The position numbers and the translations under genes are program-made. This document shows, one piece after another, positions 1 through 64,000 of a stretch of 64,000 nt of DNA. The first letter of the stretch is position 1. Every line of letters begins with the position of its first letter. The notes below the pieces were generated by a model. The model saw only the letters and a program-made list of their open reading frames with translations. It made no database searches and was not told the origin of the DNA. The stretch lies in NCBI GenBank assembly GCA_017993235.1, contig JAGONC010000005.1, forward strand, positions 62,001 to 126,000, read 5' to 3'. Source of the stretch: Lentimicrobiaceae bacterium (GTDB lineage Bacteria; Bacteroidota; Bacteroidia; Bacteroidales; JAGONC01).

Positions 1-467
1 CTCTCTGAGAAGGATTGAGTTAATAAATCAACGGTTTCATTAGATGGTACATCAACTACACTTCCACCATCAATTGCTTTTTGAATAGCAGCGTCGGTGT
101 TATTAGAAGTTAATACTAGCTTTTGGTCCATTTTTCCGTCTTCAACATGAGTTTTTTTACCATTTAAATTCCAATAATCCGTCATTGCCATCCCATCCGG
201 ATCGATAAACCGGATCGGGTTGTTCATACAGTAGGTATAGGGTGACCATTTGCGGGATTTCTCCGCCATCGGGTCCAGCACATGCCACCTGCCTATCTGC
301 GGGTCATAGAACCTTGCCCCGTAATCATACCACTTCAGACCAGCTTCCGTTTGCAGCTCCTTCCGCCCCCTCCCGACCTCCCCCACCCGGGGGAGGAGTG
401 GTGGCTCAGCGTGATTGCATAAGTTCATGTACTGCGGATAGTCCTCTCCTCCACTCATTTTAATCAT
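1..467 (-). CDS. RHS-repeat C-terminal tip, copy A (runs off left edge)
   Basis: An open frame starts at an ATG at 465-467 and is still open at base 1, so the C-terminus is outside the window. The first ~50 residues contain the RHS-associated core hallmark ([15 protein letters not shown], then DPMAEKS, then [11 protein letters not shown]). After the DPDGM junction it switches to a unique sequence, as expected of polymorphic-toxin tips. There is no long YD-repeat barrel upstream, so this is an orphan tip rather than a full RHS protein. The sequence from the start to the DPDGM junction is nearly identical to copy B at 1290-2168, while the tails are unrelated. A 36-bp palindromic repeat is embedded in frame near the N-terminus. 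The function of the tail is not recognised, and expression is uncertain. Confidence 0.6.
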
Positions 468-581
468 ATCATCCCATTTTATCCTCGAAATTAATGAAAT
501 AAATCATCCATCATATATCCTGAATCGTTAATCACCCTATCAAGACTCCTCCCCCGAGTGGGGGAGGTTGGGAGGGGGCGG
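363..581. repeat. Inverted pair of 36-bp G/C-rich repeats (copy A)
   Basis: Bases 363-398 and 546-581 are reverse complements of each other apart from two substitutions. Each is itself partly palindromic (CTCCTCCCCC facing GGGGGAGG). They bracket a 147-bp segment containing the start codon of the RHS tip. The inner copy is read in frame as part of the tip ([16 protein letters not shown]). The arrangement resembles a small element with terminal inverted repeats, but no target duplication was found by eye. Confidence 0.75.
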
Positions 582-584
582 ATC

Positions 585-618
585 ATACTTCCTGAAAGCA
601 GGAGCTTTCAGGAAGTAT
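585..618. repeat. Perfect hairpin, 15-bp arms, 4-base loop
   Basis: ATACTTCCTGAAAGC is followed by AGGA and then its exact reverse complement. It lies four bases outside the 36-bp repeat. There is no T-run on either side, so it does not look like an intrinsic terminator. The duplicated block has the equivalent hairpin at 2286-2319 with a different loop. Confidence 0.8.
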
Positions 619-834
619 CCGTCATCCCGGACCACTCCATCCAGCAGCTGGAAGAACTCCTTCCTCAGAACCTCAAATAAACTCTGCGGGGAATAAAAGC
701 CTTTTTGGGTTACAAAGCAAGATGCATCAGGCCGAAGGCTTACCATCACACTGAAGGCTTACGTATTTATTTTCTGTCCAGTTTTTCAAGACCTCTGCAA
801 AAGTGATTCTTTTTCAGATTATTGATATTAAAAG

Positions 835-1293
835 TTAATACGATTTATAAATTTTAATATTGTCAAGAATATTATCAAATAACTTTATATTAGGACATGA
901 AACGTTTTCATATAAGATTGATAAATTATATCTTGAATAACTCTCCTCTCTAAAATAGTATACATTTTTCAAATGTTTTGCAGTATTTGTACAAATACCT
1001 TTTATTATTTTTATTTCTTCATCTAGAACAAATTCACTTAATATTTGACATGAATCTGTTGAAGTTAACGGTTTCTGGACCATTGGACCATATTGAATTG
1101 TTATAATAGAACTGTCAAGAAATGAAAAAGTTATAAAAAATCCTTCCTCATAACTAGTAAAAGTTTTTGTATTTGGCTCAAATATCTTAATTAACAAGTA
1201 GTAATTTCCAAAGAAAATAGTGTCAACTTTTTCTTGGGCAAAGGAATACATTGAATAACAAACACATGTAATTATAAATACTAACCGTTTCAT
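835..1293 (-). CDS. Small exported protein, possible RHS-tip immunity partner
   Basis: Encodes 152 residues with an N-terminal signal peptide (hydrophobic residues 4-18, ending SFAQ). The mature part is acidic and rich in Ile, Tyr and Phe, with no recognisable domain. The ATG overlaps the stop of the upstream RHS tip as ATGA, giving a 4-base overlap typical of translational coupling. Genes directly behind RHS tips often encode cognate immunity proteins. That is the basis for the suggestion; nothing in the protein itself proves it. The region is AT-rich (about one third G+C in a line I counted), unlike the housekeeping genes further right, which suggests transfer. Confidence 0.6.
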
Positions 1294-2168
1294 TTTATTT
1301 TTCTTTTTCGTAAGTTTATTTTTGTTTCATCTCGCACTGTTTTTATTTGTTTGTCAAGCTTTATATTTTGATCTTCTCTGCCAAAATTTGGAACCATAAC
1401 TTCAAATTCCGAATCCCACTCATATCCTAAAAAAACAGTCTTATAATCATGGAAGGGACTAAAATCCTTATTTCCTGCCTGATTTATATCATAAAAAAAG
1501 GCATGTCCATATGCTTCCTCAGCTAAATTTTGCGCTTGTCTTTCTTCACTCAGTTCATTACTTGTAATTATATAAACATTATCATCTGGGGAAGGTGAGT
1601 CCTCAGCACCAGGTATCATTGTTACTCCTTTCGTTCCATTTTCATCATCGCCGACCAATGGCTCAGATTTTCCCTTATCAGTATATTCCGAAGCTGTTGA
1701 AATAAAATAAATTATTTCGCTGTTAGCTAATGTTTTCAACGCAGTAAAGTTTGCCGATGAACCCTTGTACCTATTTAGTTTTGATACCCTAATTTCACCA
1801 TTCCGGTTGAATTTAATATATCTGGATTCTTTTTCTGTAAGTGTATTATTAATATTTCTTTTAGAGTCATCATCTTTAGCGATAACTCTCATCCCATCCG
1901 GATCGATAAACCGGATCGGGTTGTTCATGCAGTACGTGTAAGGAGACCATCTGCGGGATTTCTCCACCATTGGATCCACCACATGCCACCTCCCAATCTG
2001 CGGATCATAGAACCTTGCCCCGTAATCGTACCACTTCAAACCAGCTTCCGTTTGCAGCTCCTTCCGCCCCCTCCCGACCTCCCCCACCCGGGGGAGGAGT
2101 GGTGGCTCAGCGTGATTGCGTGAGTTCATGTACTGCGGATAGTCCTCTCCTCCACTCATTTCAATCAT
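1290..2168 (-). CDS. RHS-repeat C-terminal tip, copy B
   Basis: Encodes 292 residues. Residues ~1-92 repeat copy A: a start segment, the repeat-encoded [16 protein letters not shown] stretch and the RHS core hallmark ending at DPDGM. Residues ~93-292 are a unique, charged tail with a motif region [11 protein letters not shown] and a lysine-rich C-terminus. The EE/H pattern could suit a nuclease or metal enzyme, but I cannot assign a toxin family. The frame is open only 12 codons upstream of the ATG before an in-frame TGA at 2205-2207, so no large RHS shell is attached. It is translationally coupled to the small exported gene downstream. It may be a silent donor cassette or a remnant. Confidence 0.6.
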
Positions 2169-2282
2169 ATCATCCCATTTTATCCTCGAAATTAATGAAA
2201 TAAATCATCCATCATATATCCTGAATTGTTTATCACTCTATCAAAACTCCTCCCCCGAGTGGGGGAGGTTGGGAGGGGGCGG
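2064..2282. repeat. Inverted pair of 36-bp G/C-rich repeats (copy B)
   Basis: Bases 2064-2099 and 2247-2282 repeat the inverted arrangement seen at 363-581, with the same orientation and spacing. The inner copy is again translated in frame within the RHS tip. Confidence 0.75.
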
Positions 2283-2285
2283 ATC

Positions 2286-2319
2286 ATATTTCCTGAAAGC
2301 TTCTGCTTTCAGGAAGTAT
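2286..2319. repeat. Hairpin, 15-bp arms, 4-base loop (copy B)
   Basis: Equivalent of the hairpin at 585-618. One arm base differs so that a G-T pair replaces a G-C pair, and the loop is TTCT instead of AGGA. The stem is kept while the loop drifts, which hints at selection on structure or at the repeat's own mobility. Confidence 0.7.
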
Positions 2320-2577
2320 CCATCATCCCGGACCACTCAATCCAGCAGCTGGAAGAACTCCTTCCTCAGAACCTCAAATGATACTCTGCGGGGAATAAAA
2401 GCCTTTTTGGTTAGGGGTCAGGATGGATCACCCCAGAGGCTTACGTATTAATTTTCTGTCCGGTTTTTCAAAACCATTGAACCCACTGCCTTATTTTACG
2501 AAGAGACCGCTTCGCGTCGTGATGGCTTTGCAGTGAAAATTGACTTTAACTGCAGCCTTTTTAATTATTGATTTTAC

Positions 2578-2585
2578 TACCTTTG
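2578..2585 (+). promoter_or_regulatory. Bacteroidota -7 box, TACCTTTG
   Basis: Exact match to TAnnTTTG 23 bases before the ATG at 2608. No good -33 TTTG is seen at the usual spacing. Confidence 0.5.
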
Positions 2586-2607
2586 AACCCCGTTAAAAAA
2601 TAAATCC

Positions 2608-3144
2608 ATGAAAAAAATACTGATGTTGATGATGATCCATGGTTTATGGCTTCAGCCCCTCTTCGCCCAGCATATCAACCAGACCATCATGGATACCACC
2701 CTTCAACAGGAGGTACTGATCGATACATGCGACAGGATTGGCTTGTCAGGACCGGTATTCGGCGCATTCTTCCAGCAGGAATATGCGACCTACTCACCCT
2801 CGGAAGAGGTCATACAGCAAATTGGCCAGCAACTGAATGTGTATCGCATCACCATCGTGATGGGTTCCTGGTGCGGCGACAGCCAGGAACAGGTGCCCAG
2901 GTTTCTTAAAATACTCGACCAGCTGCATTTCCCGGAGGATCAGGTAACCGTCATATGCGTCGACAGAAAAAAGAAAACCATCCATGCCGATATTCAGCCG
3001 CTGGCTGTCCAGTTAGTCCCCACTTTTATATTTTATAAAGACAACACTGAAGCAGGCCGTATCATCGAAACTCCCTCCGAAACCCTCGAAAAAGACCTGC
3101 TGCATATCCTTCTTAATAACCTTAACTTCAATAACCACAAATAA
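2608..3144 (+). CDS. Exported thioredoxin-family protein
   Basis: Encodes 178 residues with a signal peptide (residues 1-20, ending LFAQ). The core is a thioredoxin fold: a strand ending in VMGSWCGDS around residues 86-94, helix, a second strand (VTVICVDRKKK), and a conserved VPTFIFYKD near 138-147 matching the cis-proline loop of thioredoxins. The active site has a single cysteine (WCGDS) rather than CxxC, so it is unlikely to be a classical dithiol oxidoreductase. It may bind or protect thiols in the periplasm. The last residues (NNLNFNNHK) are encoded by the start of an AT-rich simple repeat, so the C-terminus may have been altered by that repeat. It stands alone ahead of panC. Confidence 0.75.
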   Translation: MKKILMLMMIHGLWLQPLFAQHINQTIMDTTLQQEVLIDTCDRIGLSGPVFGAFFQQEYATYSPSEEVIQQIGQQLNVYRITIVMGSWCGDSQEQVPRFLKILDQLHFPEDQVTVICVDRKKKTIHADIQPLAVQLVPTFIFYKDNTEAGRIIETPSETLEKDLLHILLNNLNFNNHK

Positions 3145-3222
3145 CCACACATCACCACAAATGACCACGAATGACTATAAATAACCATTAATAACAGCGA
3201 AGCGTAATAACAATAAATAACC
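3124..3222. repeat. Degenerate AATAACCAC / AATGACTAT simple repeat
   Basis: About 100 bases of variants on ATAACCAC, ATGACCACG and ATAACCATT, beginning in the last codons of the thioredoxin-family gene. A related stretch lies at 33978-34040. Confidence 0.7.
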
Positions 3223-3244
3223 TTACCCATCCCTATCCCCTCTC

Positions 3245-4087
3245 ATGCTAATCCTCCGCACCATCGTTCAAACAAAGCAGCAGTTGGCTTCTGTCCGTTC
3301 CGCCGGGAAAACGGTGGGCTTCGTTCCCACCATGGGTGCCCTGCACGAAGGACACCTTACCTTGATCCGCACGGCCAAAAAGCAAACGGATTATGTTACG
3401 GCGAGTATCTTTGTCAATCCCATCCAATTCAACAACCCCGAAGATCTTTTAAAATACCCAAGGGAAGAGGAATCGGACATTCGGAAACTGAAGGAAGCTG
3501 GTTGCGATATGGTGTTCATTCCCCCCGTTGAAGAAATGTATCCCGAACCCGATACAACCCTCTTCGATTTTGGAGACCTTGGCAGGGTCATGGAAGGCAA
3601 ATTTCGACCGGGACATTTTAATGGTGTGGCCATTGTTGTGAAAAAGCTTTTTGAGATCATACAACCCCATCAGGCCTTCTTTGGTGAAAAGGATTATCAG
3701 CAGCTTGCCATCATCCGGCGCATGGTCAAACAGCTTCACCTGCCCGTCAGGATCATACCCTGCAAAACGGTCAGGGAGCCCGACGGATTGGCCATGAGCT
3801 CAAGGAACAAGCGGCTCTCCCCGGAAGAACGGACTATTGCCCCTGTGATCTATCAGATCTTAAAAAAGGCGAAAAAAATGAAAAAAAAGCTGACGGTTCA
3901 ACAGGTGACCGAATGGGCAAGATCTGAATTTCTGAAGCATCCGGCTTTTTCACTGGAGTACTTCGAAATCGTGGATGCAGATACGCTTCTGCCGGTTGAA
4001 AGCTGGGAAAGCCATGAAAGAGTCGTCGCCTGCACTGCCGCATACCTGGGAAAGGTGCGGCTGATCGATAATATCCAATTTTATTAG
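3245..4087 (+). CDS. panC: Pantoate--beta-alanine ligase
   Basis: Encodes 280 residues, the usual length. It joins pantoate and beta-alanine with ATP to make pantothenate in the cytoplasm, the last step before coenzyme A synthesis. The N-terminal Rossmann nucleotidyltransferase fold carries the HIGH-type motif in [13 protein letters not shown] (~residues 26-38). The [19 protein letters not shown] segment binds pantoate, GEKDYQQL is the conserved mid-protein motif, and MSSRNKRLS (~residue 181) is the KMSKS-like ATP loop. It is followed 16 bases later by panD, which supplies the beta-alanine, so the two final pantothenate reactions are adjacent. Confidence 0.97.
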
Positions 4088-4095
4088 TATTTTTG
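4088..4095 (+). promoter_or_regulatory. Possible panD -7 box, TATTTTTG
   Basis: TAnnTTTG match starting directly after the panC stop and 8 bases before the panD ATG. If used, the panD transcript would have almost no leader. No clear -33 element. Confidence 0.35.
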
Positions 4096-4103
4096 CGACC
4101 ACT

Positions 4104-4451
4104 ATGCAAATACATATCCTAAAATCCAAGATTCATCGGGCCACCATTACTGATTCCAACCTGAACTACATGGGCAGTGTGACCATCGATGAGGACTTGC
4201 TGGATGCAGCCCATATCCTTGAGAACGAACAGGTCCATATATTAAACGTCAATAACGGTGAACGCTTTATCACCTATGTCATAAAGGGCAGACGTGGCTC
4301 GGGCGAAGTGGTGATGAATGGAGCAGCAGCCCGCAAAGTCGAGATCGGCGACATTATCCTGATCGTATCCTATGCAGTCATGGATCTGGAAGAGGCAAAG
4401 CACTACTCCCCCATTATCCTTTTCCCGGATAAGGATAACAAAATAAAATAA
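4104..4451 (+). CDS. panD: Aspartate 1-decarboxylase
   Basis: Encodes 115 residues, normal for the family. It decarboxylates L-aspartate to beta-alanine for pantothenate synthesis. The protein is made as a proenzyme that cuts itself between Gly24 and Ser25 (NYMGSVTID), turning Ser25 into the pyruvoyl cofactor. Lys9 near the N-terminus and the [20 protein letters not shown] segment are typical. It lies between panC and a membrane protein whose start is 3 bases after this stop, so all three are likely co-transcribed. Confidence 0.96.
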
Positions 4452-4454
4452 CGG

Positions 4455-5495
4455 TTGAAGAAAACGCTTGCAACGATCGGGAAACTCATTTTTTTCCTGA
4501 GTCTCGGGGTGTTTTTCATCTGGCTCTTTGTGCGAAACCTGACCCCCGGAGAAAAGGAAGAAATATGGGAATCGTTCAGGCAGGCGGATTATACCTGGAT
4601 ACTTCTTTCCCTGATCCTAGGCATCATAAGCCATATCAGCCGCTCCATCCGCTGGAAAATGCTTTTGGAGCCTATGGGGTATCATCCCAGATTCAGCAAT
4701 GTCATTTTTGCGGTCTTCATCGGTTATTTTGCCAATCTTGCCTTACCCCGGCTGGGAGAGGTAAGCCGGTGCGGCGTACTGTCGAAGTACGAGAAAATTC
4801 CCTTTCAGAAGTCGTTTGGTACCGTGGTCACCGAACGGGCGATCGATCTTCTCATTTTCGCACTCCTGTTCCTGCTTAACCTGGCCATACAATTCGGCAG
4901 GGTATCGGATTATATCTCTCAAAAGATCATTCACCCCATACAGGGAAAACTGGAGGTTTTCAATGGCACGAATTACCTGATCTACCTGTTGATTGGAGGC
5001 CTGGTCTTTTTCTTTGCACTGCTGTATTTCCTGCGAAAGAATTTCAATCAGACAGGGGTATACAAAAAAATTAAAGAGGTGATCATGGGTTTTCTCGAAG
5101 GTCTGAAATCCCTCGCACATATTAAAAAGCCCTTCTGGTTCATCTTTCATTCCGTGTTGATCTGGATGCTTTATTATGCCATGACGATGGTGGTCTTTAA
5201 CTGTCTTCCCGAAACAAAGGGAATATCGCTGACCGCCGGCTTTGCGGTCTATATCTTTGCCACGATCGGTGTAATGATCGTACAGGGAGGCATCGGGATC
5301 TATCCCGCCATTGTGGCTGAAACCCTGTTTCTTTATCATATACCGGAAACCAAAGGGTATGCAATGGGCTGGCTGTTATGGTCAGGGCAGACCGTGATGA
5401 TCATACTGGCTGGAATTATTTCGTTAATTTTGTTACCCTTAATGAACAAAACTTCCCATGGGAAAGATCGACCTCATCCGGTCCAGGATCCTTGA
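4455..5495 (+). CDS. YbhN / flippase-like integral membrane protein (UPF0104)
   Basis: Encodes 346 residues with roughly eight hydrophobic segments, starting at residues ~8-25 and ~45-62. Conserved family features include SIRWKMLLEP after the second segment, GYFANLALPRLGEVSRCGVL (~96-115) and VVTERAIDLL. The family includes YbhN and the membrane domain of lysylphosphatidylglycerol synthase, and it is often called flippase-like. The substrate cannot be told from sequence. The start is TTG, 3 bases after panD. The gene's 3' end overlaps the next gene by 38 bases in another frame. Confidence 0.85.
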   Translation: MKKTLATIGKLIFFLSLGVFFIWLFVRNLTPGEKEEIWESFRQADYTWILLSLILGIISHISRSIRWKMLLEPMGYHPRFSNVIFAVFIGYFANLALPRLGEVSRCGVLSKYEKIPFQKSFGTVVTERAIDLLIFALLFLLNLAIQFGRVSDYISQKIIHPIQGKLEVFNGTNYLIYLLIGGLVFFFALLYFLRKNFNQTGVYKKIKEVIMGFLEGLKSLAHIKKPFWFIFHSVLIWMLYYAMTMVVFNCLPETKGISLTAGFAVYIFATIGVMIVQGGIGIYPAIVAETLFLYHIPETKGYAMGWLLWSGQTVMIILAGIISLILLPLMNKTSHGKDRPHPVQDP

Positions 5496-5949
5496 TATGC
5501 CTTCGCTGGAACGCAGATTGGCCATCTGGAGGTTCCGGGGCGAAAAGATCGTATTCACAAACGGGTGCTTTGATATCCTGCACCTGGGACATATTGACTA
5601 TCTATCCAGGGCAGCGGATCTGGGAGATGTACTGATCGTGGGATTGAATGCTGATGATTCGGTCAGGCGGCTGAAGGGAGCCACAAGACCCGTAAATGAT
5701 GAGCATGCCCGCGCAATGGTCTTATCTTCCCTCAGCTTTGTCACTGCGGTCGTTCTTTTCAGCAGCGACACACCCTACGAGCTCATACAGACCATCCAGC
5801 CGGATGTGCTTGTCAAAGGCGCTGATTACAGCGTTGAGGAAATTGCAGGGCATGATATCGTTATTTCCAGGGGAGGGCAGGTGGTGACCATTGATCTCCT
5901 GCCGGGGTATTCTTCAACCGATATCATCCGAAAAACAAGTATTCACTGA
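5458..5949 (+). CDS. rfaE2: D-glycero-beta-D-manno-heptose 1-phosphate adenylyltransferase
   Basis: Encodes 163 residues, corresponding to the C-terminal (adenylyltransferase) half of E. coli HldE. It transfers AMP to heptose 1-phosphate to make ADP-heptose for the lipopolysaccharide core. The cytidylyltransferase-like fold shows FTNGCFDILHLGHIDYL (~33-49, HxGH motif), GLNADDSVRRLKG and the late SSTDIIRK (ISTS/T-type motif). No kinase half is present here, which is the split arrangement common in Bacteroidota. It overlaps the upstream membrane-protein gene by 38 bases, pointing to co-expression. Confidence 0.92.
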   Translation: MGKIDLIRSRILDMPSLERRLAIWRFRGEKIVFTNGCFDILHLGHIDYLSRAADLGDVLIVGLNADDSVRRLKGATRPVNDEHARAMVLSSLSFVTAVVLFSSDTPYELIQTIQPDVLVKGADYSVEEIAGHDIVISRGGQVVTIDLLPGYSSTDIIRKTSIH

Positions 5950-5976
5950 TGCATCACGATTAATACCTCATTTGCC

Positions 5977-7335
5977 TTGTCAAAAGCCAAAACTGTTTTT
6001 TTCTGCCAGAATTGTGGTGCACAGTCGGTCAAATGGATCGGACGGTGCCCTTCCTGTGGTGAATGGAATTCCTATCTGGAGGAGGTCATCCATCCGGAAC
6101 GCCGTGATGATCGTTCAACGGCTGGCAGGGAAAAGGAACCCAGGCTGATCACCGAAATCGACTGGTCGGACCAGCAGCGGGTCAGCACGGCCGATCAGGA
6201 GCTTGACAGGGTGCTGGGAGGCGGTCTTGTTCCCGGTTCGCTGGTACTGGTGGGGGGAGAACCGGGCATTGGAAAATCCACCCTGATGATGCAGGTTGCC
6301 CTGAAGATGGAAGGAAAGCGGATCCTTTACGTCTCGGGAGAAGAAAGCGATCAGCAGCTGCGCATGCGCGGTAACCGGCTGGGTATCCGGAACAGGAGCC
6401 TTTATATTCTTACGGAAACCTCCCTGCAAACCATTCTCCATCAGCTTGAAAAAGTCAAACCCGACCTGGTGATCGTTGACTCCATCCAGACACTGCAGAC
6501 CGATGTGGTGGATTCCTCCCAGGGTTCTGTCAGCCAGGTGCGCGAATGCACTGCCGAACTGCAGAAACTGGCCAAGGTCAGCGGCATGCCGGTGATCCTC
6601 ATCGGACATATCACCAAAGAAGGGTACCTGGCCGGGCCAAAAGTGCTGGAACATATGGTCGATACTGTACTCCAGTTTGAAGGTGACCGCCATCATGTTT
6701 ACCGGATCCTCCGTGCGACAAAGAACCGGTTCGGATCGGTGTCGGAACTGGGTATTTACGAAATGCAGGGCAATGGACTGAGGGAAGTTTCCAATCCCTC
6801 GGAGATCCTGTTGTCACAGCGCGACGACCAGTTGAGCGGAGTGGTGATCGCTGCGACCATTGAAGGATTGCGCCCGATGCTCATCGAGACCCAGGCACTG
6901 GTCAGCACGGCGGCGTACGGTACGCCCCAGCGCTCTGCCACGGGCTTTGATGTGCGCCGCATGAACATGCTACTGGCCGTTCTTGAAAAAAGAAGCGGCT
7001 TCCGGCTGGGAATGAAAGATGTATTCCTCAACATTGCAGGAGGAATCAAAGTGGACGATCCGGCCATCGACCTTGCCGTGATCTGTGCGATCCTCTCTTC
7101 CAATGCCGATATACCGGTGAACAAAAATATCTGCTTCGCTGCCGAGGTGGGGCTGTCAGGAGAAATACGCGCGGTGAACCGTATCGAGTCCAGGATCCTG
7201 GAAGCCGAAAAGCTGGGATTTGAAAAGATCTTCATTTCCGGCTATAACCGTAAGAATCTTGATATAAAGAAATTCTCCATCCAGATCATACCGGCCCGGA
7301 GAATCGAGGAAGTTTATGCAATGCTGTTTGGTTAG
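5977..7335 (+). CDS. radA: DNA repair protein RadA
   Basis: Encodes 452 residues. It is a RecA-like ATPase that aids branch migration in homologous recombination. The order is a four-cysteine zinc finger (CQNCGAQ...CPSCGEW, residues ~9-28), Walker A GGEPGIGKST (~91-100), Walker B LVIVDSIQT, the RadA-specific KNRFGS motif (~250), and a C-terminal Lon-protease-like domain. The start is probably the TTG at 5977, since no ATG in this frame lies between the previous stop and the zinc finger. The 3' end overlaps the convergent PepSY gene by 4 bases. Confidence 0.96.
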   Translation: MSKAKTVFFCQNCGAQSVKWIGRCPSCGEWNSYLEEVIHPERRDDRSTAGREKEPRLITEIDWSDQQRVSTADQELDRVLGGGLVPGSLVLVGGEPGIGKSTLMMQVALKMEGKRILYVSGEESDQQLRMRGNRLGIRNRSLYILTETSLQTILHQLEKVKPDLVIVDSIQTLQTDVVDSSQGSVSQVRECTAELQKLAKVSGMPVILIGHITKEGYLAGPKVLEHMVDTVLQFEGDRHHVYRILRATKNRFGSVSELGIYEMQGNGLREVSNPSEILLSQRDDQLSGVVIAATIEGLRPMLIETQALVSTAAYGTPQRSATGFDVRRMNMLLAVLEKRSGFRLGMKDVFLNIAGGIKVDDPAIDLAVICAILSSNADIPVNKNICFAAEVGLSGEIRAVNRIESRILEAEKLGFEKIFISGYNRKNLDIKKFSIQIIPARRIEEVYAMLFG

Positions 7336-7904
7336 CGATTCCCTCCCTTGTAAAGGAAAAGAAAGATCAGGGGTATGATGATCCCCGCCAGGGTTATCCA
7401 TGCGCCACGCCGCGTAATTCCGTTCTTCCCCCTTAAAACGAACAATCCGGTGATCGCCAGCAGGGTGAGTGCGCCTGCATAGATATCCGAAAACCAGGTC
7501 CACCACCTCGATGGATTATAATGCAGGAAATTTACCTGGTGGAACAGCGGCCGCCGCCGGAGGGTCTCAATCGTTCCGGTACCCGTTTCCAGATCAAAGG
7601 TGGCGGTTCCGTGATCAAGAAATACCTTAAGTGTCTGACTGTCAGGAAAATAATGTTTCTTGTATTCTTTTTTCAGCCCTGCCTGACCCAGCATATCCAT
7701 GACCTGTTCCTCAGAAAGAATGTTGGTGGTTTCAGGTATTTTTACGATTACCTGCCAGTTTCTAATAATATAATTCGGATTCCAATCCCTGATATGGTTC
7801 AGTGCAATGCCCGACAGGGCATAGATGATGGTCATCCCAAAAAAGAAATATCCAAAATCACGGTGGATTGCATTATTCCACCTTCTCCACCTGAAAGCAG
7901 CCAT
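7332..7904 (-). CDS. PepSY-associated membrane protein
   Basis: Encodes 190 residues. Transmembrane segments are at residues ~18-37 (FFFGMTIIYALSGIALNH, preceded by the conserved IHRDFG), ~137-155 and ~165-183. The loop between the first two contains a PepSY-like fold (VMDMLGQAGL...LKVFLDHGTATFDLETGTG). LHYNPSRWWTWFSDIYAGAL is the typical PepSY_TM signature. Such proteins often accompany metal or redox transport, but no partner is present here. It is probably co-transcribed with the OB-fold lipoprotein 11 bases upstream. Confidence 0.8.
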   Translation of the reverse strand: MAAFRWRRWNNAIHRDFGYFFFGMTIIYALSGIALNHIRDWNPNYIIRNWQVIVKIPETTNILSEEQVMDMLGQAGLKKEYKKHYFPDSQTLKVFLDHGTATFDLETGTGTIETLRRRPLFHQVNFLHYNPSRWWTWFSDIYAGALTLLAITGLFVLRGKNGITRRGAWITLAGIIIPLIFLFLYKGGNR

Positions 7905-7915
7905 CCGTGAAAAAA

Positions 7916-8518
7916 TTAATTACTCTTTTGGGTGTATTCAGAGCAGATGACGGATAAGAAAGAGAGGTATCCTTTATCGCTTGCTGCAATCTGGGCGCGG
8001 TAACCGGCAATCTGATCCCAGGCCTCCGTATGGGTTCCCTGGTCGGCCTGTTCGCCCATTCCGGCATGAACGCCTTCGGCAGGTGCCTCCTGCTGGGAGG
8101 ATTCAGGTTCGGCAGTCTCCTGTGCTTCAGCTGCTTCCTGGTCCTTTAGTTCTTTTTCCCATTCCGCAAGGTATTGCTCATCCACCTTTAATTCATCTAC
8201 AATGCCCCTGACGATCACATCCGTGCCTTCCAGCGCAACATCAAAAACGGAAATGTTTTCGCCGGTGACGACCTTAACACGCCCTGCTCCGTCCGGTTGC
8301 ACCAGAAACATCCGTTTACCGCTGTGACGGCAGACATGATCCACCAGTCCTTCGATCTGGATTTCCTTCCCGATATATTGCCCGGCAAGCGAATCAAAGT
8401 TTGCCACCGTGAGAACCGGAGTTCCTGTATTTTCATTCTGCTGTTCCTGCCCGGAACGGGTTCCGCATGAAGCCAGCATAAGGGAAAAAGCGATAAAAAA
8501 GAACAAACGACTCTTCAT
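7916..8518 (-). CDS. Lipoprotein with OB-fold-like domain
   Basis: Encodes 200 residues counted from MKSRLFFF. This start is chosen because it gives a clean lipoprotein signal (LMLASC) and is preceded by a GGAGG ribosome site at 8524-8528; an earlier in-frame start at 8611 would cover the promoter. After a Gln/Asn-rich linker, residues ~30-105 look like an OB fold (YIGKEIQIEGLVDHVCRHSGKRMFLV...VIVRGIVDEL), similar to DUF4920-type proteins. A low-complexity Glu/Ala/Gln stretch (~120-160) follows. It is likely anchored in the envelope; the ligand is unknown. Confidence 0.7.
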   Translation of the reverse strand: MKSRLFFFIAFSLMLASCGTRSGQEQQNENTGTPVLTVANFDSLAGQYIGKEIQIEGLVDHVCRHSGKRMFLVQPDGAGRVKVVTGENISVFDVALEGTDVIVRGIVDELKVDEQYLAEWEKELKDQEAAEAQETAEPESSQQEAPAEGVHAGMGEQADQGTHTEAWDQIAGYRAQIAASDKGYLSFLSVICSEYTQKSN

Positions 8519-8555
8519 AGTTACCTCCGTAATAAATGATTGATGGTTTCGTTTA

Positions 8556-8563
8556 CAAAAATA
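8556..8563 (-). promoter_or_regulatory. -7 box TATTTTTG (minus strand)
   Basis: TAnnTTTG match 38 bases upstream of the lipoprotein start at 8518, with a good ribosome site between. It forms a divergent pair with the plus-strand box at 8612-8619. Confidence 0.55.
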
Positions 8564-8611
8564 CGAAATCCGGTAATACAGAAGAGATTTTCCGGTGAAA
8601 TGAACATTCAA

Positions 8612-8619
8612 TACCTTTG
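8612..8619 (+). promoter_or_regulatory. -7 box TACCTTTG before OstA-like gene
   Basis: Exact TAnnTTTG match. The next in-frame ATG begins at 8624, only 4 bases later, so transcription would start at or just past that ATG. Either the mRNA is leaderless, or an upstream promoter and start are used. Confidence 0.45.
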
Positions 8620-8623
8620 CGGT

Positions 8624-10153
8624 ATGAGAACCCGATGTTTTTCATTCTACCCGATCCTTTTCCATATAGGTTGGATTCTGCTTCTGTTGCTTTGCCTGCC
8701 GGTCTTTTCACAGGATACGGCATTGATCAGGCTGATCCAGGCTGATGAGATCAGCTATGACAGGCGCGCCAATGCCAATGTACAGGTTTTGACGGGCAAT
8801 ATCATCATGGAGCACGACAACATTTATCTCTACTGTGACACGGCATACCTGAATGAAGTGGAGAACCGTGTGGAGGCCATGGGCAGTATTCACGTGGAAT
8901 CCCGGGATACGCTTCATCTTTACGGAAAACACATGTGGTACGATGGGAATACGAAGATCGGCGAGATTGAACGGGAAGTCAGGTTGATCGATAACGAGAC
9001 CACCCTTTTCACGGAATTCCTGCTTTATAATCGTGCAACGCAGGTAAGTCATTACCAGCATGGGGGAAGGATCATATCCGAAGATAATGAACTGCTGAGC
9101 GAAACCGGATACTATTATGTCCGCACAAAGGATTTCGCCTTCAGCAGGGATGTGGTGCTCAGGGATCCGGATTACACCGTGCATGCTGATACCATGCGTT
9201 ATAATACGGAAACGGAGATCGCCTATTTTATCGGGCCGACACACATCGAGGGCGAAGATTTTTACATTTACTGCACGACAGGCTGGTTTGATACGCAAAA
9301 CGATAAATCCTATCTCGGGAAGGGCTCGTTGATCCGTACAGGCGATCAGATCCTGACAGCCGACAGCATCTATTACGAGCAACCTACGGGACTGGGAAGG
9401 GCCTATCATAACATTACCGTTACGGATACGGTTCAGGATATTGTGCTTAAAGGGAATTATTCGCTGTACGGCAAGGAGAGCCGTTTCAGCATGATCACCG
9501 ACAGCGCCGTGGCCATGATTGCCGACAGGGAAGATACGCTGTTCATGCATGCCGACACGCTGATCGCACGTTTTGATTCAGCACAGAAAGCCACGGACCT
9601 GTTTGCGTACCATAAGGTTAAATTCTATCGGACCGACATTCAGGGAATGTGCGATTCGTTGCACAATAACATCGCCGACTCGGTTCTCACCCTGTACAGG
9701 GAGCCTGTCCTCTGGTCGGATGAAAACCAGCTCACCGCCGACTCGATCCGGATCTGGTTTCGGAATAAACAGATCGACCGGATGGACCTTCATAACACCT
9801 CACTGATCATTTCAATGGATGATTCCCTGCGGTTCAACCAGATCCGGGGTCTGGACATGACCGGTTATTTCACCGACAACGAACTGAAAAGGATCCGGGT
9901 GGAATCCAACTCAGAGACGATCTACTACGTCAGGGATGAAGATGAATCACTCATTGGGATCAACAAAGCCGTTTCGGGTTCAATGTGGATCTCCGTCAAT
10001 GAAAATAAAATTGAACGGATCGTCTATATTGAACATCCAACGGCAATTCTCTATCCGGAAAAAGACATACCCGAGGAGGAGAAGACACTGAGAGGATTCA
10101 CCTGGCGGGAAAGTCAGCGGCCAAAGAATAAAAATGAGATCTTTCAGTGGTAA
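8624..10153 (+). CDS. OstA/LptA-like periplasmic protein
   Basis: Encodes 509 residues from the ATG at 8624, which gives a good signal peptide (ILFHIGWILLLLLCLPVFSQ). The frame is open from 8540. The mature protein is a long run of beta-jellyroll repeats typical of OstA-like proteins: IQADEISYD...VLTGNIIMEHDNIYLYCDTAYL, EAMGSIHV, LTADSIYY. LptA-family proteins bridge lipopolysaccharide across the periplasm from the inner-membrane complex to LptD. Bacteroidota versions are larger, as here. LptD itself is encoded 2.4 kb downstream, supporting an envelope role. Confidence 0.85.
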   Translation: MRTRCFSFYPILFHIGWILLLLLCLPVFSQDTALIRLIQADEISYDRRANANVQVLTGNIIMEHDNIYLYCDTAYLNEVENRVEAMGSIHVESRDTLHLYGKHMWYDGNTKIGEIEREVRLIDNETTLFTEFLLYNRATQVSHYQHGGRIISEDNELLSETGYYYVRTKDFAFSRDVVLRDPDYTVHADTMRYNTETEIAYFIGPTHIEGEDFYIYCTTGWFDTQNDKSYLGKGSLIRTGDQILTADSIYYEQPTGLGRAYHNITVTDTVQDIVLKGNYSLYGKESRFSMITDSAVAMIADREDTLFMHADTLIARFDSAQKATDLFAYHKVKFYRTDIQGMCDSLHNNIADSVLTLYREPVLWSDENQLTADSIRIWFRNKQIDRMDLHNTSLIISMDDSLRFNQIRGLDMTGYFTDNELKRIRVESNSETIYYVRDEDESLIGINKAVSGSMWISVNENKIERIVYIEHPTAILYPEKDIPEEEKTLRGFTWRESQRPKNKNEIFQW

Positions 10154-10169
10154 AGAACAGCGGGGGTCA

Positions 10170-11180
10170 TTATTTCTCTTTCTGGGATCCTTCCTTTCCG
10201 GATGGAGAATAGGCATGCTTCTCCGGGTTTTTGCCGAAGACAGATACCGAAACATAACGACTGGGATTTAACCTGAGATCTTCGAGCAGTAAATTGAGTT
10301 CTGATGAAGAGGTCACCAGGTTTTGATAAAGTTTCTCATCATTGATCAGCAATCCCAGTGATCCTTCCCCCCTGCTGATCTTGTCGACGATCACTGAAAT
10401 GTCGGCCAGTGACTGGTTCAGATCACCGAAGGTTTTTGAGATCTTCAAACCCGTAACCGTATCGCTGATTGCCGAAAAATTACTCAGTATATTGGTTATT
10501 TCCTCATTGCTGTTCTGAAGATTGCTGGTGATGGATTCAATATGTCCGATGATTTCGATCAACCGCTGCTGCTGGGTGAGTACCAGTTGGTCAAGGGTTG
10601 TGGTCGTGTTCGAAAGGTTGGCAAATGTAGTCTTGAGGTTTGACGCACTTTTAAGGAGGTCATCCTGCATATTTTCATTGAAAACATATTGGATCACGGT
10701 GACGATCGAATCAATGGAAGAGATCAGGTTTTCAGCTTTACGCCGGATCGGTTCCACCTGCCGGTTGACCTCCTCGCGAAGCGATTTTTCAATTGAAGAT
10801 GTGAGTGTATCACCCGGTTTGCAGTACGCTTTTGAATCGCCAAGGACCAGGTCAATGGATTTTCCTCCCAGCAGGTCCTCCGAATAAATCCGGGCAACCG
10901 AATTTTCAGGTATCTGGATCTTTTTATCCAGCATGAATTCTACGATGATACGGGGAGACGTTTCACTTTCAAAGGAAATATCGGTTACCTGGCCTACGGC
11001 AAATCCATTGATATTGACGGGATTGGCCACAATCAGGCCGTCAATGTGCTCATAAACAGCGAAAAAATTCCGTTCGGTCTTGAAAAGTGTCTTCCCTTTC
11101 AGGAAGTTCAATCCCCAGATAAGGAGAGTCAGGGCAATGACGAATACCAGTCCGATCTTTGTTTCGCGGGATAATTTCAC
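10170..11180 (-). CDS. mlaD: MlaD family (MCE domain) lipid-transport protein
   Basis: Encodes 336 residues. One N-terminal transmembrane anchor (residues ~9-26) is followed by an MCE domain (~37-115: AVYEHIDGLIVANPVNINGFAVGQV...) and a long helical, Ser/Thr/Asn-rich C-terminus with coiled-coil character (~150-290). MCE proteins form hexameric rings that pass phospholipids between the inner and outer membranes with an MlaE/MlaF ABC transporter, which is not in this window. It is followed by the amidase gene on the same strand but, by position, is downstream of it. Confidence 0.9.
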   Translation of the reverse strand: MKLSRETKIGLVFVIALTLLIWGLNFLKGKTLFKTERNFFAVYEHIDGLIVANPVNINGFAVGQVTDISFESETSPRIIVEFMLDKKIQIPENSVARIYSEDLLGGKSIDLVLGDSKAYCKPGDTLTSSIEKSLREEVNRQVEPIRRKAENLISSIDSIVTVIQYVFNENMQDDLLKSASNLKTTFANLSNTTTTLDQLVLTQQQRLIEIIGHIESITSNLQNSNEEITNILSNFSAISDTVTGLKISKTFGDLNQSLADISVIVDKISRGEGSLGLLINDEKLYQNLVTSSSELNLLLEDLRLNPSRYVSVSVFGKNPEKHAYSPSGKEGSQKEK

Positions 11181-11202
11181 CAGTTACCTGTTATTGGATA
11201 CG

Positions 11203-11210
11203 CAAAGATA
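11203..11210 (-). promoter_or_regulatory. -7 box TATCTTTG for mlaD
   Basis: Exact TAnnTTTG match on the minus strand, 23 bases before the mlaD ATG. No -33 TTTG at normal spacing. Confidence 0.55.
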
Positions 11211-11272
11211 ATGAAATATGGCAATCATACCGATGATTTTATGTTAAAACCGGATCGCTCCCGGTGTTGAAA

Positions 11273-12487
11273 TCAGGGAGTGGATTTTTCCAGCTGCCTT
11301 GCTTTCTGAATATCAATCCGTGTCTCACCCTGAAAGGCGACCACGAATGCCTCATTGAATCCTTTTGCACGGATGGTTTTGCAAAGCCGGGATGCCTCCT
11401 CATAAGAGGATACATTGCCGGAGGTATATTTGTAGAGTCCCCCGTGATTGTATTCCCTGACTTCCTGAAGATCAAGGAATTGCTTGGAATTCAGGGAAAT
11501 CCTTTTGGGAGAGGTACATACCTGCACACGGAAAAAGACCTTATCGCCGGATGGAGCCTGTGGATCTGCTGATTTGGGGACGACTTTAGCAGGGACAGGG
11601 GCCGGGCTGGGAGTGGTATTGGATTTCCTGGCTGGTTCTTCGGCGGGTACATTCACAGGTTTATCCGTATCGGGAGGTTTATCACTGGATGTCAGCTGAC
11701 CGGCCACATTCCCTTCCACCTCAAGCTTATAATCCTTGAAGGCCCTGTAAATTGCCGATGCCAGGTAAACCTGCCCTTCTTCTGACATCAGATAGCTTTC
11801 TTCGGATGCATTACTTAAAAAACCCGTTTCGATCAGCACTCCGGGCATGGTGGTACGGTACAGGACCAGAAAACCTGCCTGCTTGACTCCCCTGTCATGC
11901 CTTCCGACTCTTTCCCTGAACTGATCCTGAACGCGGACTGCCATTCCCAGGCTTTGCTCCAGAAAAATATTCTGATACATGGTGAAAACGATGTAAGCTT
12001 CATCCGAATTGGGATCAAAACCTTCGTAGTTGGCGGTATAGTCGCTTTCAAGCAAAATGGCGGCATTTTCAAGTTTGGCTACTTCCAGGTTGTCCTCACT
12101 CTTATGCAAACCCATCACATACGTCTCGGCACCGTATGGAGCGGACTTTGGATTCGAATTGCAATGGATGGAAATGAACAGGTCGGCGTGACTTTCATTG
12201 GCGATCTGGGCGCGTTTATACAACTCGATGAACCTGTCCGTTTTGCGTGTGTAGATCACCCTGACATCCGGGAGGTTTTTCTCTATATACTCACCCGTTT
12301 TCAGAGCAATTGCCAGGACGATATCTTTTTCCCGGGAGCGTTTTCCCAGCGCACCCGGATCTTCACCTCCGTGACCTGCATCGATGACCACCCTGTCAAT
12401 TTTATTGACGTTGTTCTGAGCGTGAACCAAAAAAGGGATCGTTAGCAGGATGCAGAGTATACCAAAAATAACGCCTGATCGTTTCAC
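11273..12487 (-). CDS. N-acetylmuramoyl-L-alanine amidase with SPOR-like domain
   Basis: Encodes 404 residues. A signal peptide (1-23) is followed by an Amidase_3 domain (~30-245) that cleaves the amide bond between muramic acid and the peptide stem. Zinc ligands are visible: His in VVIDAGHGGEDPGA, Glu in AIANESH/GAETYV, His in FISIHCNSNP, and the catalytic Glu in VLIETGFLSN. A proline-rich linker (~265-310) leads to a SPOR-like repeat (~318-385) that would bind denuded septal glycan. It is likely periplasmic, acting in cell separation, in the same envelope cluster as MlaD and LptD. Confidence 0.92.
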   Translation of the reverse strand: MKRSGVIFGILCILLTIPFLVHAQNNVNKIDRVVIDAGHGGEDPGALGKRSREKDIVLAIALKTGEYIEKNLPDVRVIYTRKTDRFIELYKRAQIANESHADLFISIHCNSNPKSAPYGAETYVMGLHKSEDNLEVAKLENAAILLESDYTANYEGFDPNSDEAYIVFTMYQNIFLEQSLGMAVRVQDQFRERVGRHDRGVKQAGFLVLYRTTMPGVLIETGFLSNASEESYLMSEEGQVYLASAIYRAFKDYKLEVEGNVAGQLTSSDKPPDTDKPVNVPAEEPARKSNTTPSPAPVPAKVVPKSADPQAPSGDKVFFRVQVCTSPKRISLNSKQFLDLQEVREYNHGGLYKYTSGNVSSYEEASRLCKTIRAKGFNEAFVVAFQGETRIDIQKARQLEKSTP

Positions 12488-12524
12488 CTATGGCAGATTT
12501 TAAGTAGTTTTGACTGGCGGTTCA

Positions 12525-12532
12525 CAAAAATA
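12525..12532 (-). promoter_or_regulatory. -7 box TATTTTTG for amidase
   Basis: Exact TAnnTTTG match on the minus strand, 38 bases before the amidase start, in the gap shared with the divergent lptD gene. Confidence 0.45.
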
Positions 12533-12543
12533 GTCATTTCACC

Positions 12544-15183
12544 TTGTCAGAATTCGATACCTTGCGTGACTTATTAACAAATAAACGGTGGGTAACTTAT
12601 TCTGGTATCCTATGGGTCATATTTATGGGTTTTTTCGAACTTCGGGCCCAGGACACGATCAAACTACTGCCTGTTACCGACACCCTGTTTCCGATACGGT
12701 TTGATACAACCGCCAGGGACACCGTACAGGCTTCCGTAAGCAAATTCAAGCTGGAAGGAAAAATTGACTACAAATCTGCTGATTCGCTGATCTTTGAATT
12801 AAAGCAGCAGAAAGCCTATCTTTACCGTGATGCCGAATTGAATTATCAGAAGACCAATCTGAAAGCAGGTTATGTGGAAATCGATTTTGATAAAAGTGAA
12901 TTATATGCCACCTCTCAGGCCGATTCGCTGAATAACCGGACCGGGAAACCCATTTTTAAGGAAGACGAACAGGAGTTCACGGCCGAGGAAATGCGGTATA
13001 ACTTCCAGACAGAGAAAGGACTGATCAAGGGGGTGGTCACTCAGGAAGGGGATGGGTATATTCACGGGACGACCATCAAACGCATGGAGGGGAATATCAT
13101 CAATATCAAGTCGGGACAATATACCACCTGCAGTGATCCACACCCGCATTTTTCCATGCAGTTCAAAAAGGCCAAGGTGATCCCTGACAATAAGATCGTC
13201 ACAGGCCCTGCCTGGCTCACGGTGGCAGATGTTCCCCTGCCCCTGGCGGTTCCTTTCGGTTTATTCCCCATTTTCAAAGGCAGAACTTCAGGCATTATCT
13301 TTCCAACATACGGTGAATCAAAAGACCGTGGTTTTTTCCTGGAGAACGGAGGGTATTACTGGGGGATCAGCGACTATTTTGACCTGACCGTCAAAGGAGA
13401 CGTTTACTCACGGGGAAGCTGGGCCATCAAGCCCTCTGTGGGATATAAAAAACGATACAAATTTGGAGGCTCCTTTTCCTTCAGCTATGCGATCAACCGG
13501 ATTGGTGATGAAGGAACTACGGGTTATCAGCGCAACAAGGATTTTTCTGTCCGGTGGATCCATACCCAGGATCCTAAAGCAAGGCCCGGAAGCACCTTCA
13601 GCGCCAACGTCAATTTTGTGACACGAAGCTATAACCGCTATAATCCGGTTTCAATCCATGACTACCAGTCCAATACCTTCCAGTCGAGCATCTCCTATCA
13701 GAAAAACTGGACGGGTAAGTATTTCCTGGCCCTTAACCTGAACCATTCGCAAAACACCCTTCAAAAGACCATAGATTTTTACCTGCCCAAAATCTCATTC
13801 AGCGTAAACCGATTTTATCCTTTACGGAAAAGAGAACGGGTCGGAGAACTGAAATGGTACGAAAACATCAGCATGAATTACACCATGAATGCTGAAAACA
13901 GGATCAGTACCTACGACTCATTGCTGATGGAGGGCAATTTCCTTGACGACATGCGCAACGGTATCAAACACGCAATTCCGATCACCAGCACCCTCAAGCT
14001 GTTCAAATATTTCAACATGTCGAACAGCATCAATTACACCGAGCGCTGGTATATGCAGAAAATCCTGAAATCCTGGTCAAACGATACCCTTATCAGCGGG
14101 AATGATACTACGGTGGGCTATGTCAGGCAAGATACCCTCAGGGGATTTGAGGGTGTCAGGGACTTTAATTTCAGCACATCGATATCCACCAAGCTCTACG
14201 GCATTCTCCAGTTTAAAAAAGGACCTGTCAGGGCAATCCGCCATGTGATGACCCCCTATGTCGGATTTGCCATACGTCCTGATTACGGCAAGTCAAAATA
14301 CGGGTACTGGGACTATTATTATACGGATGCAGAGCATTCCGACAGTGTCAGGTATTCCCCCTTTCAGAACAGCATCTATGGAACGGCGCCGGACGGGAAA
14401 TCGGGAAATCTTTCGCTCAGCCTCCAGAATAACCTTGAGATGAAGGTCAGGTCGAAGAAAGACACCATCACCGGGGTGAGAAAGCTGGTCCTGATCGAGA
14501 ACTTTTCGATCATGACCAGTTATGATATTGCCAGGGATTCACTGAAGTGGTCACCCATTACCATGTCAGGCCGGACGCGGCTGATCAAAAACCTGAATCT
14601 GCAGTTCAACGGGACCTGGGATCTCTACGCCCTGGATGATTCGACAGGCAGAAGGATCAACCAGTTTCAGTGGGAAAAGAACCGCCGGCTGCTCAGGTTC
14701 GACAACACAACCTGGAACCTGAGTTTCAGTTACCGGTTGGGGCCCAAAAAAAAGCCCCTGGCCCCCAAACCGGGTACGGGAACAGCAGAGGAATTACAGG
14801 ACGTCATGGATCAGCCTGAGCGTTACCTTGACTGGAACAATCCCTGGAGCCTGAACTTCTCCTATAATCTACGCTTCAACCACCGGTTCAGCACCACCAA
14901 AATGTCCAATGAGAATGACGTGGTTCAGACCCTGTCCTTTTCCGGGGATATATCCATCACCAAGAAATGGAAAGTGACCTTTTCATCAGGCCTGGATCTG
15001 AATAATTTTGATTTTTCCACCACATCCATCAGCGTTTACCGTGACCTTCACTGCTGGGAGATGCGGTTCAACTGGATCCCCATCGGCGGATTGCAGAGCT
15101 GGAACTTTTCCATCAATGCCAAATCCCCCATGCTGCAGGATATGAAGTTGCAGAAAAAGAAGGACTTCCGGGATAACTATTAG
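12544..15183 (+). CDS. lptD: LptD-type LPS assembly outer-membrane protein
   Basis: Encodes 879 residues. A signal sequence (~14-35, ending LRAQ) is followed by an OstA jellyroll region (~70-220: EGKIDYKSADSLIFELKQQKAYLYRDAEL...). The C-terminal half is a large beta-barrel with alternating aromatic strands, starting near FGLFPIFKGRTSGIIFPTYG. LptD forms the outer-membrane channel that places lipopolysaccharide on the cell surface. The start is taken as TTG at 12544 because no ATG is in frame before the signal sequence. Together with the OstA-like gene at 8624 it makes this an LPS export cluster, although LptE and the ABC parts are elsewhere. Confidence 0.88.
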   Translation: MSEFDTLRDLLTNKRWVTYSGILWVIFMGFFELRAQDTIKLLPVTDTLFPIRFDTTARDTVQASVSKFKLEGKIDYKSADSLIFELKQQKAYLYRDAELNYQKTNLKAGYVEIDFDKSELYATSQADSLNNRTGKPIFKEDEQEFTAEEMRYNFQTEKGLIKGVVTQEGDGYIHGTTIKRMEGNIINIKSGQYTTCSDPHPHFSMQFKKAKVIPDNKIVTGPAWLTVADVPLPLAVPFGLFPIFKGRTSGIIFPTYGESKDRGFFLENGGYYWGISDYFDLTVKGDVYSRGSWAIKPSVGYKKRYKFGGSFSFSYAINRIGDEGTTGYQRNKDFSVRWIHTQDPKARPGSTFSANVNFVTRSYNRYNPVSIHDYQSNTFQSSISYQKNWTGKYFLALNLNHSQNTLQKTIDFYLPKISFSVNRFYPLRKRERVGELKWYENISMNYTMNAENRISTYDSLLMEGNFLDDMRNGIKHAIPITSTLKLFKYFNMSNSINYTERWYMQKILKSWSNDTLISGNDTTVGYVRQDTLRGFEGVRDFNFSTSISTKLYGILQFKKGPVRAIRHVMTPYVGFAIRPDYGKSKYGYWDYYYTDAEHSDSVRYSPFQNSIYGTAPDGKSGNLSLSLQNNLEMKVRSKKDTITGVRKLVLIENFSIMTSYDIARDSLKWSPITMSGRTRLIKNLNLQFNGTWDLYALDDSTGRRINQFQWEKNRRLLRFDNTTWNLSFSYRLGPKKKPLAPKPGTGTAEELQDVMDQPERYLDWNNPWSLNFSYNLRFNHRFSTTKMSNENDVVQTLSFSGDISITKKWKVTFSSGLDLNNFDFSTTSISVYRDLHCWEMRFNWIPIGGLQSWNFSINAKSPMLQDMKLQKKKDFRDNY

Positions 15184-15240
15184 ATATCTGATTAAGTGAT
15201 TAACGGAAAAGGTAAGCGCTATTCCTACGTCGAAAATGAT

Positions 15241-15248
15241 TACTTTTG
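15241..15248 (+). promoter_or_regulatory. -7 box TACTTTTG before ridA
   Basis: Exact TAnnTTTG match 10 bases before the ATG at 15259. It argues against a longer protein starting at 15196. Confidence 0.5.
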
Positions 15249-15258
15249 CCCAAAACGA

Positions 15259-15672
15259 ATGAATATGAAAAAATCCATTTCTATCCGTAATGCGCCTCGT
15301 CCCCTGGCCCCCTATAGTCAGGCAATATTGATGGACAATACACTGTATATTTCAGGTCAGATTGGCATCGATCCCTTTACGGGCCTGTTTGCAGAAGGTG
15401 GCCCTGGGGATCAGGTAAGGCAGATCATGAAGAATATCCTCGCCATTTTAACAGAGGCAGGTATGGGCTTTTCAGATATCGTGAAAGTGTCTGCTTTTCT
15501 TTCAGATATAAAATATTACGATGATTTCAATAAGGTGTATGCAACCTATTTTGATCAGGATCCACCTGCCAGGGAAGCCATTGCAGTGAAGGGCCTGCCC
15601 AAAAATGCCGATGTGGAGATCTCCTGTATTGCCGTCAGACCGGCAGAGAAGGAGACATTATCCATGCATTGA
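15259..15672 (+). CDS. ridA: RidA family enamine/imine deaminase
   Basis: Encodes 137 residues from MNMKKSISI. RidA hydrolyses reactive 2-aminoacrylate and related imines released by PLP enzymes. Family signatures are APRPLAPYSQAI (N-terminal), LYISGQIGIDP, KNILAILTEAGMGFSDIVKVSAFLSD, the substrate-binding arginine in DPPAREAIAVKGLPKNADVEISCIAV. An in-frame extension to 15196 is open but would contain the promoter, so the shorter start is preferred. The S46 peptidase gene begins 12 bases after the stop. Confidence 0.93.
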   Translation: MNMKKSISIRNAPRPLAPYSQAILMDNTLYISGQIGIDPFTGLFAEGGPGDQVRQIMKNILAILTEAGMGFSDIVKVSAFLSDIKYYDDFNKVYATYFDQDPPAREAIAVKGLPKNADVEISCIAVRPAEKETLSMH

Positions 15673-15684
15673 TTAGGATGAAGA

Positions 15685-17886
15685 ATGAAGAATGAAATAG
15701 TAAAAATGATGGTCATAGAGAATTTTATCAGGAAGAGTTTGATTGTTTTGTTCATGCTTTCTGCAGGCATCTTCTCCAGGGCGGACGAGGGCATGTGGAT
15801 ACCACTTTTGCTGGGAGAAATGAACGAGGAAGAGATGATGGCCATGGGAATGAGGATCACCGCCGAGGATATTTACAGTGTCAATCATTCGTCGCTGAAA
15901 GATGCAGTGGTCATTTTCGGAGGAGGGTGTACTGCCGAGATTGTTTCCGGACAGGGGCTCATTCTCACCAACCATCATTGCGGTTACGGTTCCATTCAGC
16001 GGAACAGTTCCATCGAACACGATTATCTTACGGAAGGTTTCTGGGCTTTCAGCCATGATGAGGAAATTCCCTGCCCGGGACTGACGTGTACGCTGTTGAT
16101 CCGGATGGAAGATGTAACCGATAGGATTCTTTCGGATATACCTCCCGAAGAGACGGAACAGGAAAGGCAGAAGATCATTACCGAACGGATGGAACAAATC
16201 AAAAAGAAGGCGACAGAAGGTACCCACTACGCGGCGGATATCGAACCTTTTTTTTACGGGAATGCCTACTATCTTTTTATCAATGAGATTTTCAGTGATA
16301 TCCGTCTCGTTGGCGCACCCCCTTCCAGCATCGGAAAATTCGGCGGGGATACCGACAACTGGATGTGGCCCCGCCACACGGGAGATTTTTCCGTGTTCAG
16401 GATCTATGTGGATTCGTCGAACATGCCTGCAGTCTATTCTCCTGATAATGTACCCTATACTCCAAAAAACCACCTGAAAATATCCCTGAAGGGATACCAG
16501 GAAGGAGACTTTACCTTTGTCTTTGGATACCCCGGCCAGACGACAGAATATCTTCCTTCTTATGCTGTCGAAATGATCACACAGGAAGAAAATCCCATCC
16601 GTATCCAATTGAGAGCAATTGCCCTGGGGATCATCGATCATGCCATGCAGAACGATGATGTTACCCGGATCCAGTATGCTGCAAAACAGGCTGGGATTGC
16701 CAATGGGTGGAAAAAATGGATCGGGGAAAACAGGGGGATCAACCGCCTGCAGGCAAATGACAAAAAACAGCAGTTCGAGGAACAATTCAAGCGCTGGACG
16801 GCCCAGGATCCGGAACGAACATCCAGGTACGGCTCCCTCTTGCCCGCCTTTGAGGAACTGTACTCATCCCTGACCCCTTATCTGAAAGCGGAAACCTATC
16901 TCTGGGAATCCGCATTCCGTGCCGACCTGCTGCGTTTAGCCGGGACATGCCGAAATCTGGTCAGTGCCTGTAAAGATAAAGAGTCCGACCAGGCACTGAT
17001 CCGTGAGGAGCTGGCATCCCTGAAAAATTTGCTGGCAGCACAGTACAGGAACTACAATGAAGAGGTAGACAAACAGTTATTCCACCAACTTATCCAGGTA
17101 TATTATTGGCAACTGGATCCTGCATACAGTCCTCCATTCTTCCAGGTGATTACAACGGAATACCAGGGGGATGTCAAACGGTTCACGGAGGATCTGTTCC
17201 AGTCTTCCCTGTTTGATTCCCCGAAGGATCTTTTGAATCTGCTGGATCATTTCAAAAGGGCGGATTACAAAAAAATTGAGAAAGACGCTGCCTATCAGCT
17301 GAACCTGGAACTTCGGGATTATTATTTTAACCAGCTTGTTCCGGTGATGCAAACCCTGGAAGTCAGTACCGACAGCCTGATGCGCATCTACATGAAGGCA
17401 CAGATGGAAATGTTTTCCGAAAGAAGGTTTTACCCGGATGCAAATTCTACTTTACGGGTTACCTACGGTAAAGTATCCGGCTACCGACCGGCAGATGCCG
17501 TTGAGTACAGCTGTTTCACGACGCTTTCGGGAATCATCGGCAAAGAGGATCCGTCTGTCCATGATTATGTCGTGCATGAAAAGCTGAAGGACCTTCATGC
17601 AAATGAGGATTATGGCCGGTATGCGGATAAGGACGGCAGCATGCATACCTGTTTCATAGCCGCAAACCATACGTCAGGCGGCAATTCGGGCAGTCCGGTT
17701 CTGAATGCGGATGGACACCTGATCGGAATCAATTTTGACCGGTGCTGGGAAGGTACCATGAGCGATCTGATGTACGACCCGGGCATGTGCCGTAACATCA
17801 GCCTGGATATCCGCTACTGCCTGTTCATCATCGATAAATTTGCAGGCGCGGGGCACCTGATCAACGAAATGACGCTGGTGGAATAA
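15685..17886 (+). CDS. S46 family dipeptidyl-peptidase (Dpp7/Dpp11 type)
   Basis: Encodes 733 residues with a signal peptide; an internal ATG at 15709 is an equally good start. S46 enzymes are periplasmic serine peptidases that cut dipeptides from the N-termini of peptides in Bacteroidota that live on protein. The chymotrypsin-like triad is visible: His in LILTNHHCGYG (~98), Asp in KFGGDTDNWMWPRHTGDF (~227), Ser in HTSGGNSGSPVLN (~670). I could not place the residue that separates Dpp7 from Dpp11 specificity, so the substrate preference is open. It probably provides amino acids together with the M28 peptidase encoded at 56.3 kb. Confidence 0.93.
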   Translation: MKNEIVKMMVIENFIRKSLIVLFMLSAGIFSRADEGMWIPLLLGEMNEEEMMAMGMRITAEDIYSVNHSSLKDAVVIFGGGCTAEIVSGQGLILTNHHCGYGSIQRNSSIEHDYLTEGFWAFSHDEEIPCPGLTCTLLIRMEDVTDRILSDIPPEETEQERQKIITERMEQIKKKATEGTHYAADIEPFFYGNAYYLFINEIFSDIRLVGAPPSSIGKFGGDTDNWMWPRHTGDFSVFRIYVDSSNMPAVYSPDNVPYTPKNHLKISLKGYQEGDFTFVFGYPGQTTEYLPSYAVEMITQEENPIRIQLRAIALGIIDHAMQNDDVTRIQYAAKQAGIANGWKKWIGENRGINRLQANDKKQQFEEQFKRWTAQDPERTSRYGSLLPAFEELYSSLTPYLKAETYLWESAFRADLLRLAGTCRNLVSACKDKESDQALIREELASLKNLLAAQYRNYNEEVDKQLFHQLIQVYYWQLDPAYSPPFFQVITTEYQGDVKRFTEDLFQSSLFDSPKDLLNLLDHFKRADYKKIEKDAAYQLNLELRDYYFNQLVPVMQTLEVSTDSLMRIYMKAQMEMFSERRFYPDANSTLRVTYGKVSGYRPADAVEYSCFTTLSGIIGKEDPSVHDYVVHEKLKDLHANEDYGRYADKDGSMHTCFIAANHTSGGNSGSPVLNADGHLIGINFDRCWEGTMSDLMYDPGMCRNISLDIRYCLFIIDKFAGAGHLINEMTLVE

Positions 17887-17982
17887 AATGGACTACCACC
17901 AACCTGCAACTTGTAACCCTGCAACCTGAAACGTTATAACAAAGAACAACTGAATTGACCAAATCCTAATATTTTCAACATC

Positions 17983-18456
17983 ATGTCACACTGGTTGGAA
18001 GACGAGATAAACAAACTAAAGGAGAAAGAGCTCAAGCTCAATCCTACTGTCGTCAGGCAGAATTATGAACAATACAGTGCTGTGATTGATGGATTTTTTG
18101 ACTTCCTGAAGAAATCCTTTGACGACCTGACAAAAGTACTGGACAACGATTTCAAATTTCATTACCGGGCGCTTTCCCTGCAAAAGATCTGTGATCATGA
18201 ATTCATGGAATTCTCAGGCATCAATCTGACCCAGAAACCAGCCTTTCTGAGACGGCTTCGGTTCATTATCTCCGATGAGCCCGGCAAAATGCAGATCCTG
18301 CTGTTCCGCGGCAAGCATGAGCATCCCGAAGATCCATGGAAGTTTCATGAAAAACAGCAGTTCCGGGTTCCGTTCGAAAAACTGGATCGTCATCTTGCCG
18401 ACGAGCTGATTGACTGGTTTGCCTGGAAAAGTTATTCACCAAGGAGCATACGCTAG
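17983..18456 (+). CDS. Conserved-looking hypothetical protein
   Basis: Encodes 157 residues, cytoplasmic by appearance (no signal or membrane segment). The N-terminal half is predicted helical (LEDEINKLKEKELKLNP, then DGFFDFLKKSFDDLTKVLD). The C-terminal half is mixed and basic, with RRLRFIISDEPGKMQILLFRGKH in the middle. I do not recognise the family. The stop codon is followed immediately by the TTG start of the GH18 gene, so the two are probably translated from one message. The 96 bases upstream contain a CCTGCAACCTG-type simple repeat and no clear promoter. Confidence 0.7.
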   Translation: MSHWLEDEINKLKEKELKLNPTVVRQNYEQYSAVIDGFFDFLKKSFDDLTKVLDNDFKFHYRALSLQKICDHEFMEFSGINLTQKPAFLRRLRFIISDEPGKMQILLFRGKHEHPEDPWKFHEKQQFRVPFEKLDRHLADELIDWFAWKSYSPRSIR

Positions 18457-20268
18457 TTGGCAGCGAAAAAATGGCTTGTGGGATTGATTGGATGTCTTGG
18501 ATTTCTGTCGCTTTTCGCTCAGGAGATCCCTTATGTGTCCATTCACCAGGAGCAATCCTGTTATTATTCTCGGTTTGATTTTATACAAGAATCGCAGTTT
18601 GATTCACTCAATGGCCTGCAGACGGACGTGATCCGTCGAACAAGTATCCCAGCCCAGCTCAAACGAACGGTTTTCGGGTACCATCCCTATTGGATGGGCA
18701 GTACGTACCTGAACTACCGATGGGACCTGCTGTCGGATCTCTGCTACTTTTCCTTTGAGGTGGATCCTTACACAGGGATGCCGGTCTCGCTGCATAACTG
18801 GATGGCAGCACCCGTGATCGACTCCGCCCTGTCCAATGGTGTCAACGTCCACCTTTGCATCACCCTTTTTCAGGGGCACATGGCGCTGTTCTCTAATGCA
18901 ACCTCACAGCAGACACTGATCGACACGGCGGTTTCGCTTGTTAAAGCAAGAAATGCAATGGGAGTCAATCTGGATTTTGAATCAGTTCCCTCCTCCCTGA
19001 GCGATGAGTTCAATCAGTTCCTTATCCATTTCGCGCTGGAATTCCATACCCGGTTACCGGATAAAATGGTAAGCCTTGCTGTGCCAGCCATTGATCCAAA
19101 CGGGATCTTCAACCTGGAACTTCTTGAGCCTGTCATTGATATGTTTATGATCATGGGATACGATTACTACTGGAATGGCAGCGGTATGGCCGGTCCGGTG
19201 GATGGTCTCTATTCCATGGTCAGCAGCTTCGATCATAACCTGTCCCGGTCGGTATCCTGGTTCCAAAGCAAGGGAATACCCAACGAAAAAATAGTACTGG
19301 GGCTGCCCTATTACGGCCGGCAATGGCCGGTGGAGAAGCCCCTGGCTCCCTCTCCGGTAACCGGCTGGGGAACAGCGCTTACCTATTACACCATCCGAAA
19401 CAGCACAACGGGTAGCTATTCCATAGCCAACAAGCGCTAGGAATCCAACAGTTTTTCACCGTATTATTCGTTTCAGGCTGACCGGTTGTATCAATGCTTT
19501 ATCGATGATGTGAGAAGTCTTGGCAAACGGTTCGACCTGGTCCGCCAGAGAGGCCTGGCAGGGATTGGCATCTGGGCGCTGGGTTACGATCACGGTTACG
19601 ATGATTTCTGGCAATTGATCCGGGATAAATTCACGGCGCAGGCCCCGGCGGTCTATCAGGATACCCTGTACGATTCAGGAGGTCCTGCCTTTGCCTATTA
19701 CCCTGAAGAAGACTACCTGATCTTCATTGAGCCCTCTGATTGCAAAGAGCTTAACCTTACATTTCAGGTGCTGGACCTTGAAAACGGGACTGATTATGTG
19801 TATGTTTATAATGGACAGGATACCACAGCACCGCTGCTTGGCCGGCTGACGGGTGATTCCATTCCTGTAGTCATTACCGCAAGCCAGGGAGCGATCACCC
19901 TGCACGTTCTGACTGACAATGCCGGAAACTTCTCAGGCTGGAAGGCCATCTGGCATTGTGGGCCGATGGGCAATCAGGATTCGGAAACCATTACAGTTCA
20001 TCCGGTTCGCTTTTACCCGAATCCGGTCACGGATTGCCTGCATCTTGAGCTTTCGGTGTCCGGCCACCAGGTCGTAGTCATCGAAACGTACGATATGACG
20101 GGTATCCTGACCGGTCAACCGGTGGTTCATCGACTTGACATCGGAGAACATCATCTGATCTATGATCCCGGAAGGAAAAACATTCATCCCGGAGGGCTTT
20201 ACACGACCAGGATAACCTTTGGCAATGGCGTGTCGCAATCCGTAAAATGGATCTTTTCAGGCCAGTAG
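18457..20268 (+). pseudogene. GH18-type glycosidase with CUB and T9SS domains, interrupted by in-frame TAG
   Basis: One frame of about 603 codons is broken by a TAG at 19438-19440 (codon 328). The reading frame is unchanged on both sides. The first part has a signal peptide (1-21) and a GH18 barrel with the catalytic signature GVNLDFES (~residues 169-176) and the MIMGYDYYW strand. After the stop, the barrel continues (GLAGIGIWALGYDHGYDDFW), then a CUB-like domain (~420-510) and a T9SS type A sorting domain (YPNPVTD...). The stop sits where KR-stop-E could have been KRWE, one base from TGG. It could be a real nonsense mutation or a sequencing error. The start is TTG directly after the preceding stop. 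Confidence 0.8.
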
Positions 20269-21108
20269 ATCCTTCAATGCATCCTCCAGTCGGGGGAACT
20301 GGAAAATAAATCCAGAGGTGAGCAGTTTCTCAGGAAGGATACCCTGTCCTTCTGTCAGTACCGAAGCGGCCTCCCCGTAGACCAGTTTCAGCAAGACCGC
20401 AGGAATCGGGATCACGGCGGGTTTACCCAGTACCCTGCCCAGGGTTTTCGCATATTCACGGTTTGTCACGATCACGGGAGATCCAAGATGTACGATGCCA
20501 TGAACGGATTCATTGGTCATGACATGATGATAGGCGTTCACCAGGTCTGTCCTGTGAATCCAGCTGAAAAGCTGCATGCCGTTCCCAAGCGGTCCTCCAA
20601 GACCCAGGTTAAAGGCCCACAGCATTTTATGAAGGGCTCCCTCGTGACTGTCAAGTACGACAGACAGCCGGAAAACGATGACCCGCGCAATATCCTGAAC
20701 ATCAAGGGCAGCCGCTTCCCAATCCTTGCAAAGACTTCCGATGAATCCGCTGTCGAAGTCAATCCCCTTTTCATTGATCATACAGCCACTTTTTACGATT
20801 CCGCTTGCTGATGTCGAAATGAAAAGTCCAGGGCGATCCCTGCAGTTGCGAATCGCATCAGCAAGTTTCCTTGTGGTGATGACGCGACTGTTGTACATCT
20901 CCTGCTGATATGATCGGGTCCATCGTTTCAGGATCGGGGCTCCTGCCAGGTGTATCACAGCATCGGCTCCGTTGATTTTTTCGATCAGTTTTGCTTCATC
21001 ATGAAAATCATTCCTCGACAGGGGCTCAATAATCCAGTTACGGTTCTTGATGGAGGATGACAGGCTTCTGCCGATGAAACCCGTAGTTCCGCTGATAGCT
21101 ATTTTCAT
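20257..21108 (-). CDS. TIGR01777 family epimerase (SDR, YfcH-like)
   Basis: Encodes 283 residues. The extended short-chain dehydrogenase fold begins with the nucleotide-binding motif ISGTTGFIGRSL (residues 4-15), followed by VIHLAGAPI (~49-57). A further family match is FRLSVVLDSHEGALHKM, and a C-terminal DUF1731-like helix region is present. The usual YxxxK catalytic region is altered (ISTSASGIVKSG where relatives commonly have a YYG-type sequence), so activity is uncertain. Its 3' end overlaps the convergent GH18 gene by 12 bases. Confidence 0.85.
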   Translation of the reverse strand: MKIAISGTTGFIGRSLSSSIKNRNWIIEPLSRNDFHDEAKLIEKINGADAVIHLAGAPILKRWTRSYQQEMYNSRVITTRKLADAIRNCRDRPGLFISTSASGIVKSGCMINEKGIDFDSGFIGSLCKDWEAAALDVQDIARVIVFRLSVVLDSHEGALHKMLWAFNLGLGGPLGNGMQLFSWIHRTDLVNAYHHVMTNESVHGIVHLGSPVIVTNREYAKTLGRVLGKPAVIPIPAVLLKLVYGEAASVLTEGQGILPEKLLTSGFIFQFPRLEDALKDLLA

Positions 21109-21248
21109 AAGGAGATTTTACCTAAGATAAGCATATTCTGCCTGATATTCATGACTCATTCTGTTATTTATACTCCATAAAAAAAGCGTAATTTAGCTTA
21201 ATCAAATTTTAGATAATTTATTATTGATCTTCGGAATTACAATTGATT

Positions 21249-24200
21249 ATGAGGCTTGTAAAGATAAATCCAAAAAAAGCAATCAGCAAGTCCTTTTTAA
21301 AGCAGCGACCGTTAAGAAGTGAGATTGAATTGTTTAAGAAAAACCTGATCCGGCTTCTTGGAAAGGTAGATGAAATTGAGAGAGAAGAAAATCAGAAGAA
21401 TCATATCCGTGATTTTTTAAGGGATACGTATTACAAAGAAACCAACGAGATCAATACGAAAGATAACAAAGACCTGGTTATTCATCTGGGGAAAACCCAC
21501 AAGGATAAAGTTGGTGTGATCTTAGAAGCAAAGAGACCAGGTAATAAGACGGAGATGCTTACTGAAAGTAAACTAAATGTCAAAGCCTTCCAGGAACTCG
21601 TGCTCTATTATCTGCAGGAACGGATTGAAGAAAACAACATTGATATCAGGCACCTTATTGTAAGTAATGTTTACGAATGGTACATTTTTGAAGCATCGTA
21701 CTTTGAAAATTTCTTTTATAAAAATAAATCCTTTGTCAGACAATATGAGCAATGGCGGGATGGACAGAAGGTGACAAAGGATACGGATCTTTTCTATAAT
21801 TTTATTGCAAAACCCTACATTGAAAGCATTGAAGAAGAAATCCCCTGCACCTGGTTTGATATTCGTGATTATGAAATGGTTTTAAGAAATGAAGATAAAA
21901 CTGACGATAAGAAACTAATCGCGCTTCAAAAACTGCTTTCACCACATTTCCTCTTAAAAGAACCATTTACGAAAGACAGCAACGCACTCAACGAACAATT
22001 CTATAAAGAATTGCTGTATATTATCGGACTGGAAGAAGTAAAATCAGGAACCAAAAATATCATCCGCCGAAAAGAAAAGAACAGACAGGCCGGTTCACTG
22101 ATTGAAAACACAATGAACATTCTCCTTACCGAGGACATCCTTTATAAAGTAAAAGACAGAACAATTTTCGGACAGACCAAAGACGAACAATTATTTGGTA
22201 TTGCCCTCGAACTGAGTTTGACCTGGATAAACCGGATCCTGTTCCTGAAATTGCTGGAAGGTCAACTCATTTTGTATCATAAGGGAGACAAGGAGTACCG
22301 TTTCCTGCACTCGGGTATAATCAATGATTATGATGAATTATATAAATTGTTTCATCAGGTTCTGGCAAGAAATTACACTGAACGTACGGCATCCATACAA
22401 CAGAAATATTCACGCATTCCTTACCTGAACAGCTCGTTATTTGAAATTTCTGAACTGGAAGACCAGACCATTAAGATTAATTCGCTGGATAACTCAGAAA
22501 CGCTGACTTTCATCAACACCTCGGTACTTAGAGATGATAAAAAAAAGAGTAATTGCATTCCAACACTTGATTATTTGTTCAGGTTCCTCGACGCATTCGA
22601 TTTTGCCAGTGAAGGGGGTGAGGACATCGCAGAAGAAAACAAAGCCATAATTAATGCTTCGGTACTAGGAAAAGTTTTCGAAAAAGTAAACGGGTATAAA
22701 GACGGGTCCATCTTTACCCCTGGCTTTATCACGATGTACATGAGCCGTCAATCCCTGCGTCTAGCTGTCCTCCAAAAATTCAATGAGTACTTTAAAGCGA
22801 AGAATATCGAGTTAGCAGATACATTTACTGACCTTTTTAACCGGATGGACAGAATTGGCTTCACTGTTGCGAATGAAATTATGAGTTCACTTCGAATCTG
22901 TGATCCTGCTGTTGGTTCGGGTCACTTTTTGGTTTCGTGCCTCAATGAACTCATCGTTATCAAATCGGAACTTGGAATCCTGGTTGACAGATCCGGGAAA
23001 CGCCTGCGTGATTACGAAATCGTAGTTGAAAACGATGAACTCATCATATTGGACGAGAACGGAATTTTTGAATACAATTACCAGAACGTGGAAAGCCAGC
23101 GTGTACAGGAAACGATCTTTTACGAACGGCAGACCATTATTGAAAACTGCCTGTTTGGTGTGGATATCAATCCCAATTCAGTTAAGATTTGCCGTCTGCG
23201 TCTGTGGATCGAGTTGCTGAAAAGTTCCTATTACAAAGCTCCGTATTTTACCGAACTGGAAACCCTGCCGAATATTGATATCAATATAAAATGTGGCAAT
23301 TCACTGATCAGCCGTTATGCGCTGGATGCAGATCTTAAAAAAGCTCTCCAGAAAAGCAAATGGACCATCGAAGGCTATCGCCTGGCGGTGATGACCTATC
23401 GCAATACGAGGAGTAAAGAAGTGAAGAGGGAAATGGAAGATCTTATCTTGAAAATAAAACAGGATTTTACATATGAGATTCGACAGAACGATCCTAACAG
23501 AACAAAACTCGACAAATTAGTAAGTGAACTCTATAATCGTTTCACAGGTTCTTTTCTTTTTGAACCTGAGACTCCTTACGGGAAGGAGGATGCTGAAATG
23601 GTAAAAAAGCGAAAAAAAGAACAGGAAAAATTAGAAAAAGAAATTAGTGAACTAAAAAGAAAACTGGATGAAAGTAAGGAAAATGTCATTTACAAAAACG
23701 CCTTTGAATGGCGTTTCGAATTCCCTGAAGTACTGGATAACAATGGTGATTTTACTGGATTTGATGTAGTGATTGGGAATCCGCCATATATAAGGCAAGA
23801 AGACGTAAAAGATTTAAGTTGTTATTTTAAAAAGAACTTCAGTACATTTTCAGGTAAATCAGATATCTATGTTTTCTTTTACGAAATGGCTTTAAAGATT
23901 TTAAAAAATGATGGAATATTATACTACATCACATCGAGCAAATTTTTCCAGGCACGTTATGGTGTACCATTAATTAAATTTTTAATAAAGGAATGTGAAA
24001 TAAAAACAATTATCGATTTTAACGATTTGAATGTTTTTGAAGGTGTGACTGCTTACCCGTTAGTATTTTCAGCAAACAAACAAAAGAAAAGCGAATATAG
24101 CTTCTCATATTACAACTTGGATAAACTACCAGAATCTACTTTACAGGCTAAACTTGATAATATCACACCGTTATTAATTACCAAATCTACTTTCATCCAA

Positions 24201-25004
24201 AATGACTTTAAGTTTATCGATACTAAGGTTCTAAAAATTCTAAAAAAGTTAAAACTTAACTCGATTTTACTCCAGGAATTCTGTGGATTACCTGTTGTTG
24301 GAGTAAAAACTGGATTAAACAGCGTCTTCATTACTGAACTTCCTTTAGACACGTATGTTAAACCATATATTTTTGGGCGTGATCTTAAAAAGTATCAACC
24401 TGCTGCAGTAAAAAATAACATCATTTTTCCCTACAATTCTGACTTTTCTGTCGCTTCGTTTAATAACGATATTGCTTCTTTTTCAGTTTTAAATAAACAT
24501 AAACTGCAATTATCCGAAAGAGCAATTATAAAAGAAGGTTTGAAAAATAATACTAAATATTGGTATGAATATCAGCAAATTAATAAAACATTGAATTATA
24601 ATAACGAATATATTGTTTACCCTAATGTTTCGAAGGGCAATAATTTCACACTATCAAAAGGCGCTATCATAGATATGACAGCATTCTTAATAAAATCTAA
24701 CAGCCGATATCTTCTTGCGGTGCTTAACTCGAGATTAATTTCTTGCTTGATGAATATTTGGTGTATTAGCAGAAGGGGTGGCTTTCTTGAATACAAAGTA
24801 CAATATATTGAAAAAATACCCATTAAAGATTTATCCCATAAGAAGCAACAACCATTTATCGAGTTAGTAGATCTAATCCTTGAAGGTAAAAAACTAGGTA
24901 AAGACACTACTGATCTAGAGAACCAGATCGATCAAATGGTTTACAAACTTTATAATTTGACTAAAGAGGAAATAAAGATTGTGGAAGGTCTTATCAATCA
25001 ATAA
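21249..25004 (+). CDS. Type IIG restriction-modification enzyme (nuclease-methylase fusion)
   Basis: Encodes 1251 residues from the ATG at 21249. The N-terminus holds a PD-(D/E)xK nuclease (DLVIHLG...VGVILEAKRPG, ~residues 77-104). A helical linker is followed by an N6-adenine methylase with motif I DPAVGSGHF (~557-565) and motif IV GNPPYIR (~842-848). The last ~400 residues are a TaqI/Eco57I-like target-recognition region. Such proteins cut and protect DNA as a single polypeptide. No separate specificity or methylase gene is nearby. The C-terminal third is AT-rich (about one third G+C where counted) beside more GC-rich neighbours, suggesting recent acquisition. It ends 10 bases before mutA. 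Confidence 0.9.
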   Translation: MRLVKINPKKAISKSFLKQRPLRSEIELFKKNLIRLLGKVDEIEREENQKNHIRDFLRDTYYKETNEINTKDNKDLVIHLGKTHKDKVGVILEAKRPGNKTEMLTESKLNVKAFQELVLYYLQERIEENNIDIRHLIVSNVYEWYIFEASYFENFFYKNKSFVRQYEQWRDGQKVTKDTDLFYNFIAKPYIESIEEEIPCTWFDIRDYEMVLRNEDKTDDKKLIALQKLLSPHFLLKEPFTKDSNALNEQFYKELLYIIGLEEVKSGTKNIIRRKEKNRQAGSLIENTMNILLTEDILYKVKDRTIFGQTKDEQLFGIALELSLTWINRILFLKLLEGQLILYHKGDKEYRFLHSGIINDYDELYKLFHQVLARNYTERTASIQQKYSRIPYLNSSLFEISELEDQTIKINSLDNSETLTFINTSVLRDDKKKSNCIPTLDYLFRFLDAFDFASEGGEDIAEENKAIINASVLGKVFEKVNGYKDGSIFTPGFITMYMSRQSLRLAVLQKFNEYFKAKNIELADTFTDLFNRMDRIGFTVANEIMSSLRICDPAVGSGHFLVSCLNELIVIKSELGILVDRSGKRLRDYEIVVENDELIILDENGIFEYNYQNVESQRVQETIFYERQTIIENCLFGVDINPNSVKICRLRLWIELLKSSYYKAPYFTELETLPNIDINIKCGNSLISRYALDADLKKALQKSKWTIEGYRLAVMTYRNTRSKEVKREMEDLILKIKQDFTYEIRQNDPNRTKLDKLVSELYNRFTGSFLFEPETPYGKEDAEMVKKRKKEQEKLEKEISELKRKLDESKENVIYKNAFEWRFEFPEVLDNNGDFTGFDVVIGNPPYIRQEDVKDLSCYFKKNFSTFSGKSDIYVFFYEMALKILKNDGILYYITSSKFFQARYGVPLIKFLIKECEIKTIIDFNDLNVFEGVTAYPLVFSANKQKKSEYSFSYYNLDKLPESTLQAKLDNITPLLITKSTFIQNDFKFIDTKVLKILKKLKLNSILLQEFCGLPVVGVKTGLNSVFITELPLDTYVKPYIFGRDLKKYQPAAVKNNIIFPYNSDFSVASFNNDIASFSVLNKHKLQLSERAIIKEGLKNNTKYWYEYQQINKTLNYNNEYIVYPNVSKGNNFTLSKGAIIDMTAFLIKSNSRYLLAVLNSRLISCLMNIWCISRRGGFLEYKVQYIEKIPIKDLSHKKQQPFIELVDLILEGKKLGKDTTDLENQIDQMVYKLYNLTKEEIKIVEGLINQ

Positions 25005-25014
25005 TTCAGATAAC

Positions 25015-26892
25015 ATGAATGATAGGAAGAATCCATCAGAGGATCAAAAATTATTTGAAAAATTTCCTTCTATTCTAACATCCGAATGGGAGAAGAAGAT
25101 CAGGGAGGACCTGGAAGGCGCCGATTACGATAAAAAACTTCTCTGGAATACCGGACAGGGATTTACAGCCCGTCCGTATTACCGGGAAGAAGACCTTCAG
25201 GATGTACCGGGAGAATTTCCTTTTATCAGAAATGCAAAGGCAGACAACAACAACTGGCTGATCCGGCAGGATATTGTCGTGGCCGACATCCCGGAGGCCA
25301 ATGCCAAAATCCTGGATATCCTGATGAAGGGCGTGGACTCGATCGGATTGGTGATGGATGAGAACCATCCCTATACTTATCAGGAACTCGACAGGTTATT
25401 CAAAAATATTTTTGCCGAGAGCGTTGAAACGAATTTTATCTGTGGTAACGCTTCCCTTGGTATCGTAACCATCATCCTTGAGCTGGTCAGAAGATATAAC
25501 CGCTTTCTGGATAAGATCAGGGGTTCGGTGGATTATGATCCGCTGGGTGAGCTGGTACGCACCGGGGGATATCCTTCTTCACTCGGTTCTGCCTTTGATA
25601 TGGGCAGGGAACTGATCGAAAAGGCCACGCTATTACCTCACTTTCAGGTGATCACCGTCCACGGGGATCTGTTCCACAATGCAGGGGCGTCCATCGTCCA
25701 GGAATTGAGCTTCAGCCTTGCCATGGGAGTGGAGTATCTTACCCAGTTAACGGAACGGCAGTTGTCCATCAACAAGGTGGCTCCCCGTATCCGGTTCCAG
25801 TTTGCCGTTGGATCGGACTATTTTATGGAGATTGCCAAACTGAGGGCAGCGCGCTGCCTTTGGTCAGCCATCGTCAAAGCATACGGACCATCCCACGATC
25901 AGGTCTGTAAAATGAAAATCCATACCACGACTTCCCGCTGGAACATGACCCTGTACGATCCGTTTGTGAACCTGCTCAGGTCGGCAACTGAATCCATGTC
26001 GTCCATCCTGGCGGGGACCGATTCCCATACGGTAATGCCCTACAATTGTGCTTTACTGCCACCGGATGACAACTCAGAGCGGCTGGCACGAAACCAGCAG
26101 CTCCTCCTGAAGGAGGAATCCTATCTTGACAGGATCATTGATCCATCTGCAGGTTCCTACTATATCGAGAAACTCACCCGGATGTTATCCGAACAAGCCT
26201 GGGCGCTTTTCCTTCGGGTTGAAGAAAAGGGTGGTTTTTTACAGGCATTTCAAAGCGGATTCATCCAGGAACAGGTCAGTGTCCGAGCCGCCGAAAGGGA
26301 TCTGGCATTGGCGCAGCGGAAAGAGGTTCTGATCGGTACGAACCAGTATCCTCATTTTCAGGAAACCATCAGCAAAGAAATGGATGATCAGATGCTCAAA
26401 CCGGAATACCTGAAAAGGAAAGATGCCATTGCTGAGCCCCTGAAATGCTACCGGGCCAGCATGGCCTTTGAACAACTTCGGTATGCTACCGACAGGTTTG
26501 CCCGAAACAGGCAGCGTCCGGTTGTCTTCATGCTGACCTATGGGAACCTGGCCATGCGGAGGGCACGGGCACAATTTGCCTGTAATTTCTTCGCATGTGC
26601 CGGATTTGAAACCATCGACAACGCAGGTTTTGCCACGCTGGAAGAAGGCATCCTTGCCGCAGGAGAGAGCAAGGCGGATATCGTTGTCTTCTGCAGCTCG
26701 GATGAAGAATACGCGCAGATTGGTGTGTCGTTGATTCAACAGCTGAAGGATCATGCCATACCGGTCATTGCAGGCTATCCCAAAGACAGCCTGGATTATT
26801 TAAAAGGGATCGGGATCCATCAATTCATCCATATCCGGTCGAATGTCCTTGAGACATTGAAAGACTTTCAGCGATTGCTGGACATTGGGTAA
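25015..26892 (+). CDS. mutA: Methylmalonyl-CoA mutase, small subunit
   Basis: Encodes 625 residues from the ATG at 25015; an earlier TTG in frame overlaps the restriction gene and is less likely. It is the non-catalytic partner in the mutA/mutB heterodimer that interconverts succinyl-CoA and methylmalonyl-CoA, used for propionate production or consumption. The barrel domain is visible (DPLGELVRTGGYPSS, VHGDLFHNAGAS, FAVGSDYFMEIAKLRAARCLW). The C-terminal domain resembles a cobalamin-binding fold but lacks the DxHxxG motif, as expected for this subunit. It is followed 60 bases later by mutB. Confidence 0.95.
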   Translation: MNDRKNPSEDQKLFEKFPSILTSEWEKKIREDLEGADYDKKLLWNTGQGFTARPYYREEDLQDVPGEFPFIRNAKADNNNWLIRQDIVVADIPEANAKILDILMKGVDSIGLVMDENHPYTYQELDRLFKNIFAESVETNFICGNASLGIVTIILELVRRYNRFLDKIRGSVDYDPLGELVRTGGYPSSLGSAFDMGRELIEKATLLPHFQVITVHGDLFHNAGASIVQELSFSLAMGVEYLTQLTERQLSINKVAPRIRFQFAVGSDYFMEIAKLRAARCLWSAIVKAYGPSHDQVCKMKIHTTTSRWNMTLYDPFVNLLRSATESMSSILAGTDSHTVMPYNCALLPPDDNSERLARNQQLLLKEESYLDRIIDPSAGSYYIEKLTRMLSEQAWALFLRVEEKGGFLQAFQSGFIQEQVSVRAAERDLALAQRKEVLIGTNQYPHFQETISKEMDDQMLKPEYLKRKDAIAEPLKCYRASMAFEQLRYATDRFARNRQRPVVFMLTYGNLAMRRARAQFACNFFACAGFETIDNAGFATLEEGILAAGESKADIVVFCSSDEEYAQIGVSLIQQLKDHAIPVIAGYPKDSLDYLKGIGIHQFIHIRSNVLETLKDFQRLLDIG

Positions 26893-26952
26893 GCTGGTAG
26901 TTCGTAATGATTGGTTTTTACATGACTGTTAATCTTGAATGTATTCAAAAAT

Positions 26953-29103
26953 ATGAAGCCGAATTTTAAAAAAATCGATATACACTTCACCGCCTCAACC
27001 GGGCAGCAGGAGGAAACAGATGCCATCAGCGAAAGGTTGCCGGAGTGGATGACTGCCGAACGCATACCGGTCAGATCCATTTTCACCAGGGAGGATCTGG
27101 CTGACATGGAGCATCTGCAGTACGCGGCAGGTATACCGCCGTTTCTGAGGGGTCCTTATACGACCATGTATATCACCCGTCCCTGGACGATCCGGCAGTA
27201 CGCCGGTTTCTCCACCGCGGAGGAATCCAATGCATTTTACCGCCGCAACCTGGCTTCGGGTCAGAAAGGACTGTCCATTGCTTTTGACCTGGCCACCCAC
27301 AGGGGCTATGATTCCGATCACCCCAGGGTGATCGGCGACATCGGCAAAGCAGGGGTGGCAGTCGATTCCATTCTCGATATGAAGATCCTTTTCGAAGGAA
27401 TTCCGCTCGATAAAATGTCGGTCTCGATGACCATGAACGGCGCAGTACTGCCTGTTCTTGCCTTTTATATCGTAGCTGCGCTTGAACAGGGTGTTGCCCT
27501 GGATCAGATGTCGGGAACCATCCAGAACGACATTCTTAAAGAATTCATGGTGAGGAATACGTATATCTATCCTCCGCAGCCATCCATGCGGATCATTGCG
27601 GACATTTTCAGGTACACGTCGCAACATATGCCCCGGTTCAACTCCATCAGCGTCAGCGGGTACCACATGCAGGAAGCCGGGGCGACATGCGATCTGGAAC
27701 TTGCCTACACCCTGGCCGACGGTTGGGAATACCTTCGCACGGGTGTAAATGCAGGCCTGGATATTGACGCCTTTGCACCCCGCATCTCTTTCTTCTGGGG
27801 TATCGGAATGAATTATTTCATGGAAATAGCCAAAATGAGAGCAGCCCGGATGCTCTGGTCCAAAATCGTCAGCGAGTTCCACCCCCGGAATCCGAAGTCC
27901 ATGGCATTGCGGACGCACTGCCAGACATCCGGCTGGAGCCTCACCGAACAGGATCCGTTCAACAATGTGACGCGTACCTGTGTGGAGGCGCTTGCCGCCG
28001 TGATGGGACACACACAGTCACTGCATACCAATGCGCTGGATGAAGCCATCGCTTTACCCACGGATTTCTCGGCACGGATCGCCCGTAACACCCAGATCTA
28101 TATCCAGGAAGAAACCAACGTCACCCGTAGCATCGATCCCTGGGCAGGCTCATACTATGTTGAATACCTTACTCATCAGATCGCCCGCAGGGCATGGGAC
28201 CTCATCCTGGAGATCGAGGAACTCGGGGGTATGGCAAAAGCGATTGAAACAGGACTTTCAAAAATGCGGATCGAAGAGGCTGCTGCCCGCAAACAGGCAA
28301 GGATTGATTCCAACCAGGACACGATTGTGGGCGTAAACAAATACCGCCTTGATAAAGAAGATCCCATCGATATCCTGGAGGTGGATAATACCGCGGTGCG
28401 TGAATCCCAGATCGAACGGCTACGGCAGCTCCGTGCCGGTCGGAATGAACAGGAGGTGGCCTCTGCCCTGGATGCCATTACGCAGGCGTGTGCGTCGGGA
28501 GAAGGAAATCTGCTGGAACTCTCGGTAGATGCCGCCAGGAAAAGGGCTTCGCTGGGTGAGATCTCGCTGGCCTGCGAAAAAGTCTTTGGAAGATATAAAG
28601 CGGTCATCCGCTCCATTTCAGGCATCTATTCGACCGAATCAAAAGGGGATGAAAGCTTTAAAACCGCCTGTAAACTGGCTGATCATTTTGCCGGCCTGGA
28701 GGGACGCCGCCCAAGGATCATGGTGGCAAAACTGGGCCAGGATGGCCACGACCGGGGTGCAAAAGTTGTCGCTACCGGCTTTGCCGACATCGGTTTCGAT
28801 GTGGATATCGGCCCCCTGTTTCAAACACCCGAAGAAGCCGCTCTGCAGGCTGTGGAAAATGATGTGCATATCCTGGGAGTTTCCAGCCTGGCCGCAGGAC
28901 ACAAAACCCTGATACCCAAACTGATCGATGAACTTAAACGATTGAACCGGGAAGATGTCATGGTTATCGTGGGTGGTGTTATTCCTCCACAGGATTATGA
29001 CTTCCTCTACCAAAAGGGCGTGGTCGCCATATTTGGACCCGGAACCGTCATCTCCGACTGCGGGACACGGCTGCTCGAAATCCTGATCGAAACCAGAAAA
29101 TAA
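26953..29103 (+). CDS. mutB: Methylmalonyl-CoA mutase, large (catalytic) subunit
   Basis: Encodes 716 residues from the ATG at 26953 (a TTG six codons upstream is also open). It carries adenosylcobalamin and does the radical rearrangement of the CoA ester. The TIM-barrel domain includes [21 protein letters not shown] (~60-80) with the catalytic tyrosine region, [15 protein letters not shown], and [17 protein letters not shown]. The cobalamin domain has the base-off motif GQDGHDRG (~590). No MeaB chaperone or epimerase gene is adjacent; instead an outer-membrane barrel gene starts 8 bases downstream. Confidence 0.97.
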
Positions 29104-29110
29104 TCCGGTG

Positions 29111-30667
29111 ATGACTCCCCTGAATCATATCCCAGGAACCACCCTGCACAATTTTCTCCTGTGGAAGACCGTGATGATCCTGTCCCTTGCGGTCCTGTGT
29201 TCATCCGTTCTGATGGCTCAGTCACACCGCCATTATACCTACAGCTTCAGTGAAGAATCATCCCTGCTGGGAGGGGCAGTCATCGGCGGAGGCTCCGGGA
29301 CGGCCTCCATCTTCTACAATCCTGCATCCATAAAAGCATCAGGTCAGTCCTCATTCACGCTGAATACGAGCCTGGTCATTGTTGATTGGTGCTCCTGGGA
29401 TAATGCACTTGGAGACGGTTATGATCTGAAACAATCTTCCCTTGCATTCAGACCACGCTTTGTTTCCTACCTGATGAAATCCCATTTTAATGAAAAACTG
29501 ACGTTCCAGTTCGTTACTTTTTCCAAAGAAACCTATAACCGGAGGCTTTCACTGAGCGACCGACAGCAGATCGATATACTGGCGTCAGATCCGGGTAATG
29601 AAGAGTATGTGGCTGATTTTGCCCTGTATAGTGAATTCTCCAATTACTGGGTTGGACTGGGCGGCTCCTATGAACTGAATGAGCATCTTTCCGTTGGTTC
29701 CAGCCTCTTCGGCTTGTTTAAAGGGGTTGATTACTGGAACATTTACAGCCTTGCAGCTTTTGGAGAGGAAGATGATTTATCAGGCCACGGTACGACAGAT
29801 TCCTCCTATCTTGCCACCCTGGATTATAAATACCGGATCAAATTCAATGATTACCGGTTGTTGCTTTCGATGGGGATTCAGTACCGGACAGAACGGATGG
29901 ATTTTGGACTGAAGGTCGAATTTCCCTCTCTGGGTGTCTATGAAGATGGAAAACAATTGTACAGGAGTGAAAAACAGCAGAATATCATGAGTCCCGATGG
30001 TTCGGGATTTTTACCGGATCACCTGATCGAGGATGCCCAGGCCAGGAAACAGGTAGCCGTAAACTATAAGGATCCCCTCTCTCTTGGGACCGGAATTGCT
30101 TATCACACACCGGATGGGCGGAAATCGTATTTTATCAGCCTGGAGTATTTTCACAGGCTGAAACCGTATGTTCTGACCGAGGTTAAAGATCACTCCATCA
30201 TTACAGGAGGTTCTGCCCCTGATGAACCCACCAGCCAGGAATGGCTGGAATGTGTCAACGGTGCAAAAACGGTCGTCAATGTAGCCCTCGGAGCGAAGTG
30301 GAAGGCGACGGAAAACGCCCTGATCCTGGCAGGATTCAGAACCGACTTCAATGATATCAGGAATTTCGATTATGGTGATTACAGCGACAAAAATCAGATG
30401 ATCGCCGAGGTTGTCGATATGTATCACTTCTCCTTCGGAACCAGCCTGACCATCCTTAAGAATGTACTGAACACAGGAATCTCCTATTCGGTTGGACGCA
30501 CCAGAAACCAAAAGCAATTGATAAATCTTTCGGATCCGGTTGAATACAATACGGAAGAACAGGCAGCATTACAGGGTACGCGGACCAGCACGATGAGCAT
30601 GCGGTCTTACCAGATCAATCTTTTCCTGGGATTGACCCTCAACTGGTCTAAATCGAATGATAAATGA
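29111..30667 (+). CDS. Putative outer-membrane beta-barrel protein, FadL-like
   Basis: Encodes 518 residues with a signal peptide ending VLMAQ (~36). The mature N-terminus reads LLGGAVIGGGSGTASIFYNPASI, which resembles the N-terminal hatch and NPA motif of FadL/OMPP1 hydrophobic-substrate channels. The rest alternates aromatic and polar residues as membrane strands, ending in a strand closing with LFLGLTLNWSK. The ligand is unknown. The ATG lies 8 bases after the mutB stop, so it may be co-expressed with the mutase genes. Confidence 0.7.
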   Translation: MTPLNHIPGTTLHNFLLWKTVMILSLAVLCSSVLMAQSHRHYTYSFSEESSLLGGAVIGGGSGTASIFYNPASIKASGQSSFTLNTSLVIVDWCSWDNALGDGYDLKQSSLAFRPRFVSYLMKSHFNEKLTFQFVTFSKETYNRRLSLSDRQQIDILASDPGNEEYVADFALYSEFSNYWVGLGGSYELNEHLSVGSSLFGLFKGVDYWNIYSLAAFGEEDDLSGHGTTDSSYLATLDYKYRIKFNDYRLLLSMGIQYRTERMDFGLKVEFPSLGVYEDGKQLYRSEKQQNIMSPDGSGFLPDHLIEDAQARKQVAVNYKDPLSLGTGIAYHTPDGRKSYFISLEYFHRLKPYVLTEVKDHSIITGGSAPDEPTSQEWLECVNGAKTVVNVALGAKWKATENALILAGFRTDFNDIRNFDYGDYSDKNQMIAEVVDMYHFSFGTSLTILKNVLNTGISYSVGRTRNQKQLINLSDPVEYNTEEQAALQGTRTSTMSMRSYQINLFLGLTLNWSKSNDK

Positions 30668-30686
30668 TCATATCCCCTGTGTTACG

Positions 30687-33600
30687 TTAATATACCACCA
30701 CATTTCTCATTCCCATCCCGGGAATCAGGATTTCGCCACTGATCCTGTCAAATGTGTTTCCATCCAGATCGCTCCTGTATACCAGTGCTCCCAGGAGACC
30801 GGGCTCAACAGCTGCAGGTTGCAGACTGCTGTTGAAAAGAGTCAGGCAGGTTCCCTTGCCGTCAACGGATGGCCGGATGTTCATCAGGTTGACCGATAGA
30901 TGTTCCCATTGCGGAAAAAGCCTTACCGTTCTGGAATCGGGCCGGCAGGGTATGGCAATCAGTGGCTGGCGCTGCTCGATGGCTCTTTGTTCCGGTTGTG
31001 CTGCATCAAATCCGGCATGGGGCAACAGGATATAACGGAATGTAAATTCACCTTCCTGGGAAGCCTTGTAGTTGGTTTCCCAGTAATTATTCATCACGTA
31101 GGAATAAAGCGTCTGTGTGGATTCAAGTTCCCCGATCCACCCGAATGCTGTTGCGTCTGTTGATATTTTCCCGATTTCAATGATCGGAACATCCGGGCTG
31201 ATCAAGGTTACTCCATATGCCTGATTCGATACATCCACCCAGTTTTCCATGGTAATATAGTTCCGGCATGCACCCGGAAGCTGATCCATTTCCGCCCTGC
31301 AAACGGAGAAACCCAGGTCGTACCGTATGATGCCCTGCGGAATGCTGAAGGGAAAAGCCATATGAACACCCTCCGGTTCCAATACATTTTTCTTGTCAAT
31401 CCGGTTGATGATATCGAGCCTGTGCAGACCATGGATCAGCCTGATCTCACTTGAAAGATAATCACATCCGGGGGGTTGTGCAACCACCTGCCATGACAGG
31501 ATTACGGGGCCTGATTCCTTCACTTTCATCTTGACAAGCTCAACCGGCATGGGATGGGCAGGATCTCTTCCGGCTACATAAGAATAGGCATTGATTCCGG
31601 GAACGACAGCATGGTCAACAAGTTCTTTCTTCAGGGATCTATCATAGATACTGCTAAGTGCACCTGTAACCGGATCGATCTGAATGACAAACGATTCATT
31701 CTCCAGCCGCTCCTGAATCGGTTCCTTCAGCTCAGCATGTTCAATGTTTCTTACGTCCAGCTTGTATATCTTTGATCCCATGGGAGGAACATCCACTGCG
31801 AGGAAAACCGTCTCACCCGAAGACAGAACCTGCAGCGGAGCCTCATTACCGTTAATATCCTTCATGTGGGTCCCATTCAGGTGAATATCCGGCGGAAGCG
31901 TAACGAGATCATTTCTTGCCTGGGATGTTGTATTAATCACCATAACGGCTTGTACATCTTCATCCGTTGTTACCCATCCTGAAAGGGCTTCCCGGATCAA
32001 TTTCCCTGACAGGCTATCACCCCTGAGTGCAAAGGAACGTTTGATCTCCCATTGCTGCAGGGTGAATGGTGAATGAGGCTCACTTACCGAATTCCAGGAG
32101 CCCCAGGTATGCTCATCATAGAGCAACACCTTTTTCCAGGCTTCCCTGAGATCAGATCCGGATAACAATGATGGTTTCATCAGTGCCCCAAGTACCTCAG
32201 CCTGTTCCAGCCGGCTTGCATTTTGCCGGTTCATTGCGGTTTCCCTGGCGGAGGAATAGGCACCATCCTCCCAGTAACCGGTCAGGTCGCCAGAATAGGA
32301 TGGTAAATCCCTGCCGTACTTTTCTTCAAAAACACCAAAAGCTTCCGTAACGGTCGAGATCACAAGCTTTGGGGTACTGTAGCGCTGATTCCAGGATTTG
32401 ACCGTCTGGATCAGCGACGGGTCCACCGGGCCATTGTCGGAACCGATATTGTACCTGAGGATGACCATGTCGTAAGGATAGGTCTCCGCAGCAAGTTGAT
32501 TAACGTATTCATGGATTTTCTCCTCTGTCAGAACCCTTTTAAGTTTCTCGTAACCCAATCCTGTATGAAAATAAGAATAACCCCTACCATGTACCCAGCA
32601 AAGTACACTGTCTTCCCCTGATTGCGACACCCACCAGAAAGGTTTGTCGCCCCAGACCTGATTCATATTCCCGACTCTGTGTCCGTTATTATTTCCCAGA
32701 GAGAGATATTTCACACCGCTCTGGGCCAGCACGGGAACAAGCCCCCATGTCCATCCGGGAATATCACTGACCATAGCCGATCTGAGCTCGACACCGCATT
32801 GTCTGGCAATTCTCCTGGCAGGTTCCAATAACTGGATCAACTCCCGGGAAGTGCACAAACCTGTCAGTGTGTTGCCATAGATAGCATTCAGATCAATCCA
32901 CCCGTTGCGGACAGCCTGGTAAAAAAGTTCCTTTTTTTCGGGCGCAGCCTGGTCGAGCCAGGAATCCACCGCCCACATGACTTCCGTATTCCATCGGAAC
33001 CGTTCCCCCACTGGAAAATCCCCGCTCATCCGTCCCAGAGCCATGGCGTCCTCCAGATTTTTCCATTGCATCCGTTCCACCTCGTCCTGTACATGCGTAT
33101 ATCCGATATCGTTATGTGAATGATGCAGGAGGTAGATGGTGACAGGTACCACCGGATCAACTTGAAAGTCCTGATCAGCGAGCACCTCACCGCCGGCAAT
33201 CACCTTTACATGAAATGGAGTGGGAGACTTCACGACAGGGATTTCCTGGTAAAAAACATTATATCCCATTGTGATCCTCTGTTCATGACTTTTCCCGTCC
33301 AGTTCGATCACACCCTGTTGAGAATCATTGTAATTGACGATATCCACCCTTAATAACTGCCTGTCATCGGCCGTTATGGCATTTTCGGCAGCCAGGCTTA
33401 CCTTATTGCGGGCTTCGTACATAAAGACCATGAACCAGGTCCGGCTTCCTGCAGATTCACCCTGTACCCTGATGCGTACTGGACTTCCTTTTGGAAACAA
33501 ATGAGACGGAGTATCCAGGAACAGGTATCCCATAAAATCCCCATACTTATCCACCTGCGTCACATTAAATCGTAACGTTGTCTGGTCTGGGCCCTGCCAT

Positions 33601-33950
33601 GAAAGATTTTTTTGGATCGTGTCCCGGGGCGACTGAATGGTAAAGAACAGGCGATCGTTCAGATAGACATTCCAGCCATGCGGATCGCCCGGATTAACGT
33701 CGATGCCGGCCAGCATCAGGAAGGTGAGCTGTTTCTGACCGGATTGACCAGGGATGGGATCGGTTTCCCATTCTATATAATTCCGGCCGTCTTCCGACCT
33801 GACCAGCAGCGACCGGTCAGCATCGGGCTGGGGCGAATGGTACTGCAGTTGCTCCCCCCTGATGCTTTTCCTGTACCCACTCAGGTAATTCTGACCACTC
33901 AGAAGGCCAGTGAAAATCACCATAATAAAAATCATCAGGTTAATTCTCAT
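30687..33950 (-). CDS. GH38-like alpha-mannosidase
   Basis: Encodes 1087 residues with a signal peptide (1-19). An N-terminal beta-rich region (~30-265) precedes the GH38 catalytic domain. Visible motifs are LLHHSHNDIGYTHVQ (~274-288, metal ligands H and D), TEVMWAVDSWL, and SDIPGWTWGLVPVLAQSG (~393-410), where the Asp matches the nucleophile in family alignments. A long beta-sandwich C-terminus follows. The enzyme would release alpha-linked mannose from glycans, in the periplasm or outside. It leads, by position, a minus-strand set with GH29, an aldo/keto reductase and GH3. Confidence 0.87.
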   Translation of the reverse strand: MRINLMIFIMVIFTGLLSGQNYLSGYRKSIRGEQLQYHSPQPDADRSLLVRSEDGRNYIEWETDPIPGQSGQKQLTFLMLAGIDVNPGDPHGWNVYLNDRLFFTIQSPRDTIQKNLSWQGPDQTTLRFNVTQVDKYGDFMGYLFLDTPSHLFPKGSPVRIRVQGESAGSRTWFMVFMYEARNKVSLAAENAITADDRQLLRVDIVNYNDSQQGVIELDGKSHEQRITMGYNVFYQEIPVVKSPTPFHVKVIAGGEVLADQDFQVDPVVPVTIYLLHHSHNDIGYTHVQDEVERMQWKNLEDAMALGRMSGDFPVGERFRWNTEVMWAVDSWLDQAAPEKKELFYQAVRNGWIDLNAIYGNTLTGLCTSRELIQLLEPARRIARQCGVELRSAMVSDIPGWTWGLVPVLAQSGVKYLSLGNNNGHRVGNMNQVWGDKPFWWVSQSGEDSVLCWVHGRGYSYFHTGLGYEKLKRVLTEEKIHEYVNQLAAETYPYDMVILRYNIGSDNGPVDPSLIQTVKSWNQRYSTPKLVISTVTEAFGVFEEKYGRDLPSYSGDLTGYWEDGAYSSARETAMNRQNASRLEQAEVLGALMKPSLLSGSDLREAWKKVLLYDEHTWGSWNSVSEPHSPFTLQQWEIKRSFALRGDSLSGKLIREALSGWVTTDEDVQAVMVINTTSQARNDLVTLPPDIHLNGTHMKDINGNEAPLQVLSSGETVFLAVDVPPMGSKIYKLDVRNIEHAELKEPIQERLENESFVIQIDPVTGALSSIYDRSLKKELVDHAVVPGINAYSYVAGRDPAHPMPVELVKMKVKESGPVILSWQVVAQPPGCDYLSSEIRLIHGLHRLDIINRIDKKNVLEPEGVHMAFPFSIPQGIIRYDLGFSVCRAEMDQLPGACRNYITMENWVDVSNQAYGVTLISPDVPIIEIGKISTDATAFGWIGELESTQTLYSYVMNNYWETNYKASQEGEFTFRYILLPHAGFDAAQPEQRAIEQRQPLIAIPCRPDSRTVRLFPQWEHLSVNLMNIRPSVDGKGTCLTLFNSSLQPAAVEPGLLGALVYRSDLDGNTFDRISGEILIPGMGMRNVVVY

Positions 33951-33977
33951 CTTAATAAACGAGGATTGTCTGCGTTA

Positions 33978-34040
33978 ATCATGAATGACAATGAATGACT
34001 ATGAATAACTATGAATAACAACGAATAACCATTAATAACC
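33978..34040. repeat. Degenerate AATGACTATGAATAAC simple repeat
   Basis: About 60 bases of ATGAATGAC / ATGAATAAC variants in the gap between the GH29 and GH38 genes, just touching the GH29 3' end. Related to the repeat at 3124-3222. Confidence 0.65.
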
Positions 34041-35507
34041 TTTATCAGCTATCTTCACCACCCAGGCATCGCTGCATGGTGGAACATTTCTTAAACCCTC
34101 AGGGATCTTCACCTCAAACCCGTCACCTTTCCTATTCCATGCAAGTTTCATTTCACATCCGAGCAATGTGGCCTTTGCACCTTCATCCGGGCACAGGCCC
34201 TCCAGTCCGATCACGGCAGGCATCCGGGTTTCATTTTCATCAGCGAGATAGATCAGATATAGCGTCCCATCCTTTTTGGAGGTCAGACAGACCTTCCCCT
34301 CCTTGTAGGGAGCAATGGCCCTGGTACCATAGATGGCTTCGCTGTTTACCCTCATCCATTCGGCAATCTCGTCCAGCAACCGGTAGGCACCTTCATCCCA
34401 GGTTCCGTCCGGACCTGGGGCAACATTCAATAAAAGATTCCCTCCTTTTGCCACGATATCCACCAGCAGGTGAATAGCCTTATGACCGCTCATGTACTTC
34501 GCTTCGGGCACCCATGACCATCCGCCGCCTGAAATGATGCAGGATTCCCAGGGGAATGGGAGGGCTTCCTCAGGCACCTGATTCTCCGGAGTGAGGTAGT
34601 TCTGATTCTTCCCCGGCACTGCCCGGTCCACAACGATCAGCCCGGGTTGCTTCTCCCGGACCTTTTTCACCAGCTCGTCCATCCGGATGTCCTGGTTCAC
34701 AAAGGAGCGTTTCATGAATCCCGATCCTCCCGAAGAAGCATGCCTGGAATAATACCGCGAGATCTCATCCGCCGACCGTTTTGCCACCCAGCCTCCGTCA
34801 AGCCAGAGGATATCCACCGGCCCGTAGTCGCTCATCAGCTCCATGATCTGCCGATGAGTGTAATTGACGAATTGATCCCACTTTTCAGGATATTCCAATG
34901 GATCATAGTTCACATTCCGGTCCAGGGGAGGAAAATAAGGATCCCAGTAAAAAGGGCAGTGCCAGTCGGGTTTCGAGAAGTAGGGCCCGACCCACATTCC
35001 CTTCATTCTGAACGCATTGAATATCTCCTGGGTAATATTTGATCTGGGATTGGAGTGAAAGGGACATTCCGGATCCGTTACCTTATAATCCGTTTGTTTT
35101 GTATCGAACATGCAGAAGCCGTCATGATGTTTGGTGGTAAAGACCACATAGCGCATTCCGGCTTCCGCCGCCGCTTCAGCCCACCGGTCAGGGTCAAAGT
35201 TAACCGGATTGAAGGTTGCCTTCAGGTTTTCGTACTCACGTCTGTATTCTTCATAATTCCCGGGGTGGCTACCCTTCTTCCGTTCGCACCAGCCATAATC
35301 CTCCGGGCAGATGGACCAGGATTCCACAATGCCCCACTGGCTGTAGGATCCCCAATGCATTAAAAGACCGAATTTCAGGTCCTGCCATTGTTCCAGTTTT
35401 TGCAGGACCAGCGGATCAGTTTCAGGGATATAGACCTGCTCCTCTTTCTGGGACCAGGAAATATTATACAATAAACTGATTATCAATAATATATATATTT
35501 TTTTCAT
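34032..35507 (-). CDS. GH29 alpha-L-fucosidase
   Basis: Encodes 491 residues from MKKIYILL, the start that gives a normal signal peptide ending ISWSQ; an upstream in-frame start at 35594 is unlikely. The GH29 barrel has FGLLMHWGSYSQWG (~45-58), FTTKHHDGFCMFDT (~123-136) and the nucleophile Asp in DILWLDGGW (~238-246). GLIVVDRAVPG also fits family sequences. The enzyme removes alpha-linked fucose. A C-terminal beta-sandwich closes the protein. It lies between GH38 and an aldo/keto reductase, so the block likely acts on host or algal heteroglycans. Confidence 0.92.
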   Translation of the reverse strand: MKKIYILLIISLLYNISWSQKEEQVYIPETDPLVLQKLEQWQDLKFGLLMHWGSYSQWGIVESWSICPEDYGWCERKKGSHPGNYEEYRREYENLKATFNPVNFDPDRWAEAAAEAGMRYVVFTTKHHDGFCMFDTKQTDYKVTDPECPFHSNPRSNITQEIFNAFRMKGMWVGPYFSKPDWHCPFYWDPYFPPLDRNVNYDPLEYPEKWDQFVNYTHRQIMELMSDYGPVDILWLDGGWVAKRSADEISRYYSRHASSGGSGFMKRSFVNQDIRMDELVKKVREKQPGLIVVDRAVPGKNQNYLTPENQVPEEALPFPWESCIISGGGWSWVPEAKYMSGHKAIHLLVDIVAKGGNLLLNVAPGPDGTWDEGAYRLLDEIAEWMRVNSEAIYGTRAIAPYKEGKVCLTSKKDGTLYLIYLADENETRMPAVIGLEGLCPDEGAKATLLGCEMKLAWNRKGDGFEVKIPEGLRNVPPCSDAWVVKIADKGY

Positions 35508-35606
35508 AATATTGAATTTTATCCAGGGCAAGACAAAGACTATGAATCTGATGCAAACATCAGGAAAATTATCCTTAATAGGAGGGTGTATCAATTATAC
35601 CTAATC

Positions 35607-36599
35607 TCATTCAAGGACCTTTTCAATATCTGAAAGTTCCTCTTCTGTGAATTCCAGGTTATTTAACGCTCCCAGGTTTACTTTCAGCTGTTCCACAGAG
35701 CTTGCTCCGACCAGTACGGAGGTCAGGGCTTCCTGCCGCAGGATCCAGGCAAGTGCCATTTGTGCAAGGCTCTGGCCGCGGCGGCTGGCAAGGATGTTCA
35801 GTTGCTTCACTTTTTCAATGACTTCCGGTGTGATCTGGCGTGGCCGCAGAAATCCATGGGGTTTTGACGCACGCGATCCTTTCGGTATACCGTTAATGTA
35901 CCGGTCAGTAAGGAGGCCCTGAGCAAGGGGAGAGAAGGCAATGCACCCTACGCCCAGTTTCAGGACACTGGTTAGCAGATCTTTTTCAATCCTACGTTTG
36001 AACATATTGTAAACCGATTGATGGATCAGGCAGGGTGTACCCAGTTTCCTGAGGATATCCACGGCCCGGAGGGTATCGTCATTCGAATAGTTTGAAATAC
36101 CGACGTACAGGGCTTTCCCACTGCGAACAGCATAATCCAGCGCTCCCAGCGTTTCATCCAGCGGTGTGTTGGGATCCGGACGGTGGTGATAAAAAATATC
36201 CACATAGTCGATCCCCATCCGTTTCAGGCTCTGATCCAGGCTCGCCAGAAGGTATTTCCTTGAACCCCACTCACCGTAAGGACCCGGCCACATGTAATAT
36301 CCCGCTTTGGTGGAGATAATCAGCTCGTCGCGGTAAGGATGCAGATCCTGCCTGAGTATCCTGCCAAATGTTTCTTCGGCTGATCCGGGTGGCGGGCCGT
36401 AATTATTGGCCAGATCAAAATGGGTGACACCGTGGTCAAAGGCTTCCAGTAGGATCCTCCGGGAATTGTCATACTCATCCACACCTCCGAAATTATGCCA
36501 CAAGCCGAAAGAAATCGCGGGCAATGATATACCACTTCGCCCACAGCGACGGTACTCCATCCCTGAATACCTTTCTTCGGATGCAATGTATTTTTCCAT
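35607..36599 (-). CDS. Aldo/keto reductase, YghZ-like
   Basis: Encodes 330 residues from MEKYIAS at 36599; this start is favoured because a -7 box covers the earlier ATG region. It is a cytoplasmic NADPH-dependent reductase of the AKR14/YghZ (L-glyceraldehyde 3-phosphate reductase) type. The catalytic tetrad is visible: Asp and Tyr in THFDLANNYG, Lys in IISTKAGY, His in DIFYHHRPD. A C-terminal SVLVGASSVEQLKVNL forms the cofactor-binding segment. Its place among glycosidase genes suggests reduction of a sugar-derived aldehyde, but the substrate cannot be read from sequence. Confidence 0.9.
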   Translation of the reverse strand: MEKYIASEERYSGMEYRRCGRSGISLPAISFGLWHNFGGVDEYDNSRRILLEAFDHGVTHFDLANNYGPPPGSAEETFGRILRQDLHPYRDELIISTKAGYYMWPGPYGEWGSRKYLLASLDQSLKRMGIDYVDIFYHHRPDPNTPLDETLGALDYAVRSGKALYVGISNYSNDDTLRAVDILRKLGTPCLIHQSVYNMFKRRIEKDLLTSVLKLGVGCIAFSPLAQGLLTDRYINGIPKGSRASKPHGFLRPRQITPEVIEKVKQLNILASRRGQSLAQMALAWILRQEALTSVLVGASSVEQLKVNLGALNNLEFTEEELSDIEKVLE

Positions 36600-36618
36600 A
36601 AGATCAAATTTCAAAAAG

Positions 36619-36626
36619 CAAAGTTA
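36619..36626 (-). promoter_or_regulatory. -7 box TAACTTTG before aldo/keto reductase
   Basis: Exact TAnnTTTG match on the minus strand, 19 bases upstream of the chosen start at 36599. Confidence 0.5.
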
Positions 36627-36634
36627 CCTTAAAT

Positions 36635-36694
36635 CAGTCAGCAGTCAGCAGTCAGCAGGCAGCAGTCAGCAGTCAGCAGTCAACAGTCAGCAGC
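36635..36694. repeat. Tandem CAGTCAG/AGCAGTC simple repeat
   Basis: About eight imperfect units of CAGTCAG, filling the gap between the aldo/keto reductase and GH3 genes. A shorter run of the same unit lies at 54732-54757. Confidence 0.8.
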
Positions 36695-36701
36695 TTGCAG
36701 C

Positions 36702-39323
36702 TCATCTCACCTCCACCGGCAACTGCAACCGTATATCCTCCGAACTGGACCCCACCAGGAATGTATAGTTCCCCGGTTCGACACGGTAATCCCCTTCCTG
36801 GGTGTCATAATAACCCAGCTGTTTTATCTGTACAGGAATGGTTACTTTCTTGGTCTCGCGAGCGTTGAGCATCACTTTCTGAAATCCCACCAGGGTCTTC
36901 AGTGGCCTGAAAAATTGACTGTTTTCTTTTGAAGCGTATACCTGGATCACCTCTTCCCCGGCCCTGTCGGATTCATTGCTTACATCAACCGTCAATCTGT
37001 ATGTATCTTCTTGAGAATAAGCCGAAGCCGGAATGGTAGCATTCAGGTAATCGAACTTCGCATAGCTCAGTCCATGACCAAACGGATACAATACATCCCC
37101 TTTAAAATTTTTATAGGTGCGGTTGTTCATGGAATAATCCTCAAAATCAGGTAGGTCTTCAACGGACTTATAAAATGTGACCGGAAGTTTACCTGATGGA
37201 TTATAATTTCCGAACAGCACATCTGCCAGTGCGCTTCCACCCGCCTGGCCGGGATACCATGCTTCAATGATGGCTGGTATATTATCGTTTGCCCAGTTGA
37301 CCGCCAGGGCACTTCCGCCAGTGAGCACCAGCACTGTGGGAACACCTGATCCGTGGACCATTTTGAGCATTTCCTCATCGATCGCTGGGAGGTTAAGATG
37401 AGTACGATCTCCACCTGAAAATCCATCCACCTCCACGCTCATCTCCTCCCCTTCCAGACCTGGGGATATTCCCCCAACAAAGATGCAGGCATCCGCATCC
37501 TTCAGTTCCGTCATCATCTCATCAACTAAACCCTGCACAAATCCCGATTCCCTGACCATCCTCCACTTCAGCCATATACCGGCATAATCAATATCATCGG
37601 CATACTCAAGGCGAATGCTGACAGGTTTGCCTTGTGACAGCGGAAGGGTGACCTTCTTGTAATCCCAGTAATTATCCACCTGCCAGTGATCAATCACCAG
37701 CTGATCATTCAGGTAAAGTCTTCCCCTGTAATCGGATGAGAACCCTATTTCGTAGGTACCGTCAATGGGAGGTATCAGGTATCCTGTCCAACGGACTGAA
37801 AAATGGTCAGCAGGAAGATTACCAAAGGGAGCTTTCAATCTCCAGTGTGGACTGATCAGGGTATCTACCGTGGTAACAACTGCAGTTCCTTCCAGGTCGG
37901 GGTTGCTGAAATATTCAGCTTTCAATCCCTTTACGCCGGGTTGGTCAGGAGGGGTCAGGTATGAGGAGGGTATTTCGTTCGCTGTGACGAGTTCCTGCAA
38001 TGAAATGAATCCCTTACAATAGACAACGCGAATATCTTTTCCTGCCCGGTTCCTGATTCCCTCCAGGAATGTGACCGGATGGGAGGGTGTCCCGTTGTAA
38101 TTGCCCAGCAGGATCTCTTCCTGATCCGCATAGGGTCCAACCACGACAATTTTCCTGATTTGTTCATTCAAAGGCAGGACACCCTCCGTATTTTTCAGCA
38201 GGACCATACTCTGACGTGCGACATCCAGAGCCAGGTCACCATGTTCCGGTCTATCATTATCGCTGAACGGTATCCGGGCATATCCGACCATTTCTTCCGG
38301 ATCGAACATACCCAGGCGTATCCGTGCCAGCATGAGCCTTTGAACCGACTGATCGATGGTCGTTTCGTCAATCAGACCTTCCTCAACGGCTTTTTTCAGT
38401 GAAAGGTATTCATTCCCACAGGTCAGGTCGCAGCCGGCCTTGACAGCCATAGCCGAGGCCTGGAAAGCTGAATCCACGATCCGGTGGCCGGTGTAGATAT
38501 CCCAGATCGCACCGCAGTCCGACACCACGTATCCCTGAAATCCCCAGTCCCTGCGCAGGATATCCTGCAACAGGATTGAACTGGCGCAACAGGCCTGGTC
38601 CTGGGTTCGGTTATAGGCGCACATGACCGACCAGGCCCCTGCCTCCTTCAAGCAGGCTTCAAAGGCCGGCAGATAGGTTTCATACAGATCACGATCGTCA
38701 ACAACAGCATTGTAACGATGGCGTGATGATTCCGGACCGCTGTGAACGGCAAAATGCTTGGGTGTTGCAATGACCTTAAAATAACGTGGATCGTTGCCCT
38801 GCAACCCATTCACAAAAGGAACAGCGATACAGGATGTCAGGTATGGATCCTCTCCGTATGTTTCCTGTCCCCTTCCCCATCGGGGATCGCGGAAGATGTT
38901 GATGTTGGGCGACCAGAAGGTAAGCCCCTGGTAAATGCTGCGTTCGTTGTTTCTCACGTGCTCATGGTGTTTGGCCCTGGCCTCTGTGGAAATGACCTCC
39001 GCCTCCTTCAGGATCAGGTCAGGATTCCAGGTGGCGGCCATGCCGATGGCCTGGGGAAATACGGTGGCGATATCGTCGCGGGCCACCCCGTGCAGGCATT
39101 CGTTCCACCAGTTATAGGCCGGGATGCCCAGCCGCTCGATGGCAAGGGCGTTGTTTTGCATCTGGGCGATCTTCTCTTCCAGCGTCAGCCTGGAAACGAT
39201 ATCCCAGGCGCGTTCATCCGCAGGCAGAGAAGTGTTTAGAAAAGGGTATGCGGATCGTTCCCTGCACCCAAAGGACAGAAGCAGCGCACCCGTCAGCATC
39301 AGAAAAATTGCATTATTCTTCAT
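36702..39323 (-). CDS. GH3 glycosidase with PA14 domain, lipoprotein
   Basis: Encodes 873 residues with a lipoprotein signal (LLSFGC, Cys20). The GH3 N-terminal barrel shows LTLEEKIAQM (~46-55), ARPKH-type ATPKHFAVHSG (~186), and nucleophile Asp in GYVVSDCGAI (~270). A PA14 domain (~455-590: VKGLKAEYFSNPDLEG...GTYEIGFSSDYRGRLYLND) is inserted in the second GH3 domain, followed by VEVDGFSGGDRTHLNLP (acid/base region) and a fibronectin III-like end. Similarity is to beta-xylosidase/beta-glucosidase types; exact sugar unknown. The 3' side is followed by a simple repeat. Confidence 0.92.
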   Translation of the reverse strand: MKNNAIFLMLTGALLLSFGCRERSAYPFLNTSLPADERAWDIVSRLTLEEKIAQMQNNALAIERLGIPAYNWWNECLHGVARDDIATVFPQAIGMAATWNPDLILKEAEVISTEARAKHHEHVRNNERSIYQGLTFWSPNINIFRDPRWGRGQETYGEDPYLTSCIAVPFVNGLQGNDPRYFKVIATPKHFAVHSGPESSRHRYNAVVDDRDLYETYLPAFEACLKEAGAWSVMCAYNRTQDQACCASSILLQDILRRDWGFQGYVVSDCGAIWDIYTGHRIVDSAFQASAMAVKAGCDLTCGNEYLSLKKAVEEGLIDETTIDQSVQRLMLARIRLGMFDPEEMVGYARIPFSDNDRPEHGDLALDVARQSMVLLKNTEGVLPLNEQIRKIVVVGPYADQEEILLGNYNGTPSHPVTFLEGIRNRAGKDIRVVYCKGFISLQELVTANEIPSSYLTPPDQPGVKGLKAEYFSNPDLEGTAVVTTVDTLISPHWRLKAPFGNLPADHFSVRWTGYLIPPIDGTYEIGFSSDYRGRLYLNDQLVIDHWQVDNYWDYKKVTLPLSQGKPVSIRLEYADDIDYAGIWLKWRMVRESGFVQGLVDEMMTELKDADACIFVGGISPGLEGEEMSVEVDGFSGGDRTHLNLPAIDEEMLKMVHGSGVPTVLVLTGGSALAVNWANDNIPAIIEAWYPGQAGGSALADVLFGNYNPSGKLPVTFYKSVEDLPDFEDYSMNNRTYKNFKGDVLYPFGHGLSYAKFDYLNATIPASAYSQEDTYRLTVDVSNESDRAGEEVIQVYASKENSQFFRPLKTLVGFQKVMLNARETKKVTIPVQIKQLGYYDTQEGDYRVEPGNYTFLVGSSSEDIRLQLPVEVR

Positions 39324-40011
39324 TTTTTCTCCTGTAGATTTGTCTGGAATCGAGATTCATTGCGATCAGGTTGCCCAGTCCTTTCGTCCATGTGAAGACA
39401 CAACCCCCGTCAAGGTTGATAGCAATACTATGTTCATTTTCAGCCATCAGCATGATCTCCTCATAGGGTATGGGATTATGTCCGTGGATGATCTTTTTTT
39501 TCCCAAGCTTTTCCCTGTCGATATACGGATTGCGGCTCCAGAGCATGGCATGCCGGTCGAGGAACGGCTTTTCACCCGAAAAATCAATTCCCGCATGGAC
39601 AAGGATGTAATCCTGCAGGGAATAATAATATTTCAGGCTAAGCAGGTACTCCCTGTAAGGCCGAGGGATCCGGAAGGCCAGGCGATAATCCTGTGTCATG
39701 ATATCGTCGTCGCTGACGCCAAAGCTCATCAGCGTTGATCCTGCCCCGTTGTAACACCACATGTCGAACTCATCGTCGCCAAGAGTTGCGCTCAGCAGCA
39801 TATCTTCGTGGTTGCCCATGAGCGGGAAAACCTGATACTCATGTCGCTGGAGTTCCAAGATATAATCCAGTACCCCTTTGGAATCCGGGCCACGGTCGAT
39901 ATAGTCGCCCAGCAGGTACAGTTCATCCCCGCGGCTGGGGGCAATCTCCGCTTCCACCATGGCCCTGAAGGTCCTCTGGCATCCGTGTATGTCGCCGATG
40001 GCGTAGCGCAT
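39313..40011 (-). CDS. PPP-family serine/threonine protein phosphatase
   Basis: Encodes 232 residues. Metal-binding motifs are in order: GDIHG (residues 6-10), GDYIDRGPDS (~35-44) and GNHED (~66-70), with later His in LVHAGIDF and IIHGHNP. This is the calcineurin-like PPP fold; bacterial members dephosphorylate proteins or small phosphates such as dinucleoside polyphosphates. Its 3' end overlaps the GH3 start by 11 bases. It is 34 bases downstream of the TPR protein gene on the same strand, so it probably shares that transcript. Confidence 0.9.
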   Translation of the reverse strand: MRYAIGDIHGCQRTFRAMVEAEIAPSRGDELYLLGDYIDRGPDSKGVLDYILELQRHEYQVFPLMGNHEDMLLSATLGDDEFDMWCYNGAGSTLMSFGVSDDDIMTQDYRLAFRIPRPYREYLLSLKYYYSLQDYILVHAGIDFSGEKPFLDRHAMLWSRNPYIDREKLGKKKIIHGHNPIPYEEIMLMAENEHSIAINLDGGCVFTWTKGLGNLIAMNLDSRQIYRRKNEE

Positions 40012-40045
40012 GAAAGATCAAATAGCAAAGAGCAAATTTCAAAAA

Positions 40046-41593
40046 TTAAATATTATTATGGAACCTTAATAGCCACTGCATTGCATCCAGATCATTCATC
40101 CACATTTCGAGGTGGTTGATCAAATAATAGGTAGCTTCATCAGGATGGCCCAACTGGTAATGATCCCCCAGCTTTCTGAGCGGTTTTTCCTTTAACAAGA
40201 TCATACGGATGACATGCTTGTTGGACTCATAGGCTTCCATGAGTGCTTCATCTGCTATTTTACCGGCACCCTGTGTCTTAAAAAGAAAGTAGGCATAATT
40301 ATACAGCCATAAGGCAGTTGAATCACCCTTGAACTTTTTGAAAAGCTTATTGAACTGATCGTACTTTTTATGCTTTAGGTACAATCTGGACAATTCGTCC
40401 CTGACTCCCTGATTATCATTGGGATTCAGCCTGATCAATTCGTTGTAGATCTTAATGGCTTCATTTTCCTTGCCCATCTCTTCAAAGCATCTGGCCAGGC
40501 CAAACTTTGCAGTCATATAAGGACGCGTTTCCGTAAGGCCCCAGAAATGACCTTTGTTCTCCCTGAAAAAGGTTTCGCCCAACTGCTTTTCTCCGAGGCC
40601 AACAGCCCTTTCCAGCAGGGCGGCAGCTTTGATAGTGTCAGGTTCATGTTCTGCCAGAAAATTATAGGCCCTTATACTTTCGGGATCAATCTCCAATGCC
40701 TGGTGAGCCAGCCTGATCCCTTCCTTTTCATCGGCTTCATAGGCATGGTACATCAGGTCATCGGCCCTGTCCTTGTTGGCTGGTCTTCCTTTCTTTTTGG
40801 GGATCACATCATCGATCCGCTTTCCGGTAATATTTTTAGTTATAAAGTCCTGTGCTTGCTCAAAACTTTCAAAATTTTGCTCACCAAGATATTTCATCAA
40901 TCTTTCATTCGCCAGATCGACCATATCCCGGGTCATTGGTTTGACGCCAGAGACATCCGGAGCCCCGGAAATATCTTTTTCATCATCCTCTTCTTCCTGA
41001 TCCCGGTCTTCCGGACTTTTTAGCACATCTCCTTCTTCGTTCATTACGATATAATTGCCCTTTCCGACATTCGCATCCAGGGTCCGGAAAATCCCGGCAG
41101 GATGTTCTTCTTTGTCAACCATCACCGCCGGATAGCCGTCCAGGCCGAATTTAATGTCCATGAATTCGACACGTTCATCATCCTCTTCAAGGATATACTG
41201 CGCAAGGTTAAAATCCTTATGCGGGGAAAATCCAAGGTCTTCTGCGAAGGCCAGGGCTCCGTAGATGATATTGTGGACCAAAACGTACTCCGCAGGGATG
41301 AGTTCTTGAGAACCTTCTGACTGTTCTGTCAGACTCTTTTTTATGTCAGAGAGGACTTCCGGAGGCTGATTAAAAAGCCAGAAAGCGTCTTTGATTCCAA
41401 GGCAGTAAAGGTCAACCTGGAACGATGCCAGTGTAATATTACCGTTGGAGTGGCCTCGGGTGACAAGGATAAATGCCATTCCGGACTCTTCCCATCCGGA
41501 ATTGATGTAGCATTCTCCCAAGGGCAGGCTTCTGGCCCGGGTTCGTATGTATTTTTCTGGAGGATCAGGCCTGTTGGATGATTTCTGTGGCAT
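40046..41593 (-). CDS. TPR-repeat protein of unknown function
   Basis: Encodes 515 residues from MPQKSS at 41593. A longer frame to 41617 would overlap the -7 box, so the shorter start is chosen. The N-terminal ~170 residues form a mixed domain with ARSLPLGECYINSGWEESGMAFILVTRGH and are followed by a strongly acidic linker (~195-215). The C-terminal half has TPR-like helical hairpins (EGIRLAHQALEIDPESIRAYNFLAEH; EAIKIYNELIRLNPNDNQGVRDELSRLYLKHKKY). No signal peptide is present. It is likely a cytoplasmic scaffold; partner unknown. Confidence 0.75.
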   Translation of the reverse strand: MPQKSSNRPDPPEKYIRTRARSLPLGECYINSGWEESGMAFILVTRGHSNGNITLASFQVDLYCLGIKDAFWLFNQPPEVLSDIKKSLTEQSEGSQELIPAEYVLVHNIIYGALAFAEDLGFSPHKDFNLAQYILEEDDERVEFMDIKFGLDGYPAVMVDKEEHPAGIFRTLDANVGKGNYIVMNEEGDVLKSPEDRDQEEEDDEKDISGAPDVSGVKPMTRDMVDLANERLMKYLGEQNFESFEQAQDFITKNITGKRIDDVIPKKKGRPANKDRADDLMYHAYEADEKEGIRLAHQALEIDPESIRAYNFLAEHEPDTIKAAALLERAVGLGEKQLGETFFRENKGHFWGLTETRPYMTAKFGLARCFEEMGKENEAIKIYNELIRLNPNDNQGVRDELSRLYLKHKKYDQFNKLFKKFKGDSTALWLYNYAYFLFKTQGAGKIADEALMEAYESNKHVIRMILLKEKPLRKLGDHYQLGHPDEATYYLINHLEMWMNDLDAMQWLLRFHNNI

Positions 41594-41614
41594 ACTGCTG
41601 ATTTGATTCAGCCC

Positions 41615-41622
41615 CAAAGGTA
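41615..41622 (-). promoter_or_regulatory. -7 box TACCTTTG before TPR gene
   Basis: Exact TAnnTTTG match on the minus strand, 21 bases before the chosen ATG at 41593. Confidence 0.55.
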
Positions 41623-41955
41623 AAAAATCCGGCGATTAGTGTGCTTCCTTGTTGCATGTCGTATAACAGTTTTTATTCATTTAAGTAGTCAAGGTTAGGA
41701 TACCGGTTTTGTTTAAAGGTTAAGTAAAATGCTTTTTTACTTTTCTGATTAATCGAAAATTGGCCGTTGTCAATCCCCGATTACATAGTTAAATCCTCGA
41801 GCTATTTGCTCAAAAGATGTTTAGATAGTCTCATATAAAGAATATCATTAAGCAGAGGGATTCTGGATCATTCCATTCCATTTTGACTTTTAGTTTAATA
41901 ATTTATCTATACTTGTACCTTCGTATAATCTATACACTAAACAGAGGTTAATTTG
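41623..41955 (+). promoter_or_regulatory. Upstream region of yedF-selD
   Basis: About 330 AT-rich non-coding bases. A possible promoter is TTTA (41894-41897), an 18-base spacer and TACCTTCG (41916-41923), one mismatch from the -7 consensus. A weak AGAGG ribosome site sits at 41943-41947. The stretch near 41700-41730 loosely resembles the left arm of the palindromic repeat at 48711, but too weakly to call. Confidence 0.35.
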
Positions 41956-42564
41956 ATGAAAATAATTGATGTAAGAGGAAAAAAATGTCCGATGCCTTTG
42001 ATCGAGACTAAAAAGGCATTGAAAGAACTCGGTCAGAACGAAACGCTGAAAGTTTTACTCAACAGCGAAACTTCTGTTCAGAATGTAATGAGGTACCTGA
42101 AAGACAATGGTATTTCAGCCGAACAGCACAACACAGGAAATGAATTTGAAGTGCTGATCAATACATCGGGGCAAACCGGAGAGTTGACCGGGGCAGATCC
42201 TTGCTGTGCTACTCCTATCCCTGTTGATAAAAGCTACGTTGTGGTTTTTGCGAAAGACCGCATTGGAGAAGGCGACAATGAACTTGGACTTGTCCTGGCA
42301 GGAAGTATGCTGAATACCATAAGAGAATATGATGTTCTGCCACAAAAGATCATTTTCATGAACGCTGGAATTAACCTGGTTTTAAAGGGTGCCCCTGCAC
42401 TTGTTCATCTTACCGAGCTTGAAAAGAGGGGAGTAGAAATCATTACCTGCGGAACCTGTCTGAATTACTTTCAGAAAGCAGATCAGCTTGCTGTCGGAAG
42501 GGTTACCAATATGTATGAAATCCTCGACAGCCTGCTGAAAGCGGGTAAGGTGATTAATTTGTAG
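41956..42564 (+). CDS. yedF: Selenium metabolism protein YedF
   Basis: Encodes 202 residues from ATG 41956 (a TTG directly before it is also in frame). The N-terminal TusA-like domain has VRGKKCPMPLIETKKAL (~6-22), whose cysteine carries sulfur or selenium in relatives. A DsrE-like C-terminal domain (~95-202) contains GEGDNELGLVLAGSML and EIITCGTCLNYF. The combination is specific for the selenium-linked YedF family, usually next to selD. selD starts 27 bases after this stop, so they form a two-gene unit. Confidence 0.93.
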   Translation: MKIIDVRGKKCPMPLIETKKALKELGQNETLKVLLNSETSVQNVMRYLKDNGISAEQHNTGNEFEVLINTSGQTGELTGADPCCATPIPVDKSYVVVFAKDRIGEGDNELGLVLAGSMLNTIREYDVLPQKIIFMNAGINLVLKGAPALVHLTELEKRGVEIITCGTCLNYFQKADQLAVGRVTNMYEILDSLLKAGKVINL

Positions 42565-42591
42565 AACTGATTGTTTGTAATAAACCCTGAA

Positions 42592-43626
42592 ATGATACAT
42601 GATCTCCTCAGGCTCGTTGACCAGGGTGGTTGCTCTGCCAAGCTATCCGCTTCAGAGCTGGTCAAAGCGCTGGCTGATTTGCCGAAAACAACCAATCAAA
42701 ATGTCCTTGTGGATATTGAATCTCATGATGATGCGGGTGTCTATAAGATCCGTGAAGATTATGCATTGGTCCAAACCACCGATTTCTTTCCCCCGGTTTG
42801 TTCCGATCCTTACGATTTCGGGCAGGTTGCAGCAGCCAATGCCTTAAGCGATGTTTATGCCATGGGGGGTGAGGTGCTCACGGCCCTGAACATAGTCCTT
42901 TTCCCGACAACATTACCTTTGAAAATTTTAAAGGAAATATTGAGAGGTACACAGGATAAAGTTGCCGAAGCAGGAGGTGTAATCGTGGGCGGACATACCA
43001 TTGCCAATGAGGTTCCCGTTTGTGGCTTATCCGTTACCGGTTGGGTGCATCCTGATAAAATTGTTACCAATACCGGAGCAAAATCCGGAGATGTCCTGAT
43101 TCTTACCAAACAAATCGGAACAGGAGTAATTATTTCAGCAAAACGAAATGATCTCGCAGATGCTGCAACGTACCGTGCAGCCCTTGATTCAATGAAGCAT
43201 CTAAACAAAAATGCCGCAGAGGTGATGAGAAGATTTGATATCAAAGGAGCCACCGATATCACCGGATACGGATTACTCGGGCATGCGTTGAAGATGGCGC
43301 AGGGAAGTGGTGTTTCAATGAAAATCAATGCTGCTGAAGTTCCTGTCATGGATAAGGTCCTTGAATTGATCGAAATGGGTTGCATTCCGGGTGCAGCCTT
43401 CCGCAACCTTGAATTTGCGGAAAAGGATGTTCAGTTTGATCCGGCTCTGGATTACAACCATAAAATGCTGATTGCCGATGCCCAGACTTCGGGCGGGCTG
43501 CTTATTTCCGTTCCAAAGGAGAAGGCTGATCAACTGTTGGCTGAACTTATTGAGGCGGGTTATCCCTTTGCGGCATTAATTGGCGCCGTCAGTGAAAAAA
43601 TTGAAAAACCGGTTTATGTTTATTGA
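42592..43626 (+). CDS. selD: Selenide, water dikinase
   Basis: Encodes 344 residues from ATG 42592; an upstream TTG at 42571 is also in frame. The enzyme makes selenophosphate from selenide and ATP. The catalytic loop reads QGGCSAKLS (~residues 11-19): the Cys and Lys equivalent to E. coli Cys17 and Lys20 are kept, while the second Cys of the E. coli GCGCK motif is Ala. DDAGVYKI, TTDFFPPVCSDPYDFGQVAAANALSDVYAMGG and TDITGYGLLGHA are strongly conserved. No selA, selB, selC or selenouridine synthase is in the window, so the downstream use of selenium is not shown. Confidence 0.95.
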   Translation: MIHDLLRLVDQGGCSAKLSASELVKALADLPKTTNQNVLVDIESHDDAGVYKIREDYALVQTTDFFPPVCSDPYDFGQVAAANALSDVYAMGGEVLTALNIVLFPTTLPLKILKEILRGTQDKVAEAGGVIVGGHTIANEVPVCGLSVTGWVHPDKIVTNTGAKSGDVLILTKQIGTGVIISAKRNDLADAATYRAALDSMKHLNKNAAEVMRRFDIKGATDITGYGLLGHALKMAQGSGVSMKINAAEVPVMDKVLELIEMGCIPGAAFRNLEFAEKDVQFDPALDYNHKMLIADAQTSGGLLISVPKEKADQLLAELIEAGYPFAALIGAVSEKIEKPVYVY

Positions 43627-43883
43627 TGCAAAGGCAGGTCCGGGATTGCAAGTAATGAGCTACAAGCATCAGGTTACAGGTTGCAGGTCGAGCGCAGCGA
43701 GATCCCGCGAAGCGGGATTATAAGCTGCAGGTTGAGCGAGGCGGAGCTAATAGCCGGTAGCCAGTCGGCAATAGCGTGAAGAAAAGTTCAATACAGTAAA
43801 ATATAAGCTTGAAGCCTGTAGCTTGAAGTCTCTGATCCAGCCGCGAAGCAAAAAGAATGGCAAGTTTCAGTTAATAACTTTTA
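43627..43883. repeat. Patchwork of short repeats between selD and next gene
   Basis: Contains imperfect GGTTGCAGGT / AGCTGCAGGTTGAGCG units and a perfect 7-bp stem hairpin ATCCCGC-GAA-GCGGGAT (43702-43718). No coding potential or clear terminator T-run is seen. Confidence 0.5.
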
Positions 43884-43914
43884 TTGCATTTACTCACTAC
43901 ATGCATTATCTTTC
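43884..43914 (+). promoter_or_regulatory. Promoter TTG-N20-TATCTTTC
   Basis: TTG at 43884-43886, 20-base spacer, TATCTTTC at 43907-43914 (one mismatch to TAnnTTTG). It lies upstream of the signal-peptide ATG at 43944, supporting that start. Confidence 0.5.
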
Positions 43915-43943
43915 CCAACTCAACTCCAACTCTATTTAATAAG

Positions 43944-45713
43944 ATGAAACAGGCTGTAATGTATTTTATATGTCTTTTTGTTCCCTTGGCTGGAAATGCC
44001 CAGTGGTCAAACAATCCGTCATTGAATACAAAAATAATTGATACCATTGGCTCACAGGAAATACCAAAGATCGTGGTCAATGATGATGGGGAAACCTATA
44101 TTTCCTGGTACAACCAATCGGATACATTGTCCTCTTTTGAATTGTACCTGCAGCACCTGAATGCGGATGGAATGAAATTATGGAATGATGAGGGACTCCT
44201 GATCAATGATCATCCCACCTGGACCTGGGTAACGGATTACGATCTGATCATTGATTCGGAGGATCACGCCGTACTGGTGATGCAGGATGCCCGGAATGGC
44301 AACAGTGACGTATTTGCGTACAGGATCTCACCTGAAGGTACCTTTGACTGGGGGCCCGACGGGATTGCACTGACGAATGACAGTGATTTTAAGCCGTCGC
44401 CTTCAGCCGTGGTAACCACCGATGAAAATATCGTTGTCATGTGGGGAGTGGAACCATCGGATACCACGGAGTTTTCGTATATCAGTCTGCAAAAATTATC
44501 AAAAGACGGCCTGACCTTATGGGATAACAATAAAATCATCAGCAATGACACCATGCATTGCCTGATGCCCAGCATGATCGCTACAGAGGACAATGGAGTG
44601 ATCCTGGTATGGATCACCACCCTTTCGACAGATACTTCAGAAATGGGTAATTGGCCCTATATGTTTCCGTTGGCCCAGAAAATAGACGAAGACGGGAACC
44701 AGGTATGGCCTGAACATCTGGTTCTTGATACAGCCCAAAATATGCCGTTGAGCTTTTTTGCCCCAGCCATGGAAAGTGATGGAAATGGTGGTTTTTTTGC
44801 GGGATGGATGGCCTATCCTGAGGGACCTTTTTATAGCACTTACCTTCAATATGTTACTTCAGACGGTGTACCCCAGTGGACACCCGATGGCATGAACGTG
44901 TCGGATGCGGTGCAATACGAGCATTCAAACCCGTCGCTCGTTTATTTCGCTGAACATGACGAGCTTTTTGTATTCTGGAATGTACTCAATAAATACGAAG
45001 GGTTCGAAGCTGTGTATGGTCAGAAATATTCGACCGACGGGCAGAACCAGTGGACTGCCGGAGGTCGAAGAATTGTGGGTTGGGTTTCAGCTTATGATAC
45101 GCTCTTAGGAACATGTGGCATCAGGAAGACCACAGAAGATGATCTCACCCTGTTCTATGCTTATGAATTCATTACCATAGAAGGTACAGATACTATTCTC
45201 AGCACGGATCTCCTTGCCCGGAGAATCGACAGGGATGGCAATTCTGTCTGGCAAAACAGTGACCTGGTTTTTACAAATGCCCAAAGCGTAAAGGGTGAGC
45301 TGAATGTGAGCAGAATGGTCAATGATCAGTACATCGCCACCTGGGAAGATAACCGAAGAGATCCGGAAAACTTTTTTCAAATGGGCATTTATGCACAGAA
45401 TATAACCAAATATGGAAACCTGGGTCCCACAGCAGTACATGAGCCACTGCACGACAGCGATCTGATCACTGGCACCTATCCTAATCCCGTTGATAACACA
45501 CTCACCATAACGTACCGGTCCGACCGGAATGGTGCTATGGAACTTAGCCTCTATGATATAACAGGGAGCCTGATCAAACACCTTGTTTTACCCTGGCAAC
45601 ACGCGGGTGATTGTACGTACGCTCTGGATATATCCGAATTGCAGGCCGGAGTTTATATCATACACCTACAGCATAACGGCATGACCGGTTATCATAAGAT
45701 CGTAAAATGGTAA
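43944..45713 (+). CDS. T9SS-secreted repeat protein, function unknown
   Basis: Encodes 589 residues with signal peptide (1-19, ending GNAQ). The body consists of beta-propeller-like repeats in which GxxxWxxxG / DGxxxW blocks recur (DGMKLWNDEGLLIND, EGTFDWGPDGIALTND, DGLTLWDNNKIISND, DGNQVWPEHLVLDTA, DGVPQWTPDGMNVSD, DGQNQWTAGGRRIVG, DGNSVWQNSDLVFTN). About seven units suggest a propeller. A type A T9SS sorting domain ends the protein (GTYPNPVDNTLTITY...). It is likely exported to or through the outer membrane; no enzymatic motif is visible. Confidence 0.85.
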   Translation: MKQAVMYFICLFVPLAGNAQWSNNPSLNTKIIDTIGSQEIPKIVVNDDGETYISWYNQSDTLSSFELYLQHLNADGMKLWNDEGLLINDHPTWTWVTDYDLIIDSEDHAVLVMQDARNGNSDVFAYRISPEGTFDWGPDGIALTNDSDFKPSPSAVVTTDENIVVMWGVEPSDTTEFSYISLQKLSKDGLTLWDNNKIISNDTMHCLMPSMIATEDNGVILVWITTLSTDTSEMGNWPYMFPLAQKIDEDGNQVWPEHLVLDTAQNMPLSFFAPAMESDGNGGFFAGWMAYPEGPFYSTYLQYVTSDGVPQWTPDGMNVSDAVQYEHSNPSLVYFAEHDELFVFWNVLNKYEGFEAVYGQKYSTDGQNQWTAGGRRIVGWVSAYDTLLGTCGIRKTTEDDLTLFYAYEFITIEGTDTILSTDLLARRIDRDGNSVWQNSDLVFTNAQSVKGELNVSRMVNDQYIATWEDNRRDPENFFQMGIYAQNITKYGNLGPTAVHEPLHDSDLITGTYPNPVDNTLTITYRSDRNGAMELSLYDITGSLIKHLVLPWQHAGDCTYALDISELQAGVYIIHLQHNGMTGYHKIVKW

Positions 45714-45796
45714 ACACAGGGTATCTTTCCGGTGGGAGGATCCCTGAAGATATCCCGGAGATGGGCTTTTCAATCTTCAAATTTTAATAATTTCTC

Positions 45797-45827
45797 TTGC
45801 TTTTCCCTTATGGATTTCCTATATTTA
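45797..45827 (+). promoter_or_regulatory. Possible promoter TTG-N20-TATATTTA
   Basis: TTG at 45797-45799 and TATATTTA at 45820-45827, 24 bases before the ATG at 45852. Confidence 0.4.
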
Positions 45828-45851
45828 CAGCCTAACTAAATTCCTCTCACC

Positions 45852-48680
45852 ATGACAAAACGATTGACCTTTTCCCTGACAACAGCGGCTGTCAGCATAA
45901 CAGCATGTCTTCTGATGATCTTCCAGTCCCCTGAGCCGTTGACCTCTTCCATGCAATCGCCTTCGATTGTGCACACCAGGAAAATGCCCAAAAGCGTTTT
46001 AATGCCATTGATGGCAGAGTACCAGTTTCAAAAGCTGAGAGATCCTGCAACGGACCGTATCCCTCCCAATATCCGGTCGCGTGAGCTTTCCTTTGCCTCC
46101 AGGCTGCCCGTCGCCACAATGAGCCGGGAACAGAACTGGACCTTGCGGGGGCCCACCAACATCGGAGGCAGGATGCTGTGCATAGCCATAGACATCGACG
46201 ATGAAAGCCACCTGCTGGCAGGCAGCGCCTCCGGCGGCATGTGGCAGTCCACCGACGCGGGACAGTCGTGGCAGAAGACAACTGCCCCCGACGCCGAACA
46301 GAGCGCCACGTGCATCGTACAGGACCGCAGAGCCGGAAAGCACCATATCTGGTACTACGGCACCGGCGAGCTGCTCAGCACCACCAACCGCAACATCAGC
46401 ACCAACGTGCGGACAGTCGGCATCGGCAACGGCATCTTCAAATCCACCGACAACGGAGCGTCATGGGTGCCGCTGGCCTCCACACTGGGTGGCTCACCGG
46501 AAGTCCTCACCGAGATCTTCCAGGGAGTCTGGAGGATCGCCACAGACCCGGTCAGCACCGACAAGGACATCGTCTACGCAGCTTGCTACGGGGCCATCAT
46601 GCGGTCGGAGAACGGAGGCGCCACCTGGCAGGTGGTCCTGGGCGACCTGCCTAGCAAATCCTTCTGCACCGACATCGCCATCACTTCGGATGGGATCCTC
46701 TATGCCCTGCTGAGTGGTTACGGCTGGGGTGTCGAACCGCCTGACAAGGCCGGGATCTGGCGATCCGTCAACGGCATCTCCTGGACAAACATCACTCCCA
46801 CCGGTTTCCCTGCGGATAACCGTGTTTCACGACTGGCCCTGGCCCCTTCCAACAACAATGTGATGTACGTCTTCACCGAATCCCAGTCTACCGATATGGC
46901 GCCCTTTAACGGTTACGCCAATACGGTCAACACGTTCTGGAAGATGACCTGGGATGAGGAAGCCGATACGGCTATCTGGGAAGACCGTACTCCCGGTATG
47001 AAGGGAGCAGGCAACGGCGACATCAACAGCTTCCCGAATTCGTTTGTGGTCTACGGCGGATATACGTTCACCATGGGCGTAAAGCCTGATAATGAGGATG
47101 TTGTATTCATCGGGGGACTCAATGTCTACCGCTCGGAGAATGGTTTCGCCGACAGCCTTCAAACCACCTACATCGGCGGGTATCCTTTCGATATGGATTC
47201 ACTGCACGGACTTCACCCCGACGAGCATGGCATTGCCTTCCTGCACTCGGATCCCAGCGTAATGTTCCTGGCCAGCGACGGGGGGATCTATGTAACCCAG
47301 AACTGCATGGCTGACAGTATGGACAACAGCTGGACAAGGCTTAACAACAAACTGACGACCACCCAGTTCTACTCCGTTGCCATCGATCACGGACCAGCCA
47401 ACGACAACTGGATCCTTGGAGGATTGCAGGACAACAACTGGTACTATACCGTGACGGATAATCCTTCGGAACTCTGGTTCGATATCGACATCTGCTACGA
47501 CGGCTTCGCCACCTGTGTGGCCGATGACTGGGAATACTGCGTGATCTCGGCCTATAGCGGAAATATCTGGACCACACAGTTCGATGATGACATGCATACG
47601 AAAAATATCTTCTATCAGCTCCCTGATACGCTGCTGGCCTATTATGACCCGGTGATGGGCACGAACTCCCTTTTCCCGTTCTACCAGAACTTCGCGCTGG
47701 ATCCCAACACCGACGAAATCTTCTACCTGCCGACGGTCACCAGCATCTGGCGAAAGAATAACATGAAAGCGGCCTCTTACGACACCAATCTGCGTAACGT
47801 AGGCTGGACCCATCTGAGCAACGTGGACATCGGTCAGGCGAGCGATATCAGCTATCTTGCCGTCTCCACCACACCTCCTAACCGCCTGTACTACGGCACC
47901 AGCCTGGGAAAATTATTCCGCCTGGATGATGCTCATACAGGCAATCCCATACCTGTGGATATCACCGGTGATAATTTTCCACCTAACGCTTTTTTGGCTT
48001 TCATTGATATTGATCCCGGGAATGCGGACCATGCCATGGTGGTCTTCTCCAACTATGGAGTTCAGAGCCTGTTCCATACAAGTGATGGAGGAGCCACCTG
48101 GATCGCTGAGGGAGGCAACCTGGAAGAACATCCGGATGGTTCCGGCTCGGGCCCGTCGGTACGCTGCGTGAAAAAAGTGGAGCGCGAAGGCCGGGAAGCA
48201 ATATTCATCGGTACGTCTGTGGGACTCTTCTCAACTTCTGAATTGAAAGGAGATTCGACGATCTGGGTGAAAGAAGGAGCATCATCCATAGGAAACGTGA
48301 TCGTTGACATGATCGACTCCCGCTCCAGCGACGGATTCATGGCTGTCGGAACACACGGGAACGGAGTGTACAGTACGCATTTTGAGCCCACGGCCGGCAT
48401 CGATGTACCGGCGCCCGAATCACCGCTCATGCTGGTCAGGATCTTCCCGAATCCGGCACATGGATCCGCCCAGGTGGAGATATCCTGTGAAACGTCGCAA
48501 GCACTTGAGATTCATCTTTATAACAACGCTGGAAAACTGGAGGCAGTCCTTTTCAGCGACCGTGTACTCCAGGGAACGCAAACGATCCCGCTGAATTTGA
48601 ATAAATTTGTACCCGGCCTCTATCAGCTTTGTCTGCTTACTTCTGATGGGAAGATTGTAAAAAAGATAATCGTGCTGTAA
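45852..48680 (+). CDS. T9SS-secreted sortilin/BNR-repeat propeller protein
   Basis: Encodes 942 residues with a signal-like N-terminus (~8-25). Multiple BNR/Asp-box repeats are present (SASGGMWQSTDAGQSWQ, GIFKSTDNGASW, IMRSENGGATW, LFHTSDGGATW), the pattern of sortilin/Vps10-type or exo-sialidase-like propellers. A type A T9SS sorting domain ends it (VRIFPNPAHGSAQVEI...). No sialidase catalytic residues could be confirmed, so an adhesive or structural role is as likely as catalysis. Codons 90-290 (about 46130-46690) are clearly richer in G+C, about 60% in the line counted, than the flanks. Confidence 0.85.
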   Translation: MTKRLTFSLTTAAVSITACLLMIFQSPEPLTSSMQSPSIVHTRKMPKSVLMPLMAEYQFQKLRDPATDRIPPNIRSRELSFASRLPVATMSREQNWTLRGPTNIGGRMLCIAIDIDDESHLLAGSASGGMWQSTDAGQSWQKTTAPDAEQSATCIVQDRRAGKHHIWYYGTGELLSTTNRNISTNVRTVGIGNGIFKSTDNGASWVPLASTLGGSPEVLTEIFQGVWRIATDPVSTDKDIVYAACYGAIMRSENGGATWQVVLGDLPSKSFCTDIAITSDGILYALLSGYGWGVEPPDKAGIWRSVNGISWTNITPTGFPADNRVSRLALAPSNNNVMYVFTESQSTDMAPFNGYANTVNTFWKMTWDEEADTAIWEDRTPGMKGAGNGDINSFPNSFVVYGGYTFTMGVKPDNEDVVFIGGLNVYRSENGFADSLQTTYIGGYPFDMDSLHGLHPDEHGIAFLHSDPSVMFLASDGGIYVTQNCMADSMDNSWTRLNNKLTTTQFYSVAIDHGPANDNWILGGLQDNNWYYTVTDNPSELWFDIDICYDGFATCVADDWEYCVISAYSGNIWTTQFDDDMHTKNIFYQLPDTLLAYYDPVMGTNSLFPFYQNFALDPNTDEIFYLPTVTSIWRKNNMKAASYDTNLRNVGWTHLSNVDIGQASDISYLAVSTTPPNRLYYGTSLGKLFRLDDAHTGNPIPVDITGDNFPPNAFLAFIDIDPGNADHAMVVFSNYGVQSLFHTSDGGATWIAEGGNLEEHPDGSGSGPSVRCVKKVEREGREAIFIGTSVGLFSTSELKGDSTIWVKEGASSIGNVIVDMIDSRSSDGFMAVGTHGNGVYSTHFEPTAGIDVPAPESPLMLVRIFPNPAHGSAQVEISCETSQALEIHLYNNAGKLEAVLFSDRVLQGTQTIPLNLNKFVPGLYQLCLLTSDGKIVKKIIVL

Positions 48681-48710
48681 GTTTTTTAATAAAAATTAAT
48701 ACCTGCTTTA

Positions 48711-48808
48711 TTTGGTTTAGAGGTTAAGTGGAATGTATTGGACCTAAGAAACACCTGACCTTTACCTCTCAACCAAACCGGACTCTTAACCATTACCCCT
48801 AAACCAAT
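48711..48808. repeat. Palindromic ~90-bp element, copy 1
   Basis: Left arm TTTGGTTTAGAGGTTAAG (48711-48728) faces right arm CTTTACCTCTCAACCAAAC with a ~31-base middle. This is followed by a conserved tail (CTTAACCATTACCCCTAAACCA). The same order of parts occurs at 54561-54646. It sits between the propeller gene and the next gene. Confidence 0.75.
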
Positions 48809-48894
48809 ACCATTATTATAAATGCAAGACAATCAATTTTATTATGAGAACTTGTATCTTTACGGAACAATAACACATCGAAAAAGGAGGCCGT

Positions 48895-49374
48895 ATGACA
48901 TCTCAACCCGAACCGGAATGTTGTCCAAAATTCGATCCCACTCCGTGGGACGATAAGGTATTTGAATGGAAAGACAAGAAATTTATCAAAGACAGAGTCT
49001 GCACAGTATTTTACATGCCCCTCAATTTTGGCTGCGTCATGAGGAGGATGGATAAAAAGATAAGGGCATCGGGTGCAGCCTTGATGGATGGGATGTGCCT
49101 TTCCGAACATACGTCAGGCTGGAACATGAACGTCTATCTTGCTGTTGACAAAGATGTTGCAGGCATTCGGGAAAAGGTCATCAGCGGCAAATTTTACAGC
49201 CGGGTCTATGAGGGACCATTCAAAAATACCCGTAAGTGGATCGTTGATTTTGAGGAAATAGCAAAATCGAAAAATTTTCACCTCAAAAAGTGGTACATGT
49301 GGTACACCACATGTCCGAAATGCGCGAAAAAGTACGGAAAAAACTATGTTGTAATCATCGCACAAATAGACTGA
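48895..49374 (+). CDS. Hypothetical protein with C-terminal CxxC
   Basis: Encodes 159 residues, cytoplasmic in appearance. An unusually strong AAGGAGG ribosome site (48884-48890) precedes the ATG; a TATCTTTA box lies at 48855-48862. The protein has CC near the N-terminus, a mixed alpha/beta core (GWNMNVYLAVDKDVAG...KFYSRVYEGPFKNTRKWIVDFEE) and a closing CPKCAKKYGKNYVVIIAQI. The strand pattern recalls small-molecule-binding SOUL/GyrI-type folds, but I am not confident. The cysteine pair may bind metal or be structural. Confidence 0.7.
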   Translation: MTSQPEPECCPKFDPTPWDDKVFEWKDKKFIKDRVCTVFYMPLNFGCVMRRMDKKIRASGAALMDGMCLSEHTSGWNMNVYLAVDKDVAGIREKVISGKFYSRVYEGPFKNTRKWIVDFEEIAKSKNFHLKKWYMWYTTCPKCAKKYGKNYVVIIAQID

Positions 49375-49563
49375 GTCCCCCGGATCCGATTGAGGAACGT
49401 CTTTTGAATAGCCATCAACGTCTGTCCCGCCAAAAGGTGGGAATTACCAGGTAAAAGGAGAGGGAGGTTGGCGAAAGGAAGGATGAGAGAAGAGTTATGG
49501 CGTAGCCGTTCAAGTCCTGTAAGACTGTAAGCACGACAGAGCGGCCGCCGTGGATGCGCGGCG

Positions 49564-50463
49564 CTATTTATTGTAGCTTTTATTGGGGCGAATGTACAGC
49601 GTCCTGTGGGCATAATTAAAGATCAGGTTGAACTGCCTCAGCAGACCGGCTGCCAAAACCGCGTCGGCGCCTGTCTGTTTAGAACGGGCCTCGGCCGGGA
49701 CGAAGGCCGCTTCCAGGTCATGGCTCTCGTAAGGACCGATGATCACCCGGCTGACGTTTCCCTTTTTCCCATAGATATCCCCGCTGAGTCCGCGGCCCAG
49801 GTAAACTTCCCGTATCTCTTCAGGAAGGGTGAACTTTTGCTCCGGCCTTGTCAGCAACTCCAGGGTTTCAGAGGACGCATAGTCTATGTAACAGTCTAAC
49901 AATACCGGTTCCTCATCCGTAACGGATATCCCCACCTTCAAGCAGGGGATGTTGTTCTCGTTGAAGACAAGCGGGATGGCGGTCCATAAGCCCTCCGGCC
50001 GCAACGAATCCGGATTGTGCAGCGTTATCGTCGAGTCGTCGTAATTGATCTCTACTGCAAAATGTCCAAGCAGTGAATTGCCGGTAACACCGTCTGAGGG
50101 GAATCCCCTGAATGCATCGGTCTGAAGCACCACGAAACGCTGGTCCTTGAATTCAACGCCTCCGATCGAGAAGCTCATCGAGTCGGAGAAGATCGCCGAA
50201 GGGGCGCTACCCTGCCCTGCCCCTCCCACGTTGGCCCCGACAGGATTGACCAGATCGATCGAATCGCGGATATCCGGATTATAGATCAGCAGCCCGTCCC
50301 ATCCCATACCGCTATCCAGGATGATCCGCAGCGGCCGTGACAGGCCGACATCCACAGGCAGGATCGTTTTATTGTAGTGTACGGCAAAGGGGAAAGACGT
50401 TTGTCCGTATGAGCCGACTGTGAAACCAAGCATCACCAGGAGAAAGGTCGTTGTTCGTTTCAT
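49564..50463 (-). CDS. Retropepsin-like aspartic protease-fold exported protein
   Basis: Encodes 299 residues with a signal peptide (1-20, ending GSYGQ). Two lobes are visible. The first has ILDSGMGWDGLLIY (~47-60), a DSG catalytic-type loop. The second has LLDCYIDYASSETLELL (~190-206), where the DTG-like triplet is degenerate (DYAS). The FFNYAHRTLYIRP-like end (LIFNYAHRTLYIRPNK) is a common closing strand in bacterial single-chain pepsin-like proteins. It is probably periplasmic; whether it is still a protease is uncertain given the second lobe. It is divergent from the uncharacterised gene at 50795. Confidence 0.78.
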   Translation of the reverse strand: MKRTTTFLLVMLGFTVGSYGQTSFPFAVHYNKTILPVDVGLSRPLRIILDSGMGWDGLLIYNPDIRDSIDLVNPVGANVGGAGQGSAPSAIFSDSMSFSIGGVEFKDQRFVVLQTDAFRGFPSDGVTGNSLLGHFAVEINYDDSTITLHNPDSLRPEGLWTAIPLVFNENNIPCLKVGISVTDEEPVLLDCYIDYASSETLELLTRPEQKFTLPEEIREVYLGRGLSGDIYGKKGNVSRVIIGPYESHDLEAAFVPAEARSKQTGADAVLAAGLLRQFNLIFNYAHRTLYIRPNKSYNK

Positions 50464-50595
50464 TGGAGATATATATTCAGCTTGAGGACTATAAATTTAG
50501 TTTATTTTGGAATGAAACGTCGACAGCATTTACGTTTTTTCAACACGTACTTATATTCAGAATATTTCGAAATCTAAAAAAAGTCACTATTAAAG

Positions 50596-50625
50596 CTTGT
50601 TTTTGATTTTTGTTCCTTATATTTG
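50596..50625 (+). promoter_or_regulatory. Promoter CTTG-N18-TATATTTG
   Basis: CTTG at 50596-50599 and an exact -7 match TATATTTG at 50618-50625. It would drive the small frame at 50694 and the gene at 50795. The rest of the 331-base gap between 50464 and 50794 shows no other clear feature. Confidence 0.5.
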
Positions 50626-50693
50626 ACCAATTCAAGTCACCACAACACCCATCGTCAGAGGATTTCATTGCCGGTTTTTTTTATGGCAGTGAA

Positions 50694-50798
50694 ATGGATC
50701 CGGAGGAATACGTCAACTTCCTTTCGAAAAGACAGATTATTGTTCCGTCTAGTTTCATCATGTACTCCAATATCCACTTTAAATCTCTGTTTCCATGA
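50694..50798 (+). CDS. Possible small ORF coupled to the next gene
   Basis: A 34-codon frame (starting MDPEEYVNFL) whose TGA stop overlaps the following ATG as ATGA. The frame is open further upstream to about 50610 but that part would precede the likely transcription start. Coding potential is uncertain; the overlap is the main argument. Confidence 0.25.
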   Translation: MDPEEYVNFLSKRQIIVPSSFIMYSNIHFKSLFP

Positions 50799-51451
50799 AA
50801 CCAATGGTCAAACGCTACATCAGTGACCTGTTCAGTCAGTTCCATTATTACGCCACCTGGCTGCCAACATCTACGGTAGAGGTGGGCTCTATCGGCACGT
50901 TCACCGGCCGGGAATTCGAGCGGCTGTCGCATCTCCGCAACGAAGGCATTGACTTCGAGATCCAGGAGGACACCAACCGGACCGACCTGGAATACAGTTC
51001 GGAAGGAGCGGTAACCATTAGTCCCAAGGTTTCGGGCAAGGCCCCGGTGGCAGGCAGCGTGCTGACCAAGGCAGATGCCGGTTTCACGGTGGATTTCTCG
51101 CGGAAGCATGCGATCGTCTTCCGTGCCAAGGGAGTGGTATGTTCCAGCATCAAGGATCAGATCAAGCTGGGAAGAGATCTTAAAAAGAAGTACGATGAAG
51201 GCAAGTGGGACAAGAAGTGGGTGGTGATCAAGGAGCTGGTCAGGGCCGAGAGCGCCACGATCCTGATCTCGGGGGCGACGAGCAGCAGGGTGGAGCTCAA
51301 GGCCACGGCCAATGTCGGTGCTGCCCGGCTCGATATTGCGGATGCATCCCTTGCACTGAACGTGGCATTTGAAAAGAACATCGGAACGAAATTCATTGCA
51401 GAGAAGGGACTTACACCGTTGTTTAAGGTGAGGAGAGGGAGGGAGAGATAG
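50795..51451 (+). CDS. Uncharacterised protein; strand order resembles a gasdermin pore domain
   Basis: Encodes 218 residues, no signal peptide. Order as read: N-terminal amphipathic helix (VKRYISDLFSQFHYYA), short strands around VEVGSIGTF and GREFERLSHL, two long strands with a Gly/Ala-rich turn (~70-112, including VAGSVLTKADAGFTVDFS), a charged helix (IKLGRDLKKKYDEGKW, ~126-141), a strand pair starting WVVIKELVRAESATILIS (~145-162), further strands, and a closing GLTPLFKV. This order matches what I recall of gasdermin N-terminal domains, but that is inference from memory. The protein lacks an N-terminal Cys and a C-terminal inhibitory tail typical of bacterial gasdermins. I do not recognise a named family otherwise. 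Confidence 0.65.
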   Translation: MKPMVKRYISDLFSQFHYYATWLPTSTVEVGSIGTFTGREFERLSHLRNEGIDFEIQEDTNRTDLEYSSEGAVTISPKVSGKAPVAGSVLTKADAGFTVDFSRKHAIVFRAKGVVCSSIKDQIKLGRDLKKKYDEGKWDKKWVVIKELVRAESATILISGATSSRVELKATANVGAARLDIADASLALNVAFEKNIGTKFIAEKGLTPLFKVRRGRER

Positions 51452-51474
51452 GAGATACTGGGGTAGGTGACCGC

Positions 51475-51533
51475 CGGGAAGCGGGAGGCGGGAAGCGGGA
51501 AGCGGGAGGCGGGAAGCGGGAGGCGGGAGGCGG
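51475..51533. repeat. Tandem 7-bp repeat GCGGGA(A/G)
   Basis: Eight units of GCGGGAA or GCGGGAG directly behind the gene ending at 51451. Confidence 0.85.
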
Positions 51534-51579
51534 TTGGTGGAGGTCTCTCGTCACTTCGTTCCTCGGGGCAGGCATTATT

Positions 51580-51634
51580 GGAATTTGGATTTTGTAATTT
51601 GTTTGGAATTTGGGTCATGGGATTTGGAATTTTC
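51580..51634. repeat. Dispersed GGAATTTGG repeat, copy 1
   Basis: A ~55-bp sequence built from GGAATTTGG and GGGATTTGGAATTTT. A close relative is at 54761-54815; both lie just upstream of a start codon. Confidence 0.75.
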
Positions 51635-51651
51635 GTTTCTACGCGCAACAA

Positions 51652-51903
51652 ATGGACAAGATGAATCACAACGCAGTCATAGAGATCTTTTCCGGCACCA
51701 GCTGGGAAGCGGAGATGGTCAGGAGTCTGTTATCCGATGCCGGGATCGCGTCGTTTATCAAGAATAATGTACTGGGTAATTATCTGATTGACCCCATCGG
51801 GGCGAGCGGGGTGAAGGTGATGATCCTGGAGTCGGACCTGGAAGAGGCAAAGGGAGTGGTGCAAGGGTATTATGAAAGAATGAGGGATAAAAGTAATGAA
51901 TGA
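51652..51903 (+). CDS. DUF2007-type small protein
   Basis: Encodes 83 residues from ATG 51652 (a second ATG is at 51661). The sequence IEIFSGTSWEAEMVRSLLSDAGIASFIKNN...GVKVMILESDLEEAKGVVQGY fits the DUF2007 'putative signal transducing protein' fold, an alpha/beta domain found alone or fused in bacteria. It is cytoplasmic, function unknown. The upstream sequence is the dispersed repeat at 51580. The convergent NTF2-like gene ends 3 bases after this stop. Confidence 0.82.
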   Translation: MDKMNHNAVIEIFSGTSWEAEMVRSLLSDAGIASFIKNNVLGNYLIDPIGASGVKVMILESDLEEAKGVVQGYYERMRDKSNE

Positions 51904-51906
51904 CCC

Positions 51907-52380
51907 CTATTCATGATCCTCTTCGTGCACCGACATATCCCCCAGCAGCATCCACCTGCCACCCTCCCTGACATAAAATTTTGCCATTTTCCCATAACCT
52001 TCCTGTTGCTTCTTCTGGTCACCCCATGTGAAAGAAACGGTATACCGGAAGAAATAGTCCACCACGGCGGCATCGTCCAGCACCACTATACGGGCGGGAT
52101 TCAACAGGTAAGACTCCAGCTTGAGGTTGTCCTTCATGGAATAATACAGCTGCGAGAGGGTCTCCTTTGAAAGTGGCACAGGCTCCTCCGTGCTCCATCC
52201 CTGGTATTTCGGGTGAATGATCGCGAGTTCGCCGGCAATATCGCCGGCTTTCCAGCAGGTCCAGCTCTCTTCCACCACCTGCCATACTTCCAGCTGTGCT
52301 TTGGTCCATTCCTGGGCGATAAGATGCGTAGCCCCAAAGGTCATCACAGCCACCAATATGGATTTAACGATTTTTCTCAT
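51907..52380 (-). CDS. Exported NTF2/SnoaL-like protein, paralogue 1
   Basis: Encodes 157 residues with a signal peptide ending HLIAQ (22). The mature part EWTKAQLEVWQVVEESWTCWKAGD...GRWMLLGDMSVHEEDHE fits an NTF2/SnoaL-like cone fold (DUF4440-type), with the helix-strand order and a closing acidic His/Glu tail. It has no evident catalytic set. The paralogue at 53971-54447 is about half identical by eye and shares the same promoter layout. The two flank the esterase-like gene at 52535. Confidence 0.85.
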   Translation of the reverse strand: MRKIVKSILVAVMTFGATHLIAQEWTKAQLEVWQVVEESWTCWKAGDIAGELAIIHPKYQGWSTEEPVPLSKETLSQLYYSMKDNLKLESYLLNPARIVVLDDAAVVDYFFRYTVSFTWGDQKKQQEGYGKMAKFYVREGGRWMLLGDMSVHEEDHE

Positions 52381-52426
52381 AGTTTACGTGATTTGTGATA
52401 ATAATAGAAAATCATTGATTAAAAAG

Positions 52427-52458
52427 CAAATGTAGAAAACCTGAAGCTGAAAATCAAA
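52427..52458 (-). promoter_or_regulatory. Promoter TTTG-N20-TACATTTG
   Basis: Minus strand: -33 TTTG (52455-52458), 20-base spacer, -7 TACATTTG (52427-52434), 47 bases before the ATG of the NTF2-like gene. It nearly matches the ideal Bacteroidota promoter. Confidence 0.7.
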
Positions 52459-52475
52459 TAACTACAGATTGGTGA

Positions 52476-52504
52476 TTGATTTATGCATAAAATTTATATA
52501 TTTA
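52476..52504 (+). promoter_or_regulatory. Possible promoter TTG-N18-TATATTTA
   Basis: TTG at 52476-52478 and TATATTTA at 52497-52504, 31 bases before the ATG at 52535. Confidence 0.35.
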
Positions 52505-52534
52505 CACATCCATCACCAACTATTTCAGTTTCTT

Positions 52535-53863
52535 ATGAAAAATATCCTTCTTCCGGTTGCCGTCATGCTCCTCCTGGCCAACGGTCTGTCCGGACAGGAC
52601 CGGTTCCCCGTCCGGCAGCTTACTTTTGATCCGGTTCAGGAGGGATTGACCGCCTGGTCGCCTGATGAAACAAAACTGGCATTTACCAGTACACAATCCG
52701 GCAGTTTTGACATCTGGATGATGGACATTGATCCGGGAGCACTCAGGAGCGATCTGGCCATCGCCCAGCAGGATGGCGAATCCATCACGCTGGGAACATA
52801 CAGGACCATCCATTCAGATATCCTGAAAGAAGACCGGCTGTTATGGGTCCACCTGCCCGAAGGGTATGAAGATACCCGGCTGGGCTATCCTGTGATGATT
52901 CTCCTGTACGTTGACCTTTACAATTATTTTACAGATGCGGTAAGCATCACTGAAAAACTGGGACGAACCGGTGAGACCCCACCCCTGATCATCATTGGAG
53001 TGGCCAATACCAATCGTTACCGCGATCTTCTACCATACGCTTCACAATGGGCTCCGGAAGGTGGCGGAGCAGGTGATTTCCAGCGGTTTCTCGGGGAGGA
53101 GGTAATTCCTTATGTCGATAAGAATTACAGGACCAAAGAATTCAGGATACTGGCCGCACCCCAGGCTGCAGCTGTGTTCAGCCTCTATTCACTCATGATG
53201 GGGCCCCCACTCTTCAATGCTACGATCGCACAGAATCCATTTATGAATCCAGAGAACGCTGAAAAGCTTTACCCGAGAGCAGAGGAATTCTTTGGTTCGG
53301 CTGACACACTAAGGCATCTTTACTATGTTTCCTGCGAAAAGGATGACCGCCCTGAAGATCTGAACTACATTGAACGATTTGCTCAACTGCCCGGAATAAA
53401 AACAACAACAGGTTTTCGATTTATGCTGGATATCCGGGAGCCCTCCGGCTATTTCATTCCTCCTTTACCTTTTACAACTGCCCTGAGAACGCTTTTTCAC
53501 GGGTATCCCCTGCCGGATGAATTCCATGCCGATTCGCTGCAGGATATTCTTGATTACTACGGAAAACGCTCAACAGACTATGGCTTCCCGGTCGATCCGC
53601 CCGAACACATGCTGACATTTGAAGGGGATGAACTCCTTCAGCGGGGTAAAACACAACAGGCCCAGGATGTATTTATGTACCAGCTGGGCCTGTACCCAAA
53701 ATCGCTGAATGCCCTTTTCCGCCTGGGCGAAATCTATCGCGGAATCGGTGACTATAAAACGGCAAGGGAATATTACCGGAAATTCCTTGATATCCGTTCC
53801 ACCGATGCTGCCAGGATCCAACAACGCATCGCCGAAATGGATTCATTGATCAGGAATCCCTAA
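52535..53863 (+). CDS. Esterase-fold protein lacking catalytic residues, with TPR tail
   Basis: Encodes 442 residues from ATG 52535 with a signal peptide (1-20). A single PD40/TolB-like blade (VRQLTFDPVQEGLTAWSPDETKLAFTSTQSGSFDIWMMD) is followed by an Esterase_D/IroE-like alpha/beta-hydrolase domain (~85-335). The nucleophile elbow that normally reads GHSMGG is AAPQAAA (~207-213), so serine is absent. The site where the catalytic His is expected reads EPSGYFIPPL, without His. A TPR tail follows (FRLGEIYRGIGDYKTAREYYRKFLD, ~397-421). It is likely a non-enzymatic binding protein in the periplasm. Confidence 0.8.
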   Translation: MKNILLPVAVMLLLANGLSGQDRFPVRQLTFDPVQEGLTAWSPDETKLAFTSTQSGSFDIWMMDIDPGALRSDLAIAQQDGESITLGTYRTIHSDILKEDRLLWVHLPEGYEDTRLGYPVMILLYVDLYNYFTDAVSITEKLGRTGETPPLIIIGVANTNRYRDLLPYASQWAPEGGGAGDFQRFLGEEVIPYVDKNYRTKEFRILAAPQAAAVFSLYSLMMGPPLFNATIAQNPFMNPENAEKLYPRAEEFFGSADTLRHLYYVSCEKDDRPEDLNYIERFAQLPGIKTTTGFRFMLDIREPSGYFIPPLPFTTALRTLFHGYPLPDEFHADSLQDILDYYGKRSTDYGFPVDPPEHMLTFEGDELLQRGKTQQAQDVFMYQLGLYPKSLNALFRLGEIYRGIGDYKTAREYYRKFLDIRSTDAARIQQRIAEMDSLIRNP

Positions 53864-53970
53864 AACACTACCTTACGTTAACGGCTACGCGTAATTCATC
53901 TCTCGCATATCCTTTCGCTAATCTCCTTCGCCTTTCCCTTCTCCTTCAACTTCGAATGTTCGAATGTTGG

Positions 53971-54447
53971 TTATTCATCATCCTCTTCCTCCTCCATCGA
54001 CATATCTCCCAGACACAGCCACTTTCCTCCTTCTTTCACATAAAACTCCACATACTTCCCGCCCACTTCTTCAAGCTTTTTCTGATCCCCCGCCGTGTAC
54101 GTTACCGAATAAAAAAAATAATAATGAACGACGGCTGCGTTTTCCGTGACTGTGATCCGGGCAGGATTGATCATGTAACCATTCACTGTCATCCTATCTT
54201 TCTGCGCCCTGAACCATTGTACGACAGCATCTTTGTTCAGTGGCAACGGAGATTCGTCGTCCCACCCCTGGTACATTGGGTGAAGGGTAATCGTGGCACC
54301 ATCGACATCGCCGGCTTTCCACTTGAGCCAGCTATTCTCCACCACCTGCCAGACTTCCTTTTGTTCTTTTGTCCATTCCTGGGCAAACACTGAGGTTGTA
54401 ATGATGGCAACCATGGCCATCATGGCGAGTTTTAGCAGTGTTTTCAT
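53971..54447 (-). CDS. Exported NTF2/SnoaL-like protein, paralogue 2
   Basis: Encodes 158 residues with a signal peptide ending SVFAQ (23), followed by EWTKEQKEVWQVVENSWLKWKAGD, closely matching paralogue 1. The C-terminus is a run of acidic residues (SMEEEEDDE). It probably arose by local duplication around the esterase-like gene. The 107 bases between the esterase-like stop and this 3' end contain a CTTTCCCTTCTCC-type stretch and no recognisable gene. Confidence 0.85.
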   Translation of the reverse strand: MKTLLKLAMMAMVAIITTSVFAQEWTKEQKEVWQVVENSWLKWKAGDVDGATITLHPMYQGWDDESPLPLNKDAVVQWFRAQKDRMTVNGYMINPARITVTENAAVVHYYFFYSVTYTAGDQKKLEEVGGKYVEFYVKEGGKWLCLGDMSMEEEEDDE

Positions 54448-54493
54448 AGCATTTCCTAGTTTAAGTTAATAACAGAAGTTACTGAAAACGAAA

Positions 54494-54525
54494 CAAATAT
54501 AGTGAAATATGACGGGAAAGGCAAA
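54494..54525 (-). promoter_or_regulatory. Promoter TTTG-N20-TATATTTG
   Basis: Minus strand: -33 TTTG (54522-54525), 20-base spacer, -7 TATATTTG (54494-54501), 47 bases before the ATG of paralogue 2. Same geometry as 52427-52458. Confidence 0.7.
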
Positions 54526-54532
54526 TTATTAT

Positions 54533-54648
54533 AGCTTAGAGGTAATGGTAAGGAGGCCTGTTTGGTTTAGAGGTCAAGATGAGGGTAATTTACACTAGAC
54601 CTTACCTCTCGACCAAACCGGCTTCTTAACCTTAACCCCTGAACCAGC
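54533..54648. repeat. Palindromic element, copy 2, nested hairpin
   Basis: Core 54561-54646 matches copy 1 at 48711. Inner arms GTTTGGTTTAGAGGT and ACCTCTCGACCAAAC pair; outer arms (54533-54558 with 54620-54648) pair imperfectly, making a long nested stem. It fills part of the 380-base gap between 54447 and 54828. Confidence 0.75.
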
Positions 54649-54731
54649 TCTTAAAAGGATTTACGAACAAAGGAGTGTTGATTTTTGATTTCTGAAGTTT
54701 ATTTGTGAAATTGCAAGGCGGTTGGCGGTAA

Positions 54732-54815
54732 ACAGTCAGCAGTCAGCAGTCAGCAGTTTTGGAATTTGGGTATTGGGATTTGTTTGGAATTTGGTGTCTG
54801 GGATTTGGAATTTTT
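54732..54815. repeat. CAGTCAG run plus GGAATTTGG repeat, copy 2
   Basis: Bases 54732-54757 repeat CAGTCAG, and 54761-54815 carry the GGAATTTGG repeat also found at 51580. The second part is open upstream of the lipoprotein gene and would add an artificial LFGIWCLGFGIF-like extension if an upstream start were used. Confidence 0.75.
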
Positions 54816-54827
54816 AATACTGTGACC

Positions 54828-55847
54828 ATGAAAAAGATCACGCTGAATTTAATCGCCCGGATGTTGCTTCTCATCATTGTTATGAGCAGTTGTGACCCAA
54901 CACCAAAAGCAGAACAACAGCGAAGCATGGGTGCCCGGGACACCATGCTGAAGGTATTCGCAATCTTCCCTGTATCCGTAGAGGAACCCTGGACAGGGGC
55001 GGTACACCGTGCCTTCCTGGATGCCCGTGAAAAATCCGGTATCAGCTATACTTTTGCTCAAAATGTGGGCTATGACGACTTTGAATCCATTCTCCGAAGG
55101 CATTGTGCTGAAGGCTATGACCTGATCGCCGGTGATGCTTTCGGATCGGAGCAGGTGGTCAGGGAGGTTGCAAATGATTTCCCGGAAACCCCGTTCTTCT
55201 TCGGATCAGGCCAGGGACCCAACGGAAAGAATCTTTCCGTCTTCGACAACCTTATCCATGAGCCAGCTTATCTGGCAGGGATGGCAGCAGGCATCGTCAC
55301 GCAAAAGAACAGGATCGGGATCGTAGCAGCCAAACCGATCCCGGAGGTCAATCGACTGACCAATGCATTCATTGCAGGAGCAAAGGAAATGAATCCGCTC
55401 GTAAGATTTGATATCACGTACACGAATGTGTTTTACGATCCGCCCCGGGCGGATTCTGCGGCGGAACAACTCATTCAGCACGGTGCGGACGCGATCTTTG
55501 CTGAACGGAAAGGGGCCGAGAAAACCTGCTCAAAATATGGCATTCCGATGATTGGCAATATGGTTGAGTCTCAGGGTGATGACCAGCGCTTCATTGTGAC
55601 TGATCTTAAGTGGAACCTCACACCAGCTGTAGACCACCTCATAGGTAAGATAAGGAGTGGCACCTATACGGCAGAAGACTACAAGCCCTGGTCGACAATG
55701 GCCCGGGGAGGGGCCGGGCTCGATAGGATCAACGGTTCCTTTAAAGGTCTCACCCCGGAGGTCCTCCGCAAAATCGATGAACGGCGTGACCAGATCGTCA
55801 GCGGAACATTTATCGTTCCCATGATTGAATCGTTTCCCGGATTATGA
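54828..55847 (+). CDS. BMP-family substrate-binding lipoprotein
   Basis: Encodes 339 residues from MKKITLNL with a lipobox ending MSSC (Cys20). It belongs to the basic membrane protein (BMP/PnrA/Med) group of periplasmic-binding folds that usually bind nucleosides for ABC transporters. Matches are FPVSVEEPWTGAVHRAF, YDLIAGDAFGSEQVVREVA, FFFGSGQGP, EPAYLAGMAAGIVTQKNRIGIV and WSTMARGGAGLDRINGSF. No permease or ATPase genes are adjacent, so the transporter, if any, is elsewhere. The chosen start excludes the repeat-derived extension. Confidence 0.85.
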   Translation: MKKITLNLIARMLLLIIVMSSCDPTPKAEQQRSMGARDTMLKVFAIFPVSVEEPWTGAVHRAFLDAREKSGISYTFAQNVGYDDFESILRRHCAEGYDLIAGDAFGSEQVVREVANDFPETPFFFGSGQGPNGKNLSVFDNLIHEPAYLAGMAAGIVTQKNRIGIVAAKPIPEVNRLTNAFIAGAKEMNPLVRFDITYTNVFYDPPRADSAAEQLIQHGADAIFAERKGAEKTCSKYGIPMIGNMVESQGDDQRFIVTDLKWNLTPAVDHLIGKIRSGTYTAEDYKPWSTMARGGAGLDRINGSFKGLTPEVLRKIDERRDQIVSGTFIVPMIESFPGL

Positions 55848-55890
55848 ATTCGTTCTACCGTACTGTCGTGCCTACGGCACTTCTAATTTA

Positions 55891-56237
55891 ATGCAGATCC
55901 TAATGGGAATTCGTAATACAAAGCTTATCCTGCAAAGCAAGCCCACTTTGGAAGGGGAGGGTGTCCATCTGAAACGGGCCTTCGGGTATCATGAGGTACC
56001 CCAGTTCGATCCTTTCCTGATGATGGATGATTTCAGGAACGATGATCCTCAGAAATATCAACGAGGCTTCCCCTTCCCGAAATCATTACAGATAACGGCA
56101 CCAGGATCAGGATCCTGTTTCTCTCGGGCAAACCGATCCACGAGCCGGTCGCCTGGGGCGGCCCCATCGTGATGAACACCCGGGAAGAGTTGCAACAGGC
56201 TTTCAGGGATTATGAGGAAGGGAAGTTCCTGTTGTAA
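55891..56237 (+). pseudogene. Pirin remnant with large internal deletion
   Basis: Residues 1-62 of a pirin-like protein are readable (RAFGYHEVPQFDPFLMMDDFRNDD...RGFPF). At about 56076-56079 the sequence jumps, in another frame, to the family's C-terminal end (RIRILFLSGKPIHEPVAWGG...FRDYEEGKFLL, stop 56235-56237). Pirins are usually near 290 residues, so about 170 central residues including most of the cupin metal site are missing and the halves are out of frame. The first-frame product would end at 56172. This cannot encode a working pirin. Confidence 0.85.
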
Positions 56238-56267
56238 AGTTTATATCTCCCGTATACAAATTCACCT

Positions 56268-56275
56268 TACTTTTG
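56268..56275 (+). promoter_or_regulatory. -7 box TACTTTTG before M28 peptidase
   Basis: Exact TAnnTTTG match 20 bases before the ATG at 56296. Confidence 0.5.
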
Positions 56276-56295
56276 CAGTTCCGTAAAATACAGAT

Positions 56296-58590
56296 ATGAA
56301 AAAAACCATTCTTCTGCTGACAGGCCTGTTCTTTGCGTTGCAAATCCTTGCAGGCGATCTTGTAAAAATCCCCGTAAAGGATGAGTGTGAAATGAAACAA
56401 TATCTTAAGGATCCAAACCTGACGGTCCATTATTGCTCAGACTACTTCATCATCGCCACGGCTGAACTCCAGCCTGCATTCAACCATGAGATTATCATCT
56501 CCGGTGCATGGGTAAACCCATCCGAATATTTTCTGGCATGGTTCAAACCCGGTCAATCTGAAAGCTATGTGGCTGAAATTCAACCTTTTGCGGATATTTT
56601 ATATAAAGGAACTGATCACCTGATCCTCGAAGTTCAGTACACAAACGTTAAATTCCTGTTCCCTGCAGTGCATAATGGCCTGGTTAGAATAACCAGCAGT
56701 CCGGTCAAATTACCTCGTCAAACATTCGCATTCCAAAAATCAAGAGTTGAATCCGATCCGTTAGTCAATGATATGCTCAGCCAGGTGAACCAGGATACAC
56801 TGCTTTCCTTCATTCAGCATTTGCAGGACTATGGTACCCGGAATGCGTTTTCATCCCAGGCTGTTCTGGCCCAGAACTGGATCAAATCCAAATTTGAAAG
56901 TTATGGTCTCCAGACCGAGCTGATGAATTTTTACATGCCAGGAGGATCTGCCAGCGACAATGTTATTGCGACCTTGCCGGGAACTGCCTATCCGGAAGAA
57001 TATGTTATGCTGGGTGGACACTATGATTCTTTTGTATGGTCAGGCCAGGCACCCGGTGCGGATGACAATGCATCGGGAACGGCAGCGGTCCTTGAGATTG
57101 CGCGCCTGCTGAGCCAGAATGATTACAAACGTACGATCATTTTCTGTGCGTGGTCGGGTGAAGAGTACGGATTGTATGGCAGCGAAGCTTATGCTTCCAT
57201 GGCTGAGGAAGAGGAAATGAATATCCTGGGTTATTTTAACCAGGACATGAATGGATATCTGGAACCTGGTGACGAAATGCATACCGATGTCATGGCTCCT
57301 GCATCGGCCCAGGAATTAAAAGCGTTTTATAAAAATGTCTGCGAAACATACCTACCTGATTTTGGGGTATACAACGGAACCTTGATCGGTGGCGACAGCG
57401 ATCATTCATCGTTCAATGATCATGGCATTATGGGGATCTTTCCCTTTGAAGACAGCCAGGATTACAGCCCTTATATCCACTCATCCAACGACCTGATCGG
57501 ACCCAGCGTCAACAATATGGAGCAGGTAGCCGTATTCACGCAATCGATCCTGGCATCGGTGGTGACAATGGCGGATATGCAAAAGGTACCGAATGACCTG
57601 ATGGCTTTCCCTTCTGATGAATCGGTGACACTTGTCTGGTCAGAAATTCTGGAAGCATCCTCCTATAATATTTATAAGAACGGCTCACCGACACCCATGG
57701 CCGGTGTTATCGGTACTTCATACACCGATACGGATGTAGAGAACGGAACAGCTTACACCTATTATATTACGGTCATCTATACAGAAACCGGAGAGGAATC
57801 AGAACCCTCAAATTCAGTGACGGTGATCCCGATGCCACCCATCACCGTTCCTTTCATGGATGATTTTGAGACCAGTGCACCCTACTGGAGCATGGGTGGA
57901 ACCTGGGGTCTGACCGATGCAGCGTACCATTCAGCCAGCTATTCCCTGACCGATAGCCCAGCGGGATTATATTCAAATAATGTGAATACATCTGTGATCC
58001 TTCAAAGCATCAACATGACGGGCATTACTGGAGGTACGATCAGCTTCTGGGCAAAGTATTCACTGGAGACCGACTATGATTACGTGTACCTTGAAGTAAC
58101 CACCAACGGCACAGACTGGTCAGAGCTGGCTCATTTCACTGGTGAACAACCTCTCTGGCAATACCATGAATTTCCCATTGATCCTTTTGTGAACCAGCCA
58201 GGGGTGACCTTCCGCTTCCGTCTTTTCTCCGATATCACCAATCCAAAGGACGGCATCTATATTGACGATCTGCAGATCAATACCTGGACCATCGGGCTTG
58301 ACGAACAGGTATCGGATCCCTCAGGCGTACGCATTTTTCCGAATCCCTTCAGCCAGGCAGCCACCATTGAGTTCTGCCTTCCAGCTTCTACGGATGTAAG
58401 AATCGATATTCTGAGTCTGGATGGTAAAACCGTCAGAACCCTGATGAATGCAAAGCTGGCTTCCGGTAATCATTCCCTGATCTGGGACGGGAAGGATGGC
58501 CATCACGCGGCGGTGAAACCGGGTATATATTTCATCCGCGTGTTATCCGACAACAGGATTGCATTAAAAAAGACCGTTCTCATGCCTTAA
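56296..58590 (+). CDS. M28 zinc peptidase, T9SS-secreted
   Basis: Encodes 764 residues with a signal peptide (1-19). The M28 aminopeptidase domain (~150-430) has a full set of two-zinc ligands: His in GGHYDSF, Asp in GADDNASG, Glu in SGEEYGLYGSEA, Asp in NQDMNG and His in YIHSSNDL. A fibronectin III-like domain (~435-510) and a carbohydrate-binding/jellyroll-like domain (~515-665) follow. A type A T9SS sorting domain ends it (VRIFPNPFSQAATIEF...IRVLSDNRIALKKTVLMP). It would be an extracellular peptidase supplying amino acids. Confidence 0.93.
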   Translation: MKKTILLLTGLFFALQILAGDLVKIPVKDECEMKQYLKDPNLTVHYCSDYFIIATAELQPAFNHEIIISGAWVNPSEYFLAWFKPGQSESYVAEIQPFADILYKGTDHLILEVQYTNVKFLFPAVHNGLVRITSSPVKLPRQTFAFQKSRVESDPLVNDMLSQVNQDTLLSFIQHLQDYGTRNAFSSQAVLAQNWIKSKFESYGLQTELMNFYMPGGSASDNVIATLPGTAYPEEYVMLGGHYDSFVWSGQAPGADDNASGTAAVLEIARLLSQNDYKRTIIFCAWSGEEYGLYGSEAYASMAEEEEMNILGYFNQDMNGYLEPGDEMHTDVMAPASAQELKAFYKNVCETYLPDFGVYNGTLIGGDSDHSSFNDHGIMGIFPFEDSQDYSPYIHSSNDLIGPSVNNMEQVAVFTQSILASVVTMADMQKVPNDLMAFPSDESVTLVWSEILEASSYNIYKNGSPTPMAGVIGTSYTDTDVENGTAYTYYITVIYTETGEESEPSNSVTVIPMPPITVPFMDDFETSAPYWSMGGTWGLTDAAYHSASYSLTDSPAGLYSNNVNTSVILQSINMTGITGGTISFWAKYSLETDYDYVYLEVTTNGTDWSELAHFTGEQPLWQYHEFPIDPFVNQPGVTFRFRLFSDITNPKDGIYIDDLQINTWTIGLDEQVSDPSGVRIFPNPFSQAATIEFCLPASTDVRIDILSLDGKTVRTLMNAKLASGNHSLIWDGKDGHHAAVKPGIYFIRVLSDNRIALKKTVLMP

Positions 58591-58650
58591 AAAAAGGGCA
58601 CTCAACACATTTTGGATAAGAGAGCACGTGACTTATGTCATGAGCTTCAG

Positions 58651-60936
58651 TTACAGACTCACCGAAGCCTCCAGGCATATATTTCTGGGCGGTTGAATGT
58701 CACCGGGTCGACCCATATATTCCTTATTGAATAGGTTCTTGACATGCAGCGCCATGCGAATATGGGTGGTGATTTGATATGCAAAGCGTGCATCAAAAAT
58801 AAGAAATCCTTTATCATTTTCCTGACGATACCGCTTTAATCCTTTAAAAATCTCATGACCGAGGATTTTTTCCTCAAAAGCCTCATCGATCCGCTCTATA
58901 TTGCTGTTGTAAACCAAACTGATACCGACCGAAAATCCTTTATAATCCCATTGCACATCTCCTTTGACCTCATGGTGGAACCGGTATTTAAGGATGTTAT
59001 TTTCCAGGGTATCGGCCGACAGATCGACCGGATCCATGTAGGTATAACCGGCAAAGAAGCGGACAGGTTGTTTTAGAAATTTCCCTGAGCCGCCAACCAT
59101 CAGATCTACTCCCGCAATCCGGGCATGGCCGATGTTCAGTGACTTAAATCCCAGATCATCCAGTGTGGGCATGGTCACACTATCGGGTAAATAGACGCCA
59201 AATGTAAATTCCATCATATCCTGGTATTCCATCCAAAATGCAGCAATATCTGCATAACCCATCCATCTCCCCAGCTTCCAGCCCTGACGTAAACCCAGTT
59301 CGGTACTCCAACCGGTTTCCGGCTGCAGATCAGGATTGGGGAAAATATTCAGTGATCCCAGTGTGGCGGAGGTATATTTTTCTGCAATGGAGGGATAACG
59401 GTAACCCTGTCCAAAAGAAGCCCGAAGGTAAGTAAATGCTCCCGCCTGATAATTCAATCCTGCCCTTATAACAGGCTCAGATTCATCATCGGTTCTGTCG
59501 AGGGTATATCGTTCCCAGCGTATTCCCAGGGAAGCCGACAACCGTTCCATGAATTTCTTATCCAGCTGGGTAAATAATGCAATATTTGAACTGTAATGAT
59601 CCCCGAATAATTCAGCATCTGTTTTGGCATAAGAACCGGCCATTCCAGCTGTCCAGTACCATTTTCTCACAAATTCCCTGTGGTACTGGTATTCCCCGTA
59701 ATACATCTCAGAACCGTTATTTTTGCTTTGATCCTCTTCATCAAAACGGTTATAGGTTTTGTAATAACGTGTGCGCAGGCTGTGCCGGCCTCCTTTAGCA
59801 TCGTAATAGTTGGCATAGGGATCGACATTAATGCGGAATCCTTTGGTGGGGGAAACTGCTTCCTGTTGCTGCAGAAAAGCTCCGGAATCGGCATCCATCC
59901 AGATTAGAAAATCACAGGTTCGCTGTTCCTGCATATTAGCATTCACTCCGTAGGAAAGTCCTTCGATGCGGACGGGGTGATGACGCAGGCCGACATTGAA
60001 GCGGAATCGCTCTTCATAATCTTCCTCCCGGTAACCCTGATCACCCAATGCGTAGGCACCGGCTACAAGATCAAAGCTGCCAATCTTACGTAAATGAACG
60101 ATGCTGGCCCCCGTGAAAACCGGATTAGAATCCCACCACCATGCCATGCTTTCATTGGAGGGCTTGCAATACATTCCGCTGTACACCGACATCCGTGTGG
60201 ACGGGACATTCCCTGGCTGAGCCAGGCGAAGATTGATGACCCCATTCAGGGCTGAAGATCCGTAAAGGGATGAGGAAGCTCCTTTCACGATTTCTACATT
60301 CCCAATGTTCTCCACCGGCAAAAAGTTCCATTTCACTTCATTCACATCCGCCGTCAGCATCGGCAAATCGTCCACCAGAACCATGACCCTGCTGCCTGCT
60401 CCGTAACTGTATCCGCTCCCTCCGCGGATATTGGCCTGCCCGTCCATCACATCCACACCCGGCATCTGGCTGATGACCGATTCCATATTGATGGTATTGG
60501 TCTGCTGGATATAATCGGGCTTAATGACCTGCATCGACACCGTGACGTCAGAGAGTTTTTGTTTGAACCTTCCCGCGGATACCACAGCTTCTCCCAGCTC
60601 GATGATCAGAGGTTCCAGCTGTATGTTCAGGGTAAGATTTTCATTCGCAGGAAGCTGTACGGTTCTAATGACGGAAATATATCCTATATAACTGAAATTC
60701 AGCTGATGCCATCCGGGACCCAGCTTCATTTCATATTTACCCTCCGTATCGGTGGAAATTCCCGTGGTGCTGTCAACGACAATATTCACTCCGACAAGCT
60801 GCTCAGAAGTGGTGACATCGGTCACCTTTCCATGAATAGTAACTCCCTGACCCAGGGTCAAAAGGGTGCTCACCAGAAAAACAGGTGGAATGAGGAAGCG
60901 CTGAAGGGATCTGATCATGAAAGAATAGTTATTCAA
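58651..60936 (-). CDS. TonB-dependent outer-membrane receptor
   Basis: Encodes 761 residues. A signal peptide (~1-29) is followed by a carboxypeptidase-regulatory-like domain (~31-110: GVTIHGKVTDVTTSEQLVGVNIVV...). The plug domain (~115-225) has SVISQMPGVDVMDGQANIRGGSGYSYGAG and VEIVKGASSSLYGSSALNGVINL. A 22-strand-type barrel with many aromatic strands ends in LEASVSL. Ligand unknown. No SusD partner is present, so it resembles siderophore/vitamin or peptide receptors rather than SusC. The start overlaps the upstream T9SS gene by 8 bases. Confidence 0.92.
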   Translation of the reverse strand: MNNYSFMIRSLQRFLIPPVFLVSTLLTLGQGVTIHGKVTDVTTSEQLVGVNIVVDSTTGISTDTEGKYEMKLGPGWHQLNFSYIGYISVIRTVQLPANENLTLNIQLEPLIIELGEAVVSAGRFKQKLSDVTVSMQVIKPDYIQQTNTINMESVISQMPGVDVMDGQANIRGGSGYSYGAGSRVMVLVDDLPMLTADVNEVKWNFLPVENIGNVEIVKGASSSLYGSSALNGVINLRLAQPGNVPSTRMSVYSGMYCKPSNESMAWWWDSNPVFTGASIVHLRKIGSFDLVAGAYALGDQGYREEDYEERFRFNVGLRHHPVRIEGLSYGVNANMQEQRTCDFLIWMDADSGAFLQQQEAVSPTKGFRINVDPYANYYDAKGGRHSLRTRYYKTYNRFDEEDQSKNNGSEMYYGEYQYHREFVRKWYWTAGMAGSYAKTDAELFGDHYSSNIALFTQLDKKFMERLSASLGIRWERYTLDRTDDESEPVIRAGLNYQAGAFTYLRASFGQGYRYPSIAEKYTSATLGSLNIFPNPDLQPETGWSTELGLRQGWKLGRWMGYADIAAFWMEYQDMMEFTFGVYLPDSVTMPTLDDLGFKSLNIGHARIAGVDLMVGGSGKFLKQPVRFFAGYTYMDPVDLSADTLENNILKYRFHHEVKGDVQWDYKGFSVGISLVYNSNIERIDEAFEEKILGHEIFKGLKRYRQENDKGFLIFDARFAYQITTHIRMALHVKNLFNKEYMGRPGDIQPPRNICLEASVSL

Positions 60937-61699
60937 TTTTGATCAGCCGGACTGCTGTTGCAAAATTGCCGGTGGATATCTTCAGGAAATACATTCCCCG
61001 TGTCATGGAACGGCCGTCAAACGCAAAATAATTATCTCCCTGCCGCGTAGGGAGGAGTTCCGTGTAGCGAAGCTGCCCCACAAGATCATAGATATGCAGG
61101 TTAATCATCCCCGGGGTGTCAGTATGAATACCGATCAGCGTACTGCCTGAAAATGGATTGGGATTAGGTCCCAGTATGGTCAATGGTTTTTCCGATGGGG
61201 TGTTGAGACCGTTCGGATCCCATTTCACTTCAAGGAAAAGTGAGGTGGAGTCGGTTACCGTTGCAACCAGAATGGGCGGCAAAGTCGGGAAAGGTTTCAC
61301 GTAGACGCCAACCGTGATATGAAGGGGATATTTTCCGGCCACTGCAGGTGTCCCTTCCATCAAAACGCAGTAATAGGTTCCGATCATGAACTCATTGGTT
61401 ACGGAATTTGATTGCCAGGTAAAACCCGGTGGAAGGTTAGCCAGCTCAACCAGTGTGATGTGGTGAAGCTGAATCGTATCGGACTCCGGTGTGACATATA
61501 CCGGAGGTGCCAGGATGGTAAACGACTGGCTGTAAAGTCTGCCGGCGAAAGCAGCCTGAAGGCTGTCGGGACACACCTGCCCATTGTTTTCCGGATCAGG
61601 GCAGGTAATTCCATCTCCGGGTGTGCATTGCGACCACACACCCGTTGAAAACAAGGCAACAAGAAGGATAAAGGAAAGGCGGTAAAGTCTTATTCTCAT
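60929..61699 (-). CDS. Small T9SS-secreted protein
   Basis: Encodes 256 residues from MRIRLYRL at 61699, favoured because a -7 box at 61723 covers the earlier start. A signal peptide (~1-23, ending VWSQ) precedes a Cys-bearing N-terminal segment (CTPGDGITCPDPENNGQVCPDS), an Ig-like or cadherin-like strand region, and a type A T9SS sorting domain (GPNPNPFSGSTLIGI...). No enzyme motif. It is probably co-transcribed with the TonB receptor (8-base overlap), suggesting a shared surface role such as ligand capture. Confidence 0.82.
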   Translation of the reverse strand: MRIRLYRLSFILLVALFSTGVWSQCTPGDGITCPDPENNGQVCPDSLQAAFAGRLYSQSFTILAPPVYVTPESDTIQLHHITLVELANLPPGFTWQSNSVTNEFMIGTYYCVLMEGTPAVAGKYPLHITVGVYVKPFPTLPPILVATVTDSTSLFLEVKWDPNGLNTPSEKPLTILGPNPNPFSGSTLIGIHTDTPGMINLHIYDLVGQLRYTELLPTRQGDNYFAFDGRSMTRGMYFLKISTGNFATAVRLIKIE

Positions 61700-61722
61700 A
61701 TGCTGATGATTTAAAACATCCA

Positions 61723-61730
61723 CAAATATA
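61723..61730 (-). promoter_or_regulatory. -7 box TATATTTG
   Basis: Exact TAnnTTTG match on the minus strand, 23 bases before the chosen ATG at 61699. Confidence 0.5.
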
Positions 61731-61757
61731 CTAAATCACCACGTCCTCTCTCCTCTC

Positions 61758-62957
61758 TCATTTCAACGCCAGATCCATCCACACTAAAAAATGGTCGGAT
61801 GAAACCTGATCCCTGACAAGGTAATAAAGTGAATCAGCCTCTTCAGGCCAAAATACGCCGCTGTTAACCACCCTGATTCCGGTTGATGGAAGAATATAAT
61901 CGATCCGTAATCCCCAGATTGAAGTATCATGCCAGGGATTGCCAAGGTTATCACTATGCCTGCGGGGATTTTTAAGGGCATTTTCATAGCTCCCTGCACT
62001 GGAAGGAACATATTGTTCCATGGCAGCAAGATGATGGAGTGACGGGTGAAAAAGCAACTGCCGGATTGCATGGTTATAACTGTCTCCATCTGCAGGATCG
62101 GCATTCATATCACCCATGATCACAAAATATTGATCTTCAGCGAGTCCGCCAAAACGACGGTTGTCATCATAGATATAAGCTGATCGTTCACCGGGTGTGA
62201 TATAATCCGCAAGAAACCGGATCTCATCGGAGTTGCGTTTACCGTTGCGGTCTTCCTTTCCATCAAACGTGGGAGGTGTAGGATGAGCAACCAGCAGATG
62301 CAGGGTTCCCTTTGGTAAAAAAACGGGGAGGTCAATATGGTTTTTAGAGGACAACCTGAAGATATCCAGAATCTCAGAGGAATAGTAGGGCTGACCGGTA
62401 AGGGGATCGGTCGGCAGATGAGCACCCGGCATATCTTTCCACAGGAAATATTGAAAGGTTCTGATTCCTGCCGTATCAAACGGAAAGGCCGAAAGGATTG
62501 CAAAGGCATACTGACCCGGGAACCTGCCGTAACCATAGGCATCCTCAGGGCCCGTGGGAACCGAATCGCTGTTGAGATCCAACAGGGTTGGAATGCCCGT
62601 ATTGGAGGGGACGACGTAGGTATAGGGGAAATAAACAGGATCGTTCCCATGCTGGCTTATGCCAAGGTAATTTTGCTGAAAAAGCTCCAGGGAAGCGCCC
62701 TGCGGATCGTAATCGAACTCCAGCAACGCCATTATTTCAGGACGAATGATCTGGATGATTTCGGCTACGGACCGTGCCTGCTTGTCGGTCGTATCGGACA
62801 AATCCCGCTGAAGCTCTCCAGCCTCATTCCTGAAAAGGGCAGCATTGTAGGTGGCCAGCCTGATTACTGCTGAATGATGATTCTTTTTCATTGGCTGACA
62901 GGATAATAAACTGAATATCAGCAATATACTTGTCAGTAATTCGGAAACTGAGCGCAT
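61758..62957 (-). CDS. Endonuclease/exonuclease/phosphatase-family lipoprotein
   Basis: Encodes 399 residues with a lipoprotein signal (FSLLSC, Cys20). The EEP fold shows RLATYNAALFRNE (~33-45), PEIMALLEFDYD (catalytic Glu region, ~73-84), VIMGDMNADPADGDSYN (~274-290) and the closing SSDHFLVWMDL (~386-396). EEP enzymes cut phosphodiester or phosphomonoester bonds in nucleic acids, lipids or signalling molecules; the substrate is not evident. As an envelope lipoprotein it could scavenge phosphate or nucleic acid. Confidence 0.9.
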   Translation of the reverse strand: MRSVSELLTSILLIFSLLSCQPMKKNHHSAVIRLATYNAALFRNEAGELQRDLSDTTDKQARSVAEIIQIIRPEIMALLEFDYDPQGASLELFQQNYLGISQHGNDPVYFPYTYVVPSNTGIPTLLDLNSDSVPTGPEDAYGYGRFPGQYAFAILSAFPFDTAGIRTFQYFLWKDMPGAHLPTDPLTGQPYYSSEILDIFRLSSKNHIDLPVFLPKGTLHLLVAHPTPPTFDGKEDRNGKRNSDEIRFLADYITPGERSAYIYDDNRRFGGLAEDQYFVIMGDMNADPADGDSYNHAIRQLLFHPSLHHLAAMEQYVPSSAGSYENALKNPRRHSDNLGNPWHDTSIWGLRIDYILPSTGIRVVNSGVFWPEEADSLYYLVRDQVSSDHFLVWMDLALK

Positions 62958-63039
62958 AGGTGGAATTGCAGGGTAATTTCAATCCTTGTGCAAATTACAT
63001 TTTTTTACATAACTCCCACCCAATCTCTATTTTTATTTC

Positions 63040-63047
63040 TATTTTTG
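63040..63047 (+). promoter_or_regulatory. -7 box TATTTTTG upstream of tRNA-Pro
   Basis: Exact TAnnTTTG match 40 bases before the mature tRNA 5' end. No clear -33. Confidence 0.5.
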
Positions 63048-63087
63048 CATCTCACACCCAAACCCACACTGACACCCACACTCCCTT

Positions 63088-63162
63088 CGGGATGTAGCGC
63101 AGTCCGGTTAGCGCGCCACGTTCGGGACGTGGAGGCCGTGAGTTCAAATCTCACCATCCCGA
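63088..63162 (+). tRNA. tRNA-Pro (anticodon CGG)
   Basis: 75 nt with full cloverleaf: acceptor CGGGATG/CATCCCG, D arm GCGC/GCGC, anticodon stem CCACG/CGTGG with loop TTCGGGA (anticodon CGG), T arm GTGAG/CTCAC with loop TTCAAAT. CCA is not encoded. The first pair C-G fits proline tRNAs. Confidence 0.95.
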
Positions 63163-63319
63163 CTCCCTACCCTTCTTCTTCTCTGGGAAGGATTTTAGCT
63201 GATTTCATTGAATACGTTGTAAATGAGCGTAAAAAGTTATTGAACGAATAGCTTTATAATCATCACATTTACATCTTTTTATAATTTCGCTAAATTATTT
63301 ATAAAAATTAATGAAAGTA

Positions 63320-63350
63320 TTTGGAACAGCGAAATATTTATTTATCTTTG
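63320..63350 (+). promoter_or_regulatory. Promoter TTTG-N19-TATCTTTG
   Basis: -33 TTTG (63320-63323), 19-base spacer, -7 TATCTTTG (63343-63350). This is the best full match to the Bacteroidota promoter on the plus strand and would drive the lipoprotein gene at 63559. Confidence 0.75.
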
Positions 63351-63558
63351 CACGGTCAATTTTTTTTCATAAAGCTATTTTCTGAAATAGTCCATGAATT
63401 TACGTACTTCCAGGCATTTTCCGTTTTATTGTTGCGTACCCAGGGGGGCAGGAAACTAAGCTAACAATTCGAAATTAAGCGTGATATCAGGATAATTGTT
63501 ACATTTTAAAAAATAATCGAACAATCATTCATTAAAACCAATTTTTGGAGGAAAAACC
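63351..63558 (+). other. Long ~200-nt leader of lipoprotein gene
   Basis: Non-coding bases between the promoter and the ATG. It contains a short stem (AGCTATTTTC...GAAATAG), a G-run near 63443 and a strong GGAGG ribosome site (63547-63551). No known riboswitch was recognised. The 5' part of the gap (63163-63319) is AT-rich with no feature seen. Confidence 0.5.
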
Positions 63559-64000
63559 ATGAAAAAAAATCTGTTATTTGTCATTGCAGCTGTCAGCATG
63601 ATGCTGATTTTTGCTGGTTGTGCCAAGGTGCCTCAGGCTGAGATTGATGCGGCCAAGGCTGCCATTGAAGAAGTCAGGGGTGCTCAGGCTGATATTTATC
63701 TGCCGGGTGAATTCACCGCGATCAATGATTCATTGAGAGTGGCGTTGGAAAAAGTGGAAGCTCAGAAGGGTAAACTCTTTAAGAGCTACAAAAGCGTAAA
63801 AACGATTCTGGCAAACATCCCAACCATGGCTGCCACCATTAAGGCCAACACAGAAACCAAAAAAGCGGAAGTAAAAGCAGAAGCCGAAGCAATACTGACT
63901 GCTGTGACTACCATGCAACTTGAAAACAACACCCTTGCAGCTAAACTGCCCATGGGGAAGAACGAAAGAGAAGCTGTCGAGGCCATCAAAGCCGAACTCG
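63559..64000 (+). CDS. Helical lipoprotein, partial (runs off right edge)
   Basis: At least 147 residues; the C-terminus is outside the window. A lipoprotein signal (LIFAGC, Cys21) is followed by a long, charged alpha-helical region rich in Ala, Glu and Lys (IDAAKAAIEEVRGAQADIY...ETKKAEVKAEAEAILTAV), consistent with a coiled coil and with DUF4398-type envelope lipoproteins. The strong promoter and ribosome site suggest high expression, perhaps as an abundant outer-membrane or periplasmic structural protein. Confidence 0.85.
   Translation, partial: MKKNLLFVIAAVSMMLIFAGCAKVPQAEIDAAKAAIEEVRGAQADIYLPGEFTAINDSLRVALEKVEAQKGKLFKSYKSVKTILANIPTMAATIKANTETKKAEVKAEAEAILTAVTTMQLENNTLAAKLPMGKNEREAVEAIKAEL

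What the first reader, a model, noticed from the sequence alone, without database searches (positions are those of the whole stretch)
50464..51451. Uncharacterised 218-residue protein with gasdermin-like strand order, divergent from a protease-fold gene
The protein at 50795 has an N-terminal amphipathic helix, long paired strands around a Gly/Ala-rich turn, a charged helix, and a strand pair beginning WVVIKELV before a closing strand. That order matches my memory of the gasdermin pore-forming domain. An aspartic protease-fold gene lies 331 bp away on the other strand. Against it: no N-terminal cysteine, no C-terminal inhibitory tail, and the protease has a signal peptide, so it would not normally meet a cytoplasmic partner. 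The likeness is structural inference only.
Basis: inference. Interest (0 to 1): 0.62.

Follow-up and report, generated by a model that had tools for sequence, protein, structure and literature searches.

The report
Tail-less divergent bacterial gasdermin
This 218-residue bacterial protein is a distant member of the gasdermins, the family whose membrane pores kill infected animal cells; unlike known bacterial gasdermins it lacks the tail that normally keeps the pore closed, yet the gene is strongly preserved by selection, so it may be switched on in a different way.

Summary
The ORF at 50795-51451 is real: a sister genome holds an 88.5% identical copy, dN/dS 0.06-0.08. AlphaFold2 (pLDDT 84) gives a gasdermin fold. 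The 13 best Foldseek matches in the PDB are all gasdermins (best E 1.6e-4; VIA Z 10.7); the next entry is at E 0.31. A profile of 19 relatives finds three bacterial gasdermins (bGSDM) first among all PDB sequences (7n50, E 2.3e-4). No Pfam, NCBIfam or PADLOC model recognises the window protein; PADLOC's bGSDM model matches 5 of 19 relatives, weakly.

Relatives occur in four phyla. Six of 18 loci lie beside CHAT or caspase (C14) proteases, often with STAND NTPases (6 of the 12 loci counted, 0.4 expected by chance). Fifteen of 19 members carry a 37-74-residue C-terminal tail; the window protein, its ortholog, a tandem paralogue in the sister genome and one further member do not.

The aspartyl protease next door is absent from the sister locus, so it is not a conserved partner. 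Best reading: a divergent, tail-less bacterial gasdermin under cleavage-independent control. Pore formation and activation are untested.

The parts
50795..51451 (+). Gene of the 218-residue gasdermin-like protein
   Evidence: ORF; conserved ortholog with dN/dS 0.055-0.079; gasdermin fold; bGSDM first in profile searches of the PDB
50801..50842 (+). Predicted N-terminal amphipathic helix, residues 3-16, position of gasdermin helix 1; no Cys
   Evidence: model; family alignment
50960..51151 (+). First strand group with Gly/Ala/Pro-rich turn, residues 56-119; by analogy holds the first membrane hairpin (inferred)
   Evidence: model, turn of lowest pLDDT at 82-84
51158..51196 (+). Predicted charged helix, residues 122-134
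   Evidence: model
51221..51436 (+). Second strand group, residues 143-214, starting WVVIKELV; by analogy holds the second membrane hairpin (inferred); contains the stretch that aligns with bGSDM in sequence
   Evidence: model; HMM alignments
51422..51451 (+). Tail-less C-terminus: 9 residues (FKVRRGRER) and stop after the conserved TPL motif, where most relatives have 37-74 residues
50610..50794 (+). Upstream leader conserved in the sister genome, with an invariant 20-nt block; not evidently coding

Best explanation
A divergent bacterial gasdermin. Shown by computation: it has the gasdermin pore-domain fold, is remotely homologous in sequence to bGSDMs, and belongs to an unnamed family whose members often lie beside CHAT or caspase-fold (C14) proteases and STAND NTPases. 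Inferred: the 37-74-residue tail of typical members is an inhibitory peptide that a protease removes, so that the core oligomerises and opens pores in the cell's own inner membrane (abortive infection or programmed death). The window lineage has lost that tail and has no linked caspase-fold protease, so its core is probably pore-competent without cleavage and is held in check another way: low or induced expression, a separate inhibitor, or the need for a partner. In the sister genome the partner could be the second tail-less paralogue encoded directly downstream, as in the fungal pair RCD-1-1/RCD-1-2.
For: Gasdermins fill Foldseek ranks 1-13, first non-gasdermin at E 0.31; VIA Z 10.7 and 10.3; same ranking for a second family member. 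Top three PDB hits of the 19-member profile are bGSDMs, in register. PADLOC bGSDM model matches 5 of 19 members, best E 0.0014. CHAT, C14, STAND, amidase and SIR2 neighbours of homologues; 6 linked of 12 against 0.38 expected. Tail absent in four of 19 members and in no protease-linked one. Strong purifying selection on the tail-less form. Second tail-less paralogue in the sister genome. Cleavage-independent heteromeric RCD-1 pores exist in fungi (PMC12881547).
Against: TM-scores are moderate (below 0.5) and rmsd values high. Sequence similarity to bGSDM is weak, and a profile comparison with two bGSDMs found nothing. Twelve of 18 loci, the window's included, show no CHAT or C14 neighbour. A tail-less, uninhibited pore former should be toxic; none of the proposed controls is shown. 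The window genome lacks the second paralogue. Pore formation is untested.
Confidence: 0.62

Rival explanations
1. Gasdermin fold kept, pore function lost: after losing its tail and protease the protein was recruited as a membrane-binding or regulatory protein.
For: Tail and protease linkage absent in this lineage; strong purifying selection on a form expected to be toxic; single copy in the window genome.
Against: The core is fully kept, including the strand pairs expected to form the membrane hairpins; the sister genome keeps two tail-less copies.
Confidence: 0.2
2. An ordinary protease-activated gasdermin whose activating protease is encoded elsewhere (for example the CHAT gene on contig C12); inhibition comes from the core or from a separate protein rather than from a tail.
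For: The genome holds one CHAT gene, E 6.8e-63; several tailed members also lack a linked protease.
Against: Nothing links that CHAT gene to this one, and the usual cleavage target, the tail, is missing.
Confidence: 0.1
3. A member of the wider MACPF/CDC-like superfamily rather than a gasdermin, acting as a released antibacterial pore former.
For: CDC-like and CDC entries follow the gasdermins in the structural list, Z 4.4-6.2.
Against: Gasdermins rank clearly higher, Z about 8-10.7 for the best, and are the only convincing sequence matches. No signal-peptide-like start; small size and caspase/STAND context fit gasdermins.
Confidence: 0.04
4. One reading: a gasdermin-like protein activated by the divergent aspartyl protease at 49564-50463.
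For: The genes are 331 bp apart and the protease fold is real (PF13650).
Against: No aspartyl protease at the sister locus; signal-peptide-like start; homologues neighbour cysteine proteases of the caspase fold.
Confidence: 0.03

Closest known systems
Bacterial gasdermins (bGSDM; 7n50 Bradyrhizobium, 7n51/8sl0 Vitiosangium, 7n52 Runella; PADLOC PDLC02986)
   Same: Fold, remote sequence homology in register, small size, and for many relatives a short C-terminal tail and CHAT/C14, STAND, FGE or amidase neighbours as described for bGSDM operons (PMC9612521)
   Different: Not found by the bGSDM model in the window protein; no N-terminal Cys in most members, window included; window protein and three others have no tail; window gene has no linked caspase-fold protease
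Fungal RCD-1-1/RCD-1-2 (8jyy, 8jyz)
   Same: Gasdermin fold; not controlled by proteolysis (PMC12881547); two divergent tail-less copies side by side in the sister genome
   Different: RCD-1 variants are alleles that meet on cell fusion; the window genome has one copy only; no evidence of a heteromer here
Fungal HET-Q1 and its protease HET-Q2 or CHAT relatives
   Same: A gasdermin gene next to a protease gene, CHAT in some cases (PMC10989679), as for six relatives of the window gene; C-terminal inhibitory region of about 40 residues
   Different: Fungal; the window gene has neither tail nor linked protease

Membership tests
Gasdermin superfamily (pore-forming domain) | Gasdermin N-domain fold: twisted antiparallel sheet with an N-terminal helix | tested here: met
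   Foldseek ranks 1-13 all gasdermins, best E 1.6e-4, probability 1.00; VIA Z 10.7 over 168 aligned residues, rmsd 15.9; 8.4 over 143, rmsd 3.9, for GSDMB
Gasdermin superfamily (pore-forming domain) | Oligomeric membrane pores | not testable with these tools
   Needs expression and liposome assays
Bacterial gasdermins (bGSDM) | Sequence homology to bGSDM | tested here: met
   Family profile ranks 7n50, 8sl0 and 7n51 first in the PDB, E 2.3e-4, 0.029, 0.039; remote only
Bacterial gasdermins (bGSDM) | Recognised by the curated bGSDM model PDLC02986 | tested here: not met
   Window protein: no match; own genome: no match; 5 of 19 relatives weakly, best 0.0014
Bacterial gasdermins (bGSDM) | Short C-terminal inhibitory peptide | tested here: not met
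   9 residues after the TPL motif in the window protein, 37-74 in 15 of 19 members; inhibition by those tails is itself untested
Bacterial gasdermins (bGSDM) | N-terminal Cys that is palmitoylated (majority of bGSDMs, not all) | tested here: not met
   No Cys among the N-terminal residues of the window protein; 2 of 19 members have one in that region
Bacterial gasdermins (bGSDM) | Linked caspase-like or other activating protease | tested here: not met
   None beside the window gene and the CHAT gene lies on another contig; 6 of 18 family loci are linked
RCD-1-like cleavage-independent gasdermin pair | Two gasdermin variants that form a heteromeric pore together, without proteolysis | tested here: inconclusive
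   Two adjacent tail-less paralogues in sister genome L003; only one copy in the window genome; heteromer not testable here

The most novel reading that the evidence does not exclude
A bacterial gasdermin subtype that has shed its inhibitory tail and its protease and works without cleavage, in some genomes as a two-gene tail-less pair: a bacterial counterpart of fungal RCD-1.
Probability: 0.3. Interest if true: 0.8.

Novelty: new variant of a known kind. Interest (0 to 1): 0.62.

Why it matters
It widens the bacterial gasdermins to a family that Pfam and NCBIfam lack and PADLOC nearly misses, with neighbours (STAND, CHAT, C14 and SIR2-EAD11 genes) that can be tested as defence systems. The tail-less, strongly selected form makes a specific question testable: can a bacterial gasdermin be controlled without proteolytic removal of an inhibitory peptide?

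Tried and rejected
Aspartyl protease as partner: absent at the sister locus. Small upstream frame overlapping the start codon (ATGA) as an inhibitor peptide supplied in trans: mismatches are not concentrated at third codon positions (16/13/10), so no sign of coding, although a 20-nt block (CGGAGGAATACGTCAACTTC) is conserved. A hidden tail by read-through of the stop: interrupted and dissimilar in the two genomes. Remnant of the sister's second paralogue in the window genome: none. Phage or viral carriage: no match in phages, none in viral contigs. Window protein alone against the PDB: only chance cyclin-H matches. Profile comparison with a two-sequence bGSDM alignment: no match, the alignment is shallow. 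Classical bGSDMs on plasmids as a yardstick: none found with the 7n50 fragment. Prediction of how the tail packs in a tailed homologue: tail pLDDT below 50, uninformative. A search for the sister's second paralogue elsewhere in the phylum: none of 390 genomes, a draw that did not include its own genome as a positive control. Tree: most deep forks unsupported; the tail-less label needs two changes but one origin is not ruled out. CDC-like and MACPF entries appear below the gasdermins in the structural list, as expected for related folds.

Full report
Observation. The ORF at 50795-51451 (+) is as described. In a sister genome of the same genus (L003, a Bacteroidetes MAG) the same gene has the same length and 88.5% amino-acid identity. 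Nucleotide differences fall at codon positions 1/2/3 as 24/9/69, and dN/dS is 0.055-0.079, the lowest of six genes compared at the locus. The gene is real and under strong purifying selection.

Fold. AlphaFold2 with a seven-sequence alignment gives a model with mean pLDDT 84 and pTM 0.79. Foldseek against the PDB lists gasdermins in ranks 1 to 13 (bacterial, mouse, human, Trichoplax and Neurospora), best E 1.6e-4 at probability 1.00; the first non-gasdermin is at E 0.31. VIA-align gives Z 10.7 and 10.3 to two Vitiosangium bGSDM oligomer structures, about 8 to the next gasdermins, and 4.4-6.2 to CDC-like proteins and cytolysins. A second model, of a 254-residue homologue, again has gasdermins on top (Z 10.2 and 10.1). 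TM-scores are moderate (at most 0.49) and several rmsd values are high, so the match is of fold, not of detail.

Sequence. The single protein matches no model in Pfam, NCBIfam, PADLOC or PHROGs above noise and nothing convincing in the PDB. Family profiles do: with 11 members 7n50 (Bradyrhizobium bGSDM) is the only hit, E 0.046; with 12 members E 8.2e-4; with 19 members the top three PDB sequences are bGSDMs, E 2.3e-4, 0.029 and 0.039, with the 7n50 alignment in register. The PADLOC bGSDM model, which finds a 7n50 fragment at 1.9e-28, matches 5 of 19 members at E up to 1, best 0.0014. The family is therefore homologous to, but outside, the modelled bGSDM set. A profile comparison with two Bacteroidota bGSDMs found no match.

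Distribution. Members are sparse: 6 of 395 Bacteroidota genomes with the single sequence, 8 of 295 in the order with the profile, and plasmids of Embleya, Streptomyces, Mesorhizobium and Gemmatirosa. None was found in phages or viral contigs.

Neighbours of homologues. L009: TPR-CHAT gene directly upstream. L012: TPR-CHAT gene divergent and adjacent. L010: a protein annotated SUMF1/FGE with a C14 domain about 1 kb away, and a CHAT gene further on. L014: divergent CHAT gene, an nSTAND1 protein with weak WD40 matches, and an amidase-C14-GDSL protein. L015: a C14-nSTAND1 gene on one side, a C14 gene and then a second large C14 protein on the other. L016: SIR2-EAD11, nSTAND1 and CHAT genes in one run. 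Given the CHAT and C14 counts of each genome or record, 0.38 linked loci are expected among 12 and 6 are seen, P 3e-7; in Bacteroidota genomes alone 3 of 7 against 0.13, P 1.6e-4. The test treats gene positions as random and loci as independent, so it is approximate. Six further loci (L042-L047) show no such gene among the ORFs read or scanned, which makes 6 of 18. Such neighbours are those described for bGSDM operons (PMC9612521).

Anatomy across the family. After the conserved TPL motif, 15 of 19 members carry 37-74 residues, many ending in an acidic and hydrophobic stretch. The window protein, its ortholog, a downstream paralogue in L003 and the L030 member carry 6-16. In the window and its sister the end is identical through the stop codon region, and the DNA diverges after it. 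No member linked to a caspase-fold protease is tail-less. Seventeen of 19 lack a Cys in the N-terminal region; published bGSDMs mostly have a palmitoylated one (PMC9612521, PMC10989679).

The sister pair. Directly downstream of the ortholog, L003 has a 216-residue gene (6704-7354) that is a divergent paralogue (hhalign probability 96.5%; HMM E 6.7e-12), also tail-less. The window genome lacks it. Fungal RCD-1-1 and RCD-1-2 form heteromeric pores without proteolysis (PMC12881547). That parallel is an inference, and the missing second copy in the window genome argues against a strict need for two.

The aspartyl protease. The gene at 49564-50463 (-) has a PF13650 match and a signal-peptide-like start. 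It has no counterpart in the sister locus, where only about 185 bp separate the hydrolase gene from the gasdermin-like gene. It is not a conserved partner.

Conclusion. Shown: gasdermin fold by prediction, remote homology to bGSDM, a family with caspase-fold and STAND neighbours, absence of the tail, strong selection. Inferred: tails inhibit, proteases remove them, cores form pores, and the window lineage uses another form of control. Untested: every biochemical step. What it works like: a gasdermin. What it is filed as: a divergent relative of bGSDMs, not a standard bGSDM, since tail, N-terminal Cys, linked protease and curated model were tested and not met. The paper library holds only open-licence papers, so an earlier description of this family cannot be excluded.

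Noticed in passing
L014 1085-10567: One run holds an amidase-caspase-GDSL fusion, an nSTAND1 protein, a CHAT protein and a divergent tailed gasdermin-like gene: a possible cell-wall plus membrane suicide operon.
   Followed up: partly
L016 9727-15824: Gasdermin-like gene followed by SIR2-EAD11, nSTAND1 and a small CHAT protein with a weak EAD11 match, suggesting two alternative effectors on one sensor.
   Followed up: partly
L003 6704-7354: Second, very divergent tail-less gasdermin-like gene directly downstream of the window gene's ortholog; absent from the window genome.
   Followed up: yes
window 50704-50723: A 20-nt block (CGGAGGAATACGTCAACTTC) about 70-90 bp upstream of the start codon is identical in the sister genome although its surroundings diverge; possible leader or regulatory element.
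   Followed up: partly
window 51475-51533: GC-rich direct repeats (CGGGAAGCGGGAGG type) directly after the gene's stop codon; the sister genome has unrelated sequence there, so the 3' end may be a rearrangement point.
   Followed up: no
L026 1498-2199 and L027 1522-2223 (-): Two intact 233-residue proteins matched by the PADLOC bGSDM model in Bacteroidota, without an N-terminal Cys and with no evident protease in the short flanks held.
   Followed up: no
L046 9270-12718: A divergent family member lies beside an AAA ATPase and RloB gene pair, a defence-type neighbourhood.
   Followed up: no
window 51907-52380 and 53971-54447 (-): Two DUF4440/SnoaL-like genes with signal-peptide-like starts, apparent duplicates, flank an esterase-TPR gene.
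   Followed up: no
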